Assembly (NCBI GenBank): GCA_030613245.1
Contig: JAUWMI010000001.1
Coordinates: 124,001-188,000 of the forward strand
DNA: 64,000 nucleotides
Direction of reading: 5' to 3'
Source: Candidatus Sumerlaeota bacterium
GTDB lineage: Bacteria; Sumerlaeota; Sumerlaeia; MWCT01; JAUWMI01
Positions 1-64,000 of the stretch are shown here, piece after piece. The stretch's first letter is position 1, and the number at the start of each line of letters is the position of its first letter. The position numbers and the translations under genes were made by a program. The notes under the pieces are model-generated. The model saw only the letters and a list, made by a program, of their open reading frames with translations, did not search any database and had not been told where the DNA came from.

Positions 1-1
1 G

Positions 2-1396
2 ACGCCGGAGGTCTTTATTGACTTTAATAGTACGGGGAGTGAGGTCAAAATCTATATCTTGAATGTGTTCTTTGAATTTGAATACCGCGCCAAGACTATG
101 CGTATCGGTACGGGACGGGTGACGGCGGATGTGGAGGGACACTACAGCGGTTCGACGCTCTACGAAAATCCAGCGTCCCTGATCTGGTTCTTGTTGACTC
201 ACGTAGATTTCATGGGACTAAGCGGCGACTACCTCGATGTCGATTCTTTCGTGGCCGCACAGGCAGAGCTTACCAATCGTGGATATAAGTTCGCGCGTCG
301 CATCGGAGATCGCATTCAAATACGGGAACTCCTGGCGGAAGCGGTATGGCAGTGCCGATGCAGGCTTTATTTCGAAGGCGGGAAGTACAGGCTGAAGTTC
401 CGTCCGTTGGGACCGGCCGGTCTCTTTTCGCCCGGTCTGAGCGTGTTCACTTTCGACAAGACGAACATGCTTGAGCCGATCCTCACGAAAATGCGCTCGC
501 ATACTACGGAGCTGGCGAATCAGATCACCATAAACTACGACGAGAACAACAACGGCGACGGATTCCTGCGGTCGCACCAGGTAAGCGACCCGAGCAGTGT
601 CGATCGCTCATGGGGAGAACGTCCCGTCACGAAGTATGCCCGCTGGCATGCGCACAAGAATTCAACCGTCATCGCTGATCTGGCCGCATTCCTTGTCCAG
701 CTCCTTTCCTACAAGCACAACTTCGTGATGGTCGACACTCCGCTGCTCTGTTCGCATCTTGAGCGGTGCGACGTCGTCACGATAGACCATCCCGAATCCG
801 AACTGAACAACATCCCGGGCGAGATTATACACACCTCCAGGATAGCTCCGCATCGCCTGCAATTCATGATCGATACCATCGGGGCGCATATGTATGCTTA
901 CTGGTACGATGGCAACAACTACATTCTGATCTCCCCGGGGCGGACGATGATGTACTTCGTCGTCGAGGGCGAACTCCTGGGCACGCTCGACTGGCAGGGC
1001 AATTTGACGCTGCGCGGATCCTATGAGCAGAATCAGAAGTCTAAAGTGACGAATTTCACCGAGCCGGTGAAATACATACCGGCCCCGGATCCCGGGCTGC
1101 CACTGGGTTTCCATCACGTGCTGGCGTTCAATATGAAACGATCGCCCACTTATGGCTGGGCCATGCTCTGGTTCCATGGAAAGACATGGAACGACCCGGA
1201 GAAAAGACGCCTCACGATCGCCTCCAAGGTGAAGACGAACCATCCGCTTACCGCAACCGCGACGGACTTCATAACGAATTCCGAAGACCAATGGATTCGA
1301 TTTGCAGTTGACGGTACGAACGTCGTTGCCGAATATAATCACACCGATAAGACATTCTACTTAAAAGGAGGACTTCAGACCAATGCGATACTTTAA
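2..1396 (+). CDS. Phage-like tail tip/hub protein, 5' end outside window
   Basis: The frame is open from base 2 with no stop, so this is the 3' part of a longer gene; the ATG at 59 is internal. The visible 464 residues look like the central and C-terminal part of a tailed-phage tip/host-specificity (gpJ-like) or tail-hub protein: mixed beta-rich sequence, a stretch giving tail-protein-style phrases such as DQVVTIDHPE-like DVVTIDHPESELN near two thirds of its length, and a C-terminal domain ending in VAEYNHTDKTFYLKGG. The stop overlaps the start of the next gene by 14 bp, as is usual inside phage tail modules, and the next gene looks like a tail fibre. It may belong to a prophage, a tailocin or a remnant; nothing else of the phage lies in the window. 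The assignment rests on overall look and context, not on a diagnostic motif. Confidence 0.6.
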   Translation, partial: TPEVFIDFNSTGSEVKIYILNVFFEFEYRAKTMRIGTGRVTADVEGHYSGSTLYENPASLIWFLLTHVDFMGLSGDYLDVDSFVAAQAELTNRGYKFARRIGDRIQIRELLAEAVWQCRCRLYFEGGKYRLKFRPLGPAGLFSPGLSVFTFDKTNMLEPILTKMRSHTTELANQITINYDENNNGDGFLRSHQVSDPSSVDRSWGERPVTKYARWHAHKNSTVIADLAAFLVQLLSYKHNFVMVDTPLLCSHLERCDVVTIDHPESELNNIPGEIIHTSRIAPHRLQFMIDTIGAHMYAYWYDGNNYILISPGRTMMYFVVEGELLGTLDWQGNLTLRGSYEQNQKSKVTNFTEPVKYIPAPDPGLPLGFHHVLAFNMKRSPTYGWAMLWFHGKTWNDPEKRRLTIASKVKTNHPLTATATDFITNSEDQWIRFAVDGTNVVAEYNHTDKTFYLKGGLQTNAIL

Positions 1397-4300
1397 GGTC
1401 ATTTTTAACATCATTATATTGATGCTTTTAACGTTGCCAGGGATAGCACAGACGCTGACGCCTGAGCTGAGCCTGACCACTCCATCGGGGGGTATAGAGG
1501 ACGACAAGGCAAAGATCTGGCGCAGTGATGGTGGGATCATGTATCTGAAGGACGATGAAAATACGACTAAATCGCTGACTGATCTGGTCACCGCAGGCGT
1601 AACGGATCACGGTGTCCTGACAGGGCTGGCAGATGATGACCACACAAACTACCATACCGCTGCACGACATACAGCTGGGCACACAGCCACGTATAATATG
1701 GATTTGCCGATTGACGTGACACAACAGGCGCACGCCACGCTGGGCGGTCATTTGACTGACGACGACATCCACTTCAAGCGTGAGATGTGTAAAGTCTACG
1801 TGGCGAAGGGCGGCACCGGACAGTATAGCAGCATCCAGACCGCCCTTGATAATATTTCAGATGCCGGCGCAGCCAAACCCTATATCGTCTATGTGGCTCC
1901 TGGAGTTTACAATGAGCAAATCAAGCTGAGCAAAAGCTATATCTCTATCGTCGGCACACAACCGGCGGGTGCGAAGATAACCGAAACGCAAGCTTCCGGC
2001 GTCACTATCACCCACGAATCCACCGGCGTGGATGACGATCTCATGACTCTGGATATCGCAAGCAGCGGTTCGACAAATCTCGCCGGAATAGTAATTGCCA
2101 ATGTCACAATAAAAAACACGCAGACAACCGGATACGGCTCGATGCAGGCTGCGGTTACCATAGGGCGCGGTGATCCCTATGGACGTACGCACGAGATCCT
2201 GTTCATGAACTGCAATTTTTACGGCGAGGACAAAACGATCTATATTGAGACGGGCAATCCGATTTTCCAAAACTGCTATATAGAGGGCAATCACAATGTT
2301 GTATGTATTGAAGACGACTCTGTCTTTGAACGCGTCCATTTTTATTGCCATGATTTGGATCCGACAAGCGGCAATCTTCTTGTTGGCCGAACCGGTGGCA
2401 CGTCTTTCACATCCAGATTTATAAACTGCGTGTTTGACACGAAGGTCACTGCGACAGTAGAAGGTGTCGGCGAATGGAAAGCTGACAATGCAGTCTGCTA
2501 TTTTTATGGCTGTTATGTGATGCCGAATGCAGACAATGCCTGCTGGAGCTCCAACGGGCATACAGGAGTGATGTATTTTTTCAACACGAATGGGACGGGA
2601 TGGCCATCAAGCTACGTGGGATGGATGTCACAGCAGAAACTCGTGGCAGGCAATGATCCGGGTTATAGCAGCTTTTTTGCGGATAATGACCAGACCAAAG
2701 TGCAAAGGGCACACGTTATTGTCTCATGGGATAAGGCAGGCGGCTTACAGCAATCTGATCTCCACCAGGTTAATATCGGTATGGGTACTGGTGGCGTACA
2801 GCAGCAGTTGGCAGAAGATTATGACCAAACCGATTCTCGGTTTGTCCGAAAAGTTACGGGAACTCAAGCGACTGGCGAGTATAGCTCGCGCGGTGCTCTC
2901 ATGGAAATTGAGCATAAAGCTAGCTCCGCAGCGGGCGAAAAAAACGATGCTGTACTATTGGCGCTCAAGAACACAAAGGGCGATGCAGGCGGCTGGACAG
3001 AGGGCGCAGTTGGCAACGTCATAGAATACGATCTTGATGGGATGCTGAAATTTGTGCTCAATAAAGACGGCGACATGCGCACCAGCGGGAGCATTACATC
3101 TTCAGCGGACAACGTGGTTGTGGTGGACAAGGGCGGAGCTGGGGACTACACTACGATACAGGCAGCGATAGATTCGATTAGTGACTCAGCGTCGGACAAT
3201 CCCTATGTGGTATTGGTCATGCCAGGGGTGTATGAGGAGCATGTTTCCATAGTTGACAAAGATTATATCGCAGTCGTTGGTGTTGATAGGGAAAAATGTA
3301 TAATTGAATATGAGCGTACAGATAGCACCTGGGTTTTTCAGCTTCGCACTAGCGTAGAGGCAAGTATGTCAAATATTAGTCTTGCCAATCTTACAATTAA
3401 AAACACTAACGCTTTTGGTGGTGGAGGTCAACCTGCACAAATAGCTCTTAAGATAGGTTACGGCGTGACTGGCGCCGAACCGGTCACAGATATATATATC
3501 CGCAACTGTTCTTTCTACGGATATCAAGATACGGTTTTCTGCTATCCCAACTCAGAAGTAACTTTTGAGAACTGTTATATATACGGCGGTTTTGATATCG
3601 CTTCCTGTTGGGATTCAGAAGTTGTATTCAAAAATTGTTATTTTAATATAGACCATACAACTGGAAAGAGTGCGCTCTATCTCGACTTAGATCCCACACG
3701 CACCGTAACGGTTTTTAACTGCCACTTTGAGTCAGAAGATACCTACTCTCACGAGAGTGCTTGTGACATACAAAACGATGATGCAACTGTTTATTTTCTA
3801 GGCAATTATATTGGAAAGAATATGACTGATGGAATATTTTATGAATCTGGTATCACGGGAGCTGTAGCTTATATTGCGGGCAATTATGGTGATGATATAG
3901 ATTATAGTCAATATTGCACGGGACTCGACACTACTTACGGCGATGGTACATTCAAGGGCGGCCTCAACGTCGGCACTGCCACGGGCGCGGAGGCGGGTGA
4001 CGGCAAGTTCAGCGGGGATATAACGATTGAAGGCAACGATTTAATCTTTGATGGGGACGGTGCAAGCATTGATGTGCCCGATGCAAGTGCGGACACCACT
4101 CTCTACATCAAAAACAGTGACGGCACGTTTGAAGCGCATCTGAATGTTGAAAACTCTATCACCTGGAAAGGTGGGGTGGTTGGCTACGGGCAAATGACTA
4201 TAAGCGGGACTACCTATGTCATTAGGGGTAACAGTGCAAGCGATGTGACTATCGGGATTGACAATATGGGAGCTGGCAGAGCCGACCTTGACGTGGATCG

Positions 4301-4475
4301 GGCAATTGGTCTGGGTGATTACACCGGCGGCAAACCTGCGGCTGCTGTAGCGTATCGTGGTCAGCTTGTATTTGAGGAAGGCGGTACGGGAGTGAGCGAC
4401 GCGCTCTACATCTGCATCAAGGATTCGGGCGATGGGTACACGTGGAAGTTAATCGCCGACGAAAACACACCATAA
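1383..4475 (+). CDS. Tail-fibre/spike-like protein with two pectinesterase-like beta-helix domains and a signal peptide
   Basis: 1030 residues. ATG at 1383 follows AAAAGGAGG at proper spacing. Residues 1-23 form a Sec-type signal peptide (MRYFKVIFNIIILMLL then IAQ), odd for a phage fibre. Residues 76-90 (HGVLTGLADDDHTNY) are typical of phage tail fibres, as is the C-terminal stretch with GGKPAAAVAYRGQLVFEEG. Between them lie two right-handed beta-helix units, each opening with a similar phrase: VYVAKGGTGQY near residue 138 and VVVVDKGGAGDY near 578. Both resemble pectin methylesterases. The second keeps a YQDT motif near 713 and a following GFD near 736, where PMEs carry catalytic residues; the first has EDKT and GNHN instead and is probably inactive. 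Likely a receptor-binding or glycan-degrading spike, or a host surface protein built from tail-fibre parts. Confidence 0.75.
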   Translation: MRYFKVIFNIIILMLLTLPGIAQTLTPELSLTTPSGGIEDDKAKIWRSDGGIMYLKDDENTTKSLTDLVTAGVTDHGVLTGLADDDHTNYHTAARHTAGHTATYNMDLPIDVTQQAHATLGGHLTDDDIHFKREMCKVYVAKGGTGQYSSIQTALDNISDAGAAKPYIVYVAPGVYNEQIKLSKSYISIVGTQPAGAKITETQASGVTITHESTGVDDDLMTLDIASSGSTNLAGIVIANVTIKNTQTTGYGSMQAAVTIGRGDPYGRTHEILFMNCNFYGEDKTIYIETGNPIFQNCYIEGNHNVVCIEDDSVFERVHFYCHDLDPTSGNLLVGRTGGTSFTSRFINCVFDTKVTATVEGVGEWKADNAVCYFYGCYVMPNADNACWSSNGHTGVMYFFNTNGTGWPSSYVGWMSQQKLVAGNDPGYSSFFADNDQTKVQRAHVIVSWDKAGGLQQSDLHQVNIGMGTGGVQQQLAEDYDQTDSRFVRKVTGTQATGEYSSRGALMEIEHKASSAAGEKNDAVLLALKNTKGDAGGWTEGAVGNVIEYDLDGMLKFVLNKDGDMRTSGSITSSADNVVVVDKGGAGDYTTIQAAIDSISDSASDNPYVVLVMPGVYEEHVSIVDKDYIAVVGVDREKCIIEYERTDSTWVFQLRTSVEASMSNISLANLTIKNTNAFGGGGQPAQIALKIGYGVTGAEPVTDIYIRNCSFYGYQDTVFCYPNSEVTFENCYIYGGFDIASCWDSEVVFKNCYFNIDHTTGKSALYLDLDPTRTVTVFNCHFESEDTYSHESACDIQNDDATVYFLGNYIGKNMTDGIFYESGITGAVAYIAGNYGDDIDYSQYCTGLDTTYGDGTFKGGLNVGTATGAEAGDGKFSGDITIEGNDLIFDGDGASIDVPDASADTTLYIKNSDGTFEAHLNVENSITWKGGVVGYGQMTISGTTYVIRGNSASDVTIGIDNMGAGRADLDVDRAIGLGDYTGGKPAAAVAYRGQLVFEEGGTGVSDALYICIKDSGDGYTWKLIADENTP

Positions 4476-4502
4476 GTGTATGAGAAATAAAGGAGGGTTA
4501 GC

Positions 4503-4640
4503 ATGGGTTACAACATACGGGGCAAGCGTGACGGCTCGGGGCCTCACAAGGATTCATTCCGCCGTACAGATGAGGGCAAGACTATTGGTCGCCGCGGAGC
4601 AGTATGTAAAGAGCCGCCAACGCCAAAGAAGAAGCCGTAA
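4503..4640 (+). CDS. Small basic protein of the tail module (45 aa)
   Basis: A 45-codon frame starts with ATG at 4503, preceded by AAAGGAGG at ideal spacing, 27 bp after the tail-fibre stop. The product begins MGYNIRGKRDGSGPHKDS and is rich in Lys, Arg and Gly, with no signal peptide or membrane segment. Small proteins with an RGKRDGSGP-like start occur near tail genes in metagenomic contigs as far as I recall, but I cannot name a function. A longer overlapping frame at 4480-4686 lacks a well-placed ribosome site and is less likely. The perfect Shine-Dalgarno and operon position are the main support. Confidence 0.6.
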   Translation: MGYNIRGKRDGSGPHKDSFRRTDEGKTIGRRGAVCKEPPTPKKKP

Positions 4641-4721
4641 AAACGACAGCCAGCCGGGCAATTATCGGTCGTTTAACGGTCGTTAAAGGCGAAGAAAAAG
4701 CGAATGTTTTTCCGTCTCTTC

Positions 4722-5072
4722 CTAACTGGTAGGTTGCAAGATTTTTTTTGCCAAACTCCTGTTCATTTTTGCCAAACCTAATTGCAAGCTACAGTCTGTA
4801 AAATCGGTTTTCTGAGCTGGCAGCTCCTCACCCGCATCAGCATACGCACCCACAGGGTCGAGGTGCAGATAGCCACTGCTTTGCGTTGGCTCGCCAATCG
4901 GCCCAGCAATTCCAGGAATAACCCACTTAGAGTTGTCAATAGTCCCGGCATTGAATTCGTCAGAGAAGAGGAGTGTAGCCGGCAGGGCTGGCTGAAATGC
5001 ACTGCAGATGAGCACCAGGCATGCGGTTGCAAGAACGAAAAAAATTGCATTCGTGTGGTTCATGATTTTCAC
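4722..5072 (-). pseudogene. Truncated secreted LamG/GH16-like protein
   Basis: The frame begins with a signal peptide (HTNAIFFVLATACLVLICSAF, then LPA) followed by LLFSDEFNAGTIDNSKW, the usual opening of a concanavalin A-like (LamG, GH16 or DUF1080-type) domain. After about 70 residues of mature protein the sequence stops, whereas such domains need about 180. The last 14 residues come from a 21-bp period (TTTTTGCCAAAC at 4745 and again at 4766) and look unrelated to the fold. The truncated end faces the phage-like module, so the gene may have been cut by its insertion or by a deletion at its edge. It may still be expressed as a short exported peptide. Confidence 0.5.
4745..4777. repeat. Short direct repeat at the module boundary
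   Basis: TTTTTGCCAAAC occurs at 4745-4756 and 4766-4777, exactly 21 bp apart, in the 3' end of the truncated gene and next to the end of the tail module. It could be chance, a local duplication or a scar of an insertion. I see no copy elsewhere that would make it an attachment site. Confidence 0.3.
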
Positions 5073-5448
5073 CGCCTTTTATACAGGTTTTAATACTGGT
5101 ATTAGGCTTCATTTAGTAATCCTTAGCGAAAATGTCAAGCGGAAAAACGTCAAAGCAGACTGGAAAAGATCTCGAGAGTCCAGTCAGTCGCATCACATTT
5201 TTCTCGCTCACGGCAAAGGCAAGTTAGATGATGAACAGAGGGTCCAAGACTAAGGAGGGCATGCTTTATAAGTCTCTCATGATAGGCCTCTTTATCACTT
5301 ATAACCTCAGATTTTTGAATGTGAAATAAGGTTGACGCTCATCCAATAAGCGATATAATTTAAAAGAGAGAGACGGTAGTTTCTTACTCCTGCTGCCGTT
5401 GCTGATCCTGTGGTGCATGATGATAAGAGTACTCGTAGAGGCTGAAGC
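5073..5448. other. Intergenic region upstream of the kinase-like gene
   Basis: No convincing gene. It separates the divergent truncated secreted gene and the kinase-like gene and holds the promoter listed at 5332-5359. The roughly 90 bp between that promoter and the start codon show no clear riboswitch or attenuator. Confidence 0.5.
5332..5359 (+). promoter_or_regulatory. Sigma-70-type promoter of the kinase-like gene
   Basis: TTGACG (5332-5337), a 16-bp spacer and a perfect TATAAT (5354-5359). It points into the gene starting at 5449, leaving a leader of about 80 nt. Confidence 0.6.
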
Positions 5449-8400
5449 ATGAGCGCGTTGCCCTTATTAATGCTTATTTATTGTCTGTATTTGTCCGTCA
5501 TCTTTTTTGCCTTTCTTCATCTCTATCATCTCAATCCTAGGCGCTATTTTTTGTTCTGGACACTGGGATGGCTCGCCCTCTTTTTCCGTCTTGCTTTCGA
5601 ATTGTCAGGTTATTACTACCCGGCTGCGCAATCATGGCCGTTCCTCACCTACTTCTGTAATGGGTTAAACACCACTCTGTTTTTCTGGGGTGGATTGCTG
5701 TTCATCGGTCGGGGGAAGAAGGAGGTGCTCTTTCACAGTAGCCTGGCAATTATTTTTTTCTGGTCTGTCATAGCGACTTTCGGCGTGAGCAACTTGCTCT
5801 CCGTCCAGAGTTTTGCCTACATGGCATTTCTTGCGGCATTGAATATATTCATTGGCTTGCTGATGTTCTACAACGGGCAGAAAAGGGCCCTCTTTGGAGC
5901 CAGTGTGCTCGGTATGGTTTTTGTCATCTGGGGATTGGATAAGATACTCCAGCCGATTCTCTATCTCGTGGATATTCGGACCCCGTATGGCTATATTTTT
6001 GGTGGGGTGCTGGCGTTTCTGCTGGCGTTCTTCATGATTCTCTTGCTGGTAGAGGAAAGCCGCCAGGAACTCACACGGTCGGAGGAGAAGTGGCGCCGCT
6101 TTTTTGAGAAGGCGAGTGACGCAATGTACGTCTTTGATCCGCACAGCGGGCGTTTACTGGATGCAAATGTAAAAGCGCAAGAAATGAGCGGGTATTCGAG
6201 AGAGGAGCTGCTTCAGCTTGCCCTGCCCGATCTCCATCCCGCGACGGATAGTCACATCGCACAGACCGTCCTGGAGGACTATAGGAGCGGCAAAATCGGC
6301 GAGAAGGTCGAAGATATCCACGAAGACAGACGGAAGAATGGCTCGATCGGAACGGTTAGCGTCACGCGCAGTGTGGTGGATTACAATGGGCGGGAAGCAA
6401 TTATGGCAACGGTGCGCGACGTCTCCGAGAAGCACCAGGCAGAAGAAGAAATTCATAAGCAGCTGCAGCGGGTTGTGGTCCTGAACAAGATTAGCCAGGC
6501 GCTGAGCTCCACTCTGAAGCCCGAGGAGCTGTACCAGATCATCTTTGATCAGGTCAGCCAGGTGATTTCTACAGATGCGTTCTTCATTGATCTTTACGAT
6601 GAACAGCAGCGGCGGACTCGTGGTGTGTTCTATATTGACATGATTAATGGGAAGAAAACGCGGGTGAGCCCGCCCGGTTCGCTGCGGACAATCATGGGTG
6701 AGATCTACGAGCCAATTATTCTGAAGAAACGTCCACTGCTGGAATTGCGCGAGCCGCGTGCAGAGGCTGATTCAAATCGCCGTCCGTTTGGCGACGTCAC
6801 ACACCGTTCAGCCTCTCTCATGTATGTCCCCATGGTCTCACAAGATCGAGTCATTGGTGTAATATCAGCACAAAGCTACGAGTACAATGTGTATGACCAA
6901 TCCCAGATAGACCTCCTGACTAATATTGCAAACATGGCCGCTGCTGCTATTGAGAATGCCCATCTCTTTCAGGCCGAGCGAGAGCAATCTGAGAAGACGA
7001 GGTTCATTAGCGAGCTCAGTCAGCTCATTAATGCAACGTTCGAGACGAGGGAGGTCTTTCAGCAAGTCTACCAACTCCTGCCGGCGTATATGAAGGTGAG
7101 CCGGGCAACTATCTTGCTCTACGATCCGACTATCCAGAAGCTGGTAGACCACGAGGCTCCTCGTAATGATTGGCCAGAAGAGTTGGCACTTGCTGAACCC
7201 CAGGATTGTTATTACAGCATATCGGGGCTCTGTTTCTCTACCGGTCGGTCGCTTATTGAAAATGATTGCCGCACTAGCAGAATTATCCCTGAAAAATGGG
7301 TGAACGCCTTGCAGTTGAAATCTACCATGGCGGTGCCAATTATCTCCCGCAAGGGCGCGCTCGGGGTATTGCGGGTAGACGACTGCGAGCACTACGACCG
7401 TTTCACCCAGGAGCACGTGGAATTCTTGGAGCTAATCAGTCAGCAACTTGCGGTTGCCCTGGAAAACTCGCGACTCTACAATAGCGTGAAGAAGTCGGAG
7501 CAAAAATATTGCCACCTGATTGAACATTGCAATGCAGGCATCGTCATTGTAAAAGACAACCGGTTCCAATACGTCAATAAAACGTTTCTCACCATGACCG
7601 GTTATCGGCTGGATGAGCTTATGGCTCTTGGGATTTTTGACATTGCGGCGCCTGAGGATCGGGAATTCTTGCGACAGCGGTATGAAGAACGATTGAAAGG
7701 GCATGATGTTCCGTCGCGATACAGTTTCAAGGCCGTGCGGAAGGATGGAAGCCGGATTCATATGGAAGCCGACGTCTCGGTTGTTCAGTTTGGCGACGCG
7801 CAGGCCACAATGGGGGTTATCCGCGACATCACTGAGAAGAAGCAAATGGAGCGAAAGCTCGTACAAGTGGAGCGCATGCGCAGTATTGGCACTCTAGCTG
7901 GGGGACTGGCGTCTGACTTCAACAATATCTTTGGTTTGATCCTTTCGCAAACATCCTACCTAAAAATGATTCTCGAGCCGGGGTCGAAAATCTCCCTCTA
8001 CATTGACTCTATCGAAGAGGCAACAACGCGTGCTGTGGAATTGACCAAGCAGCTTCTGGTATTCGCTCGCCCAGGCAAGTATGACATTGGCCCCGTGAAT
8101 CTCAATACGGTGGTTGAGGAAAGTTTGTGTGCTGTACAAGGAATTTTGGAGAAAAATCTCATAGTTGAGAAACAGCTGGCCACGGATATCTGGACAGTCA
8201 ATGCAGACGCCGAGCAACTCCAAAAGGTATTGATGAGTATCTACATTAATGCCCAGGAGGCTATGGGTGGCAGTGGGACGATGACCGTGAAAACCCAGAA
8301 TCTGGAGCTTGACGAGCAAATCCTTACCAAACACCCGGATTGTCCACCGGGCAAGTATGCTGCAATTACCGTAACAGATACAGGAATCGGGATAAGTCGT

Positions 8401-8592
8401 GAGGTGATGGAGCGCATCTTCGACCCGTTTTTCACAACTAAGGAACAGACGAAATGTCCTGGCTTGGGGTTGTCTATGGCCTACGGTATCATTCGGTCGC
8501 ACGACGGCATCATTGATGTGGAGAGCGGAATCGATCAGGGCAGCAGCTTCACAATTTATCTTCCAGCCGCTAATACCTCAGCCTCAAAATAG
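5449..8592 (+). CDS. Membrane PAS/GAF histidine kinase-like protein lacking the phosphoacceptor His
   Basis: 1047 residues. Residues 1-205 hold six or seven hydrophobic segments, a membrane sensor. Then a PAS domain (about 210-330), two GAF domains (about 345-505 and 520-680), a second PAS domain (about 690-805), a HisKA-like dimerisation helix (about 810-880) and an HATPase domain (about 915-1040). The H-box reads GTLAGGLASDFNNIF, where the family has AGGIAHDFNNIL: the phosphoacceptor His is Ser822 (codon TCT at 7912-7914). The ATP domain keeps INAQEAM, DTGIG and GLGLS, but the segment before GLGLS reads KCP instead of the usual KGT. It probably cannot autophosphorylate in the normal way and may act as an allosteric partner or be decaying. 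ATG at 5449 has a GAGGCT ribosome site. A response regulator lies convergently downstream. Confidence 0.85.
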   Translation: MSALPLLMLIYCLYLSVIFFAFLHLYHLNPRRYFLFWTLGWLALFFRLAFELSGYYYPAAQSWPFLTYFCNGLNTTLFFWGGLLFIGRGKKEVLFHSSLAIIFFWSVIATFGVSNLLSVQSFAYMAFLAALNIFIGLLMFYNGQKRALFGASVLGMVFVIWGLDKILQPILYLVDIRTPYGYIFGGVLAFLLAFFMILLLVEESRQELTRSEEKWRRFFEKASDAMYVFDPHSGRLLDANVKAQEMSGYSREELLQLALPDLHPATDSHIAQTVLEDYRSGKIGEKVEDIHEDRRKNGSIGTVSVTRSVVDYNGREAIMATVRDVSEKHQAEEEIHKQLQRVVVLNKISQALSSTLKPEELYQIIFDQVSQVISTDAFFIDLYDEQQRRTRGVFYIDMINGKKTRVSPPGSLRTIMGEIYEPIILKKRPLLELREPRAEADSNRRPFGDVTHRSASLMYVPMVSQDRVIGVISAQSYEYNVYDQSQIDLLTNIANMAAAAIENAHLFQAEREQSEKTRFISELSQLINATFETREVFQQVYQLLPAYMKVSRATILLYDPTIQKLVDHEAPRNDWPEELALAEPQDCYYSISGLCFSTGRSLIENDCRTSRIIPEKWVNALQLKSTMAVPIISRKGALGVLRVDDCEHYDRFTQEHVEFLELISQQLAVALENSRLYNSVKKSEQKYCHLIEHCNAGIVIVKDNRFQYVNKTFLTMTGYRLDELMALGIFDIAAPEDREFLRQRYEERLKGHDVPSRYSFKAVRKDGSRIHMEADVSVVQFGDAQATMGVIRDITEKKQMERKLVQVERMRSIGTLAGGLASDFNNIFGLILSQTSYLKMILEPGSKISLYIDSIEEATTRAVELTKQLLVFARPGKYDIGPVNLNTVVEESLCAVQGILEKNLIVEKQLATDIWTVNADAEQLQKVLMSIYINAQEAMGGSGTMTVKTQNLELDEQILTKHPDCPPGKYAAITVTDTGIGISREVMERIFDPFFTTKEQTKCPGLGLSMAYGIIRSHDGIIDVESGIDQGSSFTIYLPAANTSASK

Positions 8593-8726
8593 CCATTCAT
8601 ATTTCCTCATGCCATCGCCCCATAGGCTATGAAATTGCTGAAGTGGCGCCAGACCAAAAAGGCTCCGGCGCTCCGTCATAAGGCAAAAAGTGTATTTGGA
8701 TATCTTCAGATAATCCGAGAAGGCAG

Positions 8727-9530
8727 CTAGGCGGGTTTAGACCGGACAGAAATAATCTTCCAGCCTGCATCGGTTTTCCTGAGCACGTAAGTCTCTTCCC
8801 TCTGCTTGGATAACGAGTTAATCGTGTCCTCACGCACGCATACCACTCTTGCGGCGTTATGGCTCTGGGTGGTCTCGAGCACCTTGACGAGTTTCTGGCT
8901 GCGCCGTTTCCCCTCGCTATCGAGGTAGAATTGCTTGCGCCGGGTCATGTAGTCCTTGAGCGAGATGTTGCCTCGCATTTCCTCTGCCAGACAGTTATAC
9001 TCCGAGGCAAAGTCTTGTTCGTTCCATGCTTCAATAAAGGTTTTCACCACCTGCTTGGGCGTTGCGTCGGCTAAATTAACACGGCTCTCCTTGACTGCGT
9101 TAGGAACCCTTGCGGCTCCTTCTTTTGTCGAAATGTACTCATCGCGACGGAAGATGAATTCCACGCGACCGAGCAGGTTAAGAGGATCAAACGGCTTGGT
9201 GAGAAAGTCGTCGCACTGTAAAGCGTTTTTCCAGAATTCTTCTGATTTTCCAGAGTCTTTTCCAATAGCAGTCATGACAATGATCGGAAGGTTTCTATAC
9301 TTGGGCTCCTTGCGAAGGCGTTTGCATACTTCCATTCCTGACATCACGGGCATACGCAGATCAACGAGAACCAGATCCGGGTTTTCTTGCTTAACCAGCT
9401 TCAGGCCGTCTTCACCATTGTACGCCGCAAGGGTGGTGTAGCCCTTGCTCTTTAGCGTGGCCTTAATGATATTAACAATCTCCTGGTCATCGTCAATGAT
9501 AACAATCTTTTTCGCTATTTGCTCTTCCAC
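8727..9530 (-). CDS. Response regulator with NTF2-like C-terminal domain
   Basis: 267 residues. Residues 8-125 are a receiver domain with all key residues: DDD near 14, phosphoacceptor Asp57 in VLVDLRMP, Thr87 and Lys112 in LTKPFDP. Residues from about 155 (TPKQVVKTFIEAWNEQDF to the end) resemble an NTF2/SnoaL-like alpha+beta domain: the EAWN start, a central FYLDSEGKR segment and a closing GWKIISVRS strand. There is no DNA-binding or enzymatic output domain, so phosphorylation probably controls a protein or small-ligand interaction. It faces the kinase-like gene tail to tail, 134 bp apart. Whether that protein, lacking its His, is a partner is open. Confidence 0.8.
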   Translation of the reverse strand: MEEQIAKKIVIIDDDQEIVNIIKATLKSKGYTTLAAYNGEDGLKLVKQENPDLVLVDLRMPVMSGMEVCKRLRKEPKYRNLPIIVMTAIGKDSGKSEEFWKNALQCDDFLTKPFDPLNLLGRVEFIFRRDEYISTKEGAARVPNAVKESRVNLADATPKQVVKTFIEAWNEQDFASEYNCLAEEMRGNISLKDYMTRRKQFYLDSEGKRRSQKLVKVLETTQSHNAARVVCVREDTINSLSKQREETYVLRKTDAGWKIISVRSKPA

Positions 9531-9933
9531 AAGTCCTGTCCTACTTTCTCAGGCTAGAAGGACGTCAAAAATTTATCCCTATAATGGCTATCGAGTCGCA
9601 CTTGTCAATTACTAATGTTACCATGGCCGTAAGTCTCGGCTGAGCAGATTTTTTAGTGTTTTGCCCTCACAGGATACCAGCCAGCGGCCCCATCCAGAAA
9701 ATAGTATAGTGCAGTTTACGGGATTCATCACTTTATTTCCCTGCCCGGCAAGGTTGGCTTGTCTTGTGGACATTTTGCTGGACGAAAGGTCATTTTTATC
9801 GTTGCACATGCCATAGTTTCTAGGGTAAGTATAGCCGGAACTGGGCGTAGAGCCGCGTTTCACTGCGGCTTGCCGTTTGCCATAGATTATTGAAATTGGC
9901 CAAGAGGGAAGGAGAACCGCGTTTTACAGTATA
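9531..9933. other. Intergenic region between the response regulator and nth
   Basis: Divergent upstream region. On the minus strand TTGACA (complement of 9603-9608) lies 17-19 bp before an AT-rich ATTATAG stretch and may be the response regulator promoter, but the -10 is poor. No gene is convincing; an 81-codon minus-strand frame at 9618-9863 has no ribosome site and an unlikely composition. Confidence 0.4.
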
Positions 9934-10596
9934 ATGAGGTCGGCCACGTTGCCCATTCGAAAAGTCTTGCGGATTGTAGAAGAGGAAGTGGGCCGCTGGA
10001 GGCAGCCTGCGGTTACTCGGGTGGCTCGGATCAATCGGGATGCGTTCCGGGTGCTGATTTCCACCATGTTAAGCCTGCGAACGAAGGACGAGGTGACTTC
10101 GGCCGCAAGCCGGCGACTCTTTGCTCTTGCAGCAACCCCCCAGAATATGCTTCGACTATCCGAAAGACAAATTGCCAAGACCATTTTCCCGGTTGGATTC
10201 TATCGTACCAAGGCTGCCAATATTCGCACGGTGTGTAAGCAGCTGGTTAACCAATTTGGCTCCCGTGTTCCGAGTTCTATTGACACGCTGATTACGTTTA
10301 AGGGCGTGGGGCGCAAGACAGCAAATCTGGTAGTAACCCTGGGCTATGGAAAACCGGGCATCTGTGTGGATACACATGTTCATCGTATCTGTAACCGCTG
10401 GGGCTACGTTCGGACCAGAACGCCCGAAAAAACCGAGTTCGCTCTGCGCCGGACACTCCCACGTTCCTATTGGACGCGTTTCAATAGTTTGCTTGTCGCG
10501 TTCGGACAAAATTGCTGCATCCCGGTGTCTCCACATTGCAGCTGGTGTCGGGTGAAGCCCTACTGTGCACGGGTTGAGGTTAAGAAATCCCGATGA
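9934..10596 (+). CDS. nth: Endonuclease III (DNA glycosylase/AP lyase)
   Basis: 220 residues, normal for the family, which removes oxidised pyrimidines from DNA and nicks at abasic sites. The helix-hairpin-helix GVGRKTAN carries catalytic Lys128, and VDTHVHRI carries catalytic Asp146. The C-terminal iron-sulfur loop is complete: Cys195, Cys202, Cys205 and Cys211 in C-x6-C-x2-C-x5-C spacing. The early helix has STMLSLRTKD instead of the LSAQTTD of the E. coli enzyme, a common variant. The start is not certain: ATG at 9934 has no strong ribosome site and a TTG lies close downstream. It stands alone, with 217 bp to the next gene. Confidence 0.93.
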   Translation: MRSATLPIRKVLRIVEEEVGRWRQPAVTRVARINRDAFRVLISTMLSLRTKDEVTSAASRRLFALAATPQNMLRLSERQIAKTIFPVGFYRTKAANIRTVCKQLVNQFGSRVPSSIDTLITFKGVGRKTANLVVTLGYGKPGICVDTHVHRICNRWGYVRTRTPEKTEFALRRTLPRSYWTRFNSLLVAFGQNCCIPVSPHCSWCRVKPYCARVEVKKSR

Positions 10597-10813
10597 GCCG
10601 GAACCTTTTTACCTGAAACCGGTCTTTTACATTTTGGAGATGGGTATAATTAAAGATGATCCAATGACCTGACTGTGGATGAGAAAAGGTGAAGCTAGCT
10701 ATATCCCAGTACAGTGTCTTCCAGGTGCCGAATCGGTTCTTTTTCAGCGGGGAAAAAAATTGCTTGAATTCCTGTGGCGACCAAACTAAAATCTTCTTGC
10801 AAGATCATAATGT

Positions 10814-11452
10814 ATGATGAAAAGTCCCAGTCGTCGCATTAAATACCATCAGGGGAACATGGCAGCACTTTTTGATCGCTTTTACGGCGAGCTTATTCAG
10901 CTGCTTGATCGTTCGCGGCTACTTCATTCTCTCGGGGTTACCCATATAGCACTGGTTCTCGCGCAGCGCTACCAGCAGGATGTACAGACAGTCGCAATAG
11001 CGGGTCTTCTCCACGATTGTGCCAGGTGTCTTCCAGAGCAGGACATCGGAAAGCGACTGTCCAGCGCCGGTATAGTGTTAGAGGGGGAAGACATACAGTT
11101 TCCCCAGCTCTGGCATGCGATTCTCGCAGGGGAAATGATAAGGACAACGTTTGGGGTATCGGACGCGGCAATTCAGCGAGCCGTGCGAATACATCCAACG
11201 GGTGACGAAGCCATGGGCTTGCTGGATAAGATTCTGTTTCTGGCTGACTGTATAGAGCCAGGACGGCGGTTTAGCAGCATAGCGCGTCTGCGCAGCCTTG
11301 CGTATCAAGATCTGGATCAGGCGGTTATTGAGGCCTTGCGGACCAAGATTGCATATCTTCGGAAAAGCGGTCAGCCACTGCACTCTCGCTCCCTGAGGGC
11401 ACTGGCTGATCTGGAGTGCAGGAGGGATTCCGATAAGCCAACTCTCATCTGA
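10814..11452 (+). CDS. yqeK: YqeK-type HD-domain diadenosine tetraphosphate hydrolase
   Basis: 212 residues. The HD-domain pattern of YqeK is clear: an early His in RLLHSLGVTH, the HD pair in AIAGLLHDCAR (about 67-68), a mid-domain WHAILAG and a late RIHPTGDEAMGLLDKI followed by FLADCIEPGRR. Known members split Ap4A symmetrically into two ADP. In most bacteria yqeK lies between nadD and rsfS; here rsfS follows, overlapping its 3' end, but nadD is absent upstream. A GTATAATTAAAG stretch near 10644 may be a -10 element for this pair. Confidence 0.88.
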   Translation: MMKSPSRRIKYHQGNMAALFDRFYGELIQLLDRSRLLHSLGVTHIALVLAQRYQQDVQTVAIAGLLHDCARCLPEQDIGKRLSSAGIVLEGEDIQFPQLWHAILAGEMIRTTFGVSDAAIQRAVRIHPTGDEAMGLLDKILFLADCIEPGRRFSSIARLRSLAYQDLDQAVIEALRTKIAYLRKSGQPLHSRSLRALADLECRRDSDKPTLI

Positions 11453-11801
11453 ACAGAAGGCAATCACAGTTGCCAGAGCACAAGCTGACAAGAAGGCAGG
11501 TGATATTGTTGTACTGGATGTCAGCAAGGTGTGTAATTTTACGGATTATTTTGTCATTGGCACAGGGACGTCACGCCAGCAGTTGCGCGCTGTTGGTCAA
11601 CACGTTGAGGAAGTTCTCAAGTCGAACGGGTGTAGCGCGTACAATGTAGACGGGTATGGGACGTCAACGTGGTTAGTGCTGGATTATGGAGACGTTGTAG
11701 TTCATGTTTTTAGCGCAGAGGCTCGGCGCTATTATGACCTGGAGCGCCTGTGGGGAGACGCCCGGGTGGTAACGTGGTGCCCTGCAGCCCGGAAAAAGTA
11801 A
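11433..11801 (+). CDS. rsfS: Ribosomal silencing factor RsfS (non-canonical start)
   Basis: The product carries the RsfS signature: DKKAGDIVVLDVSKV, then TDYFVIGTGTSRQQ, WLVLDYGDVVVHVF and YYDLERLWGDA. RsfS binds ribosomal protein uL14 and blocks subunit joining. The first in-frame ATG, GTG or TTG is GTG at 11529, which would delete about 30 conserved N-terminal residues. The frame is open back to 11397 and matches the family from about 11450, so translation probably starts at a rare codon. ATA at 11433 lies 7 nt after AGGAGG (11420-11425) and would give 122 residues, the usual length; ATT at 11427 and CTG at 11406 are alternatives. The gene overlaps the end of yqeK, so coupled translation may help. 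A sequencing error cannot be excluded. Confidence 0.8.
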   Translation: MSQLSSEQKAITVARAQADKKAGDIVVLDVSKVCNFTDYFVIGTGTSRQQLRAVGQHVEEVLKSNGCSAYNVDGYGTSTWLVLDYGDVVVHVFSAEARRYYDLERLWGDARVVTWCPAARKK

Positions 11802-11968
11802 AGAGCATTAGGGCAGCAAACCTTACTGATGCGAGCCGGCACCTGGGCTTTAGATGTATGTCTTTATAAGTGATTGCCAAGGAGCGACCCTTAACTTTTT
11901 TCGACAAAGGGCAGAGGCTGCAAGAGGCAGACCTCGCTCCAATAGAACTACGGATACGAGGAGATATC

Positions 11969-12502
11969 ATGCTTAAGTTCAAAATTGGCCAAACGGTTGT
12001 CGAACCAACTATCGGCATTTGCACTGTGCAGGGCATACGGCGAATGACGGTTGATGACATTGAGGAAAACTATTACATCTTCCAGGCAGGCAATGCACGG
12101 GTGATGGTGCCAAAGTCGCAGCTGCAGAAGCGCGGTATTCGTAAGCCGATGTCCAAAGACGAGGTCAAGAAGATTTTTAGCCTCCTCAAAGTGCCGGTAT
12201 CGCCAAATCGCAACGACGCCCGCCTTCAATACATCAATTATCGCGAAGTCATGAAGAGCGGCGATCCTCAGAGAATTACCCGGCTTCTCCGCGATCTCTA
12301 CACTCTGGAACAGTCAGACCAGCTCAAAGGGAAAGAAAAGGAAATCATGGAGCAAGCAAAACGCTTTCTCTGTAATGAGATCACCTTCATAAGAGGGATG
12401 TCCAAGACTAAGATAACGGAGAATATCAACGAAAGTTTGCGGGTGATGTACAAAAAGAAGGTGGCAAAGGATCGAGAAAAGGCGAAAAAGGCAAGTCAGT
12501 GA
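11969..12502 (+). CDS. CarD-family transcription regulator
   Basis: 177 residues from ATG 11969, which has AGGAG five bases upstream; an in-frame codon at 11870 would add 33 residues unlike the family. The N-terminal RNA-polymerase-interacting domain is clear (MLKFKIGQTVVEPTIG, then CTVQGI, later YYIF and VMVPKSQL), followed by a helical C-terminal domain (about 85-165) ending in a Lys-rich tail. CarD proteins bind the RNA polymerase beta subunit and stabilise open promoter complexes, especially at housekeeping promoters. The gene follows rsfS by 167 bp in the same direction. Confidence 0.9.
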   Translation: MLKFKIGQTVVEPTIGICTVQGIRRMTVDDIEENYYIFQAGNARVMVPKSQLQKRGIRKPMSKDEVKKIFSLLKVPVSPNRNDARLQYINYREVMKSGDPQRITRLLRDLYTLEQSDQLKGKEKEIMEQAKRFLCNEITFIRGMSKTKITENINESLRVMYKKKVAKDREKAKKASQ

Positions 12503-12675
12503 TTGCGTCGGAATTCTCTCATGCTCTGACCCTGGTCTAAGCCTCGTGGGACTGCAGGTCTGTACCTTATGATGTGCTACGTGAGGATGAAAAGTAGGAT
12601 AGGAATGGGTGCAGTGCTGCGATCCTGAAGCTCCTTTTTCCGGTTTTTCAAAGTATATTGGTAATCTTCGGTTCA

Positions 12676-13587
12676 ATGGCCGTAACCCGGAAGCCCTCAT
12701 TCATCTATACCCCCCAATACGAAGTAGATATTGGCGTTCACGTCTTCCCGACAGTCAAGTACCGCTTAATTCACGATTATCTTGTGAAGCATGGACATGT
12801 GGGTCAGGAGGAGTTCCTTGCGCCCCAGCCTGCATCTTTAGACGAGTTGCTGCTGGTACATACGCGGGAATATCTGGACGACCTGCAGGCGTTGCACAGC
12901 ACTCCGCGCACGATCTACTCTGAGCTGCCGCTTACCGCAGAGATTGTTCAGGCCTACATGCTCTGTGCAGGCGGGAGCATTCTGGCAGCACGTGAGGCAT
13001 TGGGCCATCGCATTGGTGTCCATCTGGGTGGTGGTTTTCACCACGCCTTTCCTGACCATGCAGAGGGCTTCTGTTATATCAATGACGTGGCCGTGGCTAT
13101 TAGCGTCCTGATTCACGATGGGTCAATAAGGCGCGCCTTCGTGGTTGACTGTGACCTGCACCAGGGTAACGGTACAGCGCGTTGCTTTCAGGGTAATCAC
13201 AATGTTTTTACCTTTTCCATTCATCAAGAGCACAATTATCCCGTGAAAGAGCCCAGCGACCTCGATATTGGATTGCCAGATTTTGCTGACAATGAGTTAT
13301 ACCTAACAGAGCTTGGCCGTGTGATTCCTGGTAAGATTGACGAGTTTAGGCCGGATTTAGTTTTATACGTGGCAGGCGCTGATCCGTACGAGCACGATCA
13401 GCTCGGACAGCTCCAGGTAACCATGGAGGGATTGCGCCGGCGAGACGAAATGGTAATCTCCTACTGCGTAGAGCGTAACATTCCGCTGGCAATTGTCATG
13501 GCCGGCGGATATGCTTATAAAACGGAGGATACCGTTCAAATTCACGTAAACACCTGTCTGACAGCATTACAAACCCTGCAGAAATAA
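12676..13587 (+). CDS. Histone deacetylase-family hydrolase (AcuC/HDAC-like)
   Basis: About 303 residues. All arginase-fold deacetylase motifs are visible: LGGGFHHAFPDHAEGFCYIND with the catalytic His pair, VVDCDLHQGNGTA with zinc-binding Asp and His, AGADPYEHDQLG with the last zinc Asp, and MAGGYA near the end. Bacterial members remove acetyl or acyl groups from lysines, polyamines or small amides. There is no acetoin operon nearby, so the substrate is unknown. ATG at 12676 is chosen because it opens the conserved region; an upstream TTG at 12658 would add six residues. Confidence 0.9.
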   Translation: MAVTRKPSFIYTPQYEVDIGVHVFPTVKYRLIHDYLVKHGHVGQEEFLAPQPASLDELLLVHTREYLDDLQALHSTPRTIYSELPLTAEIVQAYMLCAGGSILAAREALGHRIGVHLGGGFHHAFPDHAEGFCYINDVAVAISVLIHDGSIRRAFVVDCDLHQGNGTARCFQGNHNVFTFSIHQEHNYPVKEPSDLDIGLPDFADNELYLTELGRVIPGKIDEFRPDLVLYVAGADPYEHDQLGQLQVTMEGLRRRDEMVISYCVERNIPLAIVMAGGYAYKTEDTVQIHVNTCLTALQTLQK

Positions 13588-13738
13588 CGCGTCAATATTC
13601 GAAAGATAATCTCTCGCTTTGTCATACACTAGAGGCTCTCGAATCATACTACAACAGTACACTTGCTAATTTAATTTGCCTATCAGCAGAGAAAACGACT
13701 GTAGCAGGCTCCCGAAAAATCAAAAGGAGGGTTAAGGA

Positions 13739-15072
13739 ATGTACATATTTTTAAGATACAAGAAAGGAATTGCCGAGAAAATATCAATCAATAAATGGAG
13801 CGGGCTGGTCAGGATGAAAGCGGCTCTTGCTTCACTTAGCCTGGTGATCTTGATGGTGATTGGAGCAGGTTTGACGTTCTCGGTCCAGACCGATGGTCTC
13901 ATTATTAACATAGAGGATGTTCCATACAACCCGGGTACGCGATGGATATATTCTGTTGGAGGAAAAGACACTGGAGCTCAATCGCGCAGGCTTACTGTTC
14001 AAGTAGAAAAGAGCGACACGGGCAAGGACGGCTTACTAGAATCTGTTTATTTCTTAGAAGGATTGGGCACCAAGCGACTTTATGTTCGGGTACTGCCCAA
14101 GGCGTGGCCACCTATTCTTCACCGGAAGAATCCACACTTATTCATAAGATTCAATTCCCTTTAAAATTGGGTGTGGAAATGGAATTCCAGCCCTCTGGTT
14201 TGAACTCTGAAATTGAGCCAGGCCCGGCCAAAGTCAGGGTAACTGCCGAAGATAGGATATCTGTGCCATTTGGCACTTTCAACTGCCTGAAACTGGACGT
14301 AGAGCCAAAGGTAGCAAAGTACATTCAAGAATTCAGCCAGTGGATTGCTCCCAATGTGGGCATGGTAAAACAAAAGATTATCACTGCACAGGGAACTCAG
14401 ATCTTCGAGCTGGTTGATTTCCGTCGGAACGCAGAAGCTATATGGACGTCTATATCGCCGTCCATGTTCCAAACCGACTTTAATGTATCCAATCTTGACG
14501 AATGGATCACTGCATCAGAATCCTGGACGATTGCCGACGGGATTCTCTCTTCTGGAGGGAAAGGTAAAGAATATATCTGGCTGAAGCATTACGTGTGGCA
14601 AGATTGCAAAATATCTTATCGGTTCAGGCTTATCTCGGGCGGGGATGCGTGGATCAGTTTTCGGGCCAACTTTATTGATGAACCACGTGGCTTCTCTTAT
14701 TTTCAGATTGACGATGGATCAGTCAAGATTCGCCACACCAACCCCGAGGGATTCGAAACCATCAGCAATTATGCCCCCGCTCCAGCAAGCAACCAGTGGC
14801 ACAGGATGGAGTGTGTCATAAAAGATGCCAGGGTGGACTGTTTTATTGATGGAAAGCTAACCGTATCTACACAAGAATGCCCGGTTAATTTCGGCATGAT
14901 AGGCTTTCGCACGCTTGATACGAAGATTGCAATTGATGATATTCGCGTGGAAAACCTGGCCTCTGACGCGCCTGAGAATGTCGATACCGGAGGATCTGAA
15001 CCCAAGAAAACCGCTTCGCTGGTTATAACACAGGTGGGTAATATACGATCTTTATTTGGTGGAGAGTTTTAG
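13739..15072 (+). pseudogene. Membrane-anchored protein with C-terminal LamG/DUF1080-like domain, frameshifted
   Basis: ATG at 13739 follows AAAGGAGG with 8-nt spacing. The first frame encodes one hydrophobic segment (about residues 26-46) and an extracytoplasmic domain with NPGTRWIYSVGG and LYVRVLPK. At about 14097-14101 (CCCAAGGCG) the coding frame changes: restoring one A would give PKGVATYSSPEES and lead smoothly into the second frame, which runs to 15072 with PLKLGVEMEF and then a concanavalin A-like domain (SNLDEWITASESWTIADG, SYFQIDDG, and a closing AIDDIRVEN). The two frames overlap from 13942 to 14164, so a one-base deletion explains both. It could be a real pseudogene, an assembly error, or programmed slippage, which is least likely. 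Function unknown. Confidence 0.7.
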
Positions 15073-15169
15073 ACCCCAGCATGCCGTGTCTTATTATACT
15101 TTTGATTCTTTTACCACCTTAACCCAAAACTGTTAAGGAAAGCACATATATGGCCAGTGGGTGTTAGGG

Positions 15170-18010
15170 CTATTCTTCCTGTTCGGAGGGTGTAGTAGCG
15201 CGTCGTTGTTGAATTTCATCCTGAAGTTTCTTGGCTGCTTTGAAACCAGGGAAGGCCTGAAGCAGCAGCTTATTGTAGTGCTCGGCTTTTTCAAGATTGC
15301 CTTGCTTGAGGTAGTATTCTGCTATCATCTGGTGCGCTTTAGGATTGGTCGGAACGGGTAAGGCGACCCGTTGTTCGAGAAAGTTAATGCCGCGCTCAGG
15401 ATCGTTGAAAAACTCTACGAGGATATAGCCAAGATTGTAGAGATACACCGGCTTGGCCTTCGCCTTTTCCATAATTGTGGTGAGTTTTTGTTGAGCCTCA
15501 GTGATCTGGCCGAGGCGCTCGAGGCAGAGCGCTTCGATCACTTCATAGTAATCATTTCCATCTTCGGCGCGTTCCAGTACACGGCGCGTATATTCGTAAG
15601 CGCTTTGAAAGTCCCTCTTTTTCAGGTATAGTGTGACAAGCTGGGAATCAACTTCTGTCGAGTTTGGCCGGAGGCGTTTTTGCTCCCGAAAAATTTGCTC
15701 GGCTTCCGGGATTCGGTTCATGAACAAGTATGTTGTAGCCAGATGGAGATAGAGATCCTGACGTTCAGGAGTAATATGAATAAGAGATTGGAAGGTTTCA
15801 ACTGCCTTCTCATACTGGCCATTGTAGAGCTCCCGAAACGCCTTGCCAACGTAACGATCTTCATAGAATTCCGGGTCATACTTAGCTATCTTTCGCTGTA
15901 AGCTACGAATCAGCATGGGGTTTGGCACGCGCTGTTTGATATAGATTTCTGCGAGCCGGTCGAGAGCTGGGGTGTAGGCCGGCGAATACCAGATGGCCGT
16001 TTGAAGGTTCTCCTTAGCTTGCCTGAGATAGTCATCATCGGGCGAGAGTTTTGAGAGTTCATAGTAGGACAAGCCGAGCAGGTAGAATACAGCATGAAAG
16101 CGTATTTCCCGCAGTGACGCCTCGAGCCGGTCAATGCCCCTGTTCAGGTATAAATGTGCTTTGGCCTTATAGAAGTTCACGCCGTCAGGATCGTTGCCTA
16201 TGCTTGGATCGTTTAAGGTTTTGGCGAAGGTTGATCCTATCATATAGGCAATTTCCCCTCCTGAAAATGAGAGATATCCATTTAGACGATCACGGCTCAT
16301 GGCTTCGCGAATGAGCTTTTCAGCCCGGCGAAGCCAATAGAACTTATGCTCTTGTGTAGCATCAGGAACAGTGAGAAAGTTCTGCACGTATCCTTCAGCG
16401 CGGGCACGGTAAATATCGGTCACGTAGTTGATAAGGATAAAGTGGTTTGCGAGTGGGGAGACCCCGATTAGGATCAAGGCAAATGCAAGAAGACCGACGT
16501 GGCCCAGGCGTGGTATGCGTGTTCCGTTAGGTGCCGGGGCATGCGACGTATCGGGAGCTGATTGTGAGGGGCTGGCGATTTGGTGCGCCTCTGGTGCACG
16601 GCGCCAGATGCGATCGCCCGAAATCCAGATGCCAAACAAAAAGGCGAACTGGAGGGCGATCGGTGCAATATGCATCGGGAAGTCGAGAAAAGCATGGAGA
16701 ATGGTGGCTGCCAGAGCGATAAAGATTCCACACTGAATGCCCCGCTCCCGGGGGTCGGATGAGCATTCCAGCACTGTCCAGCCGAATTTCAAATAGTAAT
16801 AGAGCCCGATCAACACGAGCAGGAGTCCGACTATTCCTAATTCAATAGCAATCTGTATATAGTCGTTATGAGCGCGCAGGGTTCGCTTCGGCGTCGGCCA
16901 TAAGAGTGTCTCATGGTGTTCAGTCAGGTAGGCACCCTGTGCTTTTGGATAGACATATTGAAAGCTGCCAATCCCATGGCCCCAGATGGGGCTCTGGCTA
17001 ATAAGTGGCATTGAGCAGACCAGAATGCGAAAGCGCGTTCCCTTTTTAATCACGGCGGGATTGAAATGACTCAGGCGTGTCAGTATTGGCGCTTCCTGGG
17101 ATTTGAACGGATTATACCGGCTGGAGATCACTTGACTGAGTATCAGAAGGAGAATGATAACTGTGCTGATTAGAATAGTCCGAATAGGAAGTCTGACTTG
17201 TGCCACTCGGGTTAGATGGTAAAGATAGACCGGTGTGACGAAGAAGAGAACCAGCCATACGCCTTTACTCTGGGCCGTGAGGAAGACAGCGATTAGGAGG
17301 GCAAGAAAAATGCCCAGGGCGATTTTGTGCCAAGGACGTTTTGTGACGAGAAATAGAGCAATCGCCACAAAAAATGAGGGCATCAGAAAGCACGACAGCC
17401 CCGTATTATGCCCAATGAGAGACCCCATGCGGTTTCGCACATTCGGGAATTCGTGGAGGAACGACCTGGAGAGCTCAAGATGCTGGAGCAGCGCAACCAC
17501 GCCCAGGCAGAAGGCGGTAAAGAAGAGAATGCCAACCGCCTGCATCACGAATTTCCGTGTCTTGGCCATGTCGCTTACAATAAGAAAGAAGAGGGCAAAC
17601 AACATCACATTTGTGCAGGTACGCAGGCTGTAGTGGAATGTGGGAGTAATATAGCGGAGTGAAATCAACCCATATACCAGAAATATAAAGAGAATCCAGT
17701 GGCGGACTCCGGTACGTCGTGGCTCATTCCTCTGGAGAATTTTGAGGAGAAAATAGCAGACAACCAGGCTAATGATTATAACGCTGGCGATGCTTCCCTT
17801 CAGCGTAAGAGGAGCGTAGCCGAGGTAGAGGAAGGGCACGAGCTGCTCGGCCCAGAACTGGGAAAGGTTGTGTTGGATAAAAAATGCCTCGAGTTGTGCC
17901 ATCCACTGGTCGCGGATTTGCAAAGGATAGATAAGCGGAACCAGCAGTAGTAAAAGCAGGATCAGAATTCGGCAAATGCGTTCGAGGTATCTGGTGATTG
18001 TCTGCTGCAT
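15170..18010 (-). CDS. O-antigen ligase/polymerase-like membrane protein with C-terminal TPR domain
   Basis: 946 residues. Residues 1-480 hold about a dozen membrane segments typical of the Wzy/WaaL/PglL superfamily, with the Wzy_C-type loop (TRFRILVCSMPLISQSPIWGHGIGSFQ and a following RAHNDYIQIAIELG) that carries the conserved Arg, Gly and His residues. A hydrophilic linker and another membrane helix (about 525-545) lead into a long region of tetratricopeptide repeats (about 560-930). Such ligase-TPR fusions transfer or polymerise lipid-linked glycans at the periplasmic face. No glycan cluster lies next to it; the GT2 gene near 41.4 kb and the UbiA-type gene near 43.2 kb are the only possible glycan genes in the window. 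Confidence 0.82.
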   Translation of the reverse strand: MQQTITRYLERICRILILLLLLLVPLIYPLQIRDQWMAQLEAFFIQHNLSQFWAEQLVPFLYLGYAPLTLKGSIASVIIISLVVCYFLLKILQRNEPRRTGVRHWILFIFLVYGLISLRYITPTFHYSLRTCTNVMLFALFFLIVSDMAKTRKFVMQAVGILFFTAFCLGVVALLQHLELSRSFLHEFPNVRNRMGSLIGHNTGLSCFLMPSFFVAIALFLVTKRPWHKIALGIFLALLIAVFLTAQSKGVWLVLFFVTPVYLYHLTRVAQVRLPIRTILISTVIILLLILSQVISSRYNPFKSQEAPILTRLSHFNPAVIKKGTRFRILVCSMPLISQSPIWGHGIGSFQYVYPKAQGAYLTEHHETLLWPTPKRTLRAHNDYIQIAIELGIVGLLLVLIGLYYYLKFGWTVLECSSDPRERGIQCGIFIALAATILHAFLDFPMHIAPIALQFAFLFGIWISGDRIWRRAPEAHQIASPSQSAPDTSHAPAPNGTRIPRLGHVGLLAFALILIGVSPLANHFILINYVTDIYRARAEGYVQNFLTVPDATQEHKFYWLRRAEKLIREAMSRDRLNGYLSFSGGEIAYMIGSTFAKTLNDPSIGNDPDGVNFYKAKAHLYLNRGIDRLEASLREIRFHAVFYLLGLSYYELSKLSPDDDYLRQAKENLQTAIWYSPAYTPALDRLAEIYIKQRVPNPMLIRSLQRKIAKYDPEFYEDRYVGKAFRELYNGQYEKAVETFQSLIHITPERQDLYLHLATTYLFMNRIPEAEQIFREQKRLRPNSTEVDSQLVTLYLKKRDFQSAYEYTRRVLERAEDGNDYYEVIEALCLERLGQITEAQQKLTTIMEKAKAKPVYLYNLGYILVEFFNDPERGINFLEQRVALPVPTNPKAHQMIAEYYLKQGNLEKAEHYNKLLLQAFPGFKAAKKLQDEIQQRRATTPSEQEE

Positions 18011-18519
18011 CGTTGCAATCCGGAAGCTAATGCGAGGCCTTGTGCCAGTTTGTGCCGGCTGTATTCTAAGACTTATCGTGTCTCGTTGCGATCTACCACA
18101 GGGAGTTGCTCAGAGGTGGAGTCAAAGGTTTTCTGGTTCATGCATGGCAAATCCGTCACGTGGAAATTGAATGTAGAGTTGCGAATCCTGGATGATTTGT
18201 CAACATGATTCAAGTTTGACGATTTCTGGGTGATGGAGAGGTGTGCGCTGCCGCAAGGCGCATCAAGATTTGGACATACACATACCAGACGGGAAATTCT
18301 TTCGAAAGGCAAAATCTTCTTGAAAGTTATTATCTTGCACTTATACTATAAATAATGTCTTGATGCAAGAGGATAGAAAAGGTGTTTTTAGCTTCTCCAA
18401 CTTCTGCTTTCTCAAATTCGGGACACAGTGGAGAGGGCCGAGTTGTTTAGTTCGCTATGAGCGTGACCAGCTGCGCAGGAGCTGGTAACACAATTTGGTA
18501 TTTGCAGGTCAGGATGCTT
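18011..18519. other. Divergent intergenic region before the two-component genes
   Basis: Apart from the promoter at 18320-18347 I see no gene, RNA or strong repeat. An in-frame ATG at 18457 would extend the kinase by 21 residues into this region, but it has no ribosome site. Confidence 0.4.
18320..18347 (+). promoter_or_regulatory. Sigma-70-type promoter for the two-component operon
   Basis: TTGAAA (18320-18325), 16-bp spacer, TATACT (18342-18347). It points toward the kinase and regulator genes, with a leader of about 165 nt. Confidence 0.5.
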
Positions 18520-19716
18520 ATGGACAAGAAGACATTTGCCGGACGATTCCTCTCGAAGCTTGAAAAGATTGATCCCAAGCAGATCGAGCTGTTCCTCACC
18601 AAGATGGTGCAGGAGCGCAACTTCCTCAATATCGTGTTCAACAGTATGCTGGAGGGAGTCATTGTAACTGATGCTGATCTTCGCACACTTCTTATTAACC
18701 GTGCGGCACGAGAGCATCTCGGGATCGCAAAACACAAGAAGATACTGGGGATGCCGCTACTGGAACAGGTGCGGGATCAACGGCTGGGTGAGCTAATCAC
18801 GGATTTTGATCCTGCTCAGGATCAGGCGAAGACCCGCGAGATTACGGTCACGTTCCCCGATCGACGTATTTATGGAGTCAGTGTTGTTCCGGTGAAGGAC
18901 GAGACCGGCGTAATTTCTACCGTAGTTTTTATTATTAACGATCTTACTGTGCGCAGGAAAAAGGAACGTGAGCGGGTGCAGGCCGAACGGCTGCGCTCTC
19001 TTGCAAAGTTGACTGCAGGCTTGGCACACGAAATCAAGAATCCATTGAATTCCCTTACCATTCATGCACAACTGTTAAGGAAGATGCTGTCGTTGGATCA
19101 TGAGGGTGATCGGCAGATTGACTTCTCGCGGATGAATCAGAGTGTCAATATTCTCCTCGAAGAGATTCAGCGTATGAGTAAGATTGTGGATCAGTTCATT
19201 TTAGCTACGCGTCCGAGTCGGCCCAACTTCGGAATGCACAATATCAATAGTTTGCTGCAGCAGATAGCCGAATTTCTTGGACCAGAACTTGAGCTCAAAG
19301 GTATTCGATTGCAGTTGGATTTGGATTCTGAGGTTCCCTTGACGCGGCTTGATGAACATCAAATGGGGCAGGCAATGCTCAATATTGTGCGTAATTCGAT
19401 CGAGGCAATTGAAACCGCCGATGGGCAGATTGACATCAAAACGAGGCTGCGCGACGATTCGATCCAGATTGACGTGGCGGACAATGGCTGCGGTATTCCA
19501 GAAGAAGACCAGGGAAAGATTTTTGAGCCTTACTTTACGAAGAAGTTCTCCGGCTCGGGACTTGGATTGATGATTGTATATCGGGTGATTCGGGAACACA
19601 ACGGCCGTATCGGTCTGAAGAGTGAGCCAGGCCAGGGCACGACCTTTACAATCACGTTGCCTCTTTCCCAGAAGCCAGTGCGGCTGCTCGCGGAAAAAAG
19701 TGGGAAGCGTCAATGA
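18520..19716 (+). CDS. PAS-domain histidine kinase (NtrB/AtoS-like)
   Basis: About 398 residues from ATG 18520, which follows AGGTCAGG at 7 nt; ATGs at 18514 and 18457 are alternatives. There is no membrane segment, so it is cytosolic. An N-terminal helix leads to a PAS domain (about 35-145) and a HisKA domain with an intact H-box, TAGLAHEIKNPLNSL (His about 170). The HATPase domain has IVRNSIEAIE, VADNGCGIP, FEPYFTKK and GSGLGL, all intact. Its stop overlaps the start of the sigma-54-type regulator gene by 4 bp (ATGA), so the two are a coupled pair. It stands in contrast to the His-less kinase at 5.4 kb. Confidence 0.92.
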   Translation: MDKKTFAGRFLSKLEKIDPKQIELFLTKMVQERNFLNIVFNSMLEGVIVTDADLRTLLINRAAREHLGIAKHKKILGMPLLEQVRDQRLGELITDFDPAQDQAKTREITVTFPDRRIYGVSVVPVKDETGVISTVVFIINDLTVRRKKERERVQAERLRSLAKLTAGLAHEIKNPLNSLTIHAQLLRKMLSLDHEGDRQIDFSRMNQSVNILLEEIQRMSKIVDQFILATRPSRPNFGMHNINSLLQQIAEFLGPELELKGIRLQLDLDSEVPLTRLDEHQMGQAMLNIVRNSIEAIETADGQIDIKTRLRDDSIQIDVADNGCGIPEEDQGKIFEPYFTKKFSGSGLGLMIVYRVIREHNGRIGLKSEPGQGTTFTITLPLSQKPVRLLAEKSGKRQ

Positions 19717-21062
19717 AACGCCGGATTGTGATCGCTGATGATGAGAGGAATACGCGCGAGGGCCTGAAATGGGCCATCGAAGGCAAGGGCGTTGAGGTAT
19801 CTCTGGCTGCCGACGGCCAGGAGGCGCTTGATATTCTCGCGACACGGGACGTGGATCTGGTGATTGCTGATTTAAAAATGCCAAAGGTTGATGGCATGGA
19901 GCTCCTGCAAAGAATAAAAGAGGATTATGCCAGCACGGAAGTGATTGTTCTCACGGGTCATGGCACGGTTGAGAGTGCCGTGGAAGCCATGAAAATTGGG
20001 GCTTATGATTATGTGATGAAGCCGGTGAATCTCGATGAATTAAACCTTCTGGTCGAGCGTGCTCTGATGCTCAGGTCAATGAAGGAGGAGAACCTGGAGC
20101 TGCACCGGCAGCTGGATGAGCGCTATGGGTTTGATAAAATCATCGGCCGGTCGCAAGCCATGATGAAGGTTTTTCGCAAGATCAAACAAGTCGCGCCGTC
20201 GAAGGCCACGGTGCTCATTCAGGGAGAAAGCGGAACAGGGAAAGAGCTGATTGCCAGTGCGATTCATTATAATTCTCCGCGCAAGAACAAACCGTTTATC
20301 AAAATCAACTGCGGTGCTCTATCACCTACTCTGCTGGAGAGTGAGCTTTTTGGACACGAAAAAGGTGCCTTCACGGATGCCTATAAGCAGAAGGAGGGTC
20401 GATTTGAGCTCGCCAATGAGGGCACGATCTTTCTCGATGAAGTGAGCGAGACGACGCGGGAGTTTCAGGTGAAACTCTTGCGTGTCCTGCAAGAACAGGA
20501 ATTCGAGCGAGTAGGCGGAACCCGGACAATCAAAGTGGACATTCGCATCATTACGGCAACGAACAGGAACCTCGAAGAGTGCGTAAAAGAAGGACGTTTT
20601 CGCGAGGATCTCTTCTATCGCTTGGACGTAATCCAGATTAACGTGGTTCCTTTACGTGAGCGAACGGAGGATATTCCGCTCCTGGTGAATGCAATTCTGA
20701 AGGAATTCTGCCAGGAGTATGGCAAAGAGATGCTAGAAGTGTCGCCCAAGGTGATGTCAATCTTTCAGCAATACCATTGGCCTGGGAATGTACGTCAGCT
20801 GCGAAACGTGATCGAGGGACTGGTTGTAATGGCGACCAGTAGGGAGATAATGCCGAAGAGCCTGCCGGAGGAGATTCGCAGGGAGGTAGATCGGGGTCGA
20901 TTCTTGAAGATCAAAACGGGCTCCACGTTAAAGGACGCCGAACGTGAGTTGATCAAAGCCACGCTGCTTGACGTGAACGGCAATAAAGCCAAGGCAGCGC
21001 GCATGCTGGGCCTGGGGCGCAAAACCCTGTATCGGAAGCTGAAAGAATACAGACTCGAGTGA
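19713..21062 (+). CDS. NtrC-family sigma-54 response regulator
   Basis: 449 residues. Receiver domain (1-120) with Asp53 in VIADLKMP; AAA+ sigma-54 activation domain (about 143-375) with Walker A GESGTGKE (171-178), Walker B GTIFLDE and the arginine-rich FREDLFYRLDV; Fis-type helix-turn-helix at the C-terminus (NKAKAARMLGLGRKTLYRKL). The loop that contacts sigma-54 reads GAFTDA (218-223) rather than the classical GAFTGA. It activates -24/-12 promoters by ATP hydrolysis from upstream sites. One strong such promoter is found in this window at 48973, before a secreted protein gene; the next gene downstream of this regulator is a related secreted protein. Direct control of either is inference. 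Confidence 0.93.
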   Translation: MKRRIVIADDERNTREGLKWAIEGKGVEVSLAADGQEALDILATRDVDLVIADLKMPKVDGMELLQRIKEDYASTEVIVLTGHGTVESAVEAMKIGAYDYVMKPVNLDELNLLVERALMLRSMKEENLELHRQLDERYGFDKIIGRSQAMMKVFRKIKQVAPSKATVLIQGESGTGKELIASAIHYNSPRKNKPFIKINCGALSPTLLESELFGHEKGAFTDAYKQKEGRFELANEGTIFLDEVSETTREFQVKLLRVLQEQEFERVGGTRTIKVDIRIITATNRNLEECVKEGRFREDLFYRLDVIQINVVPLRERTEDIPLLVNAILKEFCQEYGKEMLEVSPKVMSIFQQYHWPGNVRQLRNVIEGLVVMATSREIMPKSLPEEIRREVDRGRFLKIKTGSTLKDAERELIKATLLDVNGNKAKAARMLGLGRKTLYRKLKEYRLE

Positions 21063-21717
21063 TTGAATTCTTGCCTCGTATTATTGAGCGCGATACAGCT
21101 CAACGCCGACGTAGCTGTGGCGAGGAAAGGCACTTGGCTGGATGTGTAGTCCTTATCGCACTGCCCTGGTATTGCCTCACTTGCTCTTGTTTGTTACCAT
21201 CCGCCATGTGACAAATGTATAGAGATATAGGTAACCCTTACGGCACATCGCTCGTCTAAGATATCGGAAGGCCGGAAGCGTAAAGATCACAAGGAGATAA
21301 GGACGCGAGGAAACAGAACCATTGAGTTATTGCACCATACGTGTACCCTGGACCTGAATATTATCGTGCTTGAGGACATTCGTTTAATCTGGCGAGATGT
21401 GTTTACGTGCAGTCGGTGAAGGACAAATCAGGGTGTAAGGTGCTTTTTGCCCGATTGCTCAGCGAGTGAGTAATGGCGAGAATTGCAAATCTTCCGTTGG
21501 CTTTCAAGTGTGCTGTTATCTTCATTTCAGACGGTTTATCAAGCATGCCACAGGAAAAAGCCTTGACAATACAAGGTGGTTTCTATTAGATAATTTATTA
21601 AAAAGATGGTAGGGAATTTGCTGATTATAGGCTCTGCTGTGCATGTTTCTTTCGTGAATGATGCACCCTCTGCAGCACTTTTCGGCTAGAATAAATCTAT
21701 ATGAGGAAAAAGGCAAA
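21063..21717. other. Long intergenic region before the 1412-aa secreted protein
   Basis: No gene is convincing. The promoter at 21563-21592 lies in it. I looked for a -24/-12 element here, because the sigma-54 regulator is upstream, and found none with correct GG-N10-GC spacing. Confidence 0.4.
21563..21592 (+). promoter_or_regulatory. Possible sigma-70 promoter of the beta-helix protein
   Basis: Perfect TTGACA at 21563-21568, followed by an AT-rich -10 region with TTAGAT at 17 bp or TAGATA at 18 bp. The -10 match is only fair. Confidence 0.4.
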
Positions 21718-24700
21718 ATGAAACGCACCCGGCTATTGTTGGTACTGGTCGCGATGGGGATAATCTTGGGGTCGTTTGCCACAACGGGATGGGCGCAAAT
21801 GGAATTCTACGTATGTTCCCAACACGGTGATGACCAAGGAGGCGATGGTAGTGCAGCGGATCCGTGGGCATCGATTAGTTATGCGTTGGGGGAAATTGAG
21901 CTGAGTGAGGAAGAGCCCACCGCCGTCATTTACGTTTTTGAGGGAGACTACTGGGAAAGTGTAGAGATGGTGAATGCCATTGACCTCAAAGGAAGCTATG
22001 TGCACGAGGAGGACGATCATACTACGGGCACACGGAGCATTGACATTGACGAAGAAACCGGTGAGCCTGGTGCCCCCTCATCAATCATTTCCAGTACAAT
22101 AGACATTTTGCCTACCGTGGTTGGCGCAAATGCACTTCTGGAAGGATTCGTCATTAAGAACGGTTCCAACGGAATTTATTGTTCCAATGTCGCTACGCAG
22201 ATCCGTCAGAATCTGATTTTCTCGAATTATGTCACAGGTATCGTGTGCGTAGAGGCATTGCCGTCCATCGAAAACAATACCATTCGCAACAACAACCGTC
22301 ACGGCATTCACATCTTTGGGGATGAATATGCCCCTAGCAAGATCGTAGGCAATGAGATTCTGGAAAATGTAGCCAGCGGTATTTACGTGGATGTGGATCC
22401 CTTCGTAGCTTTAACTATCGGACCGACAGAGGAACCAGAGGAACCAGAGGAACCAGAGGAACCGAATTACATACACCACAATGAAGTAAGCGGGATTCTG
22501 GTTGCGCGCGGTTCGACAAACGTGGTGATTACCGACAACCGGATCAGGGCCAACAGGTTATGCGGTATCTGTGTGTGTGAAGAGTCGACGCCAAATATCC
22601 AGCTGAATCTCATCGAGGAAAATCTTATGACGGGGATCAGCATTGCGCGTGGGGGCAAGGGGATGAACATTTCCGGCAATGTGATCCGATTAAACGTGGG
22701 TCACGGGATTCTGGCTCAGTGTGCAGCAGAACCCAATATTCGCAATAACTTCATTTGGTGGAATCAGCGCGATGGTATTCGGTTTCAAGGACAAGTGGCA
22801 AGCGATGTAGAGGGAAATCAGATTCTCTGGAATTATGGAAATGGGATCACCTGTACGGATGAATCTTCTCCGAGCATTATAAACGGGAATGTTATTGCAG
22901 GAAATCTGGGTGACGGAATTTACTGTGACATGAAATCAAAGGCGATCATTCGAGATGCCATTATTTTTGCAAATTCGCGCAATGGTATTGTGTCAGCATA
23001 TCAGTCGGAACTCACGGTTGAGCGCTGCATCATCTCCTCGAATTTGCGGCATGGGGTGGAGACCAAGGGGAGTTCGCTGGCCAGCTTCATAAACAACACG
23101 ATTGCCGACAATAGTGGACACGGCATCAACTGCAATGATTTCGTCCATCCAACGATTCGCAGTTGTATTATCTCTGGCAATAATGGCTACGGAATTTTTG
23201 AATCTCAGAGCGCATGTGATCCCGCTGAGGTGAGCTATAGCAGTTTCTATCAGAACCAGAAGGGTGACTATAGGGACGAGAATATTTTTACCTATACAGG
23301 CGCAGCCGCCATCAATGGCTCGGTCAACAACCGGGGGAATGTGGTGACCGGCAATATTGATGGGAACCCGCTGTTTGTGGCCTGGGGCATATTTTCTCTC
23401 ACAAATCCGATTTACGTCGACGCGAGCACTACGTCGCAAATGCAGGATGGTTCGGAAGGCCAGCCTTATGATCTGATCATTGAGGCGTTGATCCAGTACG
23501 ACTACGGTCTGGCCCAGGGCTCGCCGTGCATTGGTACAGGCAAGGGAGGCGTTGATATTGGTGCATTTCCAAATGCTGGAGCCCACAGGCCAATAGGGAG
23601 CGATGCAGCAGGGATCAGCATAGCTGGGGGCAATTATTATGAGACCAATCTTGTTCTGAATCATAATGTGGCGGTCAACGGTAGTAATACAGCGAAGGTA
23701 ATTGGAAGCCCATTATCGCGTGAAGATTTGGATGAATTACCCGAGTTTTTAGAAGAGGGATCGAGATTTACGATTTTTTATGCGGAAACCGGATCAACAA
23801 TTGAAGCATTCTCGGAGATTGCAGATGGCAGGGTCGGTGTTTTCGTAGGTCGGGGTTTTGCGCCCATCATCCGCGATTGCACTTTTACGGATAACAATGA
23901 TGGAATCGTCTGCTTTCGCTCAGCGCCGTTGATTCAGGACAATATTTTCGTTGATACTTTAGAGAACGGGATAATTTGTAAGGCAGCGTCGCCCCGAATT
24001 GTGGGAAATTATTTCATGGATTCTCCGGTCGGTGTGCTGTGTGAGGATGGTGGAGCGCCGGAAATCAGCAGCAGTACTCTTACAGGACATTCCATTGCGG
24101 GAATTCTTTGCCGCGAGCGCTCATCACCAGTAGTGATGACAAGCCTTATTCAAATGAACAGCGGCGATGGGATGTACATTGAAGACTTTTCCGCACCGAT
24201 TGTCAAAAATACGGTGTTTGTAAACAATGACAGGAGTGGCATAAATATTGTTGGAAATTCTACACCAGTCATTATTGGGTGCGAATTCTCACACAATAGG
24301 ATTTATGGTATTCGGTGCTCGACTTATGCATCGCCCATCATCGCCGGAAGTACCGTTTCTCATAACACGTGGGATGGAATTTACATTTTTGACCATTCCA
24401 ACCCGCGAATCATAAACAACATGATCCATAGCAACAGATCGAATGGAATCTACGTTGAGGGATACTCGGCTCCGGAGATCATCAACAATACCCTTGTGTT
24501 CAATCTGACCAACGGTATTTTTCTGCGTGACCACTCAACACCGATTATTCGCAATACTCTGCTTTACTACCATGGAGGCTTTGGTATCCGCGAATACGGT
24601 GAAGATAACGATCCCGCGGATTTTAGCAATAACTGTCTCTCGGTCAGCTTTATGGGGCAGTACCTGGATGAGGGAGTGACCATTTACTGGACCGGAGATG

Positions 24701-25956
24701 ACATTAATAACAATGTGAACAACAATGGCGCGCCGGTAGCCGATAACATTAACGTTGACGACCCGCGATTTGTCAATGTGAGTGTTCCCGACTTCCATAT
24801 CCTGTCTGATTCGCAGTGTATTGATATGGGGACGGCCAATGGGGCACCGGCAACCGACTTCGATGGTGATGTGCGTCCGCAAGGTACCGCCTATGACATT
24901 GGTGCGGATGAATATACTGCCGGCGGCGGTAAAACTTTGACCCTGTCGCTTGATGAAAGCTCGTGGGAATTCGTTACCGTGCCAGGGACGTTCTCGCGGC
25001 CAACAGGTGTGGCTTCAGAGACTGGCATCACCATTATTTCTACGGATAATACAAATACCTTTGGCTACTGGTGCGGCGTGGGCCATCCGGTGCCGATTGT
25101 GCCTGATTGCCTCTACCGGTTTCGCTTCCAGGTCTCCTCAACGCTGACTGATCCGAGCCAGGTGCCGGCATTGCGGCTCCGCCTGAATACGGCCAGTGGC
25201 GAACAAAGCGACCTGCTTTATATCTCGAGCGGAGACACTGGCAGCTGTTCGCCTACGCCGACGGGAGTGGTTTATGATTTGTACGCTTATCCGCCTCAGA
25301 GGTCTTCCACCACGTCTATGGGGATGGATGTGTTTTACATTAGCTTTGATATAATGAGTTTCGATCCGTCTGACGCAGCTACTGCAGGAGTGAGTTTGCA
25401 GGGCGTAGAGGTCAGCCGTATTGCGCTGAGCAATCTGAGCGGGAGCCAGGAGCTCCGGGCTTATGATTTTGAAACCGGGACTGAGCAATGGAGCTACTCG
25501 GGAACGATTGCTCCATTCAGTGCTCCCTTGAGTGGCTGGGCTTCTGGGAGCTTACAGTTGCGCTCGACCTCTAATACCGATACGTTCGGGTTCTGGTCGA
25601 ATGACCCTGGTGAGGTTACTCTGGACACGATCGGGAAGCTTTATCGTGGCACATTCACGGTTAGTTCGGATCAAGTTGATCGTACAAAGGTGGCGTGCAT
25701 GCGACTGCGGATAGGCTCTGAAGACGGTCAGGCGACGGTGGTGAAGACGATTAACAGCCCGACGCCGGCCACACAGGCGCCAGGGCCAACCGCAAGCCAA
25801 TACGCGGTCTATTTCCTGCCAATGCAAGGGATTGTCGAGTCTGGACTGCTCAGTGCATTTGACATGCTGAACTTCGATCCAACAGACAATCCGCAAGTCA
25901 CACTGAGCCTGGATCAGGTGGTCATTGAGATGCTGGATATCCCCACAATGCCGTAA
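21718..25956 (+). CDS. Secreted parallel beta-helix protein with two copies of the C-terminal module
   Basis: 1412 residues from ATG 21718, chosen because it opens a clean signal peptide (MKRTRLLLVLVAMGIILGSF, cleavage after GWAQ); an upstream in-frame ATG at 21658 would bury it. The body (about 30-1070) is a right-handed beta-helix of NosD/DUF1565 type with dozens of N-I-G-I-like coils such as NRSNGIYVEGYSAPEIINN. A short acidic insert of four Glu-Glu-Pro units is coded by a 9-bp tandem repeat (22429-22464). The beta-helix region closes with DIGADEY. Residues 1074-1242 and 1243-1412 are two copies of the module shared with the peptidase at 26.1 kb and the protein at 49.0 kb, with the pattern NTFGYW or DTFGFW, LYR, PxxRLR, FDxxxFDP. 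Probably surface-exposed; ligand unknown. Confidence 0.9.
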   Translation: MKRTRLLLVLVAMGIILGSFATTGWAQMEFYVCSQHGDDQGGDGSAADPWASISYALGEIELSEEEPTAVIYVFEGDYWESVEMVNAIDLKGSYVHEEDDHTTGTRSIDIDEETGEPGAPSSIISSTIDILPTVVGANALLEGFVIKNGSNGIYCSNVATQIRQNLIFSNYVTGIVCVEALPSIENNTIRNNNRHGIHIFGDEYAPSKIVGNEILENVASGIYVDVDPFVALTIGPTEEPEEPEEPEEPNYIHHNEVSGILVARGSTNVVITDNRIRANRLCGICVCEESTPNIQLNLIEENLMTGISIARGGKGMNISGNVIRLNVGHGILAQCAAEPNIRNNFIWWNQRDGIRFQGQVASDVEGNQILWNYGNGITCTDESSPSIINGNVIAGNLGDGIYCDMKSKAIIRDAIIFANSRNGIVSAYQSELTVERCIISSNLRHGVETKGSSLASFINNTIADNSGHGINCNDFVHPTIRSCIISGNNGYGIFESQSACDPAEVSYSSFYQNQKGDYRDENIFTYTGAAAINGSVNNRGNVVTGNIDGNPLFVAWGIFSLTNPIYVDASTTSQMQDGSEGQPYDLIIEALIQYDYGLAQGSPCIGTGKGGVDIGAFPNAGAHRPIGSDAAGISIAGGNYYETNLVLNHNVAVNGSNTAKVIGSPLSREDLDELPEFLEEGSRFTIFYAETGSTIEAFSEIADGRVGVFVGRGFAPIIRDCTFTDNNDGIVCFRSAPLIQDNIFVDTLENGIICKAASPRIVGNYFMDSPVGVLCEDGGAPEISSSTLTGHSIAGILCRERSSPVVMTSLIQMNSGDGMYIEDFSAPIVKNTVFVNNDRSGINIVGNSTPVIIGCEFSHNRIYGIRCSTYASPIIAGSTVSHNTWDGIYIFDHSNPRIINNMIHSNRSNGIYVEGYSAPEIINNTLVFNLTNGIFLRDHSTPIIRNTLLYYHGGFGIREYGEDNDPADFSNNCLSVSFMGQYLDEGVTIYWTGDDINNNVNNNGAPVADNINVDDPRFVNVSVPDFHILSDSQCIDMGTANGAPATDFDGDVRPQGTAYDIGADEYTAGGGKTLTLSLDESSWEFVTVPGTFSRPTGVASETGITIISTDNTNTFGYWCGVGHPVPIVPDCLYRFRFQVSSTLTDPSQVPALRLRLNTASGEQSDLLYISSGDTGSCSPTPTGVVYDLYAYPPQRSSTTSMGMDVFYISFDIMSFDPSDAATAGVSLQGVEVSRIALSNLSGSQELRAYDFETGTEQWSYSGTIAPFSAPLSGWASGSLQLRSTSNTDTFGFWSNDPGEVTLDTIGKLYRGTFTVSSDQVDRTKVACMRLRIGSEDGQATVVKTINSPTPATQAPGPTASQYAVYFLPMQGIVESGLLSAFDMLNFDPTDNPQVTLSLDQVVIEMLDIPTMP
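22429..22464 (+). repeat. 9-bp tandem repeat coding Glu-Glu-Pro
   Basis: Four consecutive units of GAGGAACCA/G inside the beta-helix gene. A run like this can change length by slippage without breaking the frame, giving a variable acidic loop between two coils. Confidence 0.85.
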
Positions 25957-25986
25957 ATACGCCGCCCGTCAGTAGATTCGCTAGAA

Positions 25987-26019
25987 AAATAGGGGCAGGT
26001 TTCAAACCTGCCCCTATTT
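25987..26019. repeat. Perfect palindrome with AGGGGCAGG/CCTGCCCCT arms
   Basis: Two 16-bp arms, perfect, around a single C, 30 bp after the stop of the beta-helix protein. A CTTTT follows, so it can act as a terminator for the plus-strand gene. Its outer arms resemble the other palindromes in the window (TAGGGRC...GYCCCTA), which suggests a dispersed family with changing cores rather than a simple terminator. Confidence 0.75.
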
Positions 26020-26049
26020 CTTTTGGGCTATGTCAGGTAAGTCGATATT

Positions 26050-26095
26050 GTAAGGGCGTATTGCAATACGCCCGCCGCGGCGGATGAACCCCTAC
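26050..26095. repeat. Palindromic repeat element with GGGCGTATTG core
   Basis: GGGCGTATTGCAATACGCCC (26054-26073) is a perfect 20-bp palindrome, followed by GCCGCGGC and closing in CCCCTAC. The ends GTAAGGG and CCCCTAC form imperfect terminal arms. It sits just downstream of the stop of the minus-strand peptidase gene. Confidence 0.65.
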
Positions 26096-26099
26096 GGGC

Positions 26100-28379
26100 T
26101 TATTCGGGCAGTTCGAATTCTTTTACCTCAACATCTTCGATGTAGAGCGAAGCGGTTGCATTGTCCCCCGTGTCAAAATTAAGGAGATCCACCGCGATAT
26201 ACAGCCCTTCAGGCACGGCTCCGTAGGGCGGCACATAAAAGACATAGTAATCGCGACCAGTAATACCCGGGAAGAGATCATTCCCTTCAACACTTCCGAT
26301 TGTAATGACGGCGACACTTGCGTTGTTCTGCGTGCCGATGCGAATGCGAAATTGCGGGAAGTCATTAGGGCCTGCATCAGTGCTAATGTGTACCTTTGCC
26401 CGATAGAGCTTGCCTGGCGAGACCTGCGTACTTGGTGGCGAGGGCAGAAATTCAACCGTCGGGCTCATCCAGAAGCCAAAACAATTTGTATTGGTTGTGC
26501 TGGTAATGACAAGGGTTCCTGGTTGCGAGCTAAATGTGGGCGCAGTAAAGACCGGTTCGACACTGGCACTTTGCCATCCTTCCGTATCGCTGCTAAAGTT
26601 ATAGGTTTTGATCCGGTGCTCGATGCCGGTGTTAATGATAGCATCGAAAATCGGGTAGGCAATCAAGCGGCCGGAGCCTGACAGATTGTCAGGGCCTGAC
26701 GGTGCGAGATCTTCTGCAAAAGCCTGGAGGTAATAATTCAAGGTATCAGGCCCAGCCCACGGGATAAGTTGCTTGAGGAGCGCAGCAACTGCAGCTGCAT
26801 GTGGAGCTGCAGCGGATGTGCCATAGAATGGTATGAAGCCTGGAACAGTAGTGGCGACACCATCGAACGTGGCAAATTCAGGCTTCATCCGGCCGTCAAT
26901 AGTAGGCCCCTGGCTGCTGAAGGATTCTACCACCAGGTGCCCAGGCACATTGACATCAATCGCTCCCACAGAGATCACACCGCCCCCTGCGTCAGAATTG
27001 TTGGGTACGCTTCCTTCCGGCACAATATGCTCCCACATCACGATGCCCCCCAGGATATAGAGATCAAAGCGCCTTGGCGTAAGGTCCTCGTTCTTTCGAG
27101 CCACAACAATACTAAAAGTCTCAGGACTTCCGCCTCCGTTATAGCCATAAACTGCCTCGACGGGATCATTATATCCGAGTTGGAGGTCCACTGACGCCGC
27201 AATCGGATTTTTGAAATCCAATACATCAGGGTCTAAGACGTAGAGGTCAATATCGTCGCCAGACTGGCCGAATGGCTCATACCAACAGAGATAAATCGCT
27301 ACAGAATAGCCCGGGTAAAGCACAAACTCCAGGGTCTCGTCACCCATGGTAAAGTTATGAATCTTGTTTGGCCTAAGGGGGTCATCTGTGAAATATCCTG
27401 AATAATGTCTTTCCGCGTAATTACCGACCGATGTATAGTAAGCTATGCCTCGTTTGACCAGATCTGAACTGGCGAGCGATACGGCGCTAGTACCGTCATA
27501 CGGCCCGTTATTGAAAAAGCTGTAATCGTCAACGATGACATCACAGCCTTGGTCCGCGAGCCAATTCTTCGCTTTTGTAAAATCAATAGCCGTGTCGAAA
27601 TTTGAAAAGAAGAGCTTAGCGCCAGGAGCAATATCGTGAATAATTTCCAGCATCGCTGTTCCCTCTGATCCCGCCGCAATGCCATAAGAACTAAATGACC
27701 TTGTTTGAACATCGCCGTAGAATTCTCCAGGCGGTGTGGTGCAGGGGTCTTGCGAGTAGGTCGGGAGATCACCCGTTAGCACACTTTGCTGGGCATACCC
27801 TATCCCATTGGAGATAACGCCCACGCGAACCCCTGTGCCATCGTAGTTAAAGTCGCGCCGGACTTCATTGGTTCGCAAATACACGTCTCCCAGCGTGGTC
27901 ACTGACCCTTTATTGGTATATCCGTAGTCTGGTAGCCGAATAAGGCGGATGAACGGTTGGCCGGAAAGATGATCAACTTTATATGCCGGCACCATGGTTT
28001 GCACAATTTTGCGCTGAGGATCAACGCCTTGCGATTGAATGCCAAGGTCTTTAAGCTTGTCCAGGGTTTGCTTGTTGAACTCAGTAAGGCAGATGTAGAC
28101 CTGAATGTTGTCGTTCGCGTCAACGCGGAAGAAGCCGTACTTGTCGCGATTCAAAGGATTACAAAATTCCTTTTTCAGACTAGGTGATGCTTGCTGAATC
28201 ATATCAATGGTTCTTTTCAGGCTGGACGAGACCTTAGGGTTCTCAACCTGCGGGGCAACGTACGGCTCTGAGAATGTGAGGTTCCGGCCAGTCTGCGCCT
28301 GCACTACGGTGACCGAGGCAATGAGGCCGACCACCAGGAGCATTCGCCGTGCTTTGGATACACTGACTCGCAAAAACAT
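26100..28379 (-). CDS. Secreted S8/S53-like serine peptidase with the C-terminal module
   Basis: 759 residues; ATG 28379 follows AGGAGG at 7 nt and opens a signal peptide cleaved after VQAQ. The region about 160-590 is subtilase-like: GVRVGVISNGIG at the classical Asp position (Asn191 here), SEGTAMLEIIHDIAPGA at the His position, SVGN at 317-320 and GTSAAAP with nucleophile Ser522. The classical Asp and His are missing, but Glu245 and Asp249 in LEIIHD have the E-x3-D spacing of sedolisins (S53), so this is probably an S53-like branch rather than a dead subtilisin. An Ig-like or P-domain-like insert lies at about 335-450. Residues about 588-759 are one copy of the shared C-terminal module. It lies last in a row of minus-strand secreted-protein genes. 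Confidence 0.88.
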   Translation of the reverse strand: MFLRVSVSKARRMLLVVGLIASVTVVQAQTGRNLTFSEPYVAPQVENPKVSSSLKRTIDMIQQASPSLKKEFCNPLNRDKYGFFRVDANDNIQVYICLTEFNKQTLDKLKDLGIQSQGVDPQRKIVQTMVPAYKVDHLSGQPFIRLIRLPDYGYTNKGSVTTLGDVYLRTNEVRRDFNYDGTGVRVGVISNGIGYAQQSVLTGDLPTYSQDPCTTPPGEFYGDVQTRSFSSYGIAAGSEGTAMLEIIHDIAPGAKLFFSNFDTAIDFTKAKNWLADQGCDVIVDDYSFFNNGPYDGTSAVSLASSDLVKRGIAYYTSVGNYAERHYSGYFTDDPLRPNKIHNFTMGDETLEFVLYPGYSVAIYLCWYEPFGQSGDDIDLYVLDPDVLDFKNPIAASVDLQLGYNDPVEAVYGYNGGGSPETFSIVVARKNEDLTPRRFDLYILGGIVMWEHIVPEGSVPNNSDAGGGVISVGAIDVNVPGHLVVESFSSQGPTIDGRMKPEFATFDGVATTVPGFIPFYGTSAAAPHAAAVAALLKQLIPWAGPDTLNYYLQAFAEDLAPSGPDNLSGSGRLIAYPIFDAIINTGIEHRIKTYNFSSDTEGWQSASVEPVFTAPTFSSQPGTLVITSTTNTNCFGFWMSPTVEFLPSPPSTQVSPGKLYRAKVHISTDAGPNDFPQFRIRIGTQNNASVAVITIGSVEGNDLFPGITGRDYYVFYVPPYGAVPEGLYIAVDLLNFDTGDNATASLYIEDVEVKEFELPE

Positions 28380-28500
28380 ACCAATTCCTCCTACACCAGG
28401 CTTTATGCTGGTTTATATGTTGAGGCGGCAAAAAAATCAACAGAAAAGATAATGCAGCTTTCGACGTCCTTCGCGCTAACCACAGCAATTTTATGCACGT

Positions 28501-28538
28501 TAGCAGTAGGGACAGATTATAATCTGTCCTTACTGCTA
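28501..28538. repeat. 38-bp near-perfect palindrome overlapping a stop codon
   Basis: Two 19-bp arms (TAGCAGTAGGGACAGATTA and its complement) with a single G-T mismatch. It contains the stop codon of the 2058-aa protein at 28536-28538 and lies between two minus-strand genes. It may work as a terminator or processing hairpin, and it belongs to the TAGGGAC...GTCCCTA repeat group found again at 41339 and 47230. Confidence 0.8.
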
Positions 28539-31500
28539 TTCGTATAACACCCACGCAGGATCAGCTGCTAGTACCTGCATGGGAATTTTCTGCGTTCGTA
28601 CAACAAACACCCCATGCTTGCTCACGCCCATTCTGCCGTCTGGGTTTATCACACGAATCTCGCGTGAGCCGGGGGCTGCAGTATCACTGACTTCAATCGT
28701 CACGGTTATGAAATTCGACAACGAAACCTGCGGCTGGCTCGTGACCGTGATGCCCGGCCCGAAGCTCACCGTAGCGCCCTCAACAAAATTCAGGCCGCTA
28801 ATTGTAACTTCGAGGTTCCTGGTGCCCTGGAACGCGCTGCTGGGCGAGGAGGCCTGAACAATTGGCCCACCAGGCGTGCGCGGTGTGATAAATTGCTGGC
28901 TGTTAAAATTGTCACCCAGTGTCCGGTTCAGGAACATGTAGTCATAGCATCCGGCAAGAGTAAAAGCTGATTCATGCCCCGCATTGGCTACAAAGATGTC
29001 CAAATCGCCGTCATTATCTGCGTCAAATAGCACCACATCACGGCTATAGTTGTTATAGTCAATTGCTCCTGGCGTAAATTTCACGGAGAAGGGATTCGGC
29101 ACCTCGTAAGAGACGTCAGTGAATATACCATTTCCATCGTTGAGCAGAATTTGCAACGAGCGCTCGGCTGCCTCTGTATGGTTTGCCACAACGATGTCAA
29201 TGTCACCATCCAGGTCAATATCTCCAGTATCCACCCCGAAGCTATCGTTTGTTAAGAGAGGTATACGGATGCCGGTCTCATTAGTAAAATTGCCGCTGCC
29301 GTCGTTAATCAGTATGACGTTCTGGTCGTCGTAGGCAGTCAGGAAAATGTCGTAATCCGGATCAAAGCTCCCGTTCCCATTGCGATCCTGCCAGTCAATC
29401 ACGCCATTGCCGTTCTTGTCTTCACCTGGATCAAGAATGCCGTTGCCGTTGATATCCTCCGTTGGCTCGCCATCGCGGTCGAAGTCAGCCACAGTAACGG
29501 CCTGGAAATTTGAGATGAGCGTCGGTATATTGGCATTGGACTCGACAAAGACCCCGGAATGGACTCCCTGGTTCACGAGAAATCTGCAGGATTGCACGAA
29601 ATCCGGAGCGGGTGGAATGAGCAGAGATTTCTCATTAGCGAAAAAGATATCCAGGTCACCGTCGCCGTCAAAATCCGCTAAAGCCGGCTCCATGGTGTCA
29701 TCCAGCACCGTACCACTTGAGCCATCTTGATAAGTCACGCGGGGCAGGTTAGTTTCCGTCATATCAACGAAGAGGCCGGGCATGCTGTTCGGGCCAGGGG
29801 AGAGCATGTTAATCAGCAAGACGTTGTGCGCACCAAAGTTTTCGAGTCCATTCGCTATTACAATATCAATCATGCCGTCGTTGTTCACGTCACCGACTGC
29901 GAATTTGCGACTCATTTCTTTTAGGCTCGGGAAGGGATAATTCGGAAGATTTGTATTGCTCATATCCATGAACAGCCCATCGCCGAGCAGGTCACTATCT
30001 GGAACGGAGTTGTAATATGCCATGTCCTCGTCATAGTTAAACCACAGACGATTCCGAGTTCCGACACACGTATAGAAGATATCCAGGTCCCCGTCATTAT
30101 CAAAGTCAGCCAGCTGAATATCAAATAGCGGTTCTGCAACAGCGTTAAGATAGGGACCTAAGTTCTGAAAGAGCCGCGGAGGAGTATCCGGTGAGCTTGG
30201 CGGCGTGAATATTCGTTTGCCCTGGTTTATCGGCTGACCGCGATTTATGAGGATCAGGGGATGCTCGCCCGACGCAGTCATAACCCCGCCTTTGGCCACT
30301 ACGAGATCGTAACGGCCATCGCCATTAATATCCCCACAGGCGGCGTTAAGACTAACATTCCCGTCATCAAATACAAATGGCGGCGTTGCGGAACGCAGAA
30401 AATAGGCGGGTAAGAAGCGAGGCGTGACGTCGTAAAACGCCGGTGGGTCAACCTCATCAAGGAAATCTGGAGGGTTGGCGTACAGGCTATTGATGAACAG
30501 TTCGTCCTGTTCGCCTTCGTTGCCAACAAACAGGTCGAGGTCGCCATCGTTATCCACATCACCACAGGTGGCAAAAAAGGAGGCATCTACATTGAGGGGC
30601 GTGATAGCGGTTTCTGAGATGTCAGAAAACTGTGCAAAGGTGTTATTCTTCATGAGCCAATTGGCGGTGGGCAGGCTGACGACGGGCTCTCTTGCGCCGG
30701 CACCGCCATCGGTTGCAACGTATACATCTATACCACCGTCATTGTCAAAGTCCCCGGCACACAGGGCCCTGGATCTACCGGTCTTATCAGGAATCCAGTC
30801 AGGGCGATGCGTCCATATATATGAGGTAATATTTTCAGTATCGATTTCTATAAAAAGACCCAGTTTACCTACGCCGAACATAAATAATGACATCCCGCCT
30901 GCTCTTGAATCATGTTGGACACGCTCCGTAGGGAAGCGAAATGCCGGAGGCCCTAGATTCGTTGGATCATATATGGTGTCTTCGAACTCGGTGTTGATGT
31001 TGAGTTTAAAAATCATGTTCCATCCGCTATTATTGAATTCATCGATCACGGCGCCCACGGACAGGTCTTGGAACCTGGGCATATTATCTCCATCCACTAG
31101 GTCGTCTATCTCTGCATTTGAAAGATCCAATGGGAAACCGTCTGGAATATTCAGACGAATCACAGTGCCGCCACTCGACAGGAACAGCCATCCCCGCCCC
31201 AACACTGCGGGGTAGATGTAACTCTCGGCTCCGTAATTATGGAGAGTGAAGTAGCCGTCCGGGAGCCCGTCGGCGTCCATGTCTTCGTTATCATAAACCA
31301 TATCGTCGCCATCGAGGACGTAGTTGGCTACTGCCCATCCGTAATTGACGACAAAGATATCCGGTGCGGCATCCTGTACAATGGGCGCGACAATAACCTG
31401 ATATGTTTCGGACAGGTCCTGCTCAATAGCAGGATCGGTGTCGACTGCATCGGGGAAAAGTGGTGGAAGCCGGTCGATGTTAGGGTCAATGGGGCCCGGT

Positions 31501-34500
31501 ACGGGGAACAAGGAATCGCCGGTAAAAACGCCATCGTGGCCAAGTGTTTCATCGAGGAAATAAAATCCGCGCTCAAAAGGGTTACGATCATTGAGCTTGT
31601 TAATAAGTATCCGTTCACTGAAATACAGCGTAGTATTATAATATGGGTCTGCAGTCGCCGGATCGCGGTCTCCCCAGGTAAAGCCAACAGTGTTTTGCAA
31701 GTCAGAGAAGAAATTCATGTTGCTGACGACAATGTCAATGTCGCCGTCACCGTCAATATCACCGACGTCCGAGCGGGTAGTAATGTCAAACCCCCCGCCG
31801 TAGGGATCAAATGGCCCGATATTCAATATGCCAGGCAGGTAGAGCAGAGTTCCGTCTTCGAAATATCCATTGCCTTTATTCATATATAAGCGATTCTGCT
31901 GACCAATAATGCCGCCGGCGGGACGGGCAAAGTTGGAGACGAACATGTCGAGCCAGCCATCAGCATTGAAGTCAGCCAGCTTGACATCGTAGCTACAATC
32001 AATGTCAAGGGGTAAACGGTTATCATCTGTGGTATCAGGATTAAGATCCGGGCCAAACGTTTGGTCAACGAACTTCGGCTCCCCGGTCTCACTAAACAGG
32101 TTAATATAGATTCGGTTATACTGGCTGTTGGGATTTATATCATCGGTTGTCCCGATAGCAATCACCAGATCCAGGTCGCCGTCGTTGTCAATGTCGCCAA
32201 AGGCTGCACCGTTGGTATAGAGATTGTCCACAGGGAGATAATCACCACCACTGCGGGGTGACGTATCACTGAAGGACGGCGTTAAGGTATCAGGATCGCA
32301 CGCATCGCCTATGCCGTCGCCGTCGGTATCTGTCTGATCAGGATTCGGTACATCGGGACAGTTGTCTTCGTCATTCGGAATGCCATCCCCGTCAATATCA
32401 TCAGGATCTTCTACCTCTTCAAATAATGGTGGGTCCCCCGTATTGGTAATAATATTGATTCCGCCGGTGATTTGATTCGGAGCGACGGACACAGGTTCGT
32501 AGATGTACCAGATATCGTCCCACGGAGTTGGGGGATCGTGGATGGGGGTGCCGGATTCTGGGATCCATTCGGCACGGAGAAAGCCGTATGCGGTGGAGAA
32601 GCTGATACTTTCTCCCGGATTCAAAGGCCGAGGATTCCAGTAAACCGCGCAGGCACTGTCAGCACCTAGGAATTCGGACTGCGTGAATGGGGTTCCGTCT
32701 GCCGTGAAATCCCAGTCTGTGAGGTAGATATCGGGCCAGTAGGCTGTGACAAAGCGATCCGGCGGCACTACTGCAGAATCGCGCATGGTGCCGAGGGCTA
32801 CAATGGTCGGGAAGTCGAGGCTGTCGTATACTTCAAACTTGTCTGGTACATCGGCGCCAACCCATTCGCGCTCGGTGGTAATCTGTTCTCCCTCTACAAT
32901 AAAGGGAGCGTCGTCGTTATTGGCCAGCATGGTGTCGTACATAAGGCGCACGCCAGCCTCTATAGGATCCGGGCCGATATTGGTGAGCGTATAGGTGATA
33001 AGCATATCGTCAGGATTATTTGTTGGCCCCGCGTAGTTGCCTATCTGAAGATGTTCGGTGAGCTGCAGCACATTGCCGATCAGCCAGGTGCCCTGCGCCG
33101 TGTTGGTGCTATCGTTTATCTGGAGCTGGCTCACTACTACCCCGATCGGTTGCAAGCGATTGGTATAATCTGTGGTAACGCCATCCTGGATGATGCGAAC
33201 AGAGCTGAAGGAAGTTGCTGGGGTGGGAAACCCGAAGAGCAATATCGGGCCATCGAGCACTGAGGCTGTAAACATGCCCCAGCTGTCAATGGCCATTTCG
33301 ATATAGTTGCTGCTGAACAGGTTGTCGCCGGGAATATTCCGGTCATCGGCGCTACCGTCGCCCACTCCCGGAGGATCGGCACCGCCGTAGAATTCAGGCT
33401 CAAAATCCTCCTCGCCAAAAAAGGCTTCCGATACCGGATCCCAGCTGAACTCAGGCGGTGTAACGTATACAGCGTAATCGCCGCGCGGCGGAAGTCCGCG
33501 GATTTCGTATCTGGAGTCGTACATCTCCATGCTTGGAGCGTTGACGCTGGCATCCCCTGGAATGCGCAATTTTATGCCTGTGTAGACCTGAGCAATCAGC
33601 TCTACCGGACGTGGGTAGGCAAGAACTGAATCGAGGGTGAACCACAGCGGATCACCCGTGGGGAACGGGATACCCACAAATACGGGCACCTGAACAACAG
33701 GGACGTCCGGGAATGGCTCCTGTCCATCCAGAGCATCGCCATCAACCACGCGGCCTGCGATTCCACCAGCGTTCTTGAAGACACCCGAAGGATAGTTCAT
33801 GCCGATTGATATCTTATCGTCCAGGTCAAGGCTGCGAAAGTCGTAGGGATTCAGCGGGAACGGATCATCAGGGCCGCGGTGGGGCCTACCGGTCATTGTT
33901 GCATTGTAGAGGTGCGTATGTGCCAGGCCTACGCAATGGCCCAATTCGTGCAATATGATACCCTCTACATCAAGTGCGCCGAGCAGGTCAGCCAGTTCCT
34001 GCGGCGTGAGATCGTCGGCATCTTCAGGTGGCAGTCGAAATTCGATTTCAAACTGGTTCATAACGATATCGAAGTCGATTATGGTGCCTGCGTCGTATTC
34101 TCGGCGGGGAAGGTAAGCATCAACGAAGCCATCCTGGTCGAAGTCCAGCGGAACAAGCCCCAGGCTGTTATCAATAACGTCTGGAGGAACGCCGATCACT
34201 TGGGTTAGGTCAAAATCGCGGTTAAAATACCATACGCTCGAGGCGCCAATGACACCAGCATCAAGAACTAAGTTCGGGTCCTGGAAGGTGATGAGACAAA
34301 ACCGATCGAGCGCGGCTGCAGTAGGCGCCATATAGAATGGCGGGTTAATACCAGAAAGAAAGTCAGCATACACCGGGTTTTCGAGGAATTCGAACGTAGA
34401 GAAAGCAACTTCGTTCCACTGCTCAAGCTCTCTACGAACCGCATGGAGAATCTCAATACTCGGGATGTTATAAGTATTGTTCACTGGCGCAATCACATTG

Positions 34501-34712
34501 CCAAAGAAATCACGATAAAGGGCGACCAGCACAGGCTGATCTTCCTCGTCCCAATGCAGATTCACGGCCAGGAATGTATCATCGCTTCCATCCCCCGGAA
34601 TATTTATTTCCTGTTTGAATATGCGTATGGGACCTGCGGCAAACAAGCTACTAGAAAGGAGCACGAATCCCAGCGCAAGAATCATGATCTTTGGATAGCG
34701 TGTTTTCATCAT
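28536..34712 (-). CDS. Giant secreted matrixin-like metalloprotease with FG-GAP repeats and IPT/TIG domain
   Basis: 2058 residues with a signal peptide (1-25, cut after LFAAG). The N-terminal 320 residues form a matrixin-like zinc protease: HELGHCVGLAH (His255, Glu256, His259, His265) with a later SIGMNYPS as Met-turn. A middle part (about 330-760) holds beta-sandwich sequence. A thrombospondin type-3 calcium repeat follows (DIDGDGIPNDEDNCPD and DTDGDGIGDACD, about 770-810), then more than a dozen FG-GAP/VCBS units of the form DxDxDGDLD that probably build beta-propellers (about 820-1950). An IPT/TIG domain (about 1955-2045) ends the protein. It lacks the C-terminal module of its neighbours. 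Calcium-dependent binding to surfaces or glycans is likely; the protease target is unknown. Confidence 0.92.
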   Translation of the reverse strand: MMKTRYPKIMILALGFVLLSSSLFAAGPIRIFKQEINIPGDGSDDTFLAVNLHWDEEDQPVLVALYRDFFGNVIAPVNNTYNIPSIEILHAVRRELEQWNEVAFSTFEFLENPVYADFLSGINPPFYMAPTAAALDRFCLITFQDPNLVLDAGVIGASSVWYFNRDFDLTQVIGVPPDVIDNSLGLVPLDFDQDGFVDAYLPRREYDAGTIIDFDIVMNQFEIEFRLPPEDADDLTPQELADLLGALDVEGIILHELGHCVGLAHTHLYNATMTGRPHRGPDDPFPLNPYDFRSLDLDDKISIGMNYPSGVFKNAGGIAGRVVDGDALDGQEPFPDVPVVQVPVFVGIPFPTGDPLWFTLDSVLAYPRPVELIAQVYTGIKLRIPGDASVNAPSMEMYDSRYEIRGLPPRGDYAVYVTPPEFSWDPVSEAFFGEEDFEPEFYGGADPPGVGDGSADDRNIPGDNLFSSNYIEMAIDSWGMFTASVLDGPILLFGFPTPATSFSSVRIIQDGVTTDYTNRLQPIGVVVSQLQINDSTNTAQGTWLIGNVLQLTEHLQIGNYAGPTNNPDDMLITYTLTNIGPDPIEAGVRLMYDTMLANNDDAPFIVEGEQITTEREWVGADVPDKFEVYDSLDFPTIVALGTMRDSAVVPPDRFVTAYWPDIYLTDWDFTADGTPFTQSEFLGADSACAVYWNPRPLNPGESISFSTAYGFLRAEWIPESGTPIHDPPTPWDDIWYIYEPVSVAPNQITGGINIITNTGDPPLFEEVEDPDDIDGDGIPNDEDNCPDVPNPDQTDTDGDGIGDACDPDTLTPSFSDTSPRSGGDYLPVDNLYTNGAAFGDIDNDGDLDLVIAIGTTDDINPNSQYNRIYINLFSETGEPKFVDQTFGPDLNPDTTDDNRLPLDIDCSYDVKLADFNADGWLDMFVSNFARPAGGIIGQQNRLYMNKGNGYFEDGTLLYLPGILNIGPFDPYGGGFDITTRSDVGDIDGDGDIDIVVSNMNFFSDLQNTVGFTWGDRDPATADPYYNTTLYFSERILINKLNDRNPFERGFYFLDETLGHDGVFTGDSLFPVPGPIDPNIDRLPPLFPDAVDTDPAIEQDLSETYQVIVAPIVQDAAPDIFVVNYGWAVANYVLDGDDMVYDNEDMDADGLPDGYFTLHNYGAESYIYPAVLGRGWLFLSSGGTVIRLNIPDGFPLDLSNAEIDDLVDGDNMPRFQDLSVGAVIDEFNNSGWNMIFKLNINTEFEDTIYDPTNLGPPAFRFPTERVQHDSRAGGMSLFMFGVGKLGLFIEIDTENITSYIWTHRPDWIPDKTGRSRALCAGDFDNDGGIDVYVATDGGAGAREPVVSLPTANWLMKNNTFAQFSDISETAITPLNVDASFFATCGDVDNDGDLDLFVGNEGEQDELFINSLYANPPDFLDEVDPPAFYDVTPRFLPAYFLRSATPPFVFDDGNVSLNAACGDINGDGRYDLVVAKGGVMTASGEHPLILINRGQPINQGKRIFTPPSSPDTPPRLFQNLGPYLNAVAEPLFDIQLADFDNDGDLDIFYTCVGTRNRLWFNYDEDMAYYNSVPDSDLLGDGLFMDMSNTNLPNYPFPSLKEMSRKFAVGDVNNDGMIDIVIANGLENFGAHNVLLINMLSPGPNSMPGLFVDMTETNLPRVTYQDGSSGTVLDDTMEPALADFDGDGDLDIFFANEKSLLIPPAPDFVQSCRFLVNQGVHSGVFVESNANIPTLISNFQAVTVADFDRDGEPTEDINGNGILDPGEDKNGNGVIDWQDRNGNGSFDPDYDIFLTAYDDQNVILINDGSGNFTNETGIRIPLLTNDSFGVDTGDIDLDGDIDIVVANHTEAAERSLQILLNDGNGIFTDVSYEVPNPFSVKFTPGAIDYNNYSRDVVLFDADNDGDLDIFVANAGHESAFTLAGCYDYMFLNRTLGDNFNSQQFITPRTPGGPIVQASSPSSAFQGTRNLEVTISGLNFVEGATVSFGPGITVTSQPQVSLSNFITVTIEVSDTAAPGSREIRVINPDGRMGVSKHGVFVVRTQKIPMQVLAADPAWVLYE

Positions 34713-34820
34713 TCGTCACTCTCGTCTTAAGAATGGATTCTATAGGTACCTCTAGGTGCTTAGCCTACACTGCGTAACGTATAGTTCGAATCCCTACTTC
34801 ATAATTGAGTGCGGGTTTCC

Positions 34821-35792
34821 TTACTGATTGAGAATCGTTTCAATCTCCACTGTAAAATCGTTCAGAGTCTTAAGTGTTGAGAATCGCAGCACTGGTGGTA
34901 TAGCTTCCTCATCAGCGGGCAACTCTACAGCCTGTGGCCCGTCGAGTTGGTCGCGGAGTCCAAAGACCTTTGACGGAATAGGCAGGTCCTTTCCGATAAA
35001 GACAATTGGCGATTCGTCTGGAGCGGCTTTGGAGGCGAGCTGAGCATCCTGCGTGGAGGAGCCTGATTTTTCTGCCAGTGGCGTCCCGGTTCCCTGAGTA
35101 CTCGATGATGATAAGGAGGGAAGCAGACCAGCTTTCGACATGGCTCTGATGCGGGACTTTGGCACATTAGCGAGCGGGCTTTGCGGCGCATTGGCTGGCA
35201 ACGCCGCTGGTTGTGTCAAAGTCTTGAAAGCCTTATCTGCGGTCTTTCCATCAGCTAAAATGGCGATGTTTTCCAGACGGAAGCGCGTTACACGCTTTTC
35301 CCCAGTGCGAGGATCAGTAATGATGCTATACTTACCCTGCGCCAGGCCAACTACCTGAGGCGAATCGAGAAGGCGAGACTTCGGGTTTGGAGGTTTTGGC
35401 GGTGTGAATGCAAACGCTCTCTTCTGCGTGGAGAGAAACAGTAGCACTTCTTCGTTAGTATAAAACTCAGGCATGCCAGTTACGTGCTGGGCAATGGGAA
35501 TAGGTTCCTCGAGCACGCCGCCCATCTGCGTGATTTCCACCACACTACCGATGTTGCCTTTCAGATACTCACTCACGTTGATGGTCATCGTGGTTTCAAT
35601 ATGGCCGCTGACCCAGCGGCTTTCCTTCTTTGCCACGGTGCCAATGCAAATAACATCCGCCTTTTTCGCTATTTCTTCAATCGAGAGCTTTTTCATGTAT
35701 ACGGCCATGGCGCTCGTAGTGCAAAGGCCGAGCAGAGCCAGCAGAATCACGGCAAACATAACGGCACCTTGCCAGTCTTTACGCGTTTTCAT
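34821..35792 (-). CDS. Exported protein of the family that accompanies matrixins
   Basis: 323 residues with a signal peptide (MKTRKDWQGAVMFAVILLAL, cut after SAMA). ATG 35792 has GGAGGT at 9 nt. The N-terminal 170 residues have a recurrent pattern: KLSIEEIAKKADVICIGTV, then TTMTINVSEYLKG, a Gly-rich turn (ITQMGGVLEE) and FYTNEEVLLFL. I know this pattern from exported proteins encoded beside matrixin-type proteases in several bacteria, without an assigned function. The rest (about 200-280) is low-complexity Ser, Pro and Ala. It lies 108 bp upstream of the matrixin gene on the same strand, supporting a joint role such as inhibitor or chaperone, which is inference. Confidence 0.65.
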   Translation of the reverse strand: MKTRKDWQGAVMFAVILLALLGLCTTSAMAVYMKKLSIEEIAKKADVICIGTVAKKESRWVSGHIETTMTINVSEYLKGNIGSVVEITQMGGVLEEPIPIAQHVTGMPEFYTNEEVLLFLSTQKRAFAFTPPKPPNPKSRLLDSPQVVGLAQGKYSIITDPRTGEKRVTRFRLENIAILADGKTADKAFKTLTQPAALPANAPQSPLANVPKSRIRAMSKAGLLPSLSSSSTQGTGTPLAEKSGSSTQDAQLASKAAPDESPIVFIGKDLPIPSKVFGLRDQLDGPQAVELPADEEAIPPVLRFSTLKTLNDFTVEIETILNQ

Positions 35793-35892
35793 GATTCAGA
35801 AACCTCCAGTTTCTCACTTGATTTGCCAAGCATCAGTGCTTGCGGGCTCTCTCATGCTCGTAACGTAATGCCAGCCGTTGTCAAGTCAGCAC

Positions 35893-36567
35893 CTACGGAT
35901 TTCGCATTACCACACTAGGCTCCTCATTTGACTGAAAACGAAGGATATTACCCATGCTGATAGTGCCGCGTGTGGGATCGTATACCCAACGAAAAGTCAG
36001 AGCGATCCCGGGCGGCTGAGGAGGATATCCTCCGGGCGCGCCGCTTGACAGAACGCCGATATGTCCGTCCGGGCCCACTGAAATAAGCATGTATCCAGGC
36101 TGCCTCTTCTCCGCATAGAGGTAGTTAACATAACGATAGCTCTGAATTGGATCGTAGTAGTCAATCTTATTCAGCGGCGCGGGCACGGATCGCTCAAATA
36201 TATCAACTGGAAGACTTGTCAAATAAGCTATAGGTGTAGTCAGACGACTCAAGTCCTCCATTTTCGTGTCCAGATCAGGTACAAAATTTGCGGTATCTTG
36301 CTCCGGATCAGCCACACCGTAATGCCGTTTTGGATATTTGTTATGGTCAACAGCGTATGCTTCCAGGCCATTCAACATTGTGCGCATATCAGCTTTAATG
36401 CGCGTGACCTTGGCCCGAGTTTGTGCATCCAGAAAATTCGGTAAGGCAATGGCGGCAAGGATTGAAATGATTGCCACAACAATCAGTAGTTCAATGAGCG
36501 TGAAGCTCTTTTTGCGCCTGCATATGCTATTGGTAAACAATTCTAATCCCTGTGAGTAGAATGCCAT
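35893..36567 (-). CDS. Type II secretion/type IV pilin-like pseudopilin
   Basis: 224 residues. The N-terminus has the prepilin signature KKSFTLIELLIVVAIISILAAIALPNF (positions about 19-45), with the essential Glu at +5. The residue before the cleavage site is Ser instead of the usual Gly. The C-terminal part (GVADPEQDT, YRYVNYLY, GYMLISVGPDGHIG) resembles major pseudopilins of GspG type. The 36567 ATG has no ribosome site and gives a long 21-residue leader; TTG at 36540, preceded by AGGGAT, would give a more usual leader. It heads a row of minus-strand genes for secreted proteins, so it may help export or display them. No other secretion-system gene is in the window. Confidence 0.85.
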   Translation of the reverse strand: MAFYSQGLELFTNSICRRKKSFTLIELLIVVAIISILAAIALPNFLDAQTRAKVTRIKADMRTMLNGLEAYAVDHNKYPKRHYGVADPEQDTANFVPDLDTKMEDLSRLTTPIAYLTSLPVDIFERSVPAPLNKIDYYDPIQSYRYVNYLYAEKRQPGYMLISVGPDGHIGVLSSGAPGGYPPQPPGIALTFRWVYDPTRGTISMGNILRFQSNEEPSVVMRNP

Positions 36568-36858
36568 TGTTGACCGTGCGCAATCGAACCTTCCTCCATA
36601 TTAGACGTATCACAGTGCCCAAAGTTCCAGGCCGCCTTTTCTCGTCGAGCGAGTCTTAGGAGAGCATTCCGAAAAGGAGACTTTTCTGTTTGTCAAAAAC
36701 AACGATAACTATGGGAGAAATAGAGCCTTTCGTCAAGCCAAAAAACACTATAATTACTCTATTAAGGCGCATTAATCTGGCCGATGCCGTATTAACGGGC
36801 ATTAATATGTCAGCTGCCGCAGGGTAAAATGGCGATAGGTCTTCATTTTCTCACTCCG
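36568..36858. other. Intergenic region between pseudopilin and tgt
   Basis: Holds the minus-strand promoter listed at 36708-36736 and a cluster of ATTAA words (GGCGCATTAATCTGG, CCGTATTAACGGGCATTAATATG) between 36765 and 36810 that could be a protein-binding region. No gene seen. Confidence 0.4.
36708..36736 (-). promoter_or_regulatory. Sigma-70-type promoter for the pseudopilin/secreted-protein genes
   Basis: On the minus strand TTGACG (complement of 36731-36736), 17-bp spacer, CATAGT (complement of 36708-36713). It points into the pseudopilin gene with a leader of about 135 nt. Confidence 0.45.
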
Positions 36859-38019
<1,161 letters not shown>

Positions 38020-39090
38020 CTATATAATCAGCATTGAATCGCCATAGCTATAGAAGCGGTACTGCTGCTGAATCGCCACCTGATATGCGGTTTTGATTGA
38101 ATCGAGACCAGCAAATGCTGCAACGAGCATGAACAGAGTTGTGCGTGGCAGGTGAAAATTGGTCAGGATTGCGTCAACCATCTTGAATTGATATCCGGGA
38201 AGAATCATAAGCGTGGTCATACCTGATGTTGGTGCAGTAGAACCATCGGACCTCGCCAAGGTTTCCAGTGTGCGCACTACAGTAGTGCCGACCGCCACGA
38301 TTCGCTGCCCTGCGTGTTTTGCCCGTGTGAGCATTTCGGCATTTTCCTGGTCGAGAGTAAAGTATTCAGCATGCATGGGATGATCTTCAACCTTTGGGGT
38401 TGTGACTGGTTTGAATGTGCCTGCTCCAATGTGCAGGGTAACCCAGGCCAGGTCAATACCCGAAGCCCGCAGATTCTCAAGCAGTGGAGTGTTGAAGTGC
38501 AGGCCCGCGGTTGGGGCGGCAACCGAGCCTCGCTCCGTCGCGTACACCGTCTGGTAGCGTTCCTTGTCGCCTTCTTCTTCCAGAGGTAGCTGGCGAGGGA
38601 ATTGCGCAATGCGCTTTCTGGCCTGGAGAATATAGGGCGGCAGCGGTGTGTGGCCGAGCTTATCCAGGGTCTCCCACCACTCGCCCGAGCAGTTGAACTG
38701 AATCAGACGTTCTCCCTTGCTGCGGTATTCGAGCACTTCGGCTTCAAGCAGGTTCTTTTGAAAGACGATTTGGGTACCTTTTTGAATTTTCTTACCAGGT
38801 TTGACCAGGGCTGTCCAGCGCTTGGGCGCCTCTTCACGCAGCAGAAGGACTTCTACTGTGCCGCCAGAGGGAAGCTTGTGACCAATCAGACGGGCTGGAA
38901 TAACCCGGGAGTTATTAAGCACCAGTGCATCGCCGGACCGCAGCAGCGTGGGGAGGTCATAGAAGTGATGATGTGAGATGCTGTGCGAGGAGCGATTGAC
39001 GACCATGAGGCGTGCCTGGTCGCGCTGTGCCGCGGGATGCGTGGCCACGAGATGTTCAGGGAGTGGGTAGTCGAAGAGGCCTAGGTCCAT
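38020..39090 (-). CDS. queA: S-adenosylmethionine:tRNA ribosyltransferase-isomerase
   Basis: 356 residues. It transfers and isomerises the ribosyl part of SAM onto preQ1-modified tRNA to give epoxyqueuosine. The family start (LFDYPLPEHLVATHPAAQRDQARLMV), GDALVLNNSRVIPARL, VAAPTAGLHF, TLHIGAGTFKPV, HAEYF and NFHLPRTTLFMLVAAFAG are all present. It lies upstream of tgt and is probably cotranscribed. I looked for a preQ1 riboswitch in the 229 bp between it and ruvX and saw none. Confidence 0.96.
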   Translation of the reverse strand: MDLGLFDYPLPEHLVATHPAAQRDQARLMVVNRSSHSISHHHFYDLPTLLRSGDALVLNNSRVIPARLIGHKLPSGGTVEVLLLREEAPKRWTALVKPGKKIQKGTQIVFQKNLLEAEVLEYRSKGERLIQFNCSGEWWETLDKLGHTPLPPYILQARKRIAQFPRQLPLEEEGDKERYQTVYATERGSVAAPTAGLHFNTPLLENLRASGIDLAWVTLHIGAGTFKPVTTPKVEDHPMHAEYFTLDQENAEMLTRAKHAGQRIVAVGTTVVRTLETLARSDGSTAPTSGMTTLMILPGYQFKMVDAILTNFHLPRTTLFMLVAAFAGLDSIKTAYQVAIQQQYRFYSYGDSMLII

Positions 39091-39319
39091 TAGACATGTT
39101 CACCGTGGTTCTCATACAGTCAGTTCCGCCCGCGTACGTTAGGGTATTCTCTCCAGCAAACAAGCACGCTAGCAGAATTCGCGGGGGACAGAAGTTTATC
39201 TTGAATTTGTCGAACCATTTGTTGATGGTATATGTAGATTTTCTTGCCTGGGGTTTGTGATCTTTCTTTGTCTAACGAATTCAGTGTGATGAAATCAACG
39301 TTTTTCTTGGAGCAGAGCC

Positions 39320-39757
39320 ATGGTGCGTATTCTCGGGCTTGACGTCGGCGACGTGCGGATTGGCGTTGCGCTAAGCGATCCACTCGGTCTTACCGCACAA
39401 CCGCATGCGGTGATCACACGCGACCGGAAGGAAAGCGAGTTCTCTGCGCTCCAGCGCATTCTTGACGAGTTCGAGGTAAAACGTATCGTGCTCGGACTTC
39501 CCCTCAATATGAACGGGACGCTGGGGCAGCAGGCTCAACGCGTACAGAAATTCGCCGAGATGCTGCGTCGCATGGCTCCGCACGTTGAGATAGAGTTCTG
39601 GGACGAGCGACTGAGCTCCGCAGCGTCGGAGCGGATACTGATCAACTCCGGCATGCGTCGGAACAAGCGGCGTTGCACCATTGACAAGGTGGCTGCGGCC
39701 ATTATTCTGCAGGGCTATCTTGACCGACAGTGTGCTCAAAGCGCCGAGCCTGAATAA
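39320..39757 (+). CDS. ruvX: Putative pre-16S rRNA nuclease/Holliday junction resolvase (YqgF)
   Basis: 145 residues, typical. RNase H fold with ILGLDVGDVRIGVALSDP at the start (first catalytic Asp), IVLGLPLNMNGTLGQQAQ in the middle, FWDERLSSAASE carrying the second acidic cluster, and DKVAAAIILQGYL at the end. Known members process the 5' end of 16S rRNA. ATG 39320 has GGAG at good spacing. It is divergent from queA. Confidence 0.93.
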   Translation: MVRILGLDVGDVRIGVALSDPLGLTAQPHAVITRDRKESEFSALQRILDEFEVKRIVLGLPLNMNGTLGQQAQRVQKFAEMLRRMAPHVEIEFWDERLSSAASERILINSGMRRNKRRCTIDKVAAAIILQGYLDRQCAQSAEPE

Positions 39758-39869
39758 TAGGCTCCCGCCCAGGGCATCACCGGTCGCAGATAACACGAGT
39801 TTACGCGACCCTGGCGCATAGTGACCTATAGAGCAACTCGCAATAGTGCAGCAGCGAAGATCGTTGTGC

Positions 39870-40433
39870 TTAGAATCTCCACGGCCAAATCTGGCAGATA
39901 AGTACCGACGCAATCATACCTATAATGTCACCGATCAGACATGCGGGTACTGCATGTCGGCTGTTTCTCACCCCAACCGCGCCAAAGTACACTGCCAACA
40001 CGTAAAAGGTTGTCTCCGTGCTCCCCTGGATACACGAGGCGATCAGACCGTCAAAAGAATCTGGCCCATGTTCTTTAAAAATTTCAATCATCAACCCGCG
40101 GGCACCGCTACCTGACAACGGGCGTATAAAGCAAAGTGGAAGAATTGACGGTGGCATGTTGATCAGGTTAGTCACAGGCTTCACGATGCTTTCGAACACG
40201 TCCATCGCCCTTCCGCTCCGAAACAGCCCGATTGCCACCAGAATGGCCACCAGATACGGGATGATCATTACTGCGACGTTGAAGCCTTCCTTGGCGCCCT
40301 CGACAAAGACCTCGTATACCTTGACCTTGCGGCAATAGGCGTAGAGCGTAATGGACAAAATAATCAGCGGAATGCACCATTGCGAAAAGACATCAATTGT
40401 AGTCATGAGAGTGCTAGCCATGGTTTTATTCAT
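39870..40433 (-). CDS. spmB: Spore maturation-type protein SpmB (nucleoside recognition domain)
   Basis: 187 residues from ATG 40433; the longer frame to 40610 reads through the end of spmA and is not used. The protein has several membrane segments and the gate-like nucleoside-recognition pattern: FVEGAKEGFNVAVMIIPYLVAILVAIG, later RPLSGSGARGLM and GSTETTFYVLAVYFGAVGV. SpmA and SpmB form a pair whose transport substrate is not firmly known; they also occur in non-sporulating bacteria, as must be the case here. Its start overlaps the stop of spmA by 8 bp. Confidence 0.9.
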   Translation of the reverse strand: MNKTMASTLMTTIDVFSQWCIPLIILSITLYAYCRKVKVYEVFVEGAKEGFNVAVMIIPYLVAILVAIGLFRSGRAMDVFESIVKPVTNLINMPPSILPLCFIRPLSGSGARGLMIEIFKEHGPDSFDGLIASCIQGSTETTFYVLAVYFGAVGVRNSRHAVPACLIGDIIGMIASVLICQIWPWRF

Positions 40434-41118
40434 CCTTTGGTATCGCTTTTCCTGCGAGGTGGTCGTCGTAGTAATCCGCAGGTGGCTTACTGAATTTCTG
40501 GAAGAGCCGGGCAGCCGTGATGCCACCAATGGTTGACAGGGCTGTGGCGATGAACGCAGGAGCAAGAATGGCCTGGGGATTAACAGACCCTGTTGTGGCG
40601 CGGAATGCAATGACGCTGAAGGGAATCAGCGTGACACTGGAGGTATTGATGGCCAGAAACATCACCATTGCATTTGTTGACACAGCTTTTTCCTTGTTTA
40701 AGGTTTGCAGCTCTTTCATCGCCTTGAGGCCGAGCGGAGTAGCGGCATTATCCAGACCCATCATATTGGCGGCAATGTTCATCAGCATTGCGCCCATTGC
40801 CGGGTGTTCGCTCGGAATACGCGGAAAAAGCCGACGCATAACAGGACTCATAAGCCGTGCGAGTGCTGACACGAGCCCTGCTTCCTGGGCGATCTTCATG
40901 ATGCCGAGCCAGAGCGCCATCAGTCCGATATACTCGATGCAGATATTCACGGCAAGTTGCGACATCTCAAACGACTTTTGTGTCAGATCTGAGCCAACGG
41001 ATTTGATCGCTTCAATGCGTGCTTCGAAGGTTTTCTCATGGATCGCGTCGCTCGTGGCACTGTAGATGCCAATAATGACGCCCAGGACAATTAGTATGAT
41101 CCAGACATGGTTCATCAT
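40426..41118 (-). CDS. spmA: Spore maturation-type protein SpmA (nucleoside recognition domain)
   Basis: 230 residues, several membrane helices. Diagnostic: MNHVWIILIVLGVIIGI at the start, then IGLMALWLGIMKIAQEAGL, MGAMLMNIAANMMGLDNAATP and FLAINTSSVTLIP. It forms a pair with SpmB, encoded with an 8-bp overlap directly downstream. GGAGGTG lies upstream of the ATG at 41118. No sporulation genes are visible and the outer-membrane genes make sporulation unlikely, so a general transport role is more sensible. Confidence 0.92.
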   Translation of the reverse strand: MMNHVWIILIVLGVIIGIYSATSDAIHEKTFEARIEAIKSVGSDLTQKSFEMSQLAVNICIEYIGLMALWLGIMKIAQEAGLVSALARLMSPVMRRLFPRIPSEHPAMGAMLMNIAANMMGLDNAATPLGLKAMKELQTLNKEKAVSTNAMVMFLAINTSSVTLIPFSVIAFRATTGSVNPQAILAPAFIATALSTIGGITAARLFQKFSKPPADYYDDHLAGKAIPKDE

Positions 41119-41338
41119 TGGGTAATCACCTCCTTTCTGAAGAATTTAAGCCTTTGGTTTGGGCTGCGGCATAGATGGCAGCTATACAACGTGAAACCGA
41201 GAGATCTGGGAATTAAAGTCTGGGTGGGGACTTTGATTGTTTGCAGCACTCTTGGATTATGCATGGCTAACTCAAGTAACGGATGAACTGACCCATTACA
41301 GATGGAAGATGCAAACTGTTGCTTCTGTGCTTCTCATT

Positions 41339-41366
41339 GTAGGGACAAATCATAATCTGTCCCTAC
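41339..41366. repeat. Palindromic repeat GTAGGGACA...TGTCCCTAC overlapping a stop codon
   Basis: 28 bp with perfect 9-bp arms (GTAGGGACA and TGTCCCTAC) around an AT-rich core. It overlaps the end of the GT2 gene, whose last residues GRDRL and stop are encoded by the repeat. Same family as 28501-28538 and 47230-47257. Confidence 0.75.
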
Positions 41367-42126
41367 CGTTTCTACGTTTGCCGGTGTGCGCTAGCCGGTG
41401 TCTAAGTATCATATGCAGCGTTTCGATAACTGTTGTTAGCACGTGAATTTTGCTGCGCCCTTGCTTGCGATCATAGCGCAGCGTAAATGGAATCTCCGCG
41501 ATTTTCGTTGTCAGCGAAGAGAGATTTAGCAGTATCTCATCGGTACAGGCGAAACCGCTGCGCGTAATGATGCGCTCACCAAAGTGCTGCATTGCTTGAC
41601 GAAGAATGCGGACCCGGTACGCACGGTATCCGCATGTGTAGTCTTTTACGCCTGGCAAGGGAAGAAAGATTTGGAAGAGGAGCTTTGCCCCGCGACTGTA
41701 GAACTTGCGGAGTACAGGAACCCCGATTTCCTGGCTGCCGGGTTGATAGCGCGATGCGATGACTATGTCGCAGCCCTGCTGAATTTTCGCCACCATATGG
41801 GGAATGTATTCGGGCGGATGCGTATGATCAGCATCCATGCTAATCACAACATCATCGTCGTTCTCAGCTAGGGTTAACGCTTCAGCAAGGCCGGTTCGAA
41901 TAGCTTGTCCGAGTCCTTGATTGGTGGGATGCGAGATCAGGTGGATGGGGAGAATCGGCGTGTAGCGTTCAATGACGTGGAGTGTCTGGTCTGTGCTTCC
42001 ATCATTTACAATAATCAACTGAAACCGAGCAGGAAGCTTGGCTATGATGTCTTTGAAATCTTTGAGGAGATTCCCGATGCCGGCTTCTTCGTTAAAGGCG
42101 GGCAGCAGAACGATAATTTGGGTCAT
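41350..42126 (-). CDS. GT2 family glycosyltransferase (dolichol-phosphate-mannose-synthase-like)
   Basis: 258 residues, without C-terminal membrane helices. GT-A fold: IIVLLPAFNEEAGIGNLL, then LIIVNDGSTDQTL, a long acidic loop and VVISMDADHTHPPEYI with the metal-binding Asp residues, later DYTCGYRAYR and a C-terminal RSKIHVL segment. Such enzymes usually move a sugar onto polyprenyl phosphate at the membrane. With the UbiA-type gene at 43.2 kb this hints at polyprenyl-phosphate sugar chemistry, though the two genes are separated and on opposite strands. The last five residues come from a palindromic repeat. Confidence 0.88.
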   Translation of the reverse strand: MTQIIVLLPAFNEEAGIGNLLKDFKDIIAKLPARFQLIIVNDGSTDQTLHVIERYTPILPIHLISHPTNQGLGQAIRTGLAEALTLAENDDDVVISMDADHTHPPEYIPHMVAKIQQGCDIVIASRYQPGSQEIGVPVLRKFYSRGAKLLFQIFLPLPGVKDYTCGYRAYRVRILRQAMQHFGERIITRSGFACTDEILLNLSSLTTKIAEIPFTLRYDRKQGRSKIHVLTTVIETLHMILRHRLAHTGKRRNGRDRL

Positions 42127-42290
42127 CGTAGCGCCTGTTCCATTGTGTTCGGACTGGCGTATTCATGTGCCGGGATATTCTGGACGGCCTTGTGCGTAAA
42201 CAGGTGTCCCTGCAATGTTCGGTCAGACAAGTACTGGCCCCCGCAGAAAGTATAGAAACCCTCTCAACCAGGCAACCGGCGGCTTCGGAC

Positions 42291-42893
42291 TCAGGAGCTG
42301 GACTTGAAGATATTCCTTGAGCTGGTAATCTCCGCACCAGCCTGACTCATCTCTTCGAGCGCCTGCTGGCTGCCCTCTGGTGTCAGACTCTTGATAGCAT
42401 CTTCAAGAACCTTAACCTCATACCCTCTTGTGCACGCGCCCAGCACCGCCACTTTGACTCAGTAATCTGTTGCAACTCCGTAGACCACCAGCTCGTGCCT
42501 CTTGAGCTGAGCAAGCAGCACTTCGGTATTCGGGTTAGAGAAGATGTCAAGCGACGATTTTTCGACGATCACCTGCTCCGCGGAGCCTGGCAGCGCAAAA
42601 CTACCTCGCTCCGGGATTACCACTGGAGCGGAGGTGAGCGTTTCTGGCACTTTCTGCTGTCCAGGGGTTCCCTTGACGCAGTGTGGGGGAAACTGCTGAA
42701 ATTCAGGATCATCTGCGGCGTGCGCGTCCATAGAAGAGATAATCGGGATGTGATGCGCCCGGGCAAATTGCGTAAGTTGTTTTAACAAGGGAAGGAGCTG
42801 CTCGGCACTCTCAACGTAAAGACGGCCGTGTGGCAGCATAAAGTCAATTTGCGTATCAATATCTATAAAAATCCACTTCCCTTCGTCTCCCAT
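42291..42893 (-). CDS. Nicotinamidase/isochorismatase-family hydrolase, candidate selenoprotein (in-frame UGA)
   Basis: ATG 42893 follows GGAGGT at 6 nt. The first 144 codons give a cysteine hydrolase: DIDTQIDFM with catalytic Asp, MDAHAADDPEF, HCVKGTPGQ with catalytic Lys, and LVVYGVATDY. Family members continue with CVKAAVLGA, the Cys being the nucleophile. Here that codon is TGA (42459-42461), and the same frame goes on for 55 codons with VKVAVLGACTRGYEVKVLEDA and ALEEMSQAGAEI, a complete family C-terminus, ending at TGA 42291. Read through, the protein has 200 residues, the normal length, with residue 145 decoded from UGA. Selenocysteine at the nucleophile position is the most economical reading; a recent nonsense mutation is the alternative. 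Substrate, nicotinamide or another amide, is not certain. Confidence 0.7.
42430..42452 (-). promoter_or_regulatory. Possible SECIS-like hairpin after the UGA codon
   Basis: Counting the U of UGA as +1, GUG (10-12) can pair with CAC (30-32) and GCG (13-15) with CGC (24-26), with an 8-nt loop GUGCUGGG at 16-23 and a 3-nt bulge. A G/U-containing apical loop at this distance suits bacterial SECIS elements, but six base pairs is weak and I could not compute a fold. Confidence 0.3.
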
Positions 42894-43227
42894 GTCAAGA
42901 CCTCCACACCAGAATACAAAAAGAGAGATTGGACATGCGGAAATTACGATGAATCTAGAAAGGGTGGGAAAAAAGGTCAAGCAATTTTGCAGATTATAGG
43001 AGATAGGCGCAAGGTGCGCCGTCTAAATACTGATATGGCGCAGCGCTCAGTGTGGCCAACAAAAGACTAGACAAACTTCTGTGTGTGTAATACTAGGGTT
43101 CTTCGATTTGATTTGATACAGGCCTCTTGGAGATTGGCGAGGCACAAACGGAAAGCGGAAGGTATCCATACCGTGTGCAGGTCTACTATGACCTCTAAGC
43201 GATGTGAAATAGCAAGTAGGGACGTCA
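42894..43227. other. Divergent intergenic region
   Basis: Between the start of the nicotinamidase-family gene and the UbiA-type gene. No gene, repeat or convincing promoter seen; a GTGTGTGTAATACTAG stretch near 43080 is a possible weak -10. Confidence 0.35.
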
Positions 43228-44097
43228 ATGGTTAAAGTACTGTTTCAGGCGTTGCGTCCGAAGCAATGGACGAAAAATCTCCTCATCTTTGCCGGGATCA
43301 TTTTCTCGCAGAACCTGTCCAACCTGCATATGGTGCGCAATGTGGCGCTGGCATTTGTGGATTTCTGTCTGCTTTCAGGCGTTATGTACCTGATAAATGA
43401 TATTAAGGACCGCGACACAGACCGAGAGCACCCCGAAAAGCGCCTGCGCCCGATTGCTTCCGGCGCACTGTCCGTTCAGGCGGCCATAGTATGGGCCGTG
43501 GTGCTGAGTCTGATCGCGCTAGGCGGCGCGTTTCTGATTACCGTGAGTTTTGGAATCTGCGCGGTGGTTTACGTGGTACTGCTCACGGCGTATTCATTCC
43601 ATTTGAAACACATCGTCATTCTGGACATCATGGTGCTATCGCTGGGCTACGTCTTGCGTGCGGTTGCCGGCGTCGCGGCCATTCGTATCGCTAGTGTCGA
43701 GATCGTTATCACACCGTGGTTCATAACATGCACGCTGTTTCTTGCGTTGTTCATAGTAATATGTAAGAGGCGCCATGAGCTGGTGCTTCTAGATAATCGG
43801 GCAGGAAGTCATCGTAAGGTATTGCAGGAATACACGCCGGCTTTTTTGGACCAGATGGTGGCCGTCACTACCTCGACTACAGTTATTTCGTATGCGCTCT
43901 GGACGACTCTGGGTCAATTCAAGGGTCACATGGTTTATACGCTACCCTTTGTCGTATACGGCATTTTTCGCTACCTTTACATTGTCTACAGGAAGGAGGA
44001 GGGGGGTGCCCCTGAGATCGCGCTGTTGCGCGATCGATCGCTCCTCATAAATATCTTTCTCTGGTTGATTGCTGTCGTACTCCTCCTGAATCTCTAA
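43228..44097 (+). CDS. UbiA-family prenyltransferase, decaprenyl-phosphate phosphoribosyltransferase-like
   Basis: 289 residues with about eight membrane segments. The first Asp-rich motif is NDIKDRDTDREHPEK followed by RLRPIASG, exactly the form seen in the polyprenyl-phosphate phosphoribosyltransferase branch (Rv3806c-like); RPKQWTKNLLIFAG at the N-terminus supports this. The second motif region (YSFHLKHIVILDIMVLSLGYVLRAVAG) is present with a single Asp. Family members attach phosphoribose to decaprenyl phosphate for arabinose donors or other glycans. No epimerase genes are nearby, so the product is unknown. The gene precedes trkA by 66 bp. Confidence 0.85.
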   Translation: MVKVLFQALRPKQWTKNLLIFAGIIFSQNLSNLHMVRNVALAFVDFCLLSGVMYLINDIKDRDTDREHPEKRLRPIASGALSVQAAIVWAVVLSLIALGGAFLITVSFGICAVVYVVLLTAYSFHLKHIVILDIMVLSLGYVLRAVAGVAAIRIASVEIVITPWFITCTLFLALFIVICKRRHELVLLDNRAGSHRKVLQEYTPAFLDQMVAVTTSTTVISYALWTTLGQFKGHMVYTLPFVVYGIFRYLYIVYRKEEGGAPEIALLRDRSLLINIFLWLIAVVLLLNL

Positions 44098-44163
44098 AAA
44101 GGGCAACAGGAGGCATGGCGCGGGTAGCGGGGTTTTCTTATATTTATCCCAGGATTGTGGATC

Positions 44164-45519
44164 ATGAACATTATTATTGTCGGAGCGGGAACGGTTGGGT
44201 CGAATATCGCGGAGCTCCTGCTTCAGGAGAACCATGATATTACGGTCATTGATATTGATAAGGGGCGCCTGCAGGATCTTGGCGAGCTGCTGGACATCCG
44301 AACGCTTCACGGGTACGGAACGAGCACGGAGGTGCTTGCAGCCGCAGGAATTGCCGAGGCGCAGTTGCTCCTGGCGGTAACGAACAATGATGAGGTGAAC
44401 ATGATCAGCGCGTTCACGGCCAAGCAGATGGGAGCACGCAAGACCGTTGCTCGTGTGCGGAACAGGTGCTATCTGGACGCTACCAAGTTAAACTATCGCC
44501 GATTCCTGGGGATTGATCTCATTATCAGTCCAGAGATTCTCACCGCTGTCGAAATCGTTAGATTTCTCGATAACCCGGATGCAATGGCATTGGCGCACTA
44601 TGCACATGGGAAGGTGCAGCTGCGCCAGCTCGTGTTAAGCGCGTCTTCGCGATTTGTTGGTCAGCAATTGCGCAATATCAGCCTGCCGGAGGGCGTTCTG
44701 GTTGTCTCAATCGCAAGAGAGAAGGCACTGATAATCCCAAAGGGCGACGACCAACTGCTTCCTGGTGATAAGATTACGATCATCGGCATACCTGAACGCA
44801 TGACCGAAGTGCAGCGGATGTTTAAGCCACCTTCACCTGAAGTGGAGACCATTATGATTGCCGGTGGGGGAGAGACAGGCCTCTTTCTTGCCGAGACGCT
44901 TGAACAACGCGACTACAAAGTCAAACTCGTTGAGGCAAATCGTGAGCGCTGTCATTATTTGAGTGAAATTCTGACTCGAACGGCAGTGGTTCACGGCGAC
45001 GTGACCAAGCTTCCCTTCTTGCTCGAAGAGCGGGTTAAGAATGTCGACGTTTTTATCGCGGTGACCGGCGATGATGAGACCAACGTGATGTCGAGCGTGC
45101 TGGCGAAGGAAATTGGGGTCAAGCAGTGTGTGACGAAGGTTGGGCGGCCAGATTATGTAGCTGTCTTGCGTAAGATGGGTATTGACCTCGTCCTGAGTCC
45201 GCGGATGGTGACGGCCAATAAAGTATTGTCACTGGTCAAGCGTGGCATCATTAAGTCGGTCTCTCTAATCGAAGAAGGGAAAATAGAAGTGATTGAGTTC
45301 CAGGCCATGGGGGATTCAAAGGTGGTTGGTAAACCGTTGAGTCAGATTGCGTTTCCCAAAGGAACCCTTGTGGCGGCCCTGGTGAAACACGGAGAGGTCA
45401 GGGTTCCACGCGGAACTGATGTGATTGAGGCTGGGGACATTGTGATTGCTGTTGGATTGACTGAAGTGATTGACGATCTGGAGACTCTGTTCCATTCGCA
45501 AACCGAAATTCGGGTCTAA
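44164..45519 (+). CDS. trkA: Trk potassium uptake regulatory subunit TrkA
   Basis: 451 residues from ATG 44164, the usual family start (MNIIIVGAGTVGSNIAE). Two RCK units: nucleotide-binding loops VGAGTVGSNIAELL and IAGGGETGLFLAETL, each followed by a RCK_C domain (about 140-220 and 365-445). The pair binds NAD(H) or nucleotides and gates the TrkH channel. It is followed by trkH 75 bp downstream, the standard arrangement. Confidence 0.96.
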   Translation: MNIIIVGAGTVGSNIAELLLQENHDITVIDIDKGRLQDLGELLDIRTLHGYGTSTEVLAAAGIAEAQLLLAVTNNDEVNMISAFTAKQMGARKTVARVRNRCYLDATKLNYRRFLGIDLIISPEILTAVEIVRFLDNPDAMALAHYAHGKVQLRQLVLSASSRFVGQQLRNISLPEGVLVVSIAREKALIIPKGDDQLLPGDKITIIGIPERMTEVQRMFKPPSPEVETIMIAGGGETGLFLAETLEQRDYKVKLVEANRERCHYLSEILTRTAVVHGDVTKLPFLLEERVKNVDVFIAVTGDDETNVMSSVLAKEIGVKQCVTKVGRPDYVAVLRKMGIDLVLSPRMVTANKVLSLVKRGIIKSVSLIEEGKIEVIEFQAMGDSKVVGKPLSQIAFPKGTLVAALVKHGEVRVPRGTDVIEAGDIVIAVGLTEVIDDLETLFHSQTEIRV

Positions 45520-45594
45520 GAAGATACGGCTGGCTGGGGTTGTAACTACCGAGTTGCATAGCTGGCCCCGAGATTTCATCCGGGAGAGCAGGGA

Positions 45595-47046
45595 GTGAAT
45601 TTTCGGATAGTTCTTCGGCTACTTGGCCTTCTTGTGTGTTTTATCGGCCTCACTATGGGCTTTGCCCTCTTCTGGAGTCTCTACTACCGCGATGGATCTA
45701 CACATGCCCTCCTGTTTTCTATCGGACTAACCATTGGCATTGGGGGACTGCTCTTTGGTCTCGGCAAGTTCCAGAAAGAAGAGATATTTCGTAAAGAGGC
45801 ATTGGCAGTGGTCGGCCTAAGCTGGCTGCTGGTTCCTGTTGTTGGAGCCCTCCCCTTCGTATTCTCCCACACTGTTCCCAGCTACATTGATGCGTATTTT
45901 GAGGCGATGTCCGGGTTCACTACTACGGGGTCGACAGTGCTGGTCAATATCGAGAGCGTGGCACCCGGCATTCTGTTCTGGCGCAGTTTTACCCAATGGC
46001 TCGGCGGTATGGGGATCATTGTTTTGTTTATTGCGGTACTCCCCTTTCTTGGCGTGGGGGGGCGTCGTCTATTCAGCTCGGAAGTTTCTGGACCAGTGTC
46101 TCAGGGATTAACTCCGCGGATTAAAGAAACTGCGCTCATCCTCTGGAAGATTTATATCTTGTTGTCGGTAATCCAGACGGTGGTGCTCGTGCTCTGTGGG
46201 ATGAATCTTTTCGATGCGCTGTGTCATACATTTGCCACAATGGCCACAGGTGGGTTTTCAACGAAGAATGCAAGTGTGGGGCACTTTGAAAGCCTACCGA
46301 TTGATCTTATTATGATAGTGTTCATGTTCTTGGCTGGGACGAACTTTGCTCTGCATTATCGGTTATTGAAAGGCGAGAGATTGAGCCATTTTCGCGATGC
46401 AGAGTGGAAAGCCTACGTGGGAGTTCTGCTCTTTTCCGTACTGTTCATCAGCGGGCACCTGTGGGTCCATCAGGTTTATGCCGGGATAGGGGAGGCGTTG
46501 CGCCACGGGGCCTTCCAGGTTGTTTCCATTATGACAACCACCGGGTTTACTACAGCGGATTTTAACGGTTGGCCTCCGGGGGCAAAGGGTTTGCTGGTTG
46601 TCTTAATGTTTATCGGTGCCTGCGCAGGGTCAACGGGAGGAGGAATGAAGGTCATTCGCATTTTGATGCTTCTCAAGATTGCCCGATTTCGCCTTGAGCA
46701 GATTTATAGCCCACGCACTATTCGAAAAATTCGTTTCGGTGGAGTAGTGGTGGAGGATGAGGTAATTCTGGCAACGCTGAGCTTCTTCTTTATTTTCATC
46801 CTGATTTTCATAATTGCGTCGCTTGTCATTTTGGCCATGGGCCTAGATTTGGTGACCGCGGTCAGCGCCGTGGCTGCCACATTGAATAATATTGGCCCAG
46901 GGCTGGAGAAAGTTGGTGCGATTGAGCATTATGCCCATTTCCCCGGAATTGGCAAGATGGTGTTGTCGCTATGTATGGTAATCGGTCGTCTGGAACTTTT
47001 CTCGATTCTTATCCTGTTCGTGCCGATGTTCTGGCAGCGAAAGTAG
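45595..47046 (+). CDS. trkH: Trk potassium uptake membrane subunit TrkH
   Basis: 483 residues starting at GTG 45595, with a purine-rich ribosome site. It has the repeated membrane-pore-membrane pattern of the family with selectivity-filter loops: EAMSGFTTTGSTVL, FATMATGGFSTKNAS, SIMTTTGFTTADFN and AATLNNIGPGLE. FIGACAGSTGGGMKVIR is another hallmark. It forms the pore for K+ uptake with TrkA from the adjacent gene. Confidence 0.96.
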   Translation: MNFRIVLRLLGLLVCFIGLTMGFALFWSLYYRDGSTHALLFSIGLTIGIGGLLFGLGKFQKEEIFRKEALAVVGLSWLLVPVVGALPFVFSHTVPSYIDAYFEAMSGFTTTGSTVLVNIESVAPGILFWRSFTQWLGGMGIIVLFIAVLPFLGVGGRRLFSSEVSGPVSQGLTPRIKETALILWKIYILLSVIQTVVLVLCGMNLFDALCHTFATMATGGFSTKNASVGHFESLPIDLIMIVFMFLAGTNFALHYRLLKGERLSHFRDAEWKAYVGVLLFSVLFISGHLWVHQVYAGIGEALRHGAFQVVSIMTTTGFTTADFNGWPPGAKGLLVVLMFIGACAGSTGGGMKVIRILMLLKIARFRLEQIYSPRTIRKIRFGGVVVEDEVILATLSFFFIFILIFIIASLVILAMGLDLVTAVSAVAATLNNIGPGLEKVGAIEHYAHFPGIGKMVLSLCMVIGRLELFSILILFVPMFWQRK

Positions 47047-47229
47047 ATGAGTGAGAGTGCAAGACTCCCCATGTATCGTCGAGTTGAGCCCAGGTGTTAA
47101 ATATGTGGCACGCGTGACAGCCACGTTCGTCAAATTATGATAGGGCTTGACTTTGCACGGGAATAGGCCTTAAAGTGGATTATTGAGTGGAGGGAGAGAC
47201 CCAGGGCGCGAAGGCGTTTTTATCCTCCC

Positions 47230-47257
47230 GTAGTAACAGCTCATAATCTGTCCCTCC
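47230..47257. repeat. Degenerate copy of the GTAGGGACA palindrome
   Basis: ATAATCTGTCCCTCC matches the right half of the palindromes at 28501 and 41339, while the left half (GTAGTAACAGCTC) has drifted. It lies between trkH and the next gene. Confidence 0.55.
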
Positions 47258-47282
47258 GTGATTTGACAGCCCATTTTCACAG

Positions 47283-47783
47283 GTGGTGTTGATCTTCATG
47301 TTCATTATTATCACCCCGATACTGGGTTGGAGCTGGCCTGCACTTGCGCCAATTATTGCAGCAGCAGCTGGGCTTCTGGGCTATAGCAAGCTGACTGGGG
47401 ATTCAGCGAAGGATTGGCTGCAGGGAAAGCTGAGCTGCGAACTTGAAAACCTGCGGAGCGTGGAGATTGCGATAAATGAGTTCCTGGCCGACGTTGTGGC
47501 CGAAGAGCTAGGACGCGAGGAACGCCTGGACTTCGAGAAAGAGGATTTCGTGCTCACGTTTCGCAAAGATGTTCGCGGTAAGTTCTTTATTGAAGTGACC
47601 GGCCCTCGGACTGCCACGCGCATGGAACTGAAGGCACGCGGCGAGGAATTTGCCCGGAACCTTATTCAGCAATTTGCCCACCACAAGATTGCTCGCGAGC
47701 TTGACAGGCGCGGTGTGCAGATTGTGGAAGAGGAAGTGACTGAAGAGGGCGATATTGTACTGCGCACACGGCGATGGGCGTAA
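47283..47783 (+). CDS. Conserved-looking protein of unknown function with N-terminal hydrophobic segment
   Basis: 166 residues from GTG 47283 (ATG 47298 is equally possible; AGGTGG precedes both). Residues 1-35 are hydrophobic (FIIITPILGW, APIIAAAAGLLGY) and could anchor the protein. The rest is a charged alpha+beta domain with FRKDVRGKFFIEVTGP in the middle and a C-terminal IVEEEVTEEGDIVLRTRRW. I do not recognise it. Codon composition matches its neighbours, and it precedes a TPR protein on the same strand. Confidence 0.6.
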   Translation: MVLIFMFIIITPILGWSWPALAPIIAAAAGLLGYSKLTGDSAKDWLQGKLSCELENLRSVEIAINEFLADVVAEELGREERLDFEKEDFVLTFRKDVRGKFFIEVTGPRTATRMELKARGEEFARNLIQQFAHHKIARELDRRGVQIVEEEVTEEGDIVLRTRRWA

Positions 47784-47908
47784 AGCAGTGCATGTCTCTG
47801 AATCTGGCCGATGTATTGAGAGAAGCGAGGTATGAGGTATATAGAAAAGCGCGGCTTGCGAGTTACCCGGACATTCAGAAAATCTGATTTTTCAATGGGA
47901 TCAGAATA

Positions 47909-48703
47909 GTGGGACGATTTTCACGACTAGAGCGCGGCAAAACCCGCAACGTGGTTGTCAAGCCAGAGCGCAAGGCCGAGGGCAAGGAGCGACCTACAAG
48001 CGAGGCCTATGATTTTCCGTATTATATTGCCCGGGCCGACGAGCAGTTCTTTAATGGGGAATATGAGAAGGCGTTGCGGCTTTACTCGCGGGCACTCCAG
48101 CTGGATAACTCGCAGAAATACCCCTGGGTTGGTCAGATATATTGTTTGCTGGAGATGAATCAACTAAAGGAGGCGGACTTGTGGGTGGCCCGCGCGTTGC
48201 AGCTCTTTCCTGAGGAACCGTCGCTTATTTCCCTGCGCGCGATTATTTATGCCCACAAAGGAATGATGCGGCGTGCCATCGGCACCTCAGACTATGCCTT
48301 GAGCAAAGGGTCGAGTATGTTTGCGTGGATTTCTCGGGGCGAAGTCTTGCTGATGGCTGACAACAAGAACGCCCATTTCTGCTTCGAAAAAGCGATGGAA
48401 ATGGCAGAATTCGACGACTGGAAGACTCCCATGCGCATCGGCATGGTATATTTTAAGCGCAAGGCCTACTCAAGCGCGCTGACCTATCTCCAGAAGGCCT
48501 GCGCTTCAAATATTAGAAATTTTTTCCTCTGGTACCACATGGGCCTTTGCCATCATAAGCTCGGATTTGGACAGAAGGCCATGGAGGAGCTCAAACTGGC
48601 GCTTGAACACAACCCAGATTTTCGCCCTGCCGAAAGAGCCCTGCATATGGTCAGTCGTACCCCTTTCTACAAGCGATTCTGGCGCCTTTTGACCCGTAAG
48701 TAA
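47909..48703 (+). CDS. Tetratricopeptide repeat protein
   Basis: 264 residues, GTG start at 47909 without a strong ribosome site. After a basic N-terminus the sequence from about 33 to 245 is built from six or so TPR helices pairs (YIARADEQFFNGEYEKALRL, WISRGEVLLMADN, MRIGMVYFKRKAYSSALTYL, WYHMGLCHHKLGFGQKAMEE). No signal peptide, so it is cytosolic and probably a protein-interaction scaffold. Partner unknown. Confidence 0.82.
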   Translation: MGRFSRLERGKTRNVVVKPERKAEGKERPTSEAYDFPYYIARADEQFFNGEYEKALRLYSRALQLDNSQKYPWVGQIYCLLEMNQLKEADLWVARALQLFPEEPSLISLRAIIYAHKGMMRRAIGTSDYALSKGSSMFAWISRGEVLLMADNKNAHFCFEKAMEMAEFDDWKTPMRIGMVYFKRKAYSSALTYLQKACASNIRNFFLWYHMGLCHHKLGFGQKAMEELKLALEHNPDFRPAERALHMVSRTPFYKRFWRLLTRK

Positions 48704-48803
48704 TATAGCATCAAACCTTTCTCGAATCTATTCCCATCCGTAAGCCGATTGCTGTTCCGAATATCCTGCAAGAAATCTAGGCGCCCTTAAGGATTGACGG
48801 AAA

Positions 48804-48836
48804 GCACATTTGTGTAACTATTTACTCAAAATGTGC
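48804..48836. promoter_or_regulatory. Inverted repeat, candidate enhancer (activator) site
   Basis: GCACATTT (48804-48811) and AAATGTGC (48829-48836) are perfect 8-bp arms with a 17-bp gap. The centre lies about 150 bp upstream of the -24/-12 promoter, the usual place for an NtrC-family activator. Confidence 0.5.
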
Positions 48837-48903
48837 AGAAACCTTCCCGAAAACCCCTTGAACCAGCCTGAACCTATTGCTGTTCATCACCTCCTTGAGC
48901 GTA

Positions 48904-48930
48904 AAGCCTTAAAAACCAGTGAAAAGGCTT
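48904..48930. promoter_or_regulatory. Second inverted repeat between enhancer and promoter
   Basis: AAGCCTT (48904-48910) and AAGGCTT (48924-48930), 13-bp gap, 43-69 bp upstream of the promoter. It could be a second activator site or only a hairpin. Confidence 0.35.
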
Positions 48931-48972
48931 AGAAATCAGGCAGTAATAATTTACGATCGGTGCTGATTGCTC

Positions 48973-48988
48973 TGGCACAGATTTTGCG
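48973..48988 (+). promoter_or_regulatory. Sigma-54 (-24/-12) promoter
   Basis: TGGCACAGATTTTGCG matches the TGGCAC-N5-TTGCW consensus at every fixed position with exact GG-N10-GC spacing. The expected transcription start is near 49000, about 32 bp before the GTG of the next gene. Confidence 0.82.
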
Positions 48989-49031
48989 CTTTTAATATTC
49001 GGTTCACATTAGAATCAGAAGGCTCATCATA

Positions 49032-51878
49032 GTGAGACAAGTTGAACATAGTCAAGTAGTGCGGCGGGCAATAGCATCTTTGGTGATAGCGTTGCTATTT
49101 ATTGGCCTGCAGGTGGCTCGTGCAACGACTTTCCAGGTGACGCCCGGGGAATTGCCGTATCCGACAATTAGTGCCGCGGTCGCTATGGCCAATAGCGATC
49201 CTGGCACTTCTCATACCATCATAATCCCTGCGGGTGAATACACGCCCGCGGATGGCGAAACCTTTCCGATTGATATTCGCACTACAGAGGTCACGTTCAT
49301 TGGGGCTGGCAGCGACAAGACGATTATTAATGCCGAAGGCATGGGTTCGATTTTCGTTTCACAGGGGCCACCTGCCTCGCCCTGCACGGCTATTTCTATC
49401 AGTGACATGACACTGGTTGGCGGCGTAGCGCCAGACGGTGGGGCCATTTACTTTTGCAACGTATCAGCCACGACAATTGCAAATTGTATCTTTTTCTTGA
49501 ACCGTGCATATGATGATGGTGGCGCGATTTTTCTGGAGGCGGATACAGCGCAAAATGTCACCATTGCTCAGACCACTATTATTGATAATTATGCGGGCGA
49601 CTCTGGGGGGGGTATTTATATTCAACGATGGGCAGGGGAGATAACCCAGTGCGACATTTCCAACAACTTAGCTGCGGGAACAGGAGGAGGCGGAATTTAT
49701 TGTGAGGATGCGTTGGATGGAAATATTTCGAATAGCGTGTTTGAAGACAACACGACGACGGGCCCCAAAAAGAATAATGGCTTTGGCGGTGGAATGTACG
49801 TTACCAGATCGGTATGTACCATCGAAGAGAACTGGATGTTTGACAATATCGCGGTAGCGGGTGGAGCCATCTACGCCAAGGTTAACGATGCGCTTTACTG
49901 TTATAATAACCTGATTGGGATTGAGTTGGCTCCAGGTTGCGCACCTCTGGATCGCGGGAACAGGGCGCTTGAAAATGGCGGTGGAGTCTACTTGTTCAAT
50001 AATGATGAGCAGACGATATTTGATGCGAATAATATCTCTTTCAACCAGGCGCCTGTGAATCCCGGGGCGCCGGTTGGGTCTGGCGGTGGAGCAGTTTGCG
50101 CCATTAAGAATGACGGCTCGTATTTTATAAACAATGTGATGACTTATAATAATTCAGGAAACTCGCTCGACCTTCAAGGAAGTGCATGTCTGATTGATAC
50201 TGCACAAACGGTGTTTCTTTACAACACCTTTGATAGCAATACTCCCTCTGGAGCTGGCCAGCAGACAGGAGTATTGCATCTGGTGGGCAACAGTGCCCCG
50301 GTGATTTCCAGCAACAATCTCACGAATCATGCCGATATATATGGGATTTATGAGGAGGATAAAAAGAGTAACCCGGCTGAGGTGCATAATAACAATTTTT
50401 ACAATACGCCATTGGTCTATTATGATTTTAAGACCGGGGTTCTGGATATTGCGGGTCTCAACGCATTAGCCGAAGGCAGCGGGAATATCAGCGGCGATCC
50501 CGCGTACGTGAGCAGTGGCACGGGTGACTATCATCTGCTCCCCGGATCGGCTTCCATTGCATCAGCTGAAGCTCACGCTCTGGTCCCCTATGACTTTGAC
50601 TCAGATTCGCGGCCCTTGCCCTCGGGGGCTGTTGCGCCGGATATTGGGGCAGACGAGATTGACGAAGCCAATCCACCACCTACACCAACTCCGACACCAA
50701 CGCCTTCACCGAGTCCAACGCCAACACCAACACCGACGCCAAGTCCAACGCCAACGCCTACGGGAACACCAACGGCGACACCGACTGCGACACCTTCACC
50801 GACGCCAACGCCGACTCCTACTGCTCCTCCAACAGCAACCCCAACACCAGTTATACCCGTCAAGCAGTATACGTTTGATACAGATGTTGAAGGCTGGACA
50901 TTCCTGGGGCTAAATGCTCCGCCGTACTTCTACCCGGCATCGTCCAGCTATACTGGTAGTCGGCTAGGCATCAGTTCAGCAAGTGATGCAACGCACCGTG
51001 TTGGGTTCTGGAACGGGCCCGCGGAGATTGCTTACGTGGCGAGTAATGTGTACAGGGCCACGTTCCTGGTCTCCTCCAGTCAAGCCACGGCTTCTCAGAA
51101 TCCGCAGTTCCGCATGCGATGGATCCAGGATCAATCTCTCGAGTCCGCATCGCACGTCGTGAACGCATCAGCTCCTTACACCAACTCATTGCCAACTGAT
51201 CCAACAACTAAAGAATACTCCTGCTACTTTGCGCCGATCTTGACTGGCAATATGGGTGTTGCCTTTGATATGCTTGATTTCAGCACATCGCAGTATGGGG
51301 CACACTATGTGGATCAGGTTACAGTGGAGAGGTTCCCGGATCCAGCAGTTGGCACAGCGGTAAAGACGTATACCTCTTCAACTGACTTTTCCAACTGGGG
51401 ATTCGTGACAAACGTTGGCTACGGTCCAGTCACGTCAGGCGGTGCTGGAACTGGCACGCTCTCCATTTCGTCTGGCTTGACTAACTCGAGCAATTTTGGA
51501 TGGTGGCAGTCTAGCGGGACAGCAAATAAGCTGACCTATGTGGCGGATAAGCTCTATCGGGCGTCATACACTCTGAGATGCGCGAGTGACGCGGCCCGAA
51601 ACGACATGCCACAGGTCAGACTGCGTTGCCAGAATGAAGATGGCCAGATGACGCAGACCATGGAGCTCAACAGCCAGACCGCTGTCGGCCCAGGCGCAAT
51701 GCCGACAGTCAGTGGTACTGACTACGACGTCTACTTCGAAACCCCAACTCTGCCCGGCTCACCAACGTCAGGACAGGATGGGTTCATCGTCGTGATTGAT
51801 ATGCTTGACTTCGACGCGGCGAAGGGTGGGACCATATACATGGACAGCGTTGCGATTGATTATGTCGAGATTCCTTGA
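49032..51878 (+). CDS. Sigma-54-driven secreted beta-helix protein with Thr-Pro linker and two C-terminal modules
   Basis: 948 residues; GTG 49032 opens a signal peptide ([17 protein letters not shown], cut after ARA). Residues about 31-545 are a parallel beta-helix of the polymorphic outer membrane/pectate-lyase-like kind, with [15 protein letters not shown] and GGGVYLFNN coils and a closing DIGADEID. A linker of alternating Thr-Pro and Ser-Pro (about 548-610; DNA 50674-50856) follows. Residues about 613-775 and 776-948 are two copies of the module also found in the 1412-aa protein and the peptidase: VGFW or FGWW, VYR or LYR, PQFRMR or PQVRLR, FDMLDF or IDMLDF, ending in VEIP. It is alone in its operon, followed by a terminator. 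Likely a surface protein made on demand under sigma-54 control. Confidence 0.92.
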
Positions 51879-51924
51879 TGGATATTCTGCAATAATTGAG
51901 CGAGCCGCGGAATACCCAGCATAG

Positions 51925-51965
51925 GCAGGCAGAAGATACACGTCACGTCTTCTACCTGCTTTTTC
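51925..51965 (+). terminator. Rho-independent terminator
   Basis: GCAGG-AGAAGA pairs with TCTTCT-CCTGC (one mismatched base on each side), loop of 11 nt, then six T. It lies 47 bp after the stop of the beta-helix protein. Confidence 0.85.
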
Positions 51966-51974
51966 TATTTTTAG

Positions 51975-52133
51975 GCGATTGCTTTTTATCTCTTGCGCCC
52001 AGCGAACTGTATTGGTGAAGAGCTGTCCGTCTCATTCGACATACTCAACTTCTCACCAGATGATGCACCCAGTGGGAGGCTGATCCTCGAGCGAGCAATG
52101 ATCGAGGCTCTTTCACGTCGCGCAGCACCGTAA
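51975..52133 (+). pseudogene. Orphan 3' end of the C-terminal module (first)
   Basis: An open frame without start codon runs from 51975 to TAA at 52131. From about 52011 it reads GEELSVSFDILNFSPDD, then APSGRLILERAMIEAL. This matches the last 35-40 residues of the module in intact proteins, for example GLLSAFDMLNFDPTD then LSLDQVVIEML in the 1412-aa protein. No upstream part of the module is present; it begins abruptly just after the terminator. It looks like the remains of a deleted tandem paralog. Confidence 0.7.
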
Positions 52134-52157
52134 CCTTTCAGCGGAGAAAATTAGTAG

Positions 52158-52289
52158 CGATATCATCTTTTCAATCGCCCCATTGCCGCGTTTGATCTGA
52201 TGAATTTCACCCCCCAGGATAGCCCCTCGGCTACTGTAGCACTTGATTCCGTTTCAATTCAATCTCTCGATCTTCCCCCATTGCCCTAG
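52158..52289 (+). pseudogene. Orphan 3' end of the C-terminal module (second)
   Basis: In the same direction, from about 52185 to TAG at 52287-52289, the frame reads AAFDLMNFTPQDSPSATVAL, then DSVSIQSLDLPPLP and stop. It matches the end of the 1412-aa protein (AFDMLNFDPTDNPQVTLSL, DQVVIEMLDIPTMP) including the final Pro. A stop lies upstream at 52155, so only the tail survives. It is not a repeat of the first orphan: the two differ at about half of the positions. Confidence 0.75.
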
Positions 52290-52432
52290 CTGCAGAGGAA
52301 ACGTACCCCATCCTGGACATACCCGGCAGGCAGTCCGTTTCAGTTTGCGTGATCGTGGTAGTATGACGAGCAGGGCGATCTTGTCTTGTAATGGTGGGAA
52401 ACAGAATTGTCCGCTGCAGTCAAAGATGAGAC

Positions 52433-53737
52433 TCAAGACTGTTCTTCAACACGCAGGAGCAAGGGTTTCTCGTTGCAGATGTCGAGCCGGGCAATTTCGG
52501 CGAGAGCGGTCTGGAGTGAGGCTTCGCAGGCCGCGTGTGTAACGATGATCAGGGTGGCAAAATCCCCGGGTTTCAGCGTTTTCTGAATCATTGATGCGAT
52601 GCTGATATTTCTTGCTCCCAGGAGGGTGCTGAGTTTTGCCATCGTGCCCGGCTTGTCCAGCACTGAAAAGCGTAGGTAGTAAGGAGTCTCGAGATCGTTC
52701 ATAGGCTTCAGGTGCTTGACGCCAACAGGGATCGTTAGTGGATTCTCCCTTTCCAATCCTCCGTATTCGATGCCCGAAGCAATAACCATCAGGTCGCTGA
52801 TAATGGCGCTGGAGGTCGACCCGGGTCCTGCACCTTTGCCGTAAAACATCTGGATGCCCACGGGCTCGCCCTCAACCATGATCCCATTGAAGACGCCAGA
52901 TACTGCGGACAGAAGCGATGTTTTCGGAACCAGGGCAGGGTGAACACGCAGTTCCACGCGCTCATCGGGGTGTTTCCTGGCGATGCCAAGGAGTTTAATA
53001 CTATAGCCAAGTTCCGCAGCGTAAATGAAATCAGCTGGCATCAGGCTTGTGATACCTTCTACATATACGTCATTAAAACGCAGATCCTGGCCAAAGACGA
53101 GAGAGGCCAGGATAGTGATTTTGTGAGCTGTGTCTATCCCCTCAATGTCGAGCGTAGGGTCGGCCTCTGCGTATCCAAGGCGCTGTGCTTCAAGCAAGGC
53201 TTCATGAAAGGACTTGCCGTGCTCGGCCATGCTGGTCAGGATGAAATTGGCCGTGCCATTAATGATGCCGACAACGGCGCGGAATTGATTGGCCGCAAGG
53301 CCGCGGTGCAGCGAGCGAATGATAGGGATTCCCGCCCCTACGCTTGCCTCATACAGGAGCCCCACGCGTTGGTTTTTTGCCAGGGCGAGCAGTTCAGTGC
53401 CGTGTGCCGCAATGAGTGCCTTGTTGGCCGTAACGACGTGCTTGTGATTTCGTAGCGCCTTTTCGATATAGGTACGGGCTGGCTCAAGTCCTGGAATAAG
53501 CTCGATGACAACGTCAATGTTCGGATCTTCCAAAATACCGTCGGCGTTGGTCGTCAGGATGGCAGGGTCGTACTTGGCGTTACGCGGTGTCTTGATGTCG
53601 AGATCCGCAATGCGAGTGACCCGAAGAGGATGTGGCACCCGCTCGGTGATTGTATTGCGATTGACATTGAGCGCGTTAACCACGCCAGTGCCAATATTGC
53701 CGAAGCCAATTAGTCCGATAGAAATTTGTTTTCTCAT
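52433..53737 (-). CDS. hom: Homoserine dehydrogenase with ACT domain
   Basis: About 434 residues from ATG 53737 (MRKQISIGLIGFGNIGTGVV); longer in-frame starts add 14 residues and have no ribosome site. NADP-binding domain with GFGNIGTGVV, then TANKALIAAHG, YEASVGAGIPIIRSL, GIINGTANFILTSM, EADPTLDIEGIDTAHK with the catalytic Lys, and a C-terminal ACT domain (about 345-425) starting YYLRFSVLDKPGTMAKL, which usually gives feedback inhibition by threonine. It reduces aspartate semialdehyde to homoserine. It ends a row of minus-strand genes, 52 bp after the sugar kinase. Confidence 0.96.
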   Translation of the reverse strand: MRKQISIGLIGFGNIGTGVVNALNVNRNTITERVPHPLRVTRIADLDIKTPRNAKYDPAILTTNADGILEDPNIDVVIELIPGLEPARTYIEKALRNHKHVVTANKALIAAHGTELLALAKNQRVGLLYEASVGAGIPIIRSLHRGLAANQFRAVVGIINGTANFILTSMAEHGKSFHEALLEAQRLGYAEADPTLDIEGIDTAHKITILASLVFGQDLRFNDVYVEGITSLMPADFIYAAELGYSIKLLGIARKHPDERVELRVHPALVPKTSLLSAVSGVFNGIMVEGEPVGIQMFYGKGAGPGSTSSAIISDLMVIASGIEYGGLERENPLTIPVGVKHLKPMNDLETPYYLRFSVLDKPGTMAKLSTLLGARNISIASMIQKTLKPGDFATLIIVTHAACEASLQTALAEIARLDICNEKPLLLRVEEQS

Positions 53738-53789
53738 GACCGAAAGATCCTTCATTAGGAGACGTATGCAGTCGTCCACCCTGTTCAGA

Positions 53790-54707
53790 TTAGACGCAGA
53801 TTTTGCGGAAATGCGAGGCGGTCTTCAGGCCTTCACAGCGCCGCTGGATTACATCTGGAGTGAGCTTGACGAGTTTCTTAACGCTAAAGTCTTCTACAGT
53901 AAAAGAGGCCAGGGTGCTTCCGACGATCACGGCCTGGCGCAGCCGGATTTCAGTGGGCCGCTGCGAGCGAGCCAGCCACCCAATGAAGCCGCCAGCGAAG
54001 GTATCACCTGCACCCGTTGGGTCTTTGACATGCTCCAGAGGAAAGGCGGGAGCTGCGAAGAATGTATCATGGCCAAACATCAGGCAACCGTGTTCACCCT
54101 TCTTAATCACGACGCGGCGTGGGCCCATCTTGAGGAGCATTCTGGCGGCCTTCTGGAGATTTGTTGTGTCGCAAAGCTGGCGTGCTTCCGAATCATTGAG
54201 CAGTACAATGTCAACGCGCTTCAATACCTCGAGCAAGGCATCGCGTTTCCCTTCGATCCAAAATTTCATGGAGTCGCACAAAACCAATCGAGGTCGCTCA
54301 ACTTGATCCAGCACCTCCAGCTGCAATTCGGGATCAATGTTGGCAAGAAAGACTAAGGGGGTTTGGCGATAGTGCTGTGGTAAGGTGGGCCTGAAGTGTT
54401 CAAAGACATTCACGCACGTTGCCAATGTGTGCAGCTGGTTCATATCGTATTCATAGTGTCCAGCCCATTGGAAGGTCTTGGCATTACGCACAATCTGGAG
54501 TCCCTCAATGTCAATGCCGCGTTTTTTGAACAGCGACACGTAGCGCCGTGGGAAATCGTTTCCAACTATTCCAACCATGCGGACAGGAACGAAGAAGGAT
54601 GCTGCAATAGATGAATACGTAGCAGACCCGCCGAGTACGCCTTTTACCTCTCCAAATGGCGTCTTCACGCTGTCAAGAGCGATGGATCCAACGATGAGAA
54701 CGGTCAT
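53790..54707 (-). CDS. PfkB-family carbohydrate kinase
   Basis: 305 residues, normal. Ribokinase fold with GSIALDSVKTPFGEVKGVLGG at the substrate end, GIVGNDFPRRYVSLF, LLNDSEARQL and the ATP/anion-hole signature DPTGAGDTFAGGF with catalytic Asp. It most resembles the branch annotated as sugar or nucleoside kinases with the SIALD start; the substrate cannot be told. The start overlaps the lipoyl-protein stop by 4 bp, so the two are translationally coupled. Confidence 0.88.
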   Translation of the reverse strand: MTVLIVGSIALDSVKTPFGEVKGVLGGSATYSSIAASFFVPVRMVGIVGNDFPRRYVSLFKKRGIDIEGLQIVRNAKTFQWAGHYEYDMNQLHTLATCVNVFEHFRPTLPQHYRQTPLVFLANIDPELQLEVLDQVERPRLVLCDSMKFWIEGKRDALLEVLKRVDIVLLNDSEARQLCDTTNLQKAARMLLKMGPRRVVIKKGEHGCLMFGHDTFFAAPAFPLEHVKDPTGAGDTFAGGFIGWLARSQRPTEIRLRQAVIVGSTLASFTVEDFSVKKLVKLTPDVIQRRCEGLKTASHFRKICV

Positions 54708-54946
54708 GTCTGTTCCTCAATAATTGCCAGAAGTCCGCCAACTTCTACGGTATCACCTTCGTCGGCCACAATTTCTTTAATCATGCCGTTTACAGGGGAC
54801 GGAACGTTAAATACAGCCTTGTCAGTCGCCATCTCTACCAGGTCATCCCCTTCTTGTGCGCTATCGCCTTCTTCCAGATGCCAGAATTGTACGGTGGCCT
54901 TTGTTACTTCATCGCCAAGATTGGGAAGTCGAACTTCATAGGCCAT
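54704..54946 (-). CDS. Free-standing E2-type lipoyl-domain protein
   Basis: 80 residues, a single biotin/lipoyl-attachment domain: MAYEVRLPNLGDEVTKATV at the start, VEMATDKAVFNVPSPVNG with the lipoylated Lys in the centre and VEVGGLLAIIEE at the end. It looks like the N-terminal domain of a 2-oxoacid dehydrogenase E2, but the catalytic domain is missing and the gene ends cleanly with a new ribosome site and a 4-bp overlap to the next gene. ATG 54946 has GGAG at 7 nt. It follows lipA and lipB on the same strand, so it is very likely their substrate. Confidence 0.9.
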   Translation of the reverse strand: MAYEVRLPNLGDEVTKATVQFWHLEEGDSAQEGDDLVEMATDKAVFNVPSPVNGMIKEIVADEGDTVEVGGLLAIIEEQT

Positions 54947-55060
54947 GGAGATTCTCCTTCTGAGAGTACCATGATATTGCTGAGTACCATCGAAGTATTC
55001 TGTGTATCATTCAGGAAGTTCCTACGTGCAAGGAATTGTATATAAATGTCAGGCAATTTG

Positions 55061-55936
55061 TCAGTCAAGCTTGTTTTTGACTAGATCCTTCAGCGCATCT
55101 TCGGCATGATAAGAGGATCGGACAAATACGCCAGAGGCAACATGGCGAAAGCCTCTCTGGCGAGCATACCGTGCATATTCAGTGAACTCGTCAGGAGGAG
55201 CAAAGCGATGCACGGGATGATGGGCATTGGATGGGGCGAGATACTGGCCAATTGTCACGAAATCGCAGTCGTGAGCACGGAGATCATCCAGAACCGCAAA
55301 TACCTCGTCGGGTGTCTCGCCCAGGCCAACCATGATGCCGGATTTTGTGAAGATCGTCGGTTCAAGCTCCTTGACCGTTCGCAGTAGGTTTAGCGAGCGT
55401 TGATATTGCGCCTCGGGCCGGATCTGAGGATATAGCCGCGGCACAGTCTCAACGTTGTGATTGAAGACGTCGGGATGCGCCTGCACAATTGTTAGAAGCG
55501 CTTCTACAGATCCCTGAAAATCCGGCGTGAGGACCTCGATGGTGCAGCTCGGATGCAGGCGTCTTAACGCCAGAATGCAGCGAGCAAAATGTGGTGCTCC
55601 ACCCAGCATCAAATCATCGCGCGTCACGGACGTGATGACGACGTGGCACAATCCGAGGTGCCTTGCGGCCTCTGCAAGTGCCTTCGGTTCGTTCGGATTT
55701 ACGGGCAGCGGTAGTCCCTTTCTTACGGCACAGAAGCGGCACGTACGTGTGCAGATGTTGCCCAGGATCATGAACGTGGCCGTGCCTCTGGCAAAACACT
55801 CGCTTTGGTTCGGGCAGCGGGCGTTCTGGCACACCGTCTCAATATGATAATGGGCCAGAATCTGGCGTACCTGAGGAGCCAGACCTGCAGGGGCGAGGCG
55901 TTTTTTTACGTGGGCTGGGAATAGTGAACGCATCAT
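55061..55936 (-). CDS. lipA: Lipoyl synthase
   Basis: About 291 residues from ATG 55936, which overlaps the lipB stop as ATGA; a longer frame to 56038 only reads through lipB. Two iron-sulfur sites are visible: the auxiliary cluster CQNARCPNQSEC and the radical-SAM CTRTCRFC, plus the late RSSYHAE containing the Ser that binds the auxiliary cluster. ITSVTRDDL and FNHNVETVPRLY are family motifs. It inserts two sulfur atoms into octanoyl chains on lipoyl domains; lipB upstream supplies the octanoyl group. Confidence 0.97.
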   Translation of the reverse strand: MMRSLFPAHVKKRLAPAGLAPQVRQILAHYHIETVCQNARCPNQSECFARGTATFMILGNICTRTCRFCAVRKGLPLPVNPNEPKALAEAARHLGLCHVVITSVTRDDLMLGGAPHFARCILALRRLHPSCTIEVLTPDFQGSVEALLTIVQAHPDVFNHNVETVPRLYPQIRPEAQYQRSLNLLRTVKELEPTIFTKSGIMVGLGETPDEVFAVLDDLRAHDCDFVTIGQYLAPSNAHHPVHRFAPPDEFTEYARYARQRGFRHVASGVFVRSSYHAEDALKDLVKNKLD

Positions 55937-56682
55937 GATTGTTGAGCATGCAGCCGTGATGTATGGGTATGTGCGGCCGATTTTTTTTCGTTCGTCGTCA
56001 CAGGCATGTGAGCTGCTGCGTCCCAGAATTCGTTCCAAACATGTTCGAATGTGGTTTTGAGTGCATTATTAAAATCGTTAACGCTGATTTTCTCATTGCA
56101 AAATGATGCTGCATTTACCATCTGGCATCCCTTTAGCCCGCAAGGATGAATGAGGTCAAAATCTCTTAGGTTTGCTTTGATATTAACCGCGATGCCATGA
56201 TACGTGATCCAGTGTTTGATGCCGATGCCAATGGAACCAATTTTCCCTTGTGGGGACCAGACGCCGGTTTTGCCAGGTTCTCTCATTGCCGGGACAGCGA
56301 AACATTGAAGTGTCTTGATTGCAATTTCCTCGTAACAGCGCAGCAGCCAGTGGAGTCGCTGCTCGCGAATTTTCAAGGCAATAATCGGATAGATCACTGA
56401 TTGGCCAGGGCCGTGGTACGTGACCCCTCCGCCGCGATCAATGTGAACCACTGGAATACCACCGGCACAAGCAGATTCATGCTCATACGGCACGGTGAAT
56501 TGTTCTTGCGAGGCGGTTCTGCCAAAGGTGAAGACCGGTGGATGTTCAACCAGGAGAATGGTGTCGGGCACGACGTTTTGTGCCCGCGCGGCAACGAGTG
56601 ACTTCTGCAAATTCCAGGTAACCTGATACTCCTGAAGTCCAAGATCCCGGAAAATAAAGCGTGGATGATTGTCCTTCCGCAT
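55933..56682 (-). CDS. lipB: Octanoyltransferase
   Basis: 249 residues. It moves octanoate from acyl carrier protein to the target Lys of lipoyl domains. Motifs: LLVEHPPVFTFGR, RGGGVTYHGPGQ, QGKIGSIGIGI with catalytic Lys, YHGIAVNI and HPCGLKG with catalytic Cys. The C-terminal tail of about 25 residues is polar and not part of the fold. It is the first gene in the minus-strand order lipB-lipA-lipoyl protein-kinase-hom. Confidence 0.95.
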   Translation of the reverse strand: MRKDNHPRFIFRDLGLQEYQVTWNLQKSLVAARAQNVVPDTILLVEHPPVFTFGRTASQEQFTVPYEHESACAGGIPVVHIDRGGGVTYHGPGQSVIYPIIALKIREQRLHWLLRCYEEIAIKTLQCFAVPAMREPGKTGVWSPQGKIGSIGIGIKHWITYHGIAVNIKANLRDFDLIHPCGLKGCQMVNAASFCNEKISVNDFNNALKTTFEHVWNEFWDAAAHMPVTTNEKKSAAHTHTSRLHAQQS

Positions 56683-56895
56683 CTTCCTCAGTTCCGCTCC
56701 GTGCTTGCGCTGTCTCTATGCAAAAAAGACCTTCGGTACAGGGCTTTTCGTTGTCAAGAAATTTATTGATATTTTGATCTTGGTGTGTGACGTGAATACA
56801 ACGAGTTGTACAAGACACGTAGCACCAGTTGTACGTCAGATTTGTTCATGTTTGGCTGGGAAACCAGCTCAGCATAGACAGAGGGAGGTTAGAGG

Positions 56896-57324
56896 ATGGC
56901 ACGCTGGATTAACGCGGGAATATTTTATGCGCTGCTGGGATGCCTGGCTTGCTCTCAGTCCGGCACGCCTGAAGGGCAAGAGCCAGAGGTCTCAGTGGTG
57001 CCTCCGTCAGTTTCCGAGACCGAGACGTTGAGATTCGAGAAACTATCGGATGTTATGGGTGAGATCGGTTCGACAATGAAGAATCTTAACAGTTCGGATG
57101 AGGCGGTACAGACTGAATCAGCCGAGTGGCTGGTCAATCTGGCTGAGGTGGTAAAAAGCGAGCAGTTTCGCAAAGACGATCATTTTGCAGAGCATGCTAG
57201 CTCATTGGGTGCACGTGCCACGGATTTTCTTGCTGTGCTGAAGAGCGGGGAGGATTCTGAGATACAACCGGCAATAGCCGAGATCGAAAAGGTATGCAAG
57301 GTGTGTCACGAGCACTATCGCTGA
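56896..57324 (+). CDS. Cytochrome c'-like haem lipoprotein
   Basis: 142 residues; ATG 56896 has GGGAGG upstream. The start (MARWINAGIFYALLGCLAC) is a lipoprotein signal with the lipidated Cys at 16 or 19, followed by an acidic, Ser-rich spacer. The body is helical and ends with CKVCHEHYR, the CxxCH haem site placed at the extreme C-terminus as in class II cytochromes c'. The pattern MGEIGSTMKNL near residue 55 corresponds to helix A of the bundle. It is probably tethered to a membrane in the periplasm. Electron transfer or gas binding are the family roles; no redox partner genes are close. Confidence 0.8.
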   Translation: MARWINAGIFYALLGCLACSQSGTPEGQEPEVSVVPPSVSETETLRFEKLSDVMGEIGSTMKNLNSSDEAVQTESAEWLVNLAEVVKSEQFRKDDHFAEHASSLGARATDFLAVLKSGEDSEIQPAIAEIEKVCKVCHEHYR

Positions 57325-57476
57325 GAAGATTCATGTGGTCGTGAGATTTCTCTTCCGAAGCAAGCACAAACATTCCGTATGCTATTCGTATTCCAGGTGG
57401 CTATAGGAAGTTACGGATGCTGTGATTTTGCCGACGGTTTTCGGATGAAGGCCGTCCAGGAGCAGGGTTCCAGTCG

Positions 57477-59759
57477 ATGAAAATCAGTGAAGCGTTGGTT
57501 TGTACAGTTTATCTCTTTTTTCTTCTCTGCGTCCCGGCGAAGGCCGCATCACAATTATCTCCGATTGTGCGAGCTATTGAGATTCAAGGATTGGAGACGG
57601 TAGAGCAGGGAAAAGTAATGGGTGTTCTGACGATCCGCGTGGGAGACGTGTACGATCCGGTCAAGCGCAGCGAAGACGTGAAAGCCATCAACAGGCTTGG
57701 GTACTTTCAATCTGCCTCACTTTCAGCGTATACTGAACCGTACGAGGATGGGTTAAAGGTAATCTTTACGGTCAAGGAAAACCCGATTGTTGGCAAGATC
57801 AGTATTGTTGGAGCTAAGAAAATTTCGACGGCACGGGTGCACGCCTTGATACCGCTGAGAGAGGGGAAGCTCTGGCAGACCCAGGCAGTGCGTGAGATTC
57901 AGCAATCTGTGGAGGAGATGTATCGCAGTGCCGGTTTCTATCAGATTCGGGTTTGGGTGGAAACGGCAGAGCGCAGCGACGGGAAGCTGGACGTTCGAGT
58001 GATTATTGATGAGGGGACAAAAATTCTCATCAAGGACGTTATTTTCCGCGGCAATAAGAAGATATCCGGGTGGCGATTGCGATGGCGCATGATGAATCGC
58101 GGCTCGTGGGCATTTTTCAAGAAATACTTCGACTATGAAACGTTCCAGGATGACCTGGAGAGCATCCGGATGCTTTACAGGTCAAAGGGCTTTCTGGATG
58201 TACAGGTGATTGGAGCCGAGCCGATTTACAATGAGAAAAAGAGCTGGATCTGCCCGATAGTTAAGATTAACGAAGGGACGCGGTACCGGGTTGGTCAATT
58301 TGGCGTCAAGAACGCAACGATCTTCACGCCCGCCGAACTCGCACATGTGTTTCGCAGACTTCAGGGGCGTTTTTTTAACCTTGTGAAGTTCGGCAAAGCC
58401 CTTGAGAAGGTGTACTATCTATACGCTGACGAAGGCTATATTGATCTCGAAGTGACATATGATATTGAAAAGAACGTAGCGCAGGGAACTGTGGATATCG
58501 TACTGAGCCTGACTGAGCACGACCGAGTTTACGTTGGCAAGGTGAAGCTTGAGCGCCAGGTATTTGAGTTTGGCGAGGAGTTGGGCTTTATTGACCGCTT
58601 GTACGGCAAAATCGCGCCGCCTATATCGGACGAAGCAATACGGCGAGAGATTCTTTTAAAGCCCGCAGCAGTTTATCGGCGGTTTGAGGAAGTTCGTACG
58701 CGGGAGCGGCTGAGGAATTTGCGGATTTTCGATGATGTCACGATCCAGCGGGAGCCGACTGACTCACCGACTGTCCGCGACGTGGTTGTCAGCATTAAGG
58801 AGGGGCCTACAGGAAGTTTGCTCTTTGACGTAGGCTATGGCGATATGACAGGGGCGTTTATCAGGGGTAGCTACGCTGAGCGCAATCTGTTTGGTGATGC
58901 GCGGGATTTTCGGTTATCTATACTGCTGGGCACGCGTGCCTCATCGTTTTACACAGGGTATCTGGATCGCTATTTCCGCAATACCATCACCTCGTTTCGG
59001 ATTGATGCTTATAGAGACACCCATGATCGTCGTGCGTATGACGAGGATATCTACGGTTCATCGGTAGAATTGGGTCGGCCGCTGGATGAGTATTTGCGGG
59101 CGTATTTACGCCTGCGCGCTGGCTATGCCCGGTTTAGTCACATTGATGATGACGTGGTGGAAGAGCTTGACAGGTACCCCTTGGGCACAGTGCGGTTTCG
59201 ACTGGTTGACGACCATCGCGATGATATCTTCTGGCCGAGCAAGGGCTATCGTCGTACGGCCGGTATCGAGGTGGGCTACGCGGATGGGCTTGTGGCTAAG
59301 ATTATGGGCTCTTATGCGTGGTACTGGAAAGTGTATGGGGATGTGGTGTACGCTTTGAATCTTGAAGCAGCGATGCTGCCGTACGATGCGGAGAAGGTAG
59401 GGATCACGGAGCGGTTTTTCCTCGGGGGCACAAAGGATCTGCGCGGTTTTCGGTTTCGCGGGGCTGGCCCAAAGGATCCGGGCGAGGACGACATGGCAAT
59501 TGGCGGTTCAACGAAGCTGCTGGTGCAGAACGAGCTGCGTTATCCAATCTATAAGGCCCTCAAGGGCGTAGTGTTTGTTGATGCTGGGACATTGGCGCGC
59601 GACGCTTTTGACCTCGATTCCTTGCGTCTGAGTGCCGGACTCGGCATTCGCTTGGAATTTCCTGTCTTGCGTCTCAGCCTGGATTTTGCTAAAGCCATCC
59701 TCAAGGACGATGATGATGACACGCGGCTGGTTCATTTCAAGATTGGATCAACATTTTAA
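57477..59759 (+). CDS. bamA: Outer membrane protein assembly factor BamA
   Basis: 760 residues with a signal peptide cut after PAKA. Five POTRA domains span about 28-430 (typical openings: VRAIEIQGLETVEQGKV, VGKISIVGAKKIST, IKDVIFRGNKKISGWRL), followed by a 16-strand barrel (about 440-760). The barrel has the LRGFRFRGAGP motif of loop 6 and ends in IGSTF with the C-terminal Phe needed for assembly. It folds other barrel proteins. The order bamA-ompH-lpxC/fabZ-lpxI is close to the usual cluster. Confidence 0.96.
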   Translation: MKISEALVCTVYLFFLLCVPAKAASQLSPIVRAIEIQGLETVEQGKVMGVLTIRVGDVYDPVKRSEDVKAINRLGYFQSASLSAYTEPYEDGLKVIFTVKENPIVGKISIVGAKKISTARVHALIPLREGKLWQTQAVREIQQSVEEMYRSAGFYQIRVWVETAERSDGKLDVRVIIDEGTKILIKDVIFRGNKKISGWRLRWRMMNRGSWAFFKKYFDYETFQDDLESIRMLYRSKGFLDVQVIGAEPIYNEKKSWICPIVKINEGTRYRVGQFGVKNATIFTPAELAHVFRRLQGRFFNLVKFGKALEKVYYLYADEGYIDLEVTYDIEKNVAQGTVDIVLSLTEHDRVYVGKVKLERQVFEFGEELGFIDRLYGKIAPPISDEAIRREILLKPAAVYRRFEEVRTRERLRNLRIFDDVTIQREPTDSPTVRDVVVSIKEGPTGSLLFDVGYGDMTGAFIRGSYAERNLFGDARDFRLSILLGTRASSFYTGYLDRYFRNTITSFRIDAYRDTHDRRAYDEDIYGSSVELGRPLDEYLRAYLRLRAGYARFSHIDDDVVEELDRYPLGTVRFRLVDDHRDDIFWPSKGYRRTAGIEVGYADGLVAKIMGSYAWYWKVYGDVVYALNLEAAMLPYDAEKVGITERFFLGGTKDLRGFRFRGAGPKDPGEDDMAIGGSTKLLVQNELRYPIYKALKGVVFVDAGTLARDAFDLDSLRLSAGLGIRLEFPVLRLSLDFAKAILKDDDDDTRLVHFKIGSTF

Positions 59760-59849
59760 CATGCTCGGCTTGTGGGGGTTCAAAGTTTTGATCCCCCAGG
59801 ATTACTTGCGTTTTTTTATCACACCAGGAGATCTCGGATTGGGAGAGCA

Positions 59850-60419
59850 ATGATACGAGCAAAATTCTCGGTTGTGTGCTTTATTGTGTGGACCTGTGCC
59901 GCAATTGTTGTGGCGGGAGAAAGTCAGTTCAAAGTCGGCTATGTTGATCTCGATCGTGTGGCTGAGCTGTCGCGGACAATTCGCAAGACCGCAGACCGCC
60001 TGGAGCAGGAGTTGCGTAGCCAGCAGGAGGTCATTGAACAGAAGCGAGAGGAGCATAAACGCCTCGAGGCGGCACTTGAGCTGCAGAAGACGATTTTGAC
60101 GGCCGAGCAAGTCGAACAGCGCAAAAAAGCACTTCAGGTGCTTGCATCGCAGATTGACGATCTGGAATACCAGCTTGGCAAGGCGCTGCGAAAGTCGGAA
60201 AAAGAGTTCATCGAGCCAACATTCAACAGAATTATGAAGGCCATAGAGAATATTGGTAAGGCGGAAGGCTATGATCTGGTAGTTCGAAGCGATGTCGTGC
60301 TCTACGGAAATCCAGCCCACGACCTGACACCCAAGGTAATCCTGCGGCTGGATACGACAGCGGCTGATATGCCTACGTCTCCATCTGTCGAACGAGAAAT
60401 GAAAGAGAATAAAAAATAG
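59850..60419 (+). CDS. OmpH/Skp-family periplasmic chaperone
   Basis: About 189 residues from ATG 59850; the longer in-frame start at 59772 would place non-signal sequence before the signal peptide. Signal MIRAKFSVVCFIVWTCAAIV cut after VVAG. The mature start FKVGYVDLDRV is diagnostic, followed by a long coiled coil (about 45-130) and a returning strand with YDLVVRSDVVLYGNP. It holds unfolded outer membrane proteins on their way to BamA, encoded 90 bp upstream. Confidence 0.92.
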   Translation: MIRAKFSVVCFIVWTCAAIVVAGESQFKVGYVDLDRVAELSRTIRKTADRLEQELRSQQEVIEQKREEHKRLEAALELQKTILTAEQVEQRKKALQVLASQIDDLEYQLGKALRKSEKEFIEPTFNRIMKAIENIGKAEGYDLVVRSDVVLYGNPAHDLTPKVILRLDTTAADMPTSPSVEREMKENKK

Positions 60420-60522
60420 CAAGTCGCTGCACTGCTGGTTAGCCTGGCAGGGTGAAGATTTTTTCGTATATGAGCCGTAGAATCTACCGGTCGGGAACGA
60501 TTCAGGGAGTTTTCGCACAACG

Positions 60523-61824
60523 ATGACAGACGGAGTACATCAACGGACCATTGCACGGCCCGTGAGTTTTCGGGGCAAGGGTCTTCATACAGGCGCAGAG
60601 AGCATTGTAACTTTCTGTCCTGCTCCTGAGAACACCGGGGTGCGGTTCAAACGTACGGATCTGCCAGACTGCCCCGAGATTCCCGCCACAATTGCGCACG
60701 TCATCCCGACCGATATTTATCGGCGCACCACAATTGGCAATGCGCAAGGTGTGCGTGTTTATACGGTGGAGCATCTGCTGGCGACATTTCTTGGATTGGG
60801 TATTGATAACATTGTGGTCGAAGTGAATAGGAGCGAGCCGCCTTTTGCTGATGGCAGTGCCCTGCCGTTTGTCGAAACGCTGCTCGAGGCCGGCATTGTT
60901 GAGCAAACTGCTGCCCGAAGGTACTATGTCATTGACAAGCCAATCGTTTTTGCAGAGAATGGCATTGAAATTACGGCGCTGCCTTCCGAGCAGCTGATCA
61001 TTTCGTTCTTTGCTGATTTTGCGAATCCGCTTATCGGTAGTCAGGCGGTTAATTTTGTCATCGAGCGCGACACATTTCATCACGAGATCGCCCCTGCACG
61101 TACCTTCTGTTTTCTGCATGAGGTCGAAGAGCTCCAACAGCAAGGCCTGATTCGCGGGGGTAGTTTGAAGTCCGCTGTCGTTATTGGAGAAACGACCATT
61201 CTTAATGAGCGGCTGCGCTTCGATGATGAGATTGTGCGCCATAAAGTGCTGGATATTCTCGGCGACCTGTACCTGTTAGGATGTCCAATTAAGGGCCATA
61301 TTCTAGCATCAAAAAGCGGCCATGCCGCTAATATCAATTTTGTGAAATTCTTACGAAAGGATGCCACCAGGATTATGAACACCACGAATCGTCCGCCGGT
61401 GTTTGACATCAACAAGATTCTCGAGTGCCTCCCGCATAGGTTTCCATTTCTGATGGTTGACCGGATTATTGAGCTGGAGGAAGGCAAGCGCATTGTGGGC
61501 ATTAAGAATGTGACTATTAATGAACCTTTTTTCCAAGGCCATTTTCCTCAACGTCCCATTATGCCCGGCGTGCTCATAATCGAGGCAATGGCGCAGGTCG
61601 GCGCTGTCGTTGTGTTAGGCACACCAGAGAATCGCGGGAAGATTGCATACCTGATGGGTGTGGACAAAGCGAAGTTTCGGAAACCGGTAGAACCCGGCGA
61701 CCAGCTGCGCATTGAGATTGAAATCGTGAGTGCGCGGAAATCGGCGGGGAAGGTGGCTGCAAAGGCGTTTGTAGGCGAGACGCTCGTGGCGCAGGCAGGG
61801 ATAACGTTTGCCATTGGGAAGTAG
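60523..61824 (+). CDS. lpxC-fabZ: Bifunctional LpxC deacetylase/FabZ dehydratase
   Basis: 433 residues in one frame. Residues 1-280 are LpxC (zinc-dependent UDP-3-O-acyl-GlcNAc deacetylase, committed step of lipid A): SFRGKGLHTG, VEHLLATFLGLGIDN, HKVLDILGDLYLLG and a final His in SGHAANINF. Residues about 288-433 are FabZ: LPHRFPFLMVDRI, then GHFPQRPIMPGVLIIEAMAQ with catalytic His and Glu. Such fusions are known from Bacteroidota and some PVC-like bacteria. The fusion ties lipid A and fatty-acid synthesis to one transcript. lpxD and lpxA, usually beside these genes, are missing here. ATG 60523 has no strong ribosome site. Confidence 0.95.
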   Translation: MTDGVHQRTIARPVSFRGKGLHTGAESIVTFCPAPENTGVRFKRTDLPDCPEIPATIAHVIPTDIYRRTTIGNAQGVRVYTVEHLLATFLGLGIDNIVVEVNRSEPPFADGSALPFVETLLEAGIVEQTAARRYYVIDKPIVFAENGIEITALPSEQLIISFFADFANPLIGSQAVNFVIERDTFHHEIAPARTFCFLHEVEELQQQGLIRGGSLKSAVVIGETTILNERLRFDDEIVRHKVLDILGDLYLLGCPIKGHILASKSGHAANINFVKFLRKDATRIMNTTNRPPVFDINKILECLPHRFPFLMVDRIIELEEGKRIVGIKNVTINEPFFQGHFPQRPIMPGVLIIEAMAQVGAVVVLGTPENRGKIAYLMGVDKAKFRKPVEPGDQLRIEIEIVSARKSAGKVAAKAFVGETLVAQAGITFAIGK

Positions 61825-61848
61825 GTGGGCATGTTGACAATAGGTTTG

Positions 61849-61893
61849 CAAGGGCGATTGCCCTGTAGGGCTGCGCTGCTGCATGCCCTTAAC
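61849..61893. repeat. Short palindrome-rich element between lpxC-fabZ and lpxI
   Basis: AGGGC-GATT-GCCCT (61851-61864) followed by GTAGGGC...GCCCTTA (61865-61891). The GTAGGG outer arm recalls the other dispersed palindromes, but the core is different and the match is weak. Confidence 0.4.
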
Positions 61894-61925
61894 GCTGAGC
61901 GATAATTACTGTGGAGCAAGAAAGA

Positions 61926-62768
61926 ATGATGGAGATTCATACACTGGGTCTTATTGCCGGGGAAGGCCAATTCCCATTCTTAGTAGCTAAGGCCGCACGA
62001 AGCCAGAAAATCCCTATTGTGGCTTTTGCAATCAAAGGGGTAACGCCGCCAGCCCTTGAGCAGTATGCGGAGAAGACGTTCTGGCTGGAACTCGGACAAT
62101 TTGATACCATGGTTGGGCTGTTTCATGAGCATCAGCTAAGCCATGTAGTTATGGCTGGTAGAGTGCCGCACGCGGCCCTGTTCCAGAATATCCAGTTCGA
62201 TGAGCGCAGCAAACGCATTCTCATGGCACTGCAGGATAAGAAGGCGAATTCGATTCTTGGTGTTATTGCGGCCGAGCTGGAACGCGAAAAGATACAGGTT
62301 CTCGATTCCTCGCTGTTCCTTAAACCATGCATGCCTGCAGCTGGGTTATTGACCCCCGAGCGCCAGCTAACGCCAGATGAGGAGAAGGACGTCCAGTTTG
62401 GCTTTCCCATTGCTCGCGACGTTGCCCGTCTGGACATAGGCCAGACAATCATTGTTAAGGATCAGATCGTGGTGGCTGTGGAGGGAATCGAAGGGACGGA
62501 CAAGGCCATAGAACGGGGTGGGGAATTAGGTGGACTGGGAACAGTGGTGATTAAGGTGAGCAAGCCGCAACAGGATTTTCGATTTGATATTCCGACTGTA
62601 GGCCTGCGTACCATTAAATACATGGAGAAAGCCGGAGCCTCTGCGCTAGCGGTCAGCGCAGGGGAGACGCTCTTTTTTGACCGTGATGAGTCGCTGGCGC
62701 TTGCCAAGCGCGCCAATATTGCCATTGTGGCCATCGAAGCCCCTTCTGCGCAGCCTCCCTCGCAATAG
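61926..62768 (+). CDS. lpxI: UDP-2,3-diacylglucosamine pyrophosphatase LpxI
   Basis: 280 residues from ATG 61926, which has GGAG at 10 nt; a GTG at 61911 would add five. DUF1009/LpxI pattern: LGLIAGEGQFPFLVAKAA, VVMAGRVPHAALFQN, QTIIVKDQIVVAVEGIEGTD, and FDIPTVGLRTI near the end. It cuts UDP-2,3-diacylglucosamine to lipid X and UMP, replacing LpxH. Normally lpxA precedes it; here it directly follows the lpxC-fabZ fusion. Confidence 0.94.
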   Translation: MMEIHTLGLIAGEGQFPFLVAKAARSQKIPIVAFAIKGVTPPALEQYAEKTFWLELGQFDTMVGLFHEHQLSHVVMAGRVPHAALFQNIQFDERSKRILMALQDKKANSILGVIAAELEREKIQVLDSSLFLKPCMPAAGLLTPERQLTPDEEKDVQFGFPIARDVARLDIGQTIIVKDQIVVAVEGIEGTDKAIERGGELGGLGTVVIKVSKPQQDFRFDIPTVGLRTIKYMEKAGASALAVSAGETLFFDRDESLALAKRANIAIVAIEAPSAQPPSQ

Positions 62769-62954
62769 AGACTTCTTTCTCAATTCTTTATCCACCCACT
62801 GTCGTCAATTTAGCTGCCCTTCCTCCAAAATCAAGGGATTAATCGCCGATCAGTTGAACAATCACCGTGCGGTCGCGGGGGCAGTTGTCAAAGTCAACCA
62901 GAATCCACCAAGACAAATCTTTGTGAATGATCATCAGCAACCCTACACAGTTGA

Positions 62955-64000
62955 TCAGTAATAAATCATCCAACAGGAGGCAGCTGTGGAGCCAGATGTA
63001 TTGATAAACGCGCCGATATCCCGCCGGCTGCCGTCCGTATTACCAGTCAACGGGTCACCCTCTCCGGCGCCACGTGAACCTGGCTGCAAGCCGAAGTCAA
63101 AGGGATGAGTGAGCATGAATGAAACAGGTTGAGATGTTTCACCAGGAAACCGCAGAGTGGTATAATTGTCCGTACCATTGAAATTCGTGAGATATCCATG
63201 GCTGTTGTTCCAGCCTGATCGGCCTTTTATCCGCAATCCTTGTATGTTGGATATCTCAATTCCGGTGGTGCCCGTTCCGCTTCTGTTCACCACCATGTTG
63301 TTCCTCAACTCGAACCGGTAATCAGGGTTGTCCACAATGCTCTGTGCATCAGCACGATTGGGGTAGTTAGCGAGATAGATGCCGGATTGACAGTCAATCA
63401 CACTGTTCTGCATGATGCGAACGTTCAGGTCCAGGTTTGCCAGGTGCAGAGCGTTGTAGCTAAGGTTGTAGAACAGACAATTGGTGATGGCGAAATTGTA
63501 CGTATTGAAAGTACCGGTTTTATAAATCCCCGCACGTGCATTTGCAAACGTGAGGTTGGAAATGCACGTCATCTGGAACTGAGTATTGCTGAAATTTGCG
63601 TTGGTTGCGTCATTTACCATCATGATATTGAGCGCACTGTTGTCCTGCCCATCCAGTATGACGTTTCCCACACTCTCACCCACCAGGTTGATGTTGGGTT
63701 TCGGGAGAATGGAGGTAGAAATGGGATAGGTACCGTTCATGACAAACACAGTACCAGACCCTGCAGCATGTAACGTGTCGATCGCGTTCTGGATGGAATC
63801 ATAGGCGTTATTATAACTGCCCAGCTCCGCAAAAAGATCGCGTGGCGCATCATGCGGTCGCACAAATACCGTGTTGTTGTTCACATAGGAATCCTTCTTC
63901 ATTTTAAATGTACCGAGGGAGTCATGATACGTGTTACCGGCAAGGTCGGTGACCATAGCGTTGAAAAAGTTCGGACCGGGCTGCATTGCTGTACTAAAAT
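62955..64000 (-). CDS. Beta-helix surface protein, 5' end outside window
   Basis: The frame is open to base 64000 (FSTAM precedes the ATG at 63986), so the N-terminal part is missing. The first visible residues, PGPNFFNAMVTDLAGNTY, are the end of an Ig-like or cadherin-like domain. From about residue 65 of the visible part a right-handed beta-helix begins (SIQNAIDTLHAAGSGTVFV, then GTYPISTSI and NINLVGES), with Asn-rich coils to about 280, and GDPLTGNTDGSRRDIGAFI near the end, the usual closing of such helices. The last residues ASCWMIYY are unusual. It does not carry the C-terminal module. Probably another secreted surface protein. Confidence 0.8.
   Translation of the reverse strand, partial: FSTAMQPGPNFFNAMVTDLAGNTYHDSLGTFKMKKDSYVNNNTVFVRPHDAPRDLFAELGSYNNAYDSIQNAIDTLHAAGSGTVFVMNGTYPISTSILPKPNINLVGESVGNVILDGQDNSALNIMMVNDATNANFSNTQFQMTCISNLTFANARAGIYKTGTFNTYNFAITNCLFYNLSYNALHLANLDLNVRIMQNSVIDCQSGIYLANYPNRADAQSIVDNPDYRFELRNNMVVNRSGTGTTGIEISNIQGLRIKGRSGWNNSHGYLTNFNGTDNYTTLRFPGETSQPVSFMLTHPFDFGLQPGSRGAGEGDPLTGNTDGSRRDIGAFINTSGSTAASCWMIYY

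Follow-up and report, generated by a model that had tools for sequence, protein, structure and literature searches.

Within the window (the whole stretch of 64,000 nucleotides that was analysed), the minus strand carries from 42893 to 42294 a single 200-codon frame, the sole interruption of which is a TGA at 42461..42459 (codon 145), and the terminal stop at 42293..42291 is a TGA too. The 55 codons that follow the internal TGA are homologous to the family and coding-like. The gene had been singled out in a first-pass annotation for a UGA lying exactly at the catalytic Cys, a continuation past it with no other defect and a read-through length of 200 residues, and all of these were borne out. 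The features of the locus are as follows.

42291 to 42893, minus strand: nicotinamidase-like (PF00857) gene, 200 codons through the internal TGA, plus the terminal TGA at 42291-42293
42459 to 42461, minus strand: internal TGA and predicted selenocysteine (Sec) codon (codon 145), aligned with the catalytic Cys
42430 to 42452, minus strand: candidate SECIS hairpin GUGgcgGUGC-UGG-GCGCgugCAC, spanning nt 7 to 29 downstream of the UGA
42901 to 42905, minus strand: ribosome-binding site GGAGG, 7 nt upstream of the ATG

Protein family and reading frame beyond the TGA

The read-through protein matched Pfam PF00857 over residues 10-192 (E 4e-31; 108.7 bits against a cut-off of 27), and its closest solved relatives are nicotinamidases. 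A structure model, in which Cys stood in place of Sec, predicted a confident nicotinamidase fold (mean pLDDT 91.8), with the nicotinamidases 1ilw and 3o93 as the best structural matches. Alignment to the Pyrococcus horikoshii nicotinamidase 1ilw placed codon 145 in the column of the nucleophilic Cys and assigned D13 as the catalytic Asp and D56, H58 and H71 as the metal ligands (D-x-H...H); the DxH...H and HCxxGTxG motifs are found as in nicotinamidases. The catalytic Asp and Lys had both been described as intact, the latter within HCVKGTPGQ. D13 agrees with the first part of this description, but the HCVKGTPGQ motif supplies the metal-binding His71, and K112 (QVIVEK) is the probable catalytic Lys, as judged from strand correspondence in the model and from conservation: K112 lies at the end of the strand that matches the one with K94 in 1ilw, and within the close clade it is conserved in all but L021. 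The Cys nucleophile of PncA is not encoded in the window gene, which has UGA, a predicted Sec codon, at codon 145 instead. Against the NCBIfam nicotinamidase equivalog PRK11609 the window protein scored 77.1 bits (cut-off 174), and L050 and L055, two relatives linked to a nicotinate phosphoribosyltransferase gene (pncB), also remained under this cut-off.

Codon preference amounted to 0.126 nats per codon after the TGA and 0.109 before it, both other frames being negative. In a leave-one-out test with 18 close-clade sequences, restricted to columns conserved at 90% or more, the window protein broke 0 of 28 other strongly conserved columns, and seven relatives broke one to three. Its branch length in the tree (1.05, against a median of 0.72) was unremarkable. 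Mean identity to close homologs was about 0.46 upstream and 0.32 downstream of the TGA; homologs compared with one another show a drop of 0.07 (s.d. 0.08), so that the 0.14 seen here is less than one s.d. away. The slightly lower C-terminal than N-terminal conservation was counted against the Sec reading, though it lies within the family spread. With the 28 columns intact and the coding signal maintained, the downstream part displays no decay, as the first reading of the locus had it.

To obtain a base rate of interrupted genes, 576 kb in stretches, equal to 13% of the genome, were inspected. In-gene stops with coding-like, homologous flanks on both sides were confined to the codon-145 TGA and the Sec codon of the SelD gene; the remaining listed cases resembled antisense frames or adjacent genes that share a frame, and no gene interrupted by TAA or TAG was found in this sample. 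Codon 145 is also only 1 of the 65 single-substitution nonsense targets in the gene. Taken together, the codon preference, the 1 in 65 and the occurrence of only two such stops in 576 kb indicate that the TGA at codon 145 is beyond chance.

Selenocysteine machinery and the candidate SECIS

Sec machinery in the same genome, the main test that had been set for a Sec-dependent enzyme, is present: the draft genome (4.29 Mb, 97 contigs, 96% complete) encodes tRNA-Sec on contig C86 (68.3 bits, anticodon tca), SelB on C50 (377.8 bits), SelA on C97 (551.6 bits) and SelD on C7 (366.6 bits). The SelD gene (L083 9964; G000:C7, about 27964) has its own in-frame UGA (...EKASCAG-U-ASKLG) in a CAGU motif, the known Sec form of SelD, and this UGA is an in-genome positive control for Sec decoding. 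A strong hairpin follows the SelD UGA, yet it is outside the standard bSECIS limits, which suggests that the SelB of this genome may accept other shapes. Gene callers would split this SelD at its UGA. The four sel loci correlated with the window in tetranucleotide make-up at 0.78 to 0.91, compared with 0.34 to 0.53 for three loci of other genomes, so they are unlikely to be contaminants. A SelA match was found in 11 of 40 relatives, indicating that the Sec trait is patchy in the lineage. A code with reassigned UGA was rejected, as TGA is the stop of 114 of 301 long ORFs and also of the nicotinamidase-like gene. A Sec-type formate dehydrogenase was considered as a further in-genome selenoprotein and dropped, the only match being uninterrupted and under the cut-off.

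Two stretches of the genome are atypical in composition. The stretch L100 (G000:C86:1-20000) shares its contig with tRNA-Sec, from which it is separated by more than 100 kb; it has 33% G+C, against about 50% elsewhere, and a deviant tetranucleotide make-up, and is possibly an island or a misbinned piece. Just upstream of the window, L084 (G000:C26:104001-124000) has a G+C of 56%, a deviant tetranucleotide make-up and short same-frame genes of phage-like appearance, and is possibly a prophage.

A SECIS downstream of the UGA had been anticipated, and a hairpin was found there, the support it lends being marginal. In the bacterial SECIS model, a loop of 3-9 nt with G in the first two positions tops an upper stem of 4-16 bp, at a spacing of 16-37 nt and a folding energy of -7.5 kcal/mol or lower (PMC13188914). 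The hairpin running from 42452 to 42430 (loop UGG, 4 bp, 16 nt, about -7.7) lies within every limit, each time at the edge. The same test was passed by 18.5% of random codons and by 8 of 17 Cys homologs, the folded stability was not above that of shuffles, and an Rfam scan returned no SECIS match after either the codon-145 UGA or the SelD UGA. The candidate hairpin, as folded, therefore appears to add little to the Sec reading. V148, A153, C154 and T155 depart from the close clade and sit in the hairpin arms; that they were shaped by a SECIS is suggestive and is not claimed, as Ala at 153 also occurs in members further removed, 1ilw among them, and homologs fold equally there.

Homologs, pncB linkage and competing explanations

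Relatives at roughly 35-47% identity were found in Acidobacteriota, Calditrichota, one Methanoperedens-labelled record and several other groups, and nearly all homologs have Cys at the UGA column. The proposed alignment of homologs at this column thus gave the expected Cys and no other UGA member: about 390 different whole genomes yielded none, nor did the GTDB contig, plasmid and IMG/VR matches, and phylum searches around G073 and G095 added none. Matches with '1 TGA' in G180, G176, G070 and G062 were rejected as UGA members, all having Cys at the column. The IMG/VR matches have Cys there, with one Ser, and the plasmid matches are weak (about 32% identity or less). A few relatives have another residue at the catalytic column, namely Gly in L022 (G095:C304:15296-15862; codon GGC), L030 and L031, the last two representing different genera of a single family within the same class, and Ser in L027, the congener of which (L026) has Cys. 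From their sequences, these Gly and Ser relatives are possibly non-catalytic members.

In L050, L055 and L021 the gene directly follows pncB, that of L050 and L055 matching NF006696 with 540 and 526 bits. Several genomes of the same phylum have PF00857 matches and pncB on one contig, separated by anything from a few hundred bases to some two thousand, for example G004, G005, G018, G026, G033 and G039. This adjacency in relatives supports the view that the group functions as nicotinamidases. In L050 the pncB-pncA pair has downstream of it, at positions 4688-5422, a gene resembling that of NtrR (an ADP-ribose-responsive repressor; sub-cut-off, 75.7 of 400 bits), which suggests an NAD-salvage gene cluster. 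In the window genome, no TIGR01513 match to pncB and no other match to the window protein were found, and the lack of a detectable pncB leaves room for a dispensable gene.

The main rival to Sec decoding holds that the gene has become dispensable and that a natural nonsense mutation has recently turned its TGC or TGT codon into TGA; the product, cut to 144 residues, would be inactive. The missing pncB, the single UGA member, the weak SECIS and the loss of the nucleophile tolerated by the Gly and Ser relatives all speak for it; such a mutation would however have had to fall on one target in 65, in a Sec-decoding genome whose 576 kb sample holds no TAA- or TAG-interrupted genes, and to have left the conserved columns undecayed and the coding signal persisting past the stop, and we regard it as improbable. 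An error of assembly or sequencing, with TGC or TGT as the true codon of an ordinary Cys nicotinamidase, needs a single base in a draft of 97 contigs, but it too must have struck the catalytic codon in a genome with no other stray in-gene stop in the sample, and is thus very improbable. A further alternative touches the substrate only and overlaps with the preferred reading: a real Sec enzyme acting on another amide, or in a redox or selenium-related role. The genome without detectable pncB, the sub-cut-off NCBIfam score (77 of 174 bits) and a fold family that includes biuret, triuret, maleamate and carbamoylsarcosine amidases are in its favour, and so, as a lead only, is a 2016 survey in which orphan selD genes of several phyla had PF00857 genes nearby (PMC5029168). 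The nicotinamidase-like DxH...H and HCxxGTxG motifs, the relatives adjoining pncB and the nicotinamidases as best structural matches point the other way, and no conserved resolving Cys was found beside the Sec column in the homolog alignment; we consider this alternative unlikely, if worth keeping in mind.

The sel machinery, the UGA-containing SelD, the Cys homologs and the intact downstream part together support the Sec-dependent enzyme originally proposed. Judged from sequence, the window gene probably encodes a Sec-dependent nicotinamidase-like enzyme, a probable selenoprotein family new to the inventory and represented by one gene. The single UGA member, the weak SECIS hairpin and the lack of a detectable pncB count against this Sec reading. 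A hydrolytic function outside redox chemistry would be unusual for Sec and was also counted against this reading; most known cases are redox proteins.

Proposed mechanism and comparison with known selenoproteins

It is likely that the enzyme is a Sec-dependent nicotinamidase-type amidohydrolase, in which selenium would not take part in redox chemistry but act as the nucleophile that hydrolyses the amide. We infer Sec insertion, the identity of the SECIS, the substrate, the chemistry and any catalytic gain from selenium. To decode UGA145, SelB would deliver tRNA-Sec, the hairpin that directly follows the codon would be the SECIS, and SelA would make the Sec with selenophosphate from SelD. In nicotinamidases, an Asp activates the nucleophile, a Lys assists, and a metal positions the substrate ring and water. 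By analogy, D13 would be the base activating Sec145, assisted by K112, and D56, H58 and H71 would hold the corresponding metal. The Sec145 selenolate could then attack the carboxamide of nicotinamide, or of a similar amide, giving a selenoester in place of a thioester, from which acid and ammonia would be released.

If true, this would add a family to the bacterial selenoproteome with Sec as a hydrolytic nucleophile, and the benefit of Sec versus Cys would become testable in a small, well-studied enzyme type with a simple assay. The gene would be truncated in standard annotation, and further members might come to light if this column were searched for UGA.

In the first-pass annotation the family was not known as a described selenoprotein, which agrees with the literature: neither the 2026 inventory of 119 prokaryotic selenoprotein families (PMC13188914) nor deep-Sep (PMC12013277) contains an isochorismatase or nicotinamidase family, and a literature search pairing selenocysteine with nicotinamidase gave nothing relevant among the titles listed. 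In deep-Sep, three families without UGA-containing homologs in other organisms were accepted (PMC12013277); UGA homologs elsewhere are supporting evidence in prediction pipelines and are not strictly required.

Compared with PncA (PF00857; P. horikoshii 1ilw, S. pneumoniae 3o90-3o94), the window protein has the same fold, catalytic Asp and Lys, metal-ligand motifs and nucleophile position, but differs in the UGA at the nucleophile codon, in a structure-aligned identity of about 28% and in falling under the NCBIfam equivalog cut-off. Its Cys clade neighbours L050 (Acidobacteriota), L055 (Calditrichota), L021 and L077 share 43-47% full-length identity and the same conserved columns, whereas they have Cys at the column, and L050, L055 and L021 adjoin pncB, which the window gene does not. 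The same-genome SelD belongs to a well-known selenoprotein family and is an unrelated protein, yet it resembles the window gene in having an in-frame UGA at a catalytic Cys position and a hairpin downstream. Finally, the CTP synthase C-terminal region-related selenoprotein, a glutamine amidotransferase (PMC13188914, PMC12013277), is of an unrelated family and fold, but like the window protein it has a predicted Sec at a Cys position (GxUxG) and is kin to amide hydrolases, not to thioredoxins.
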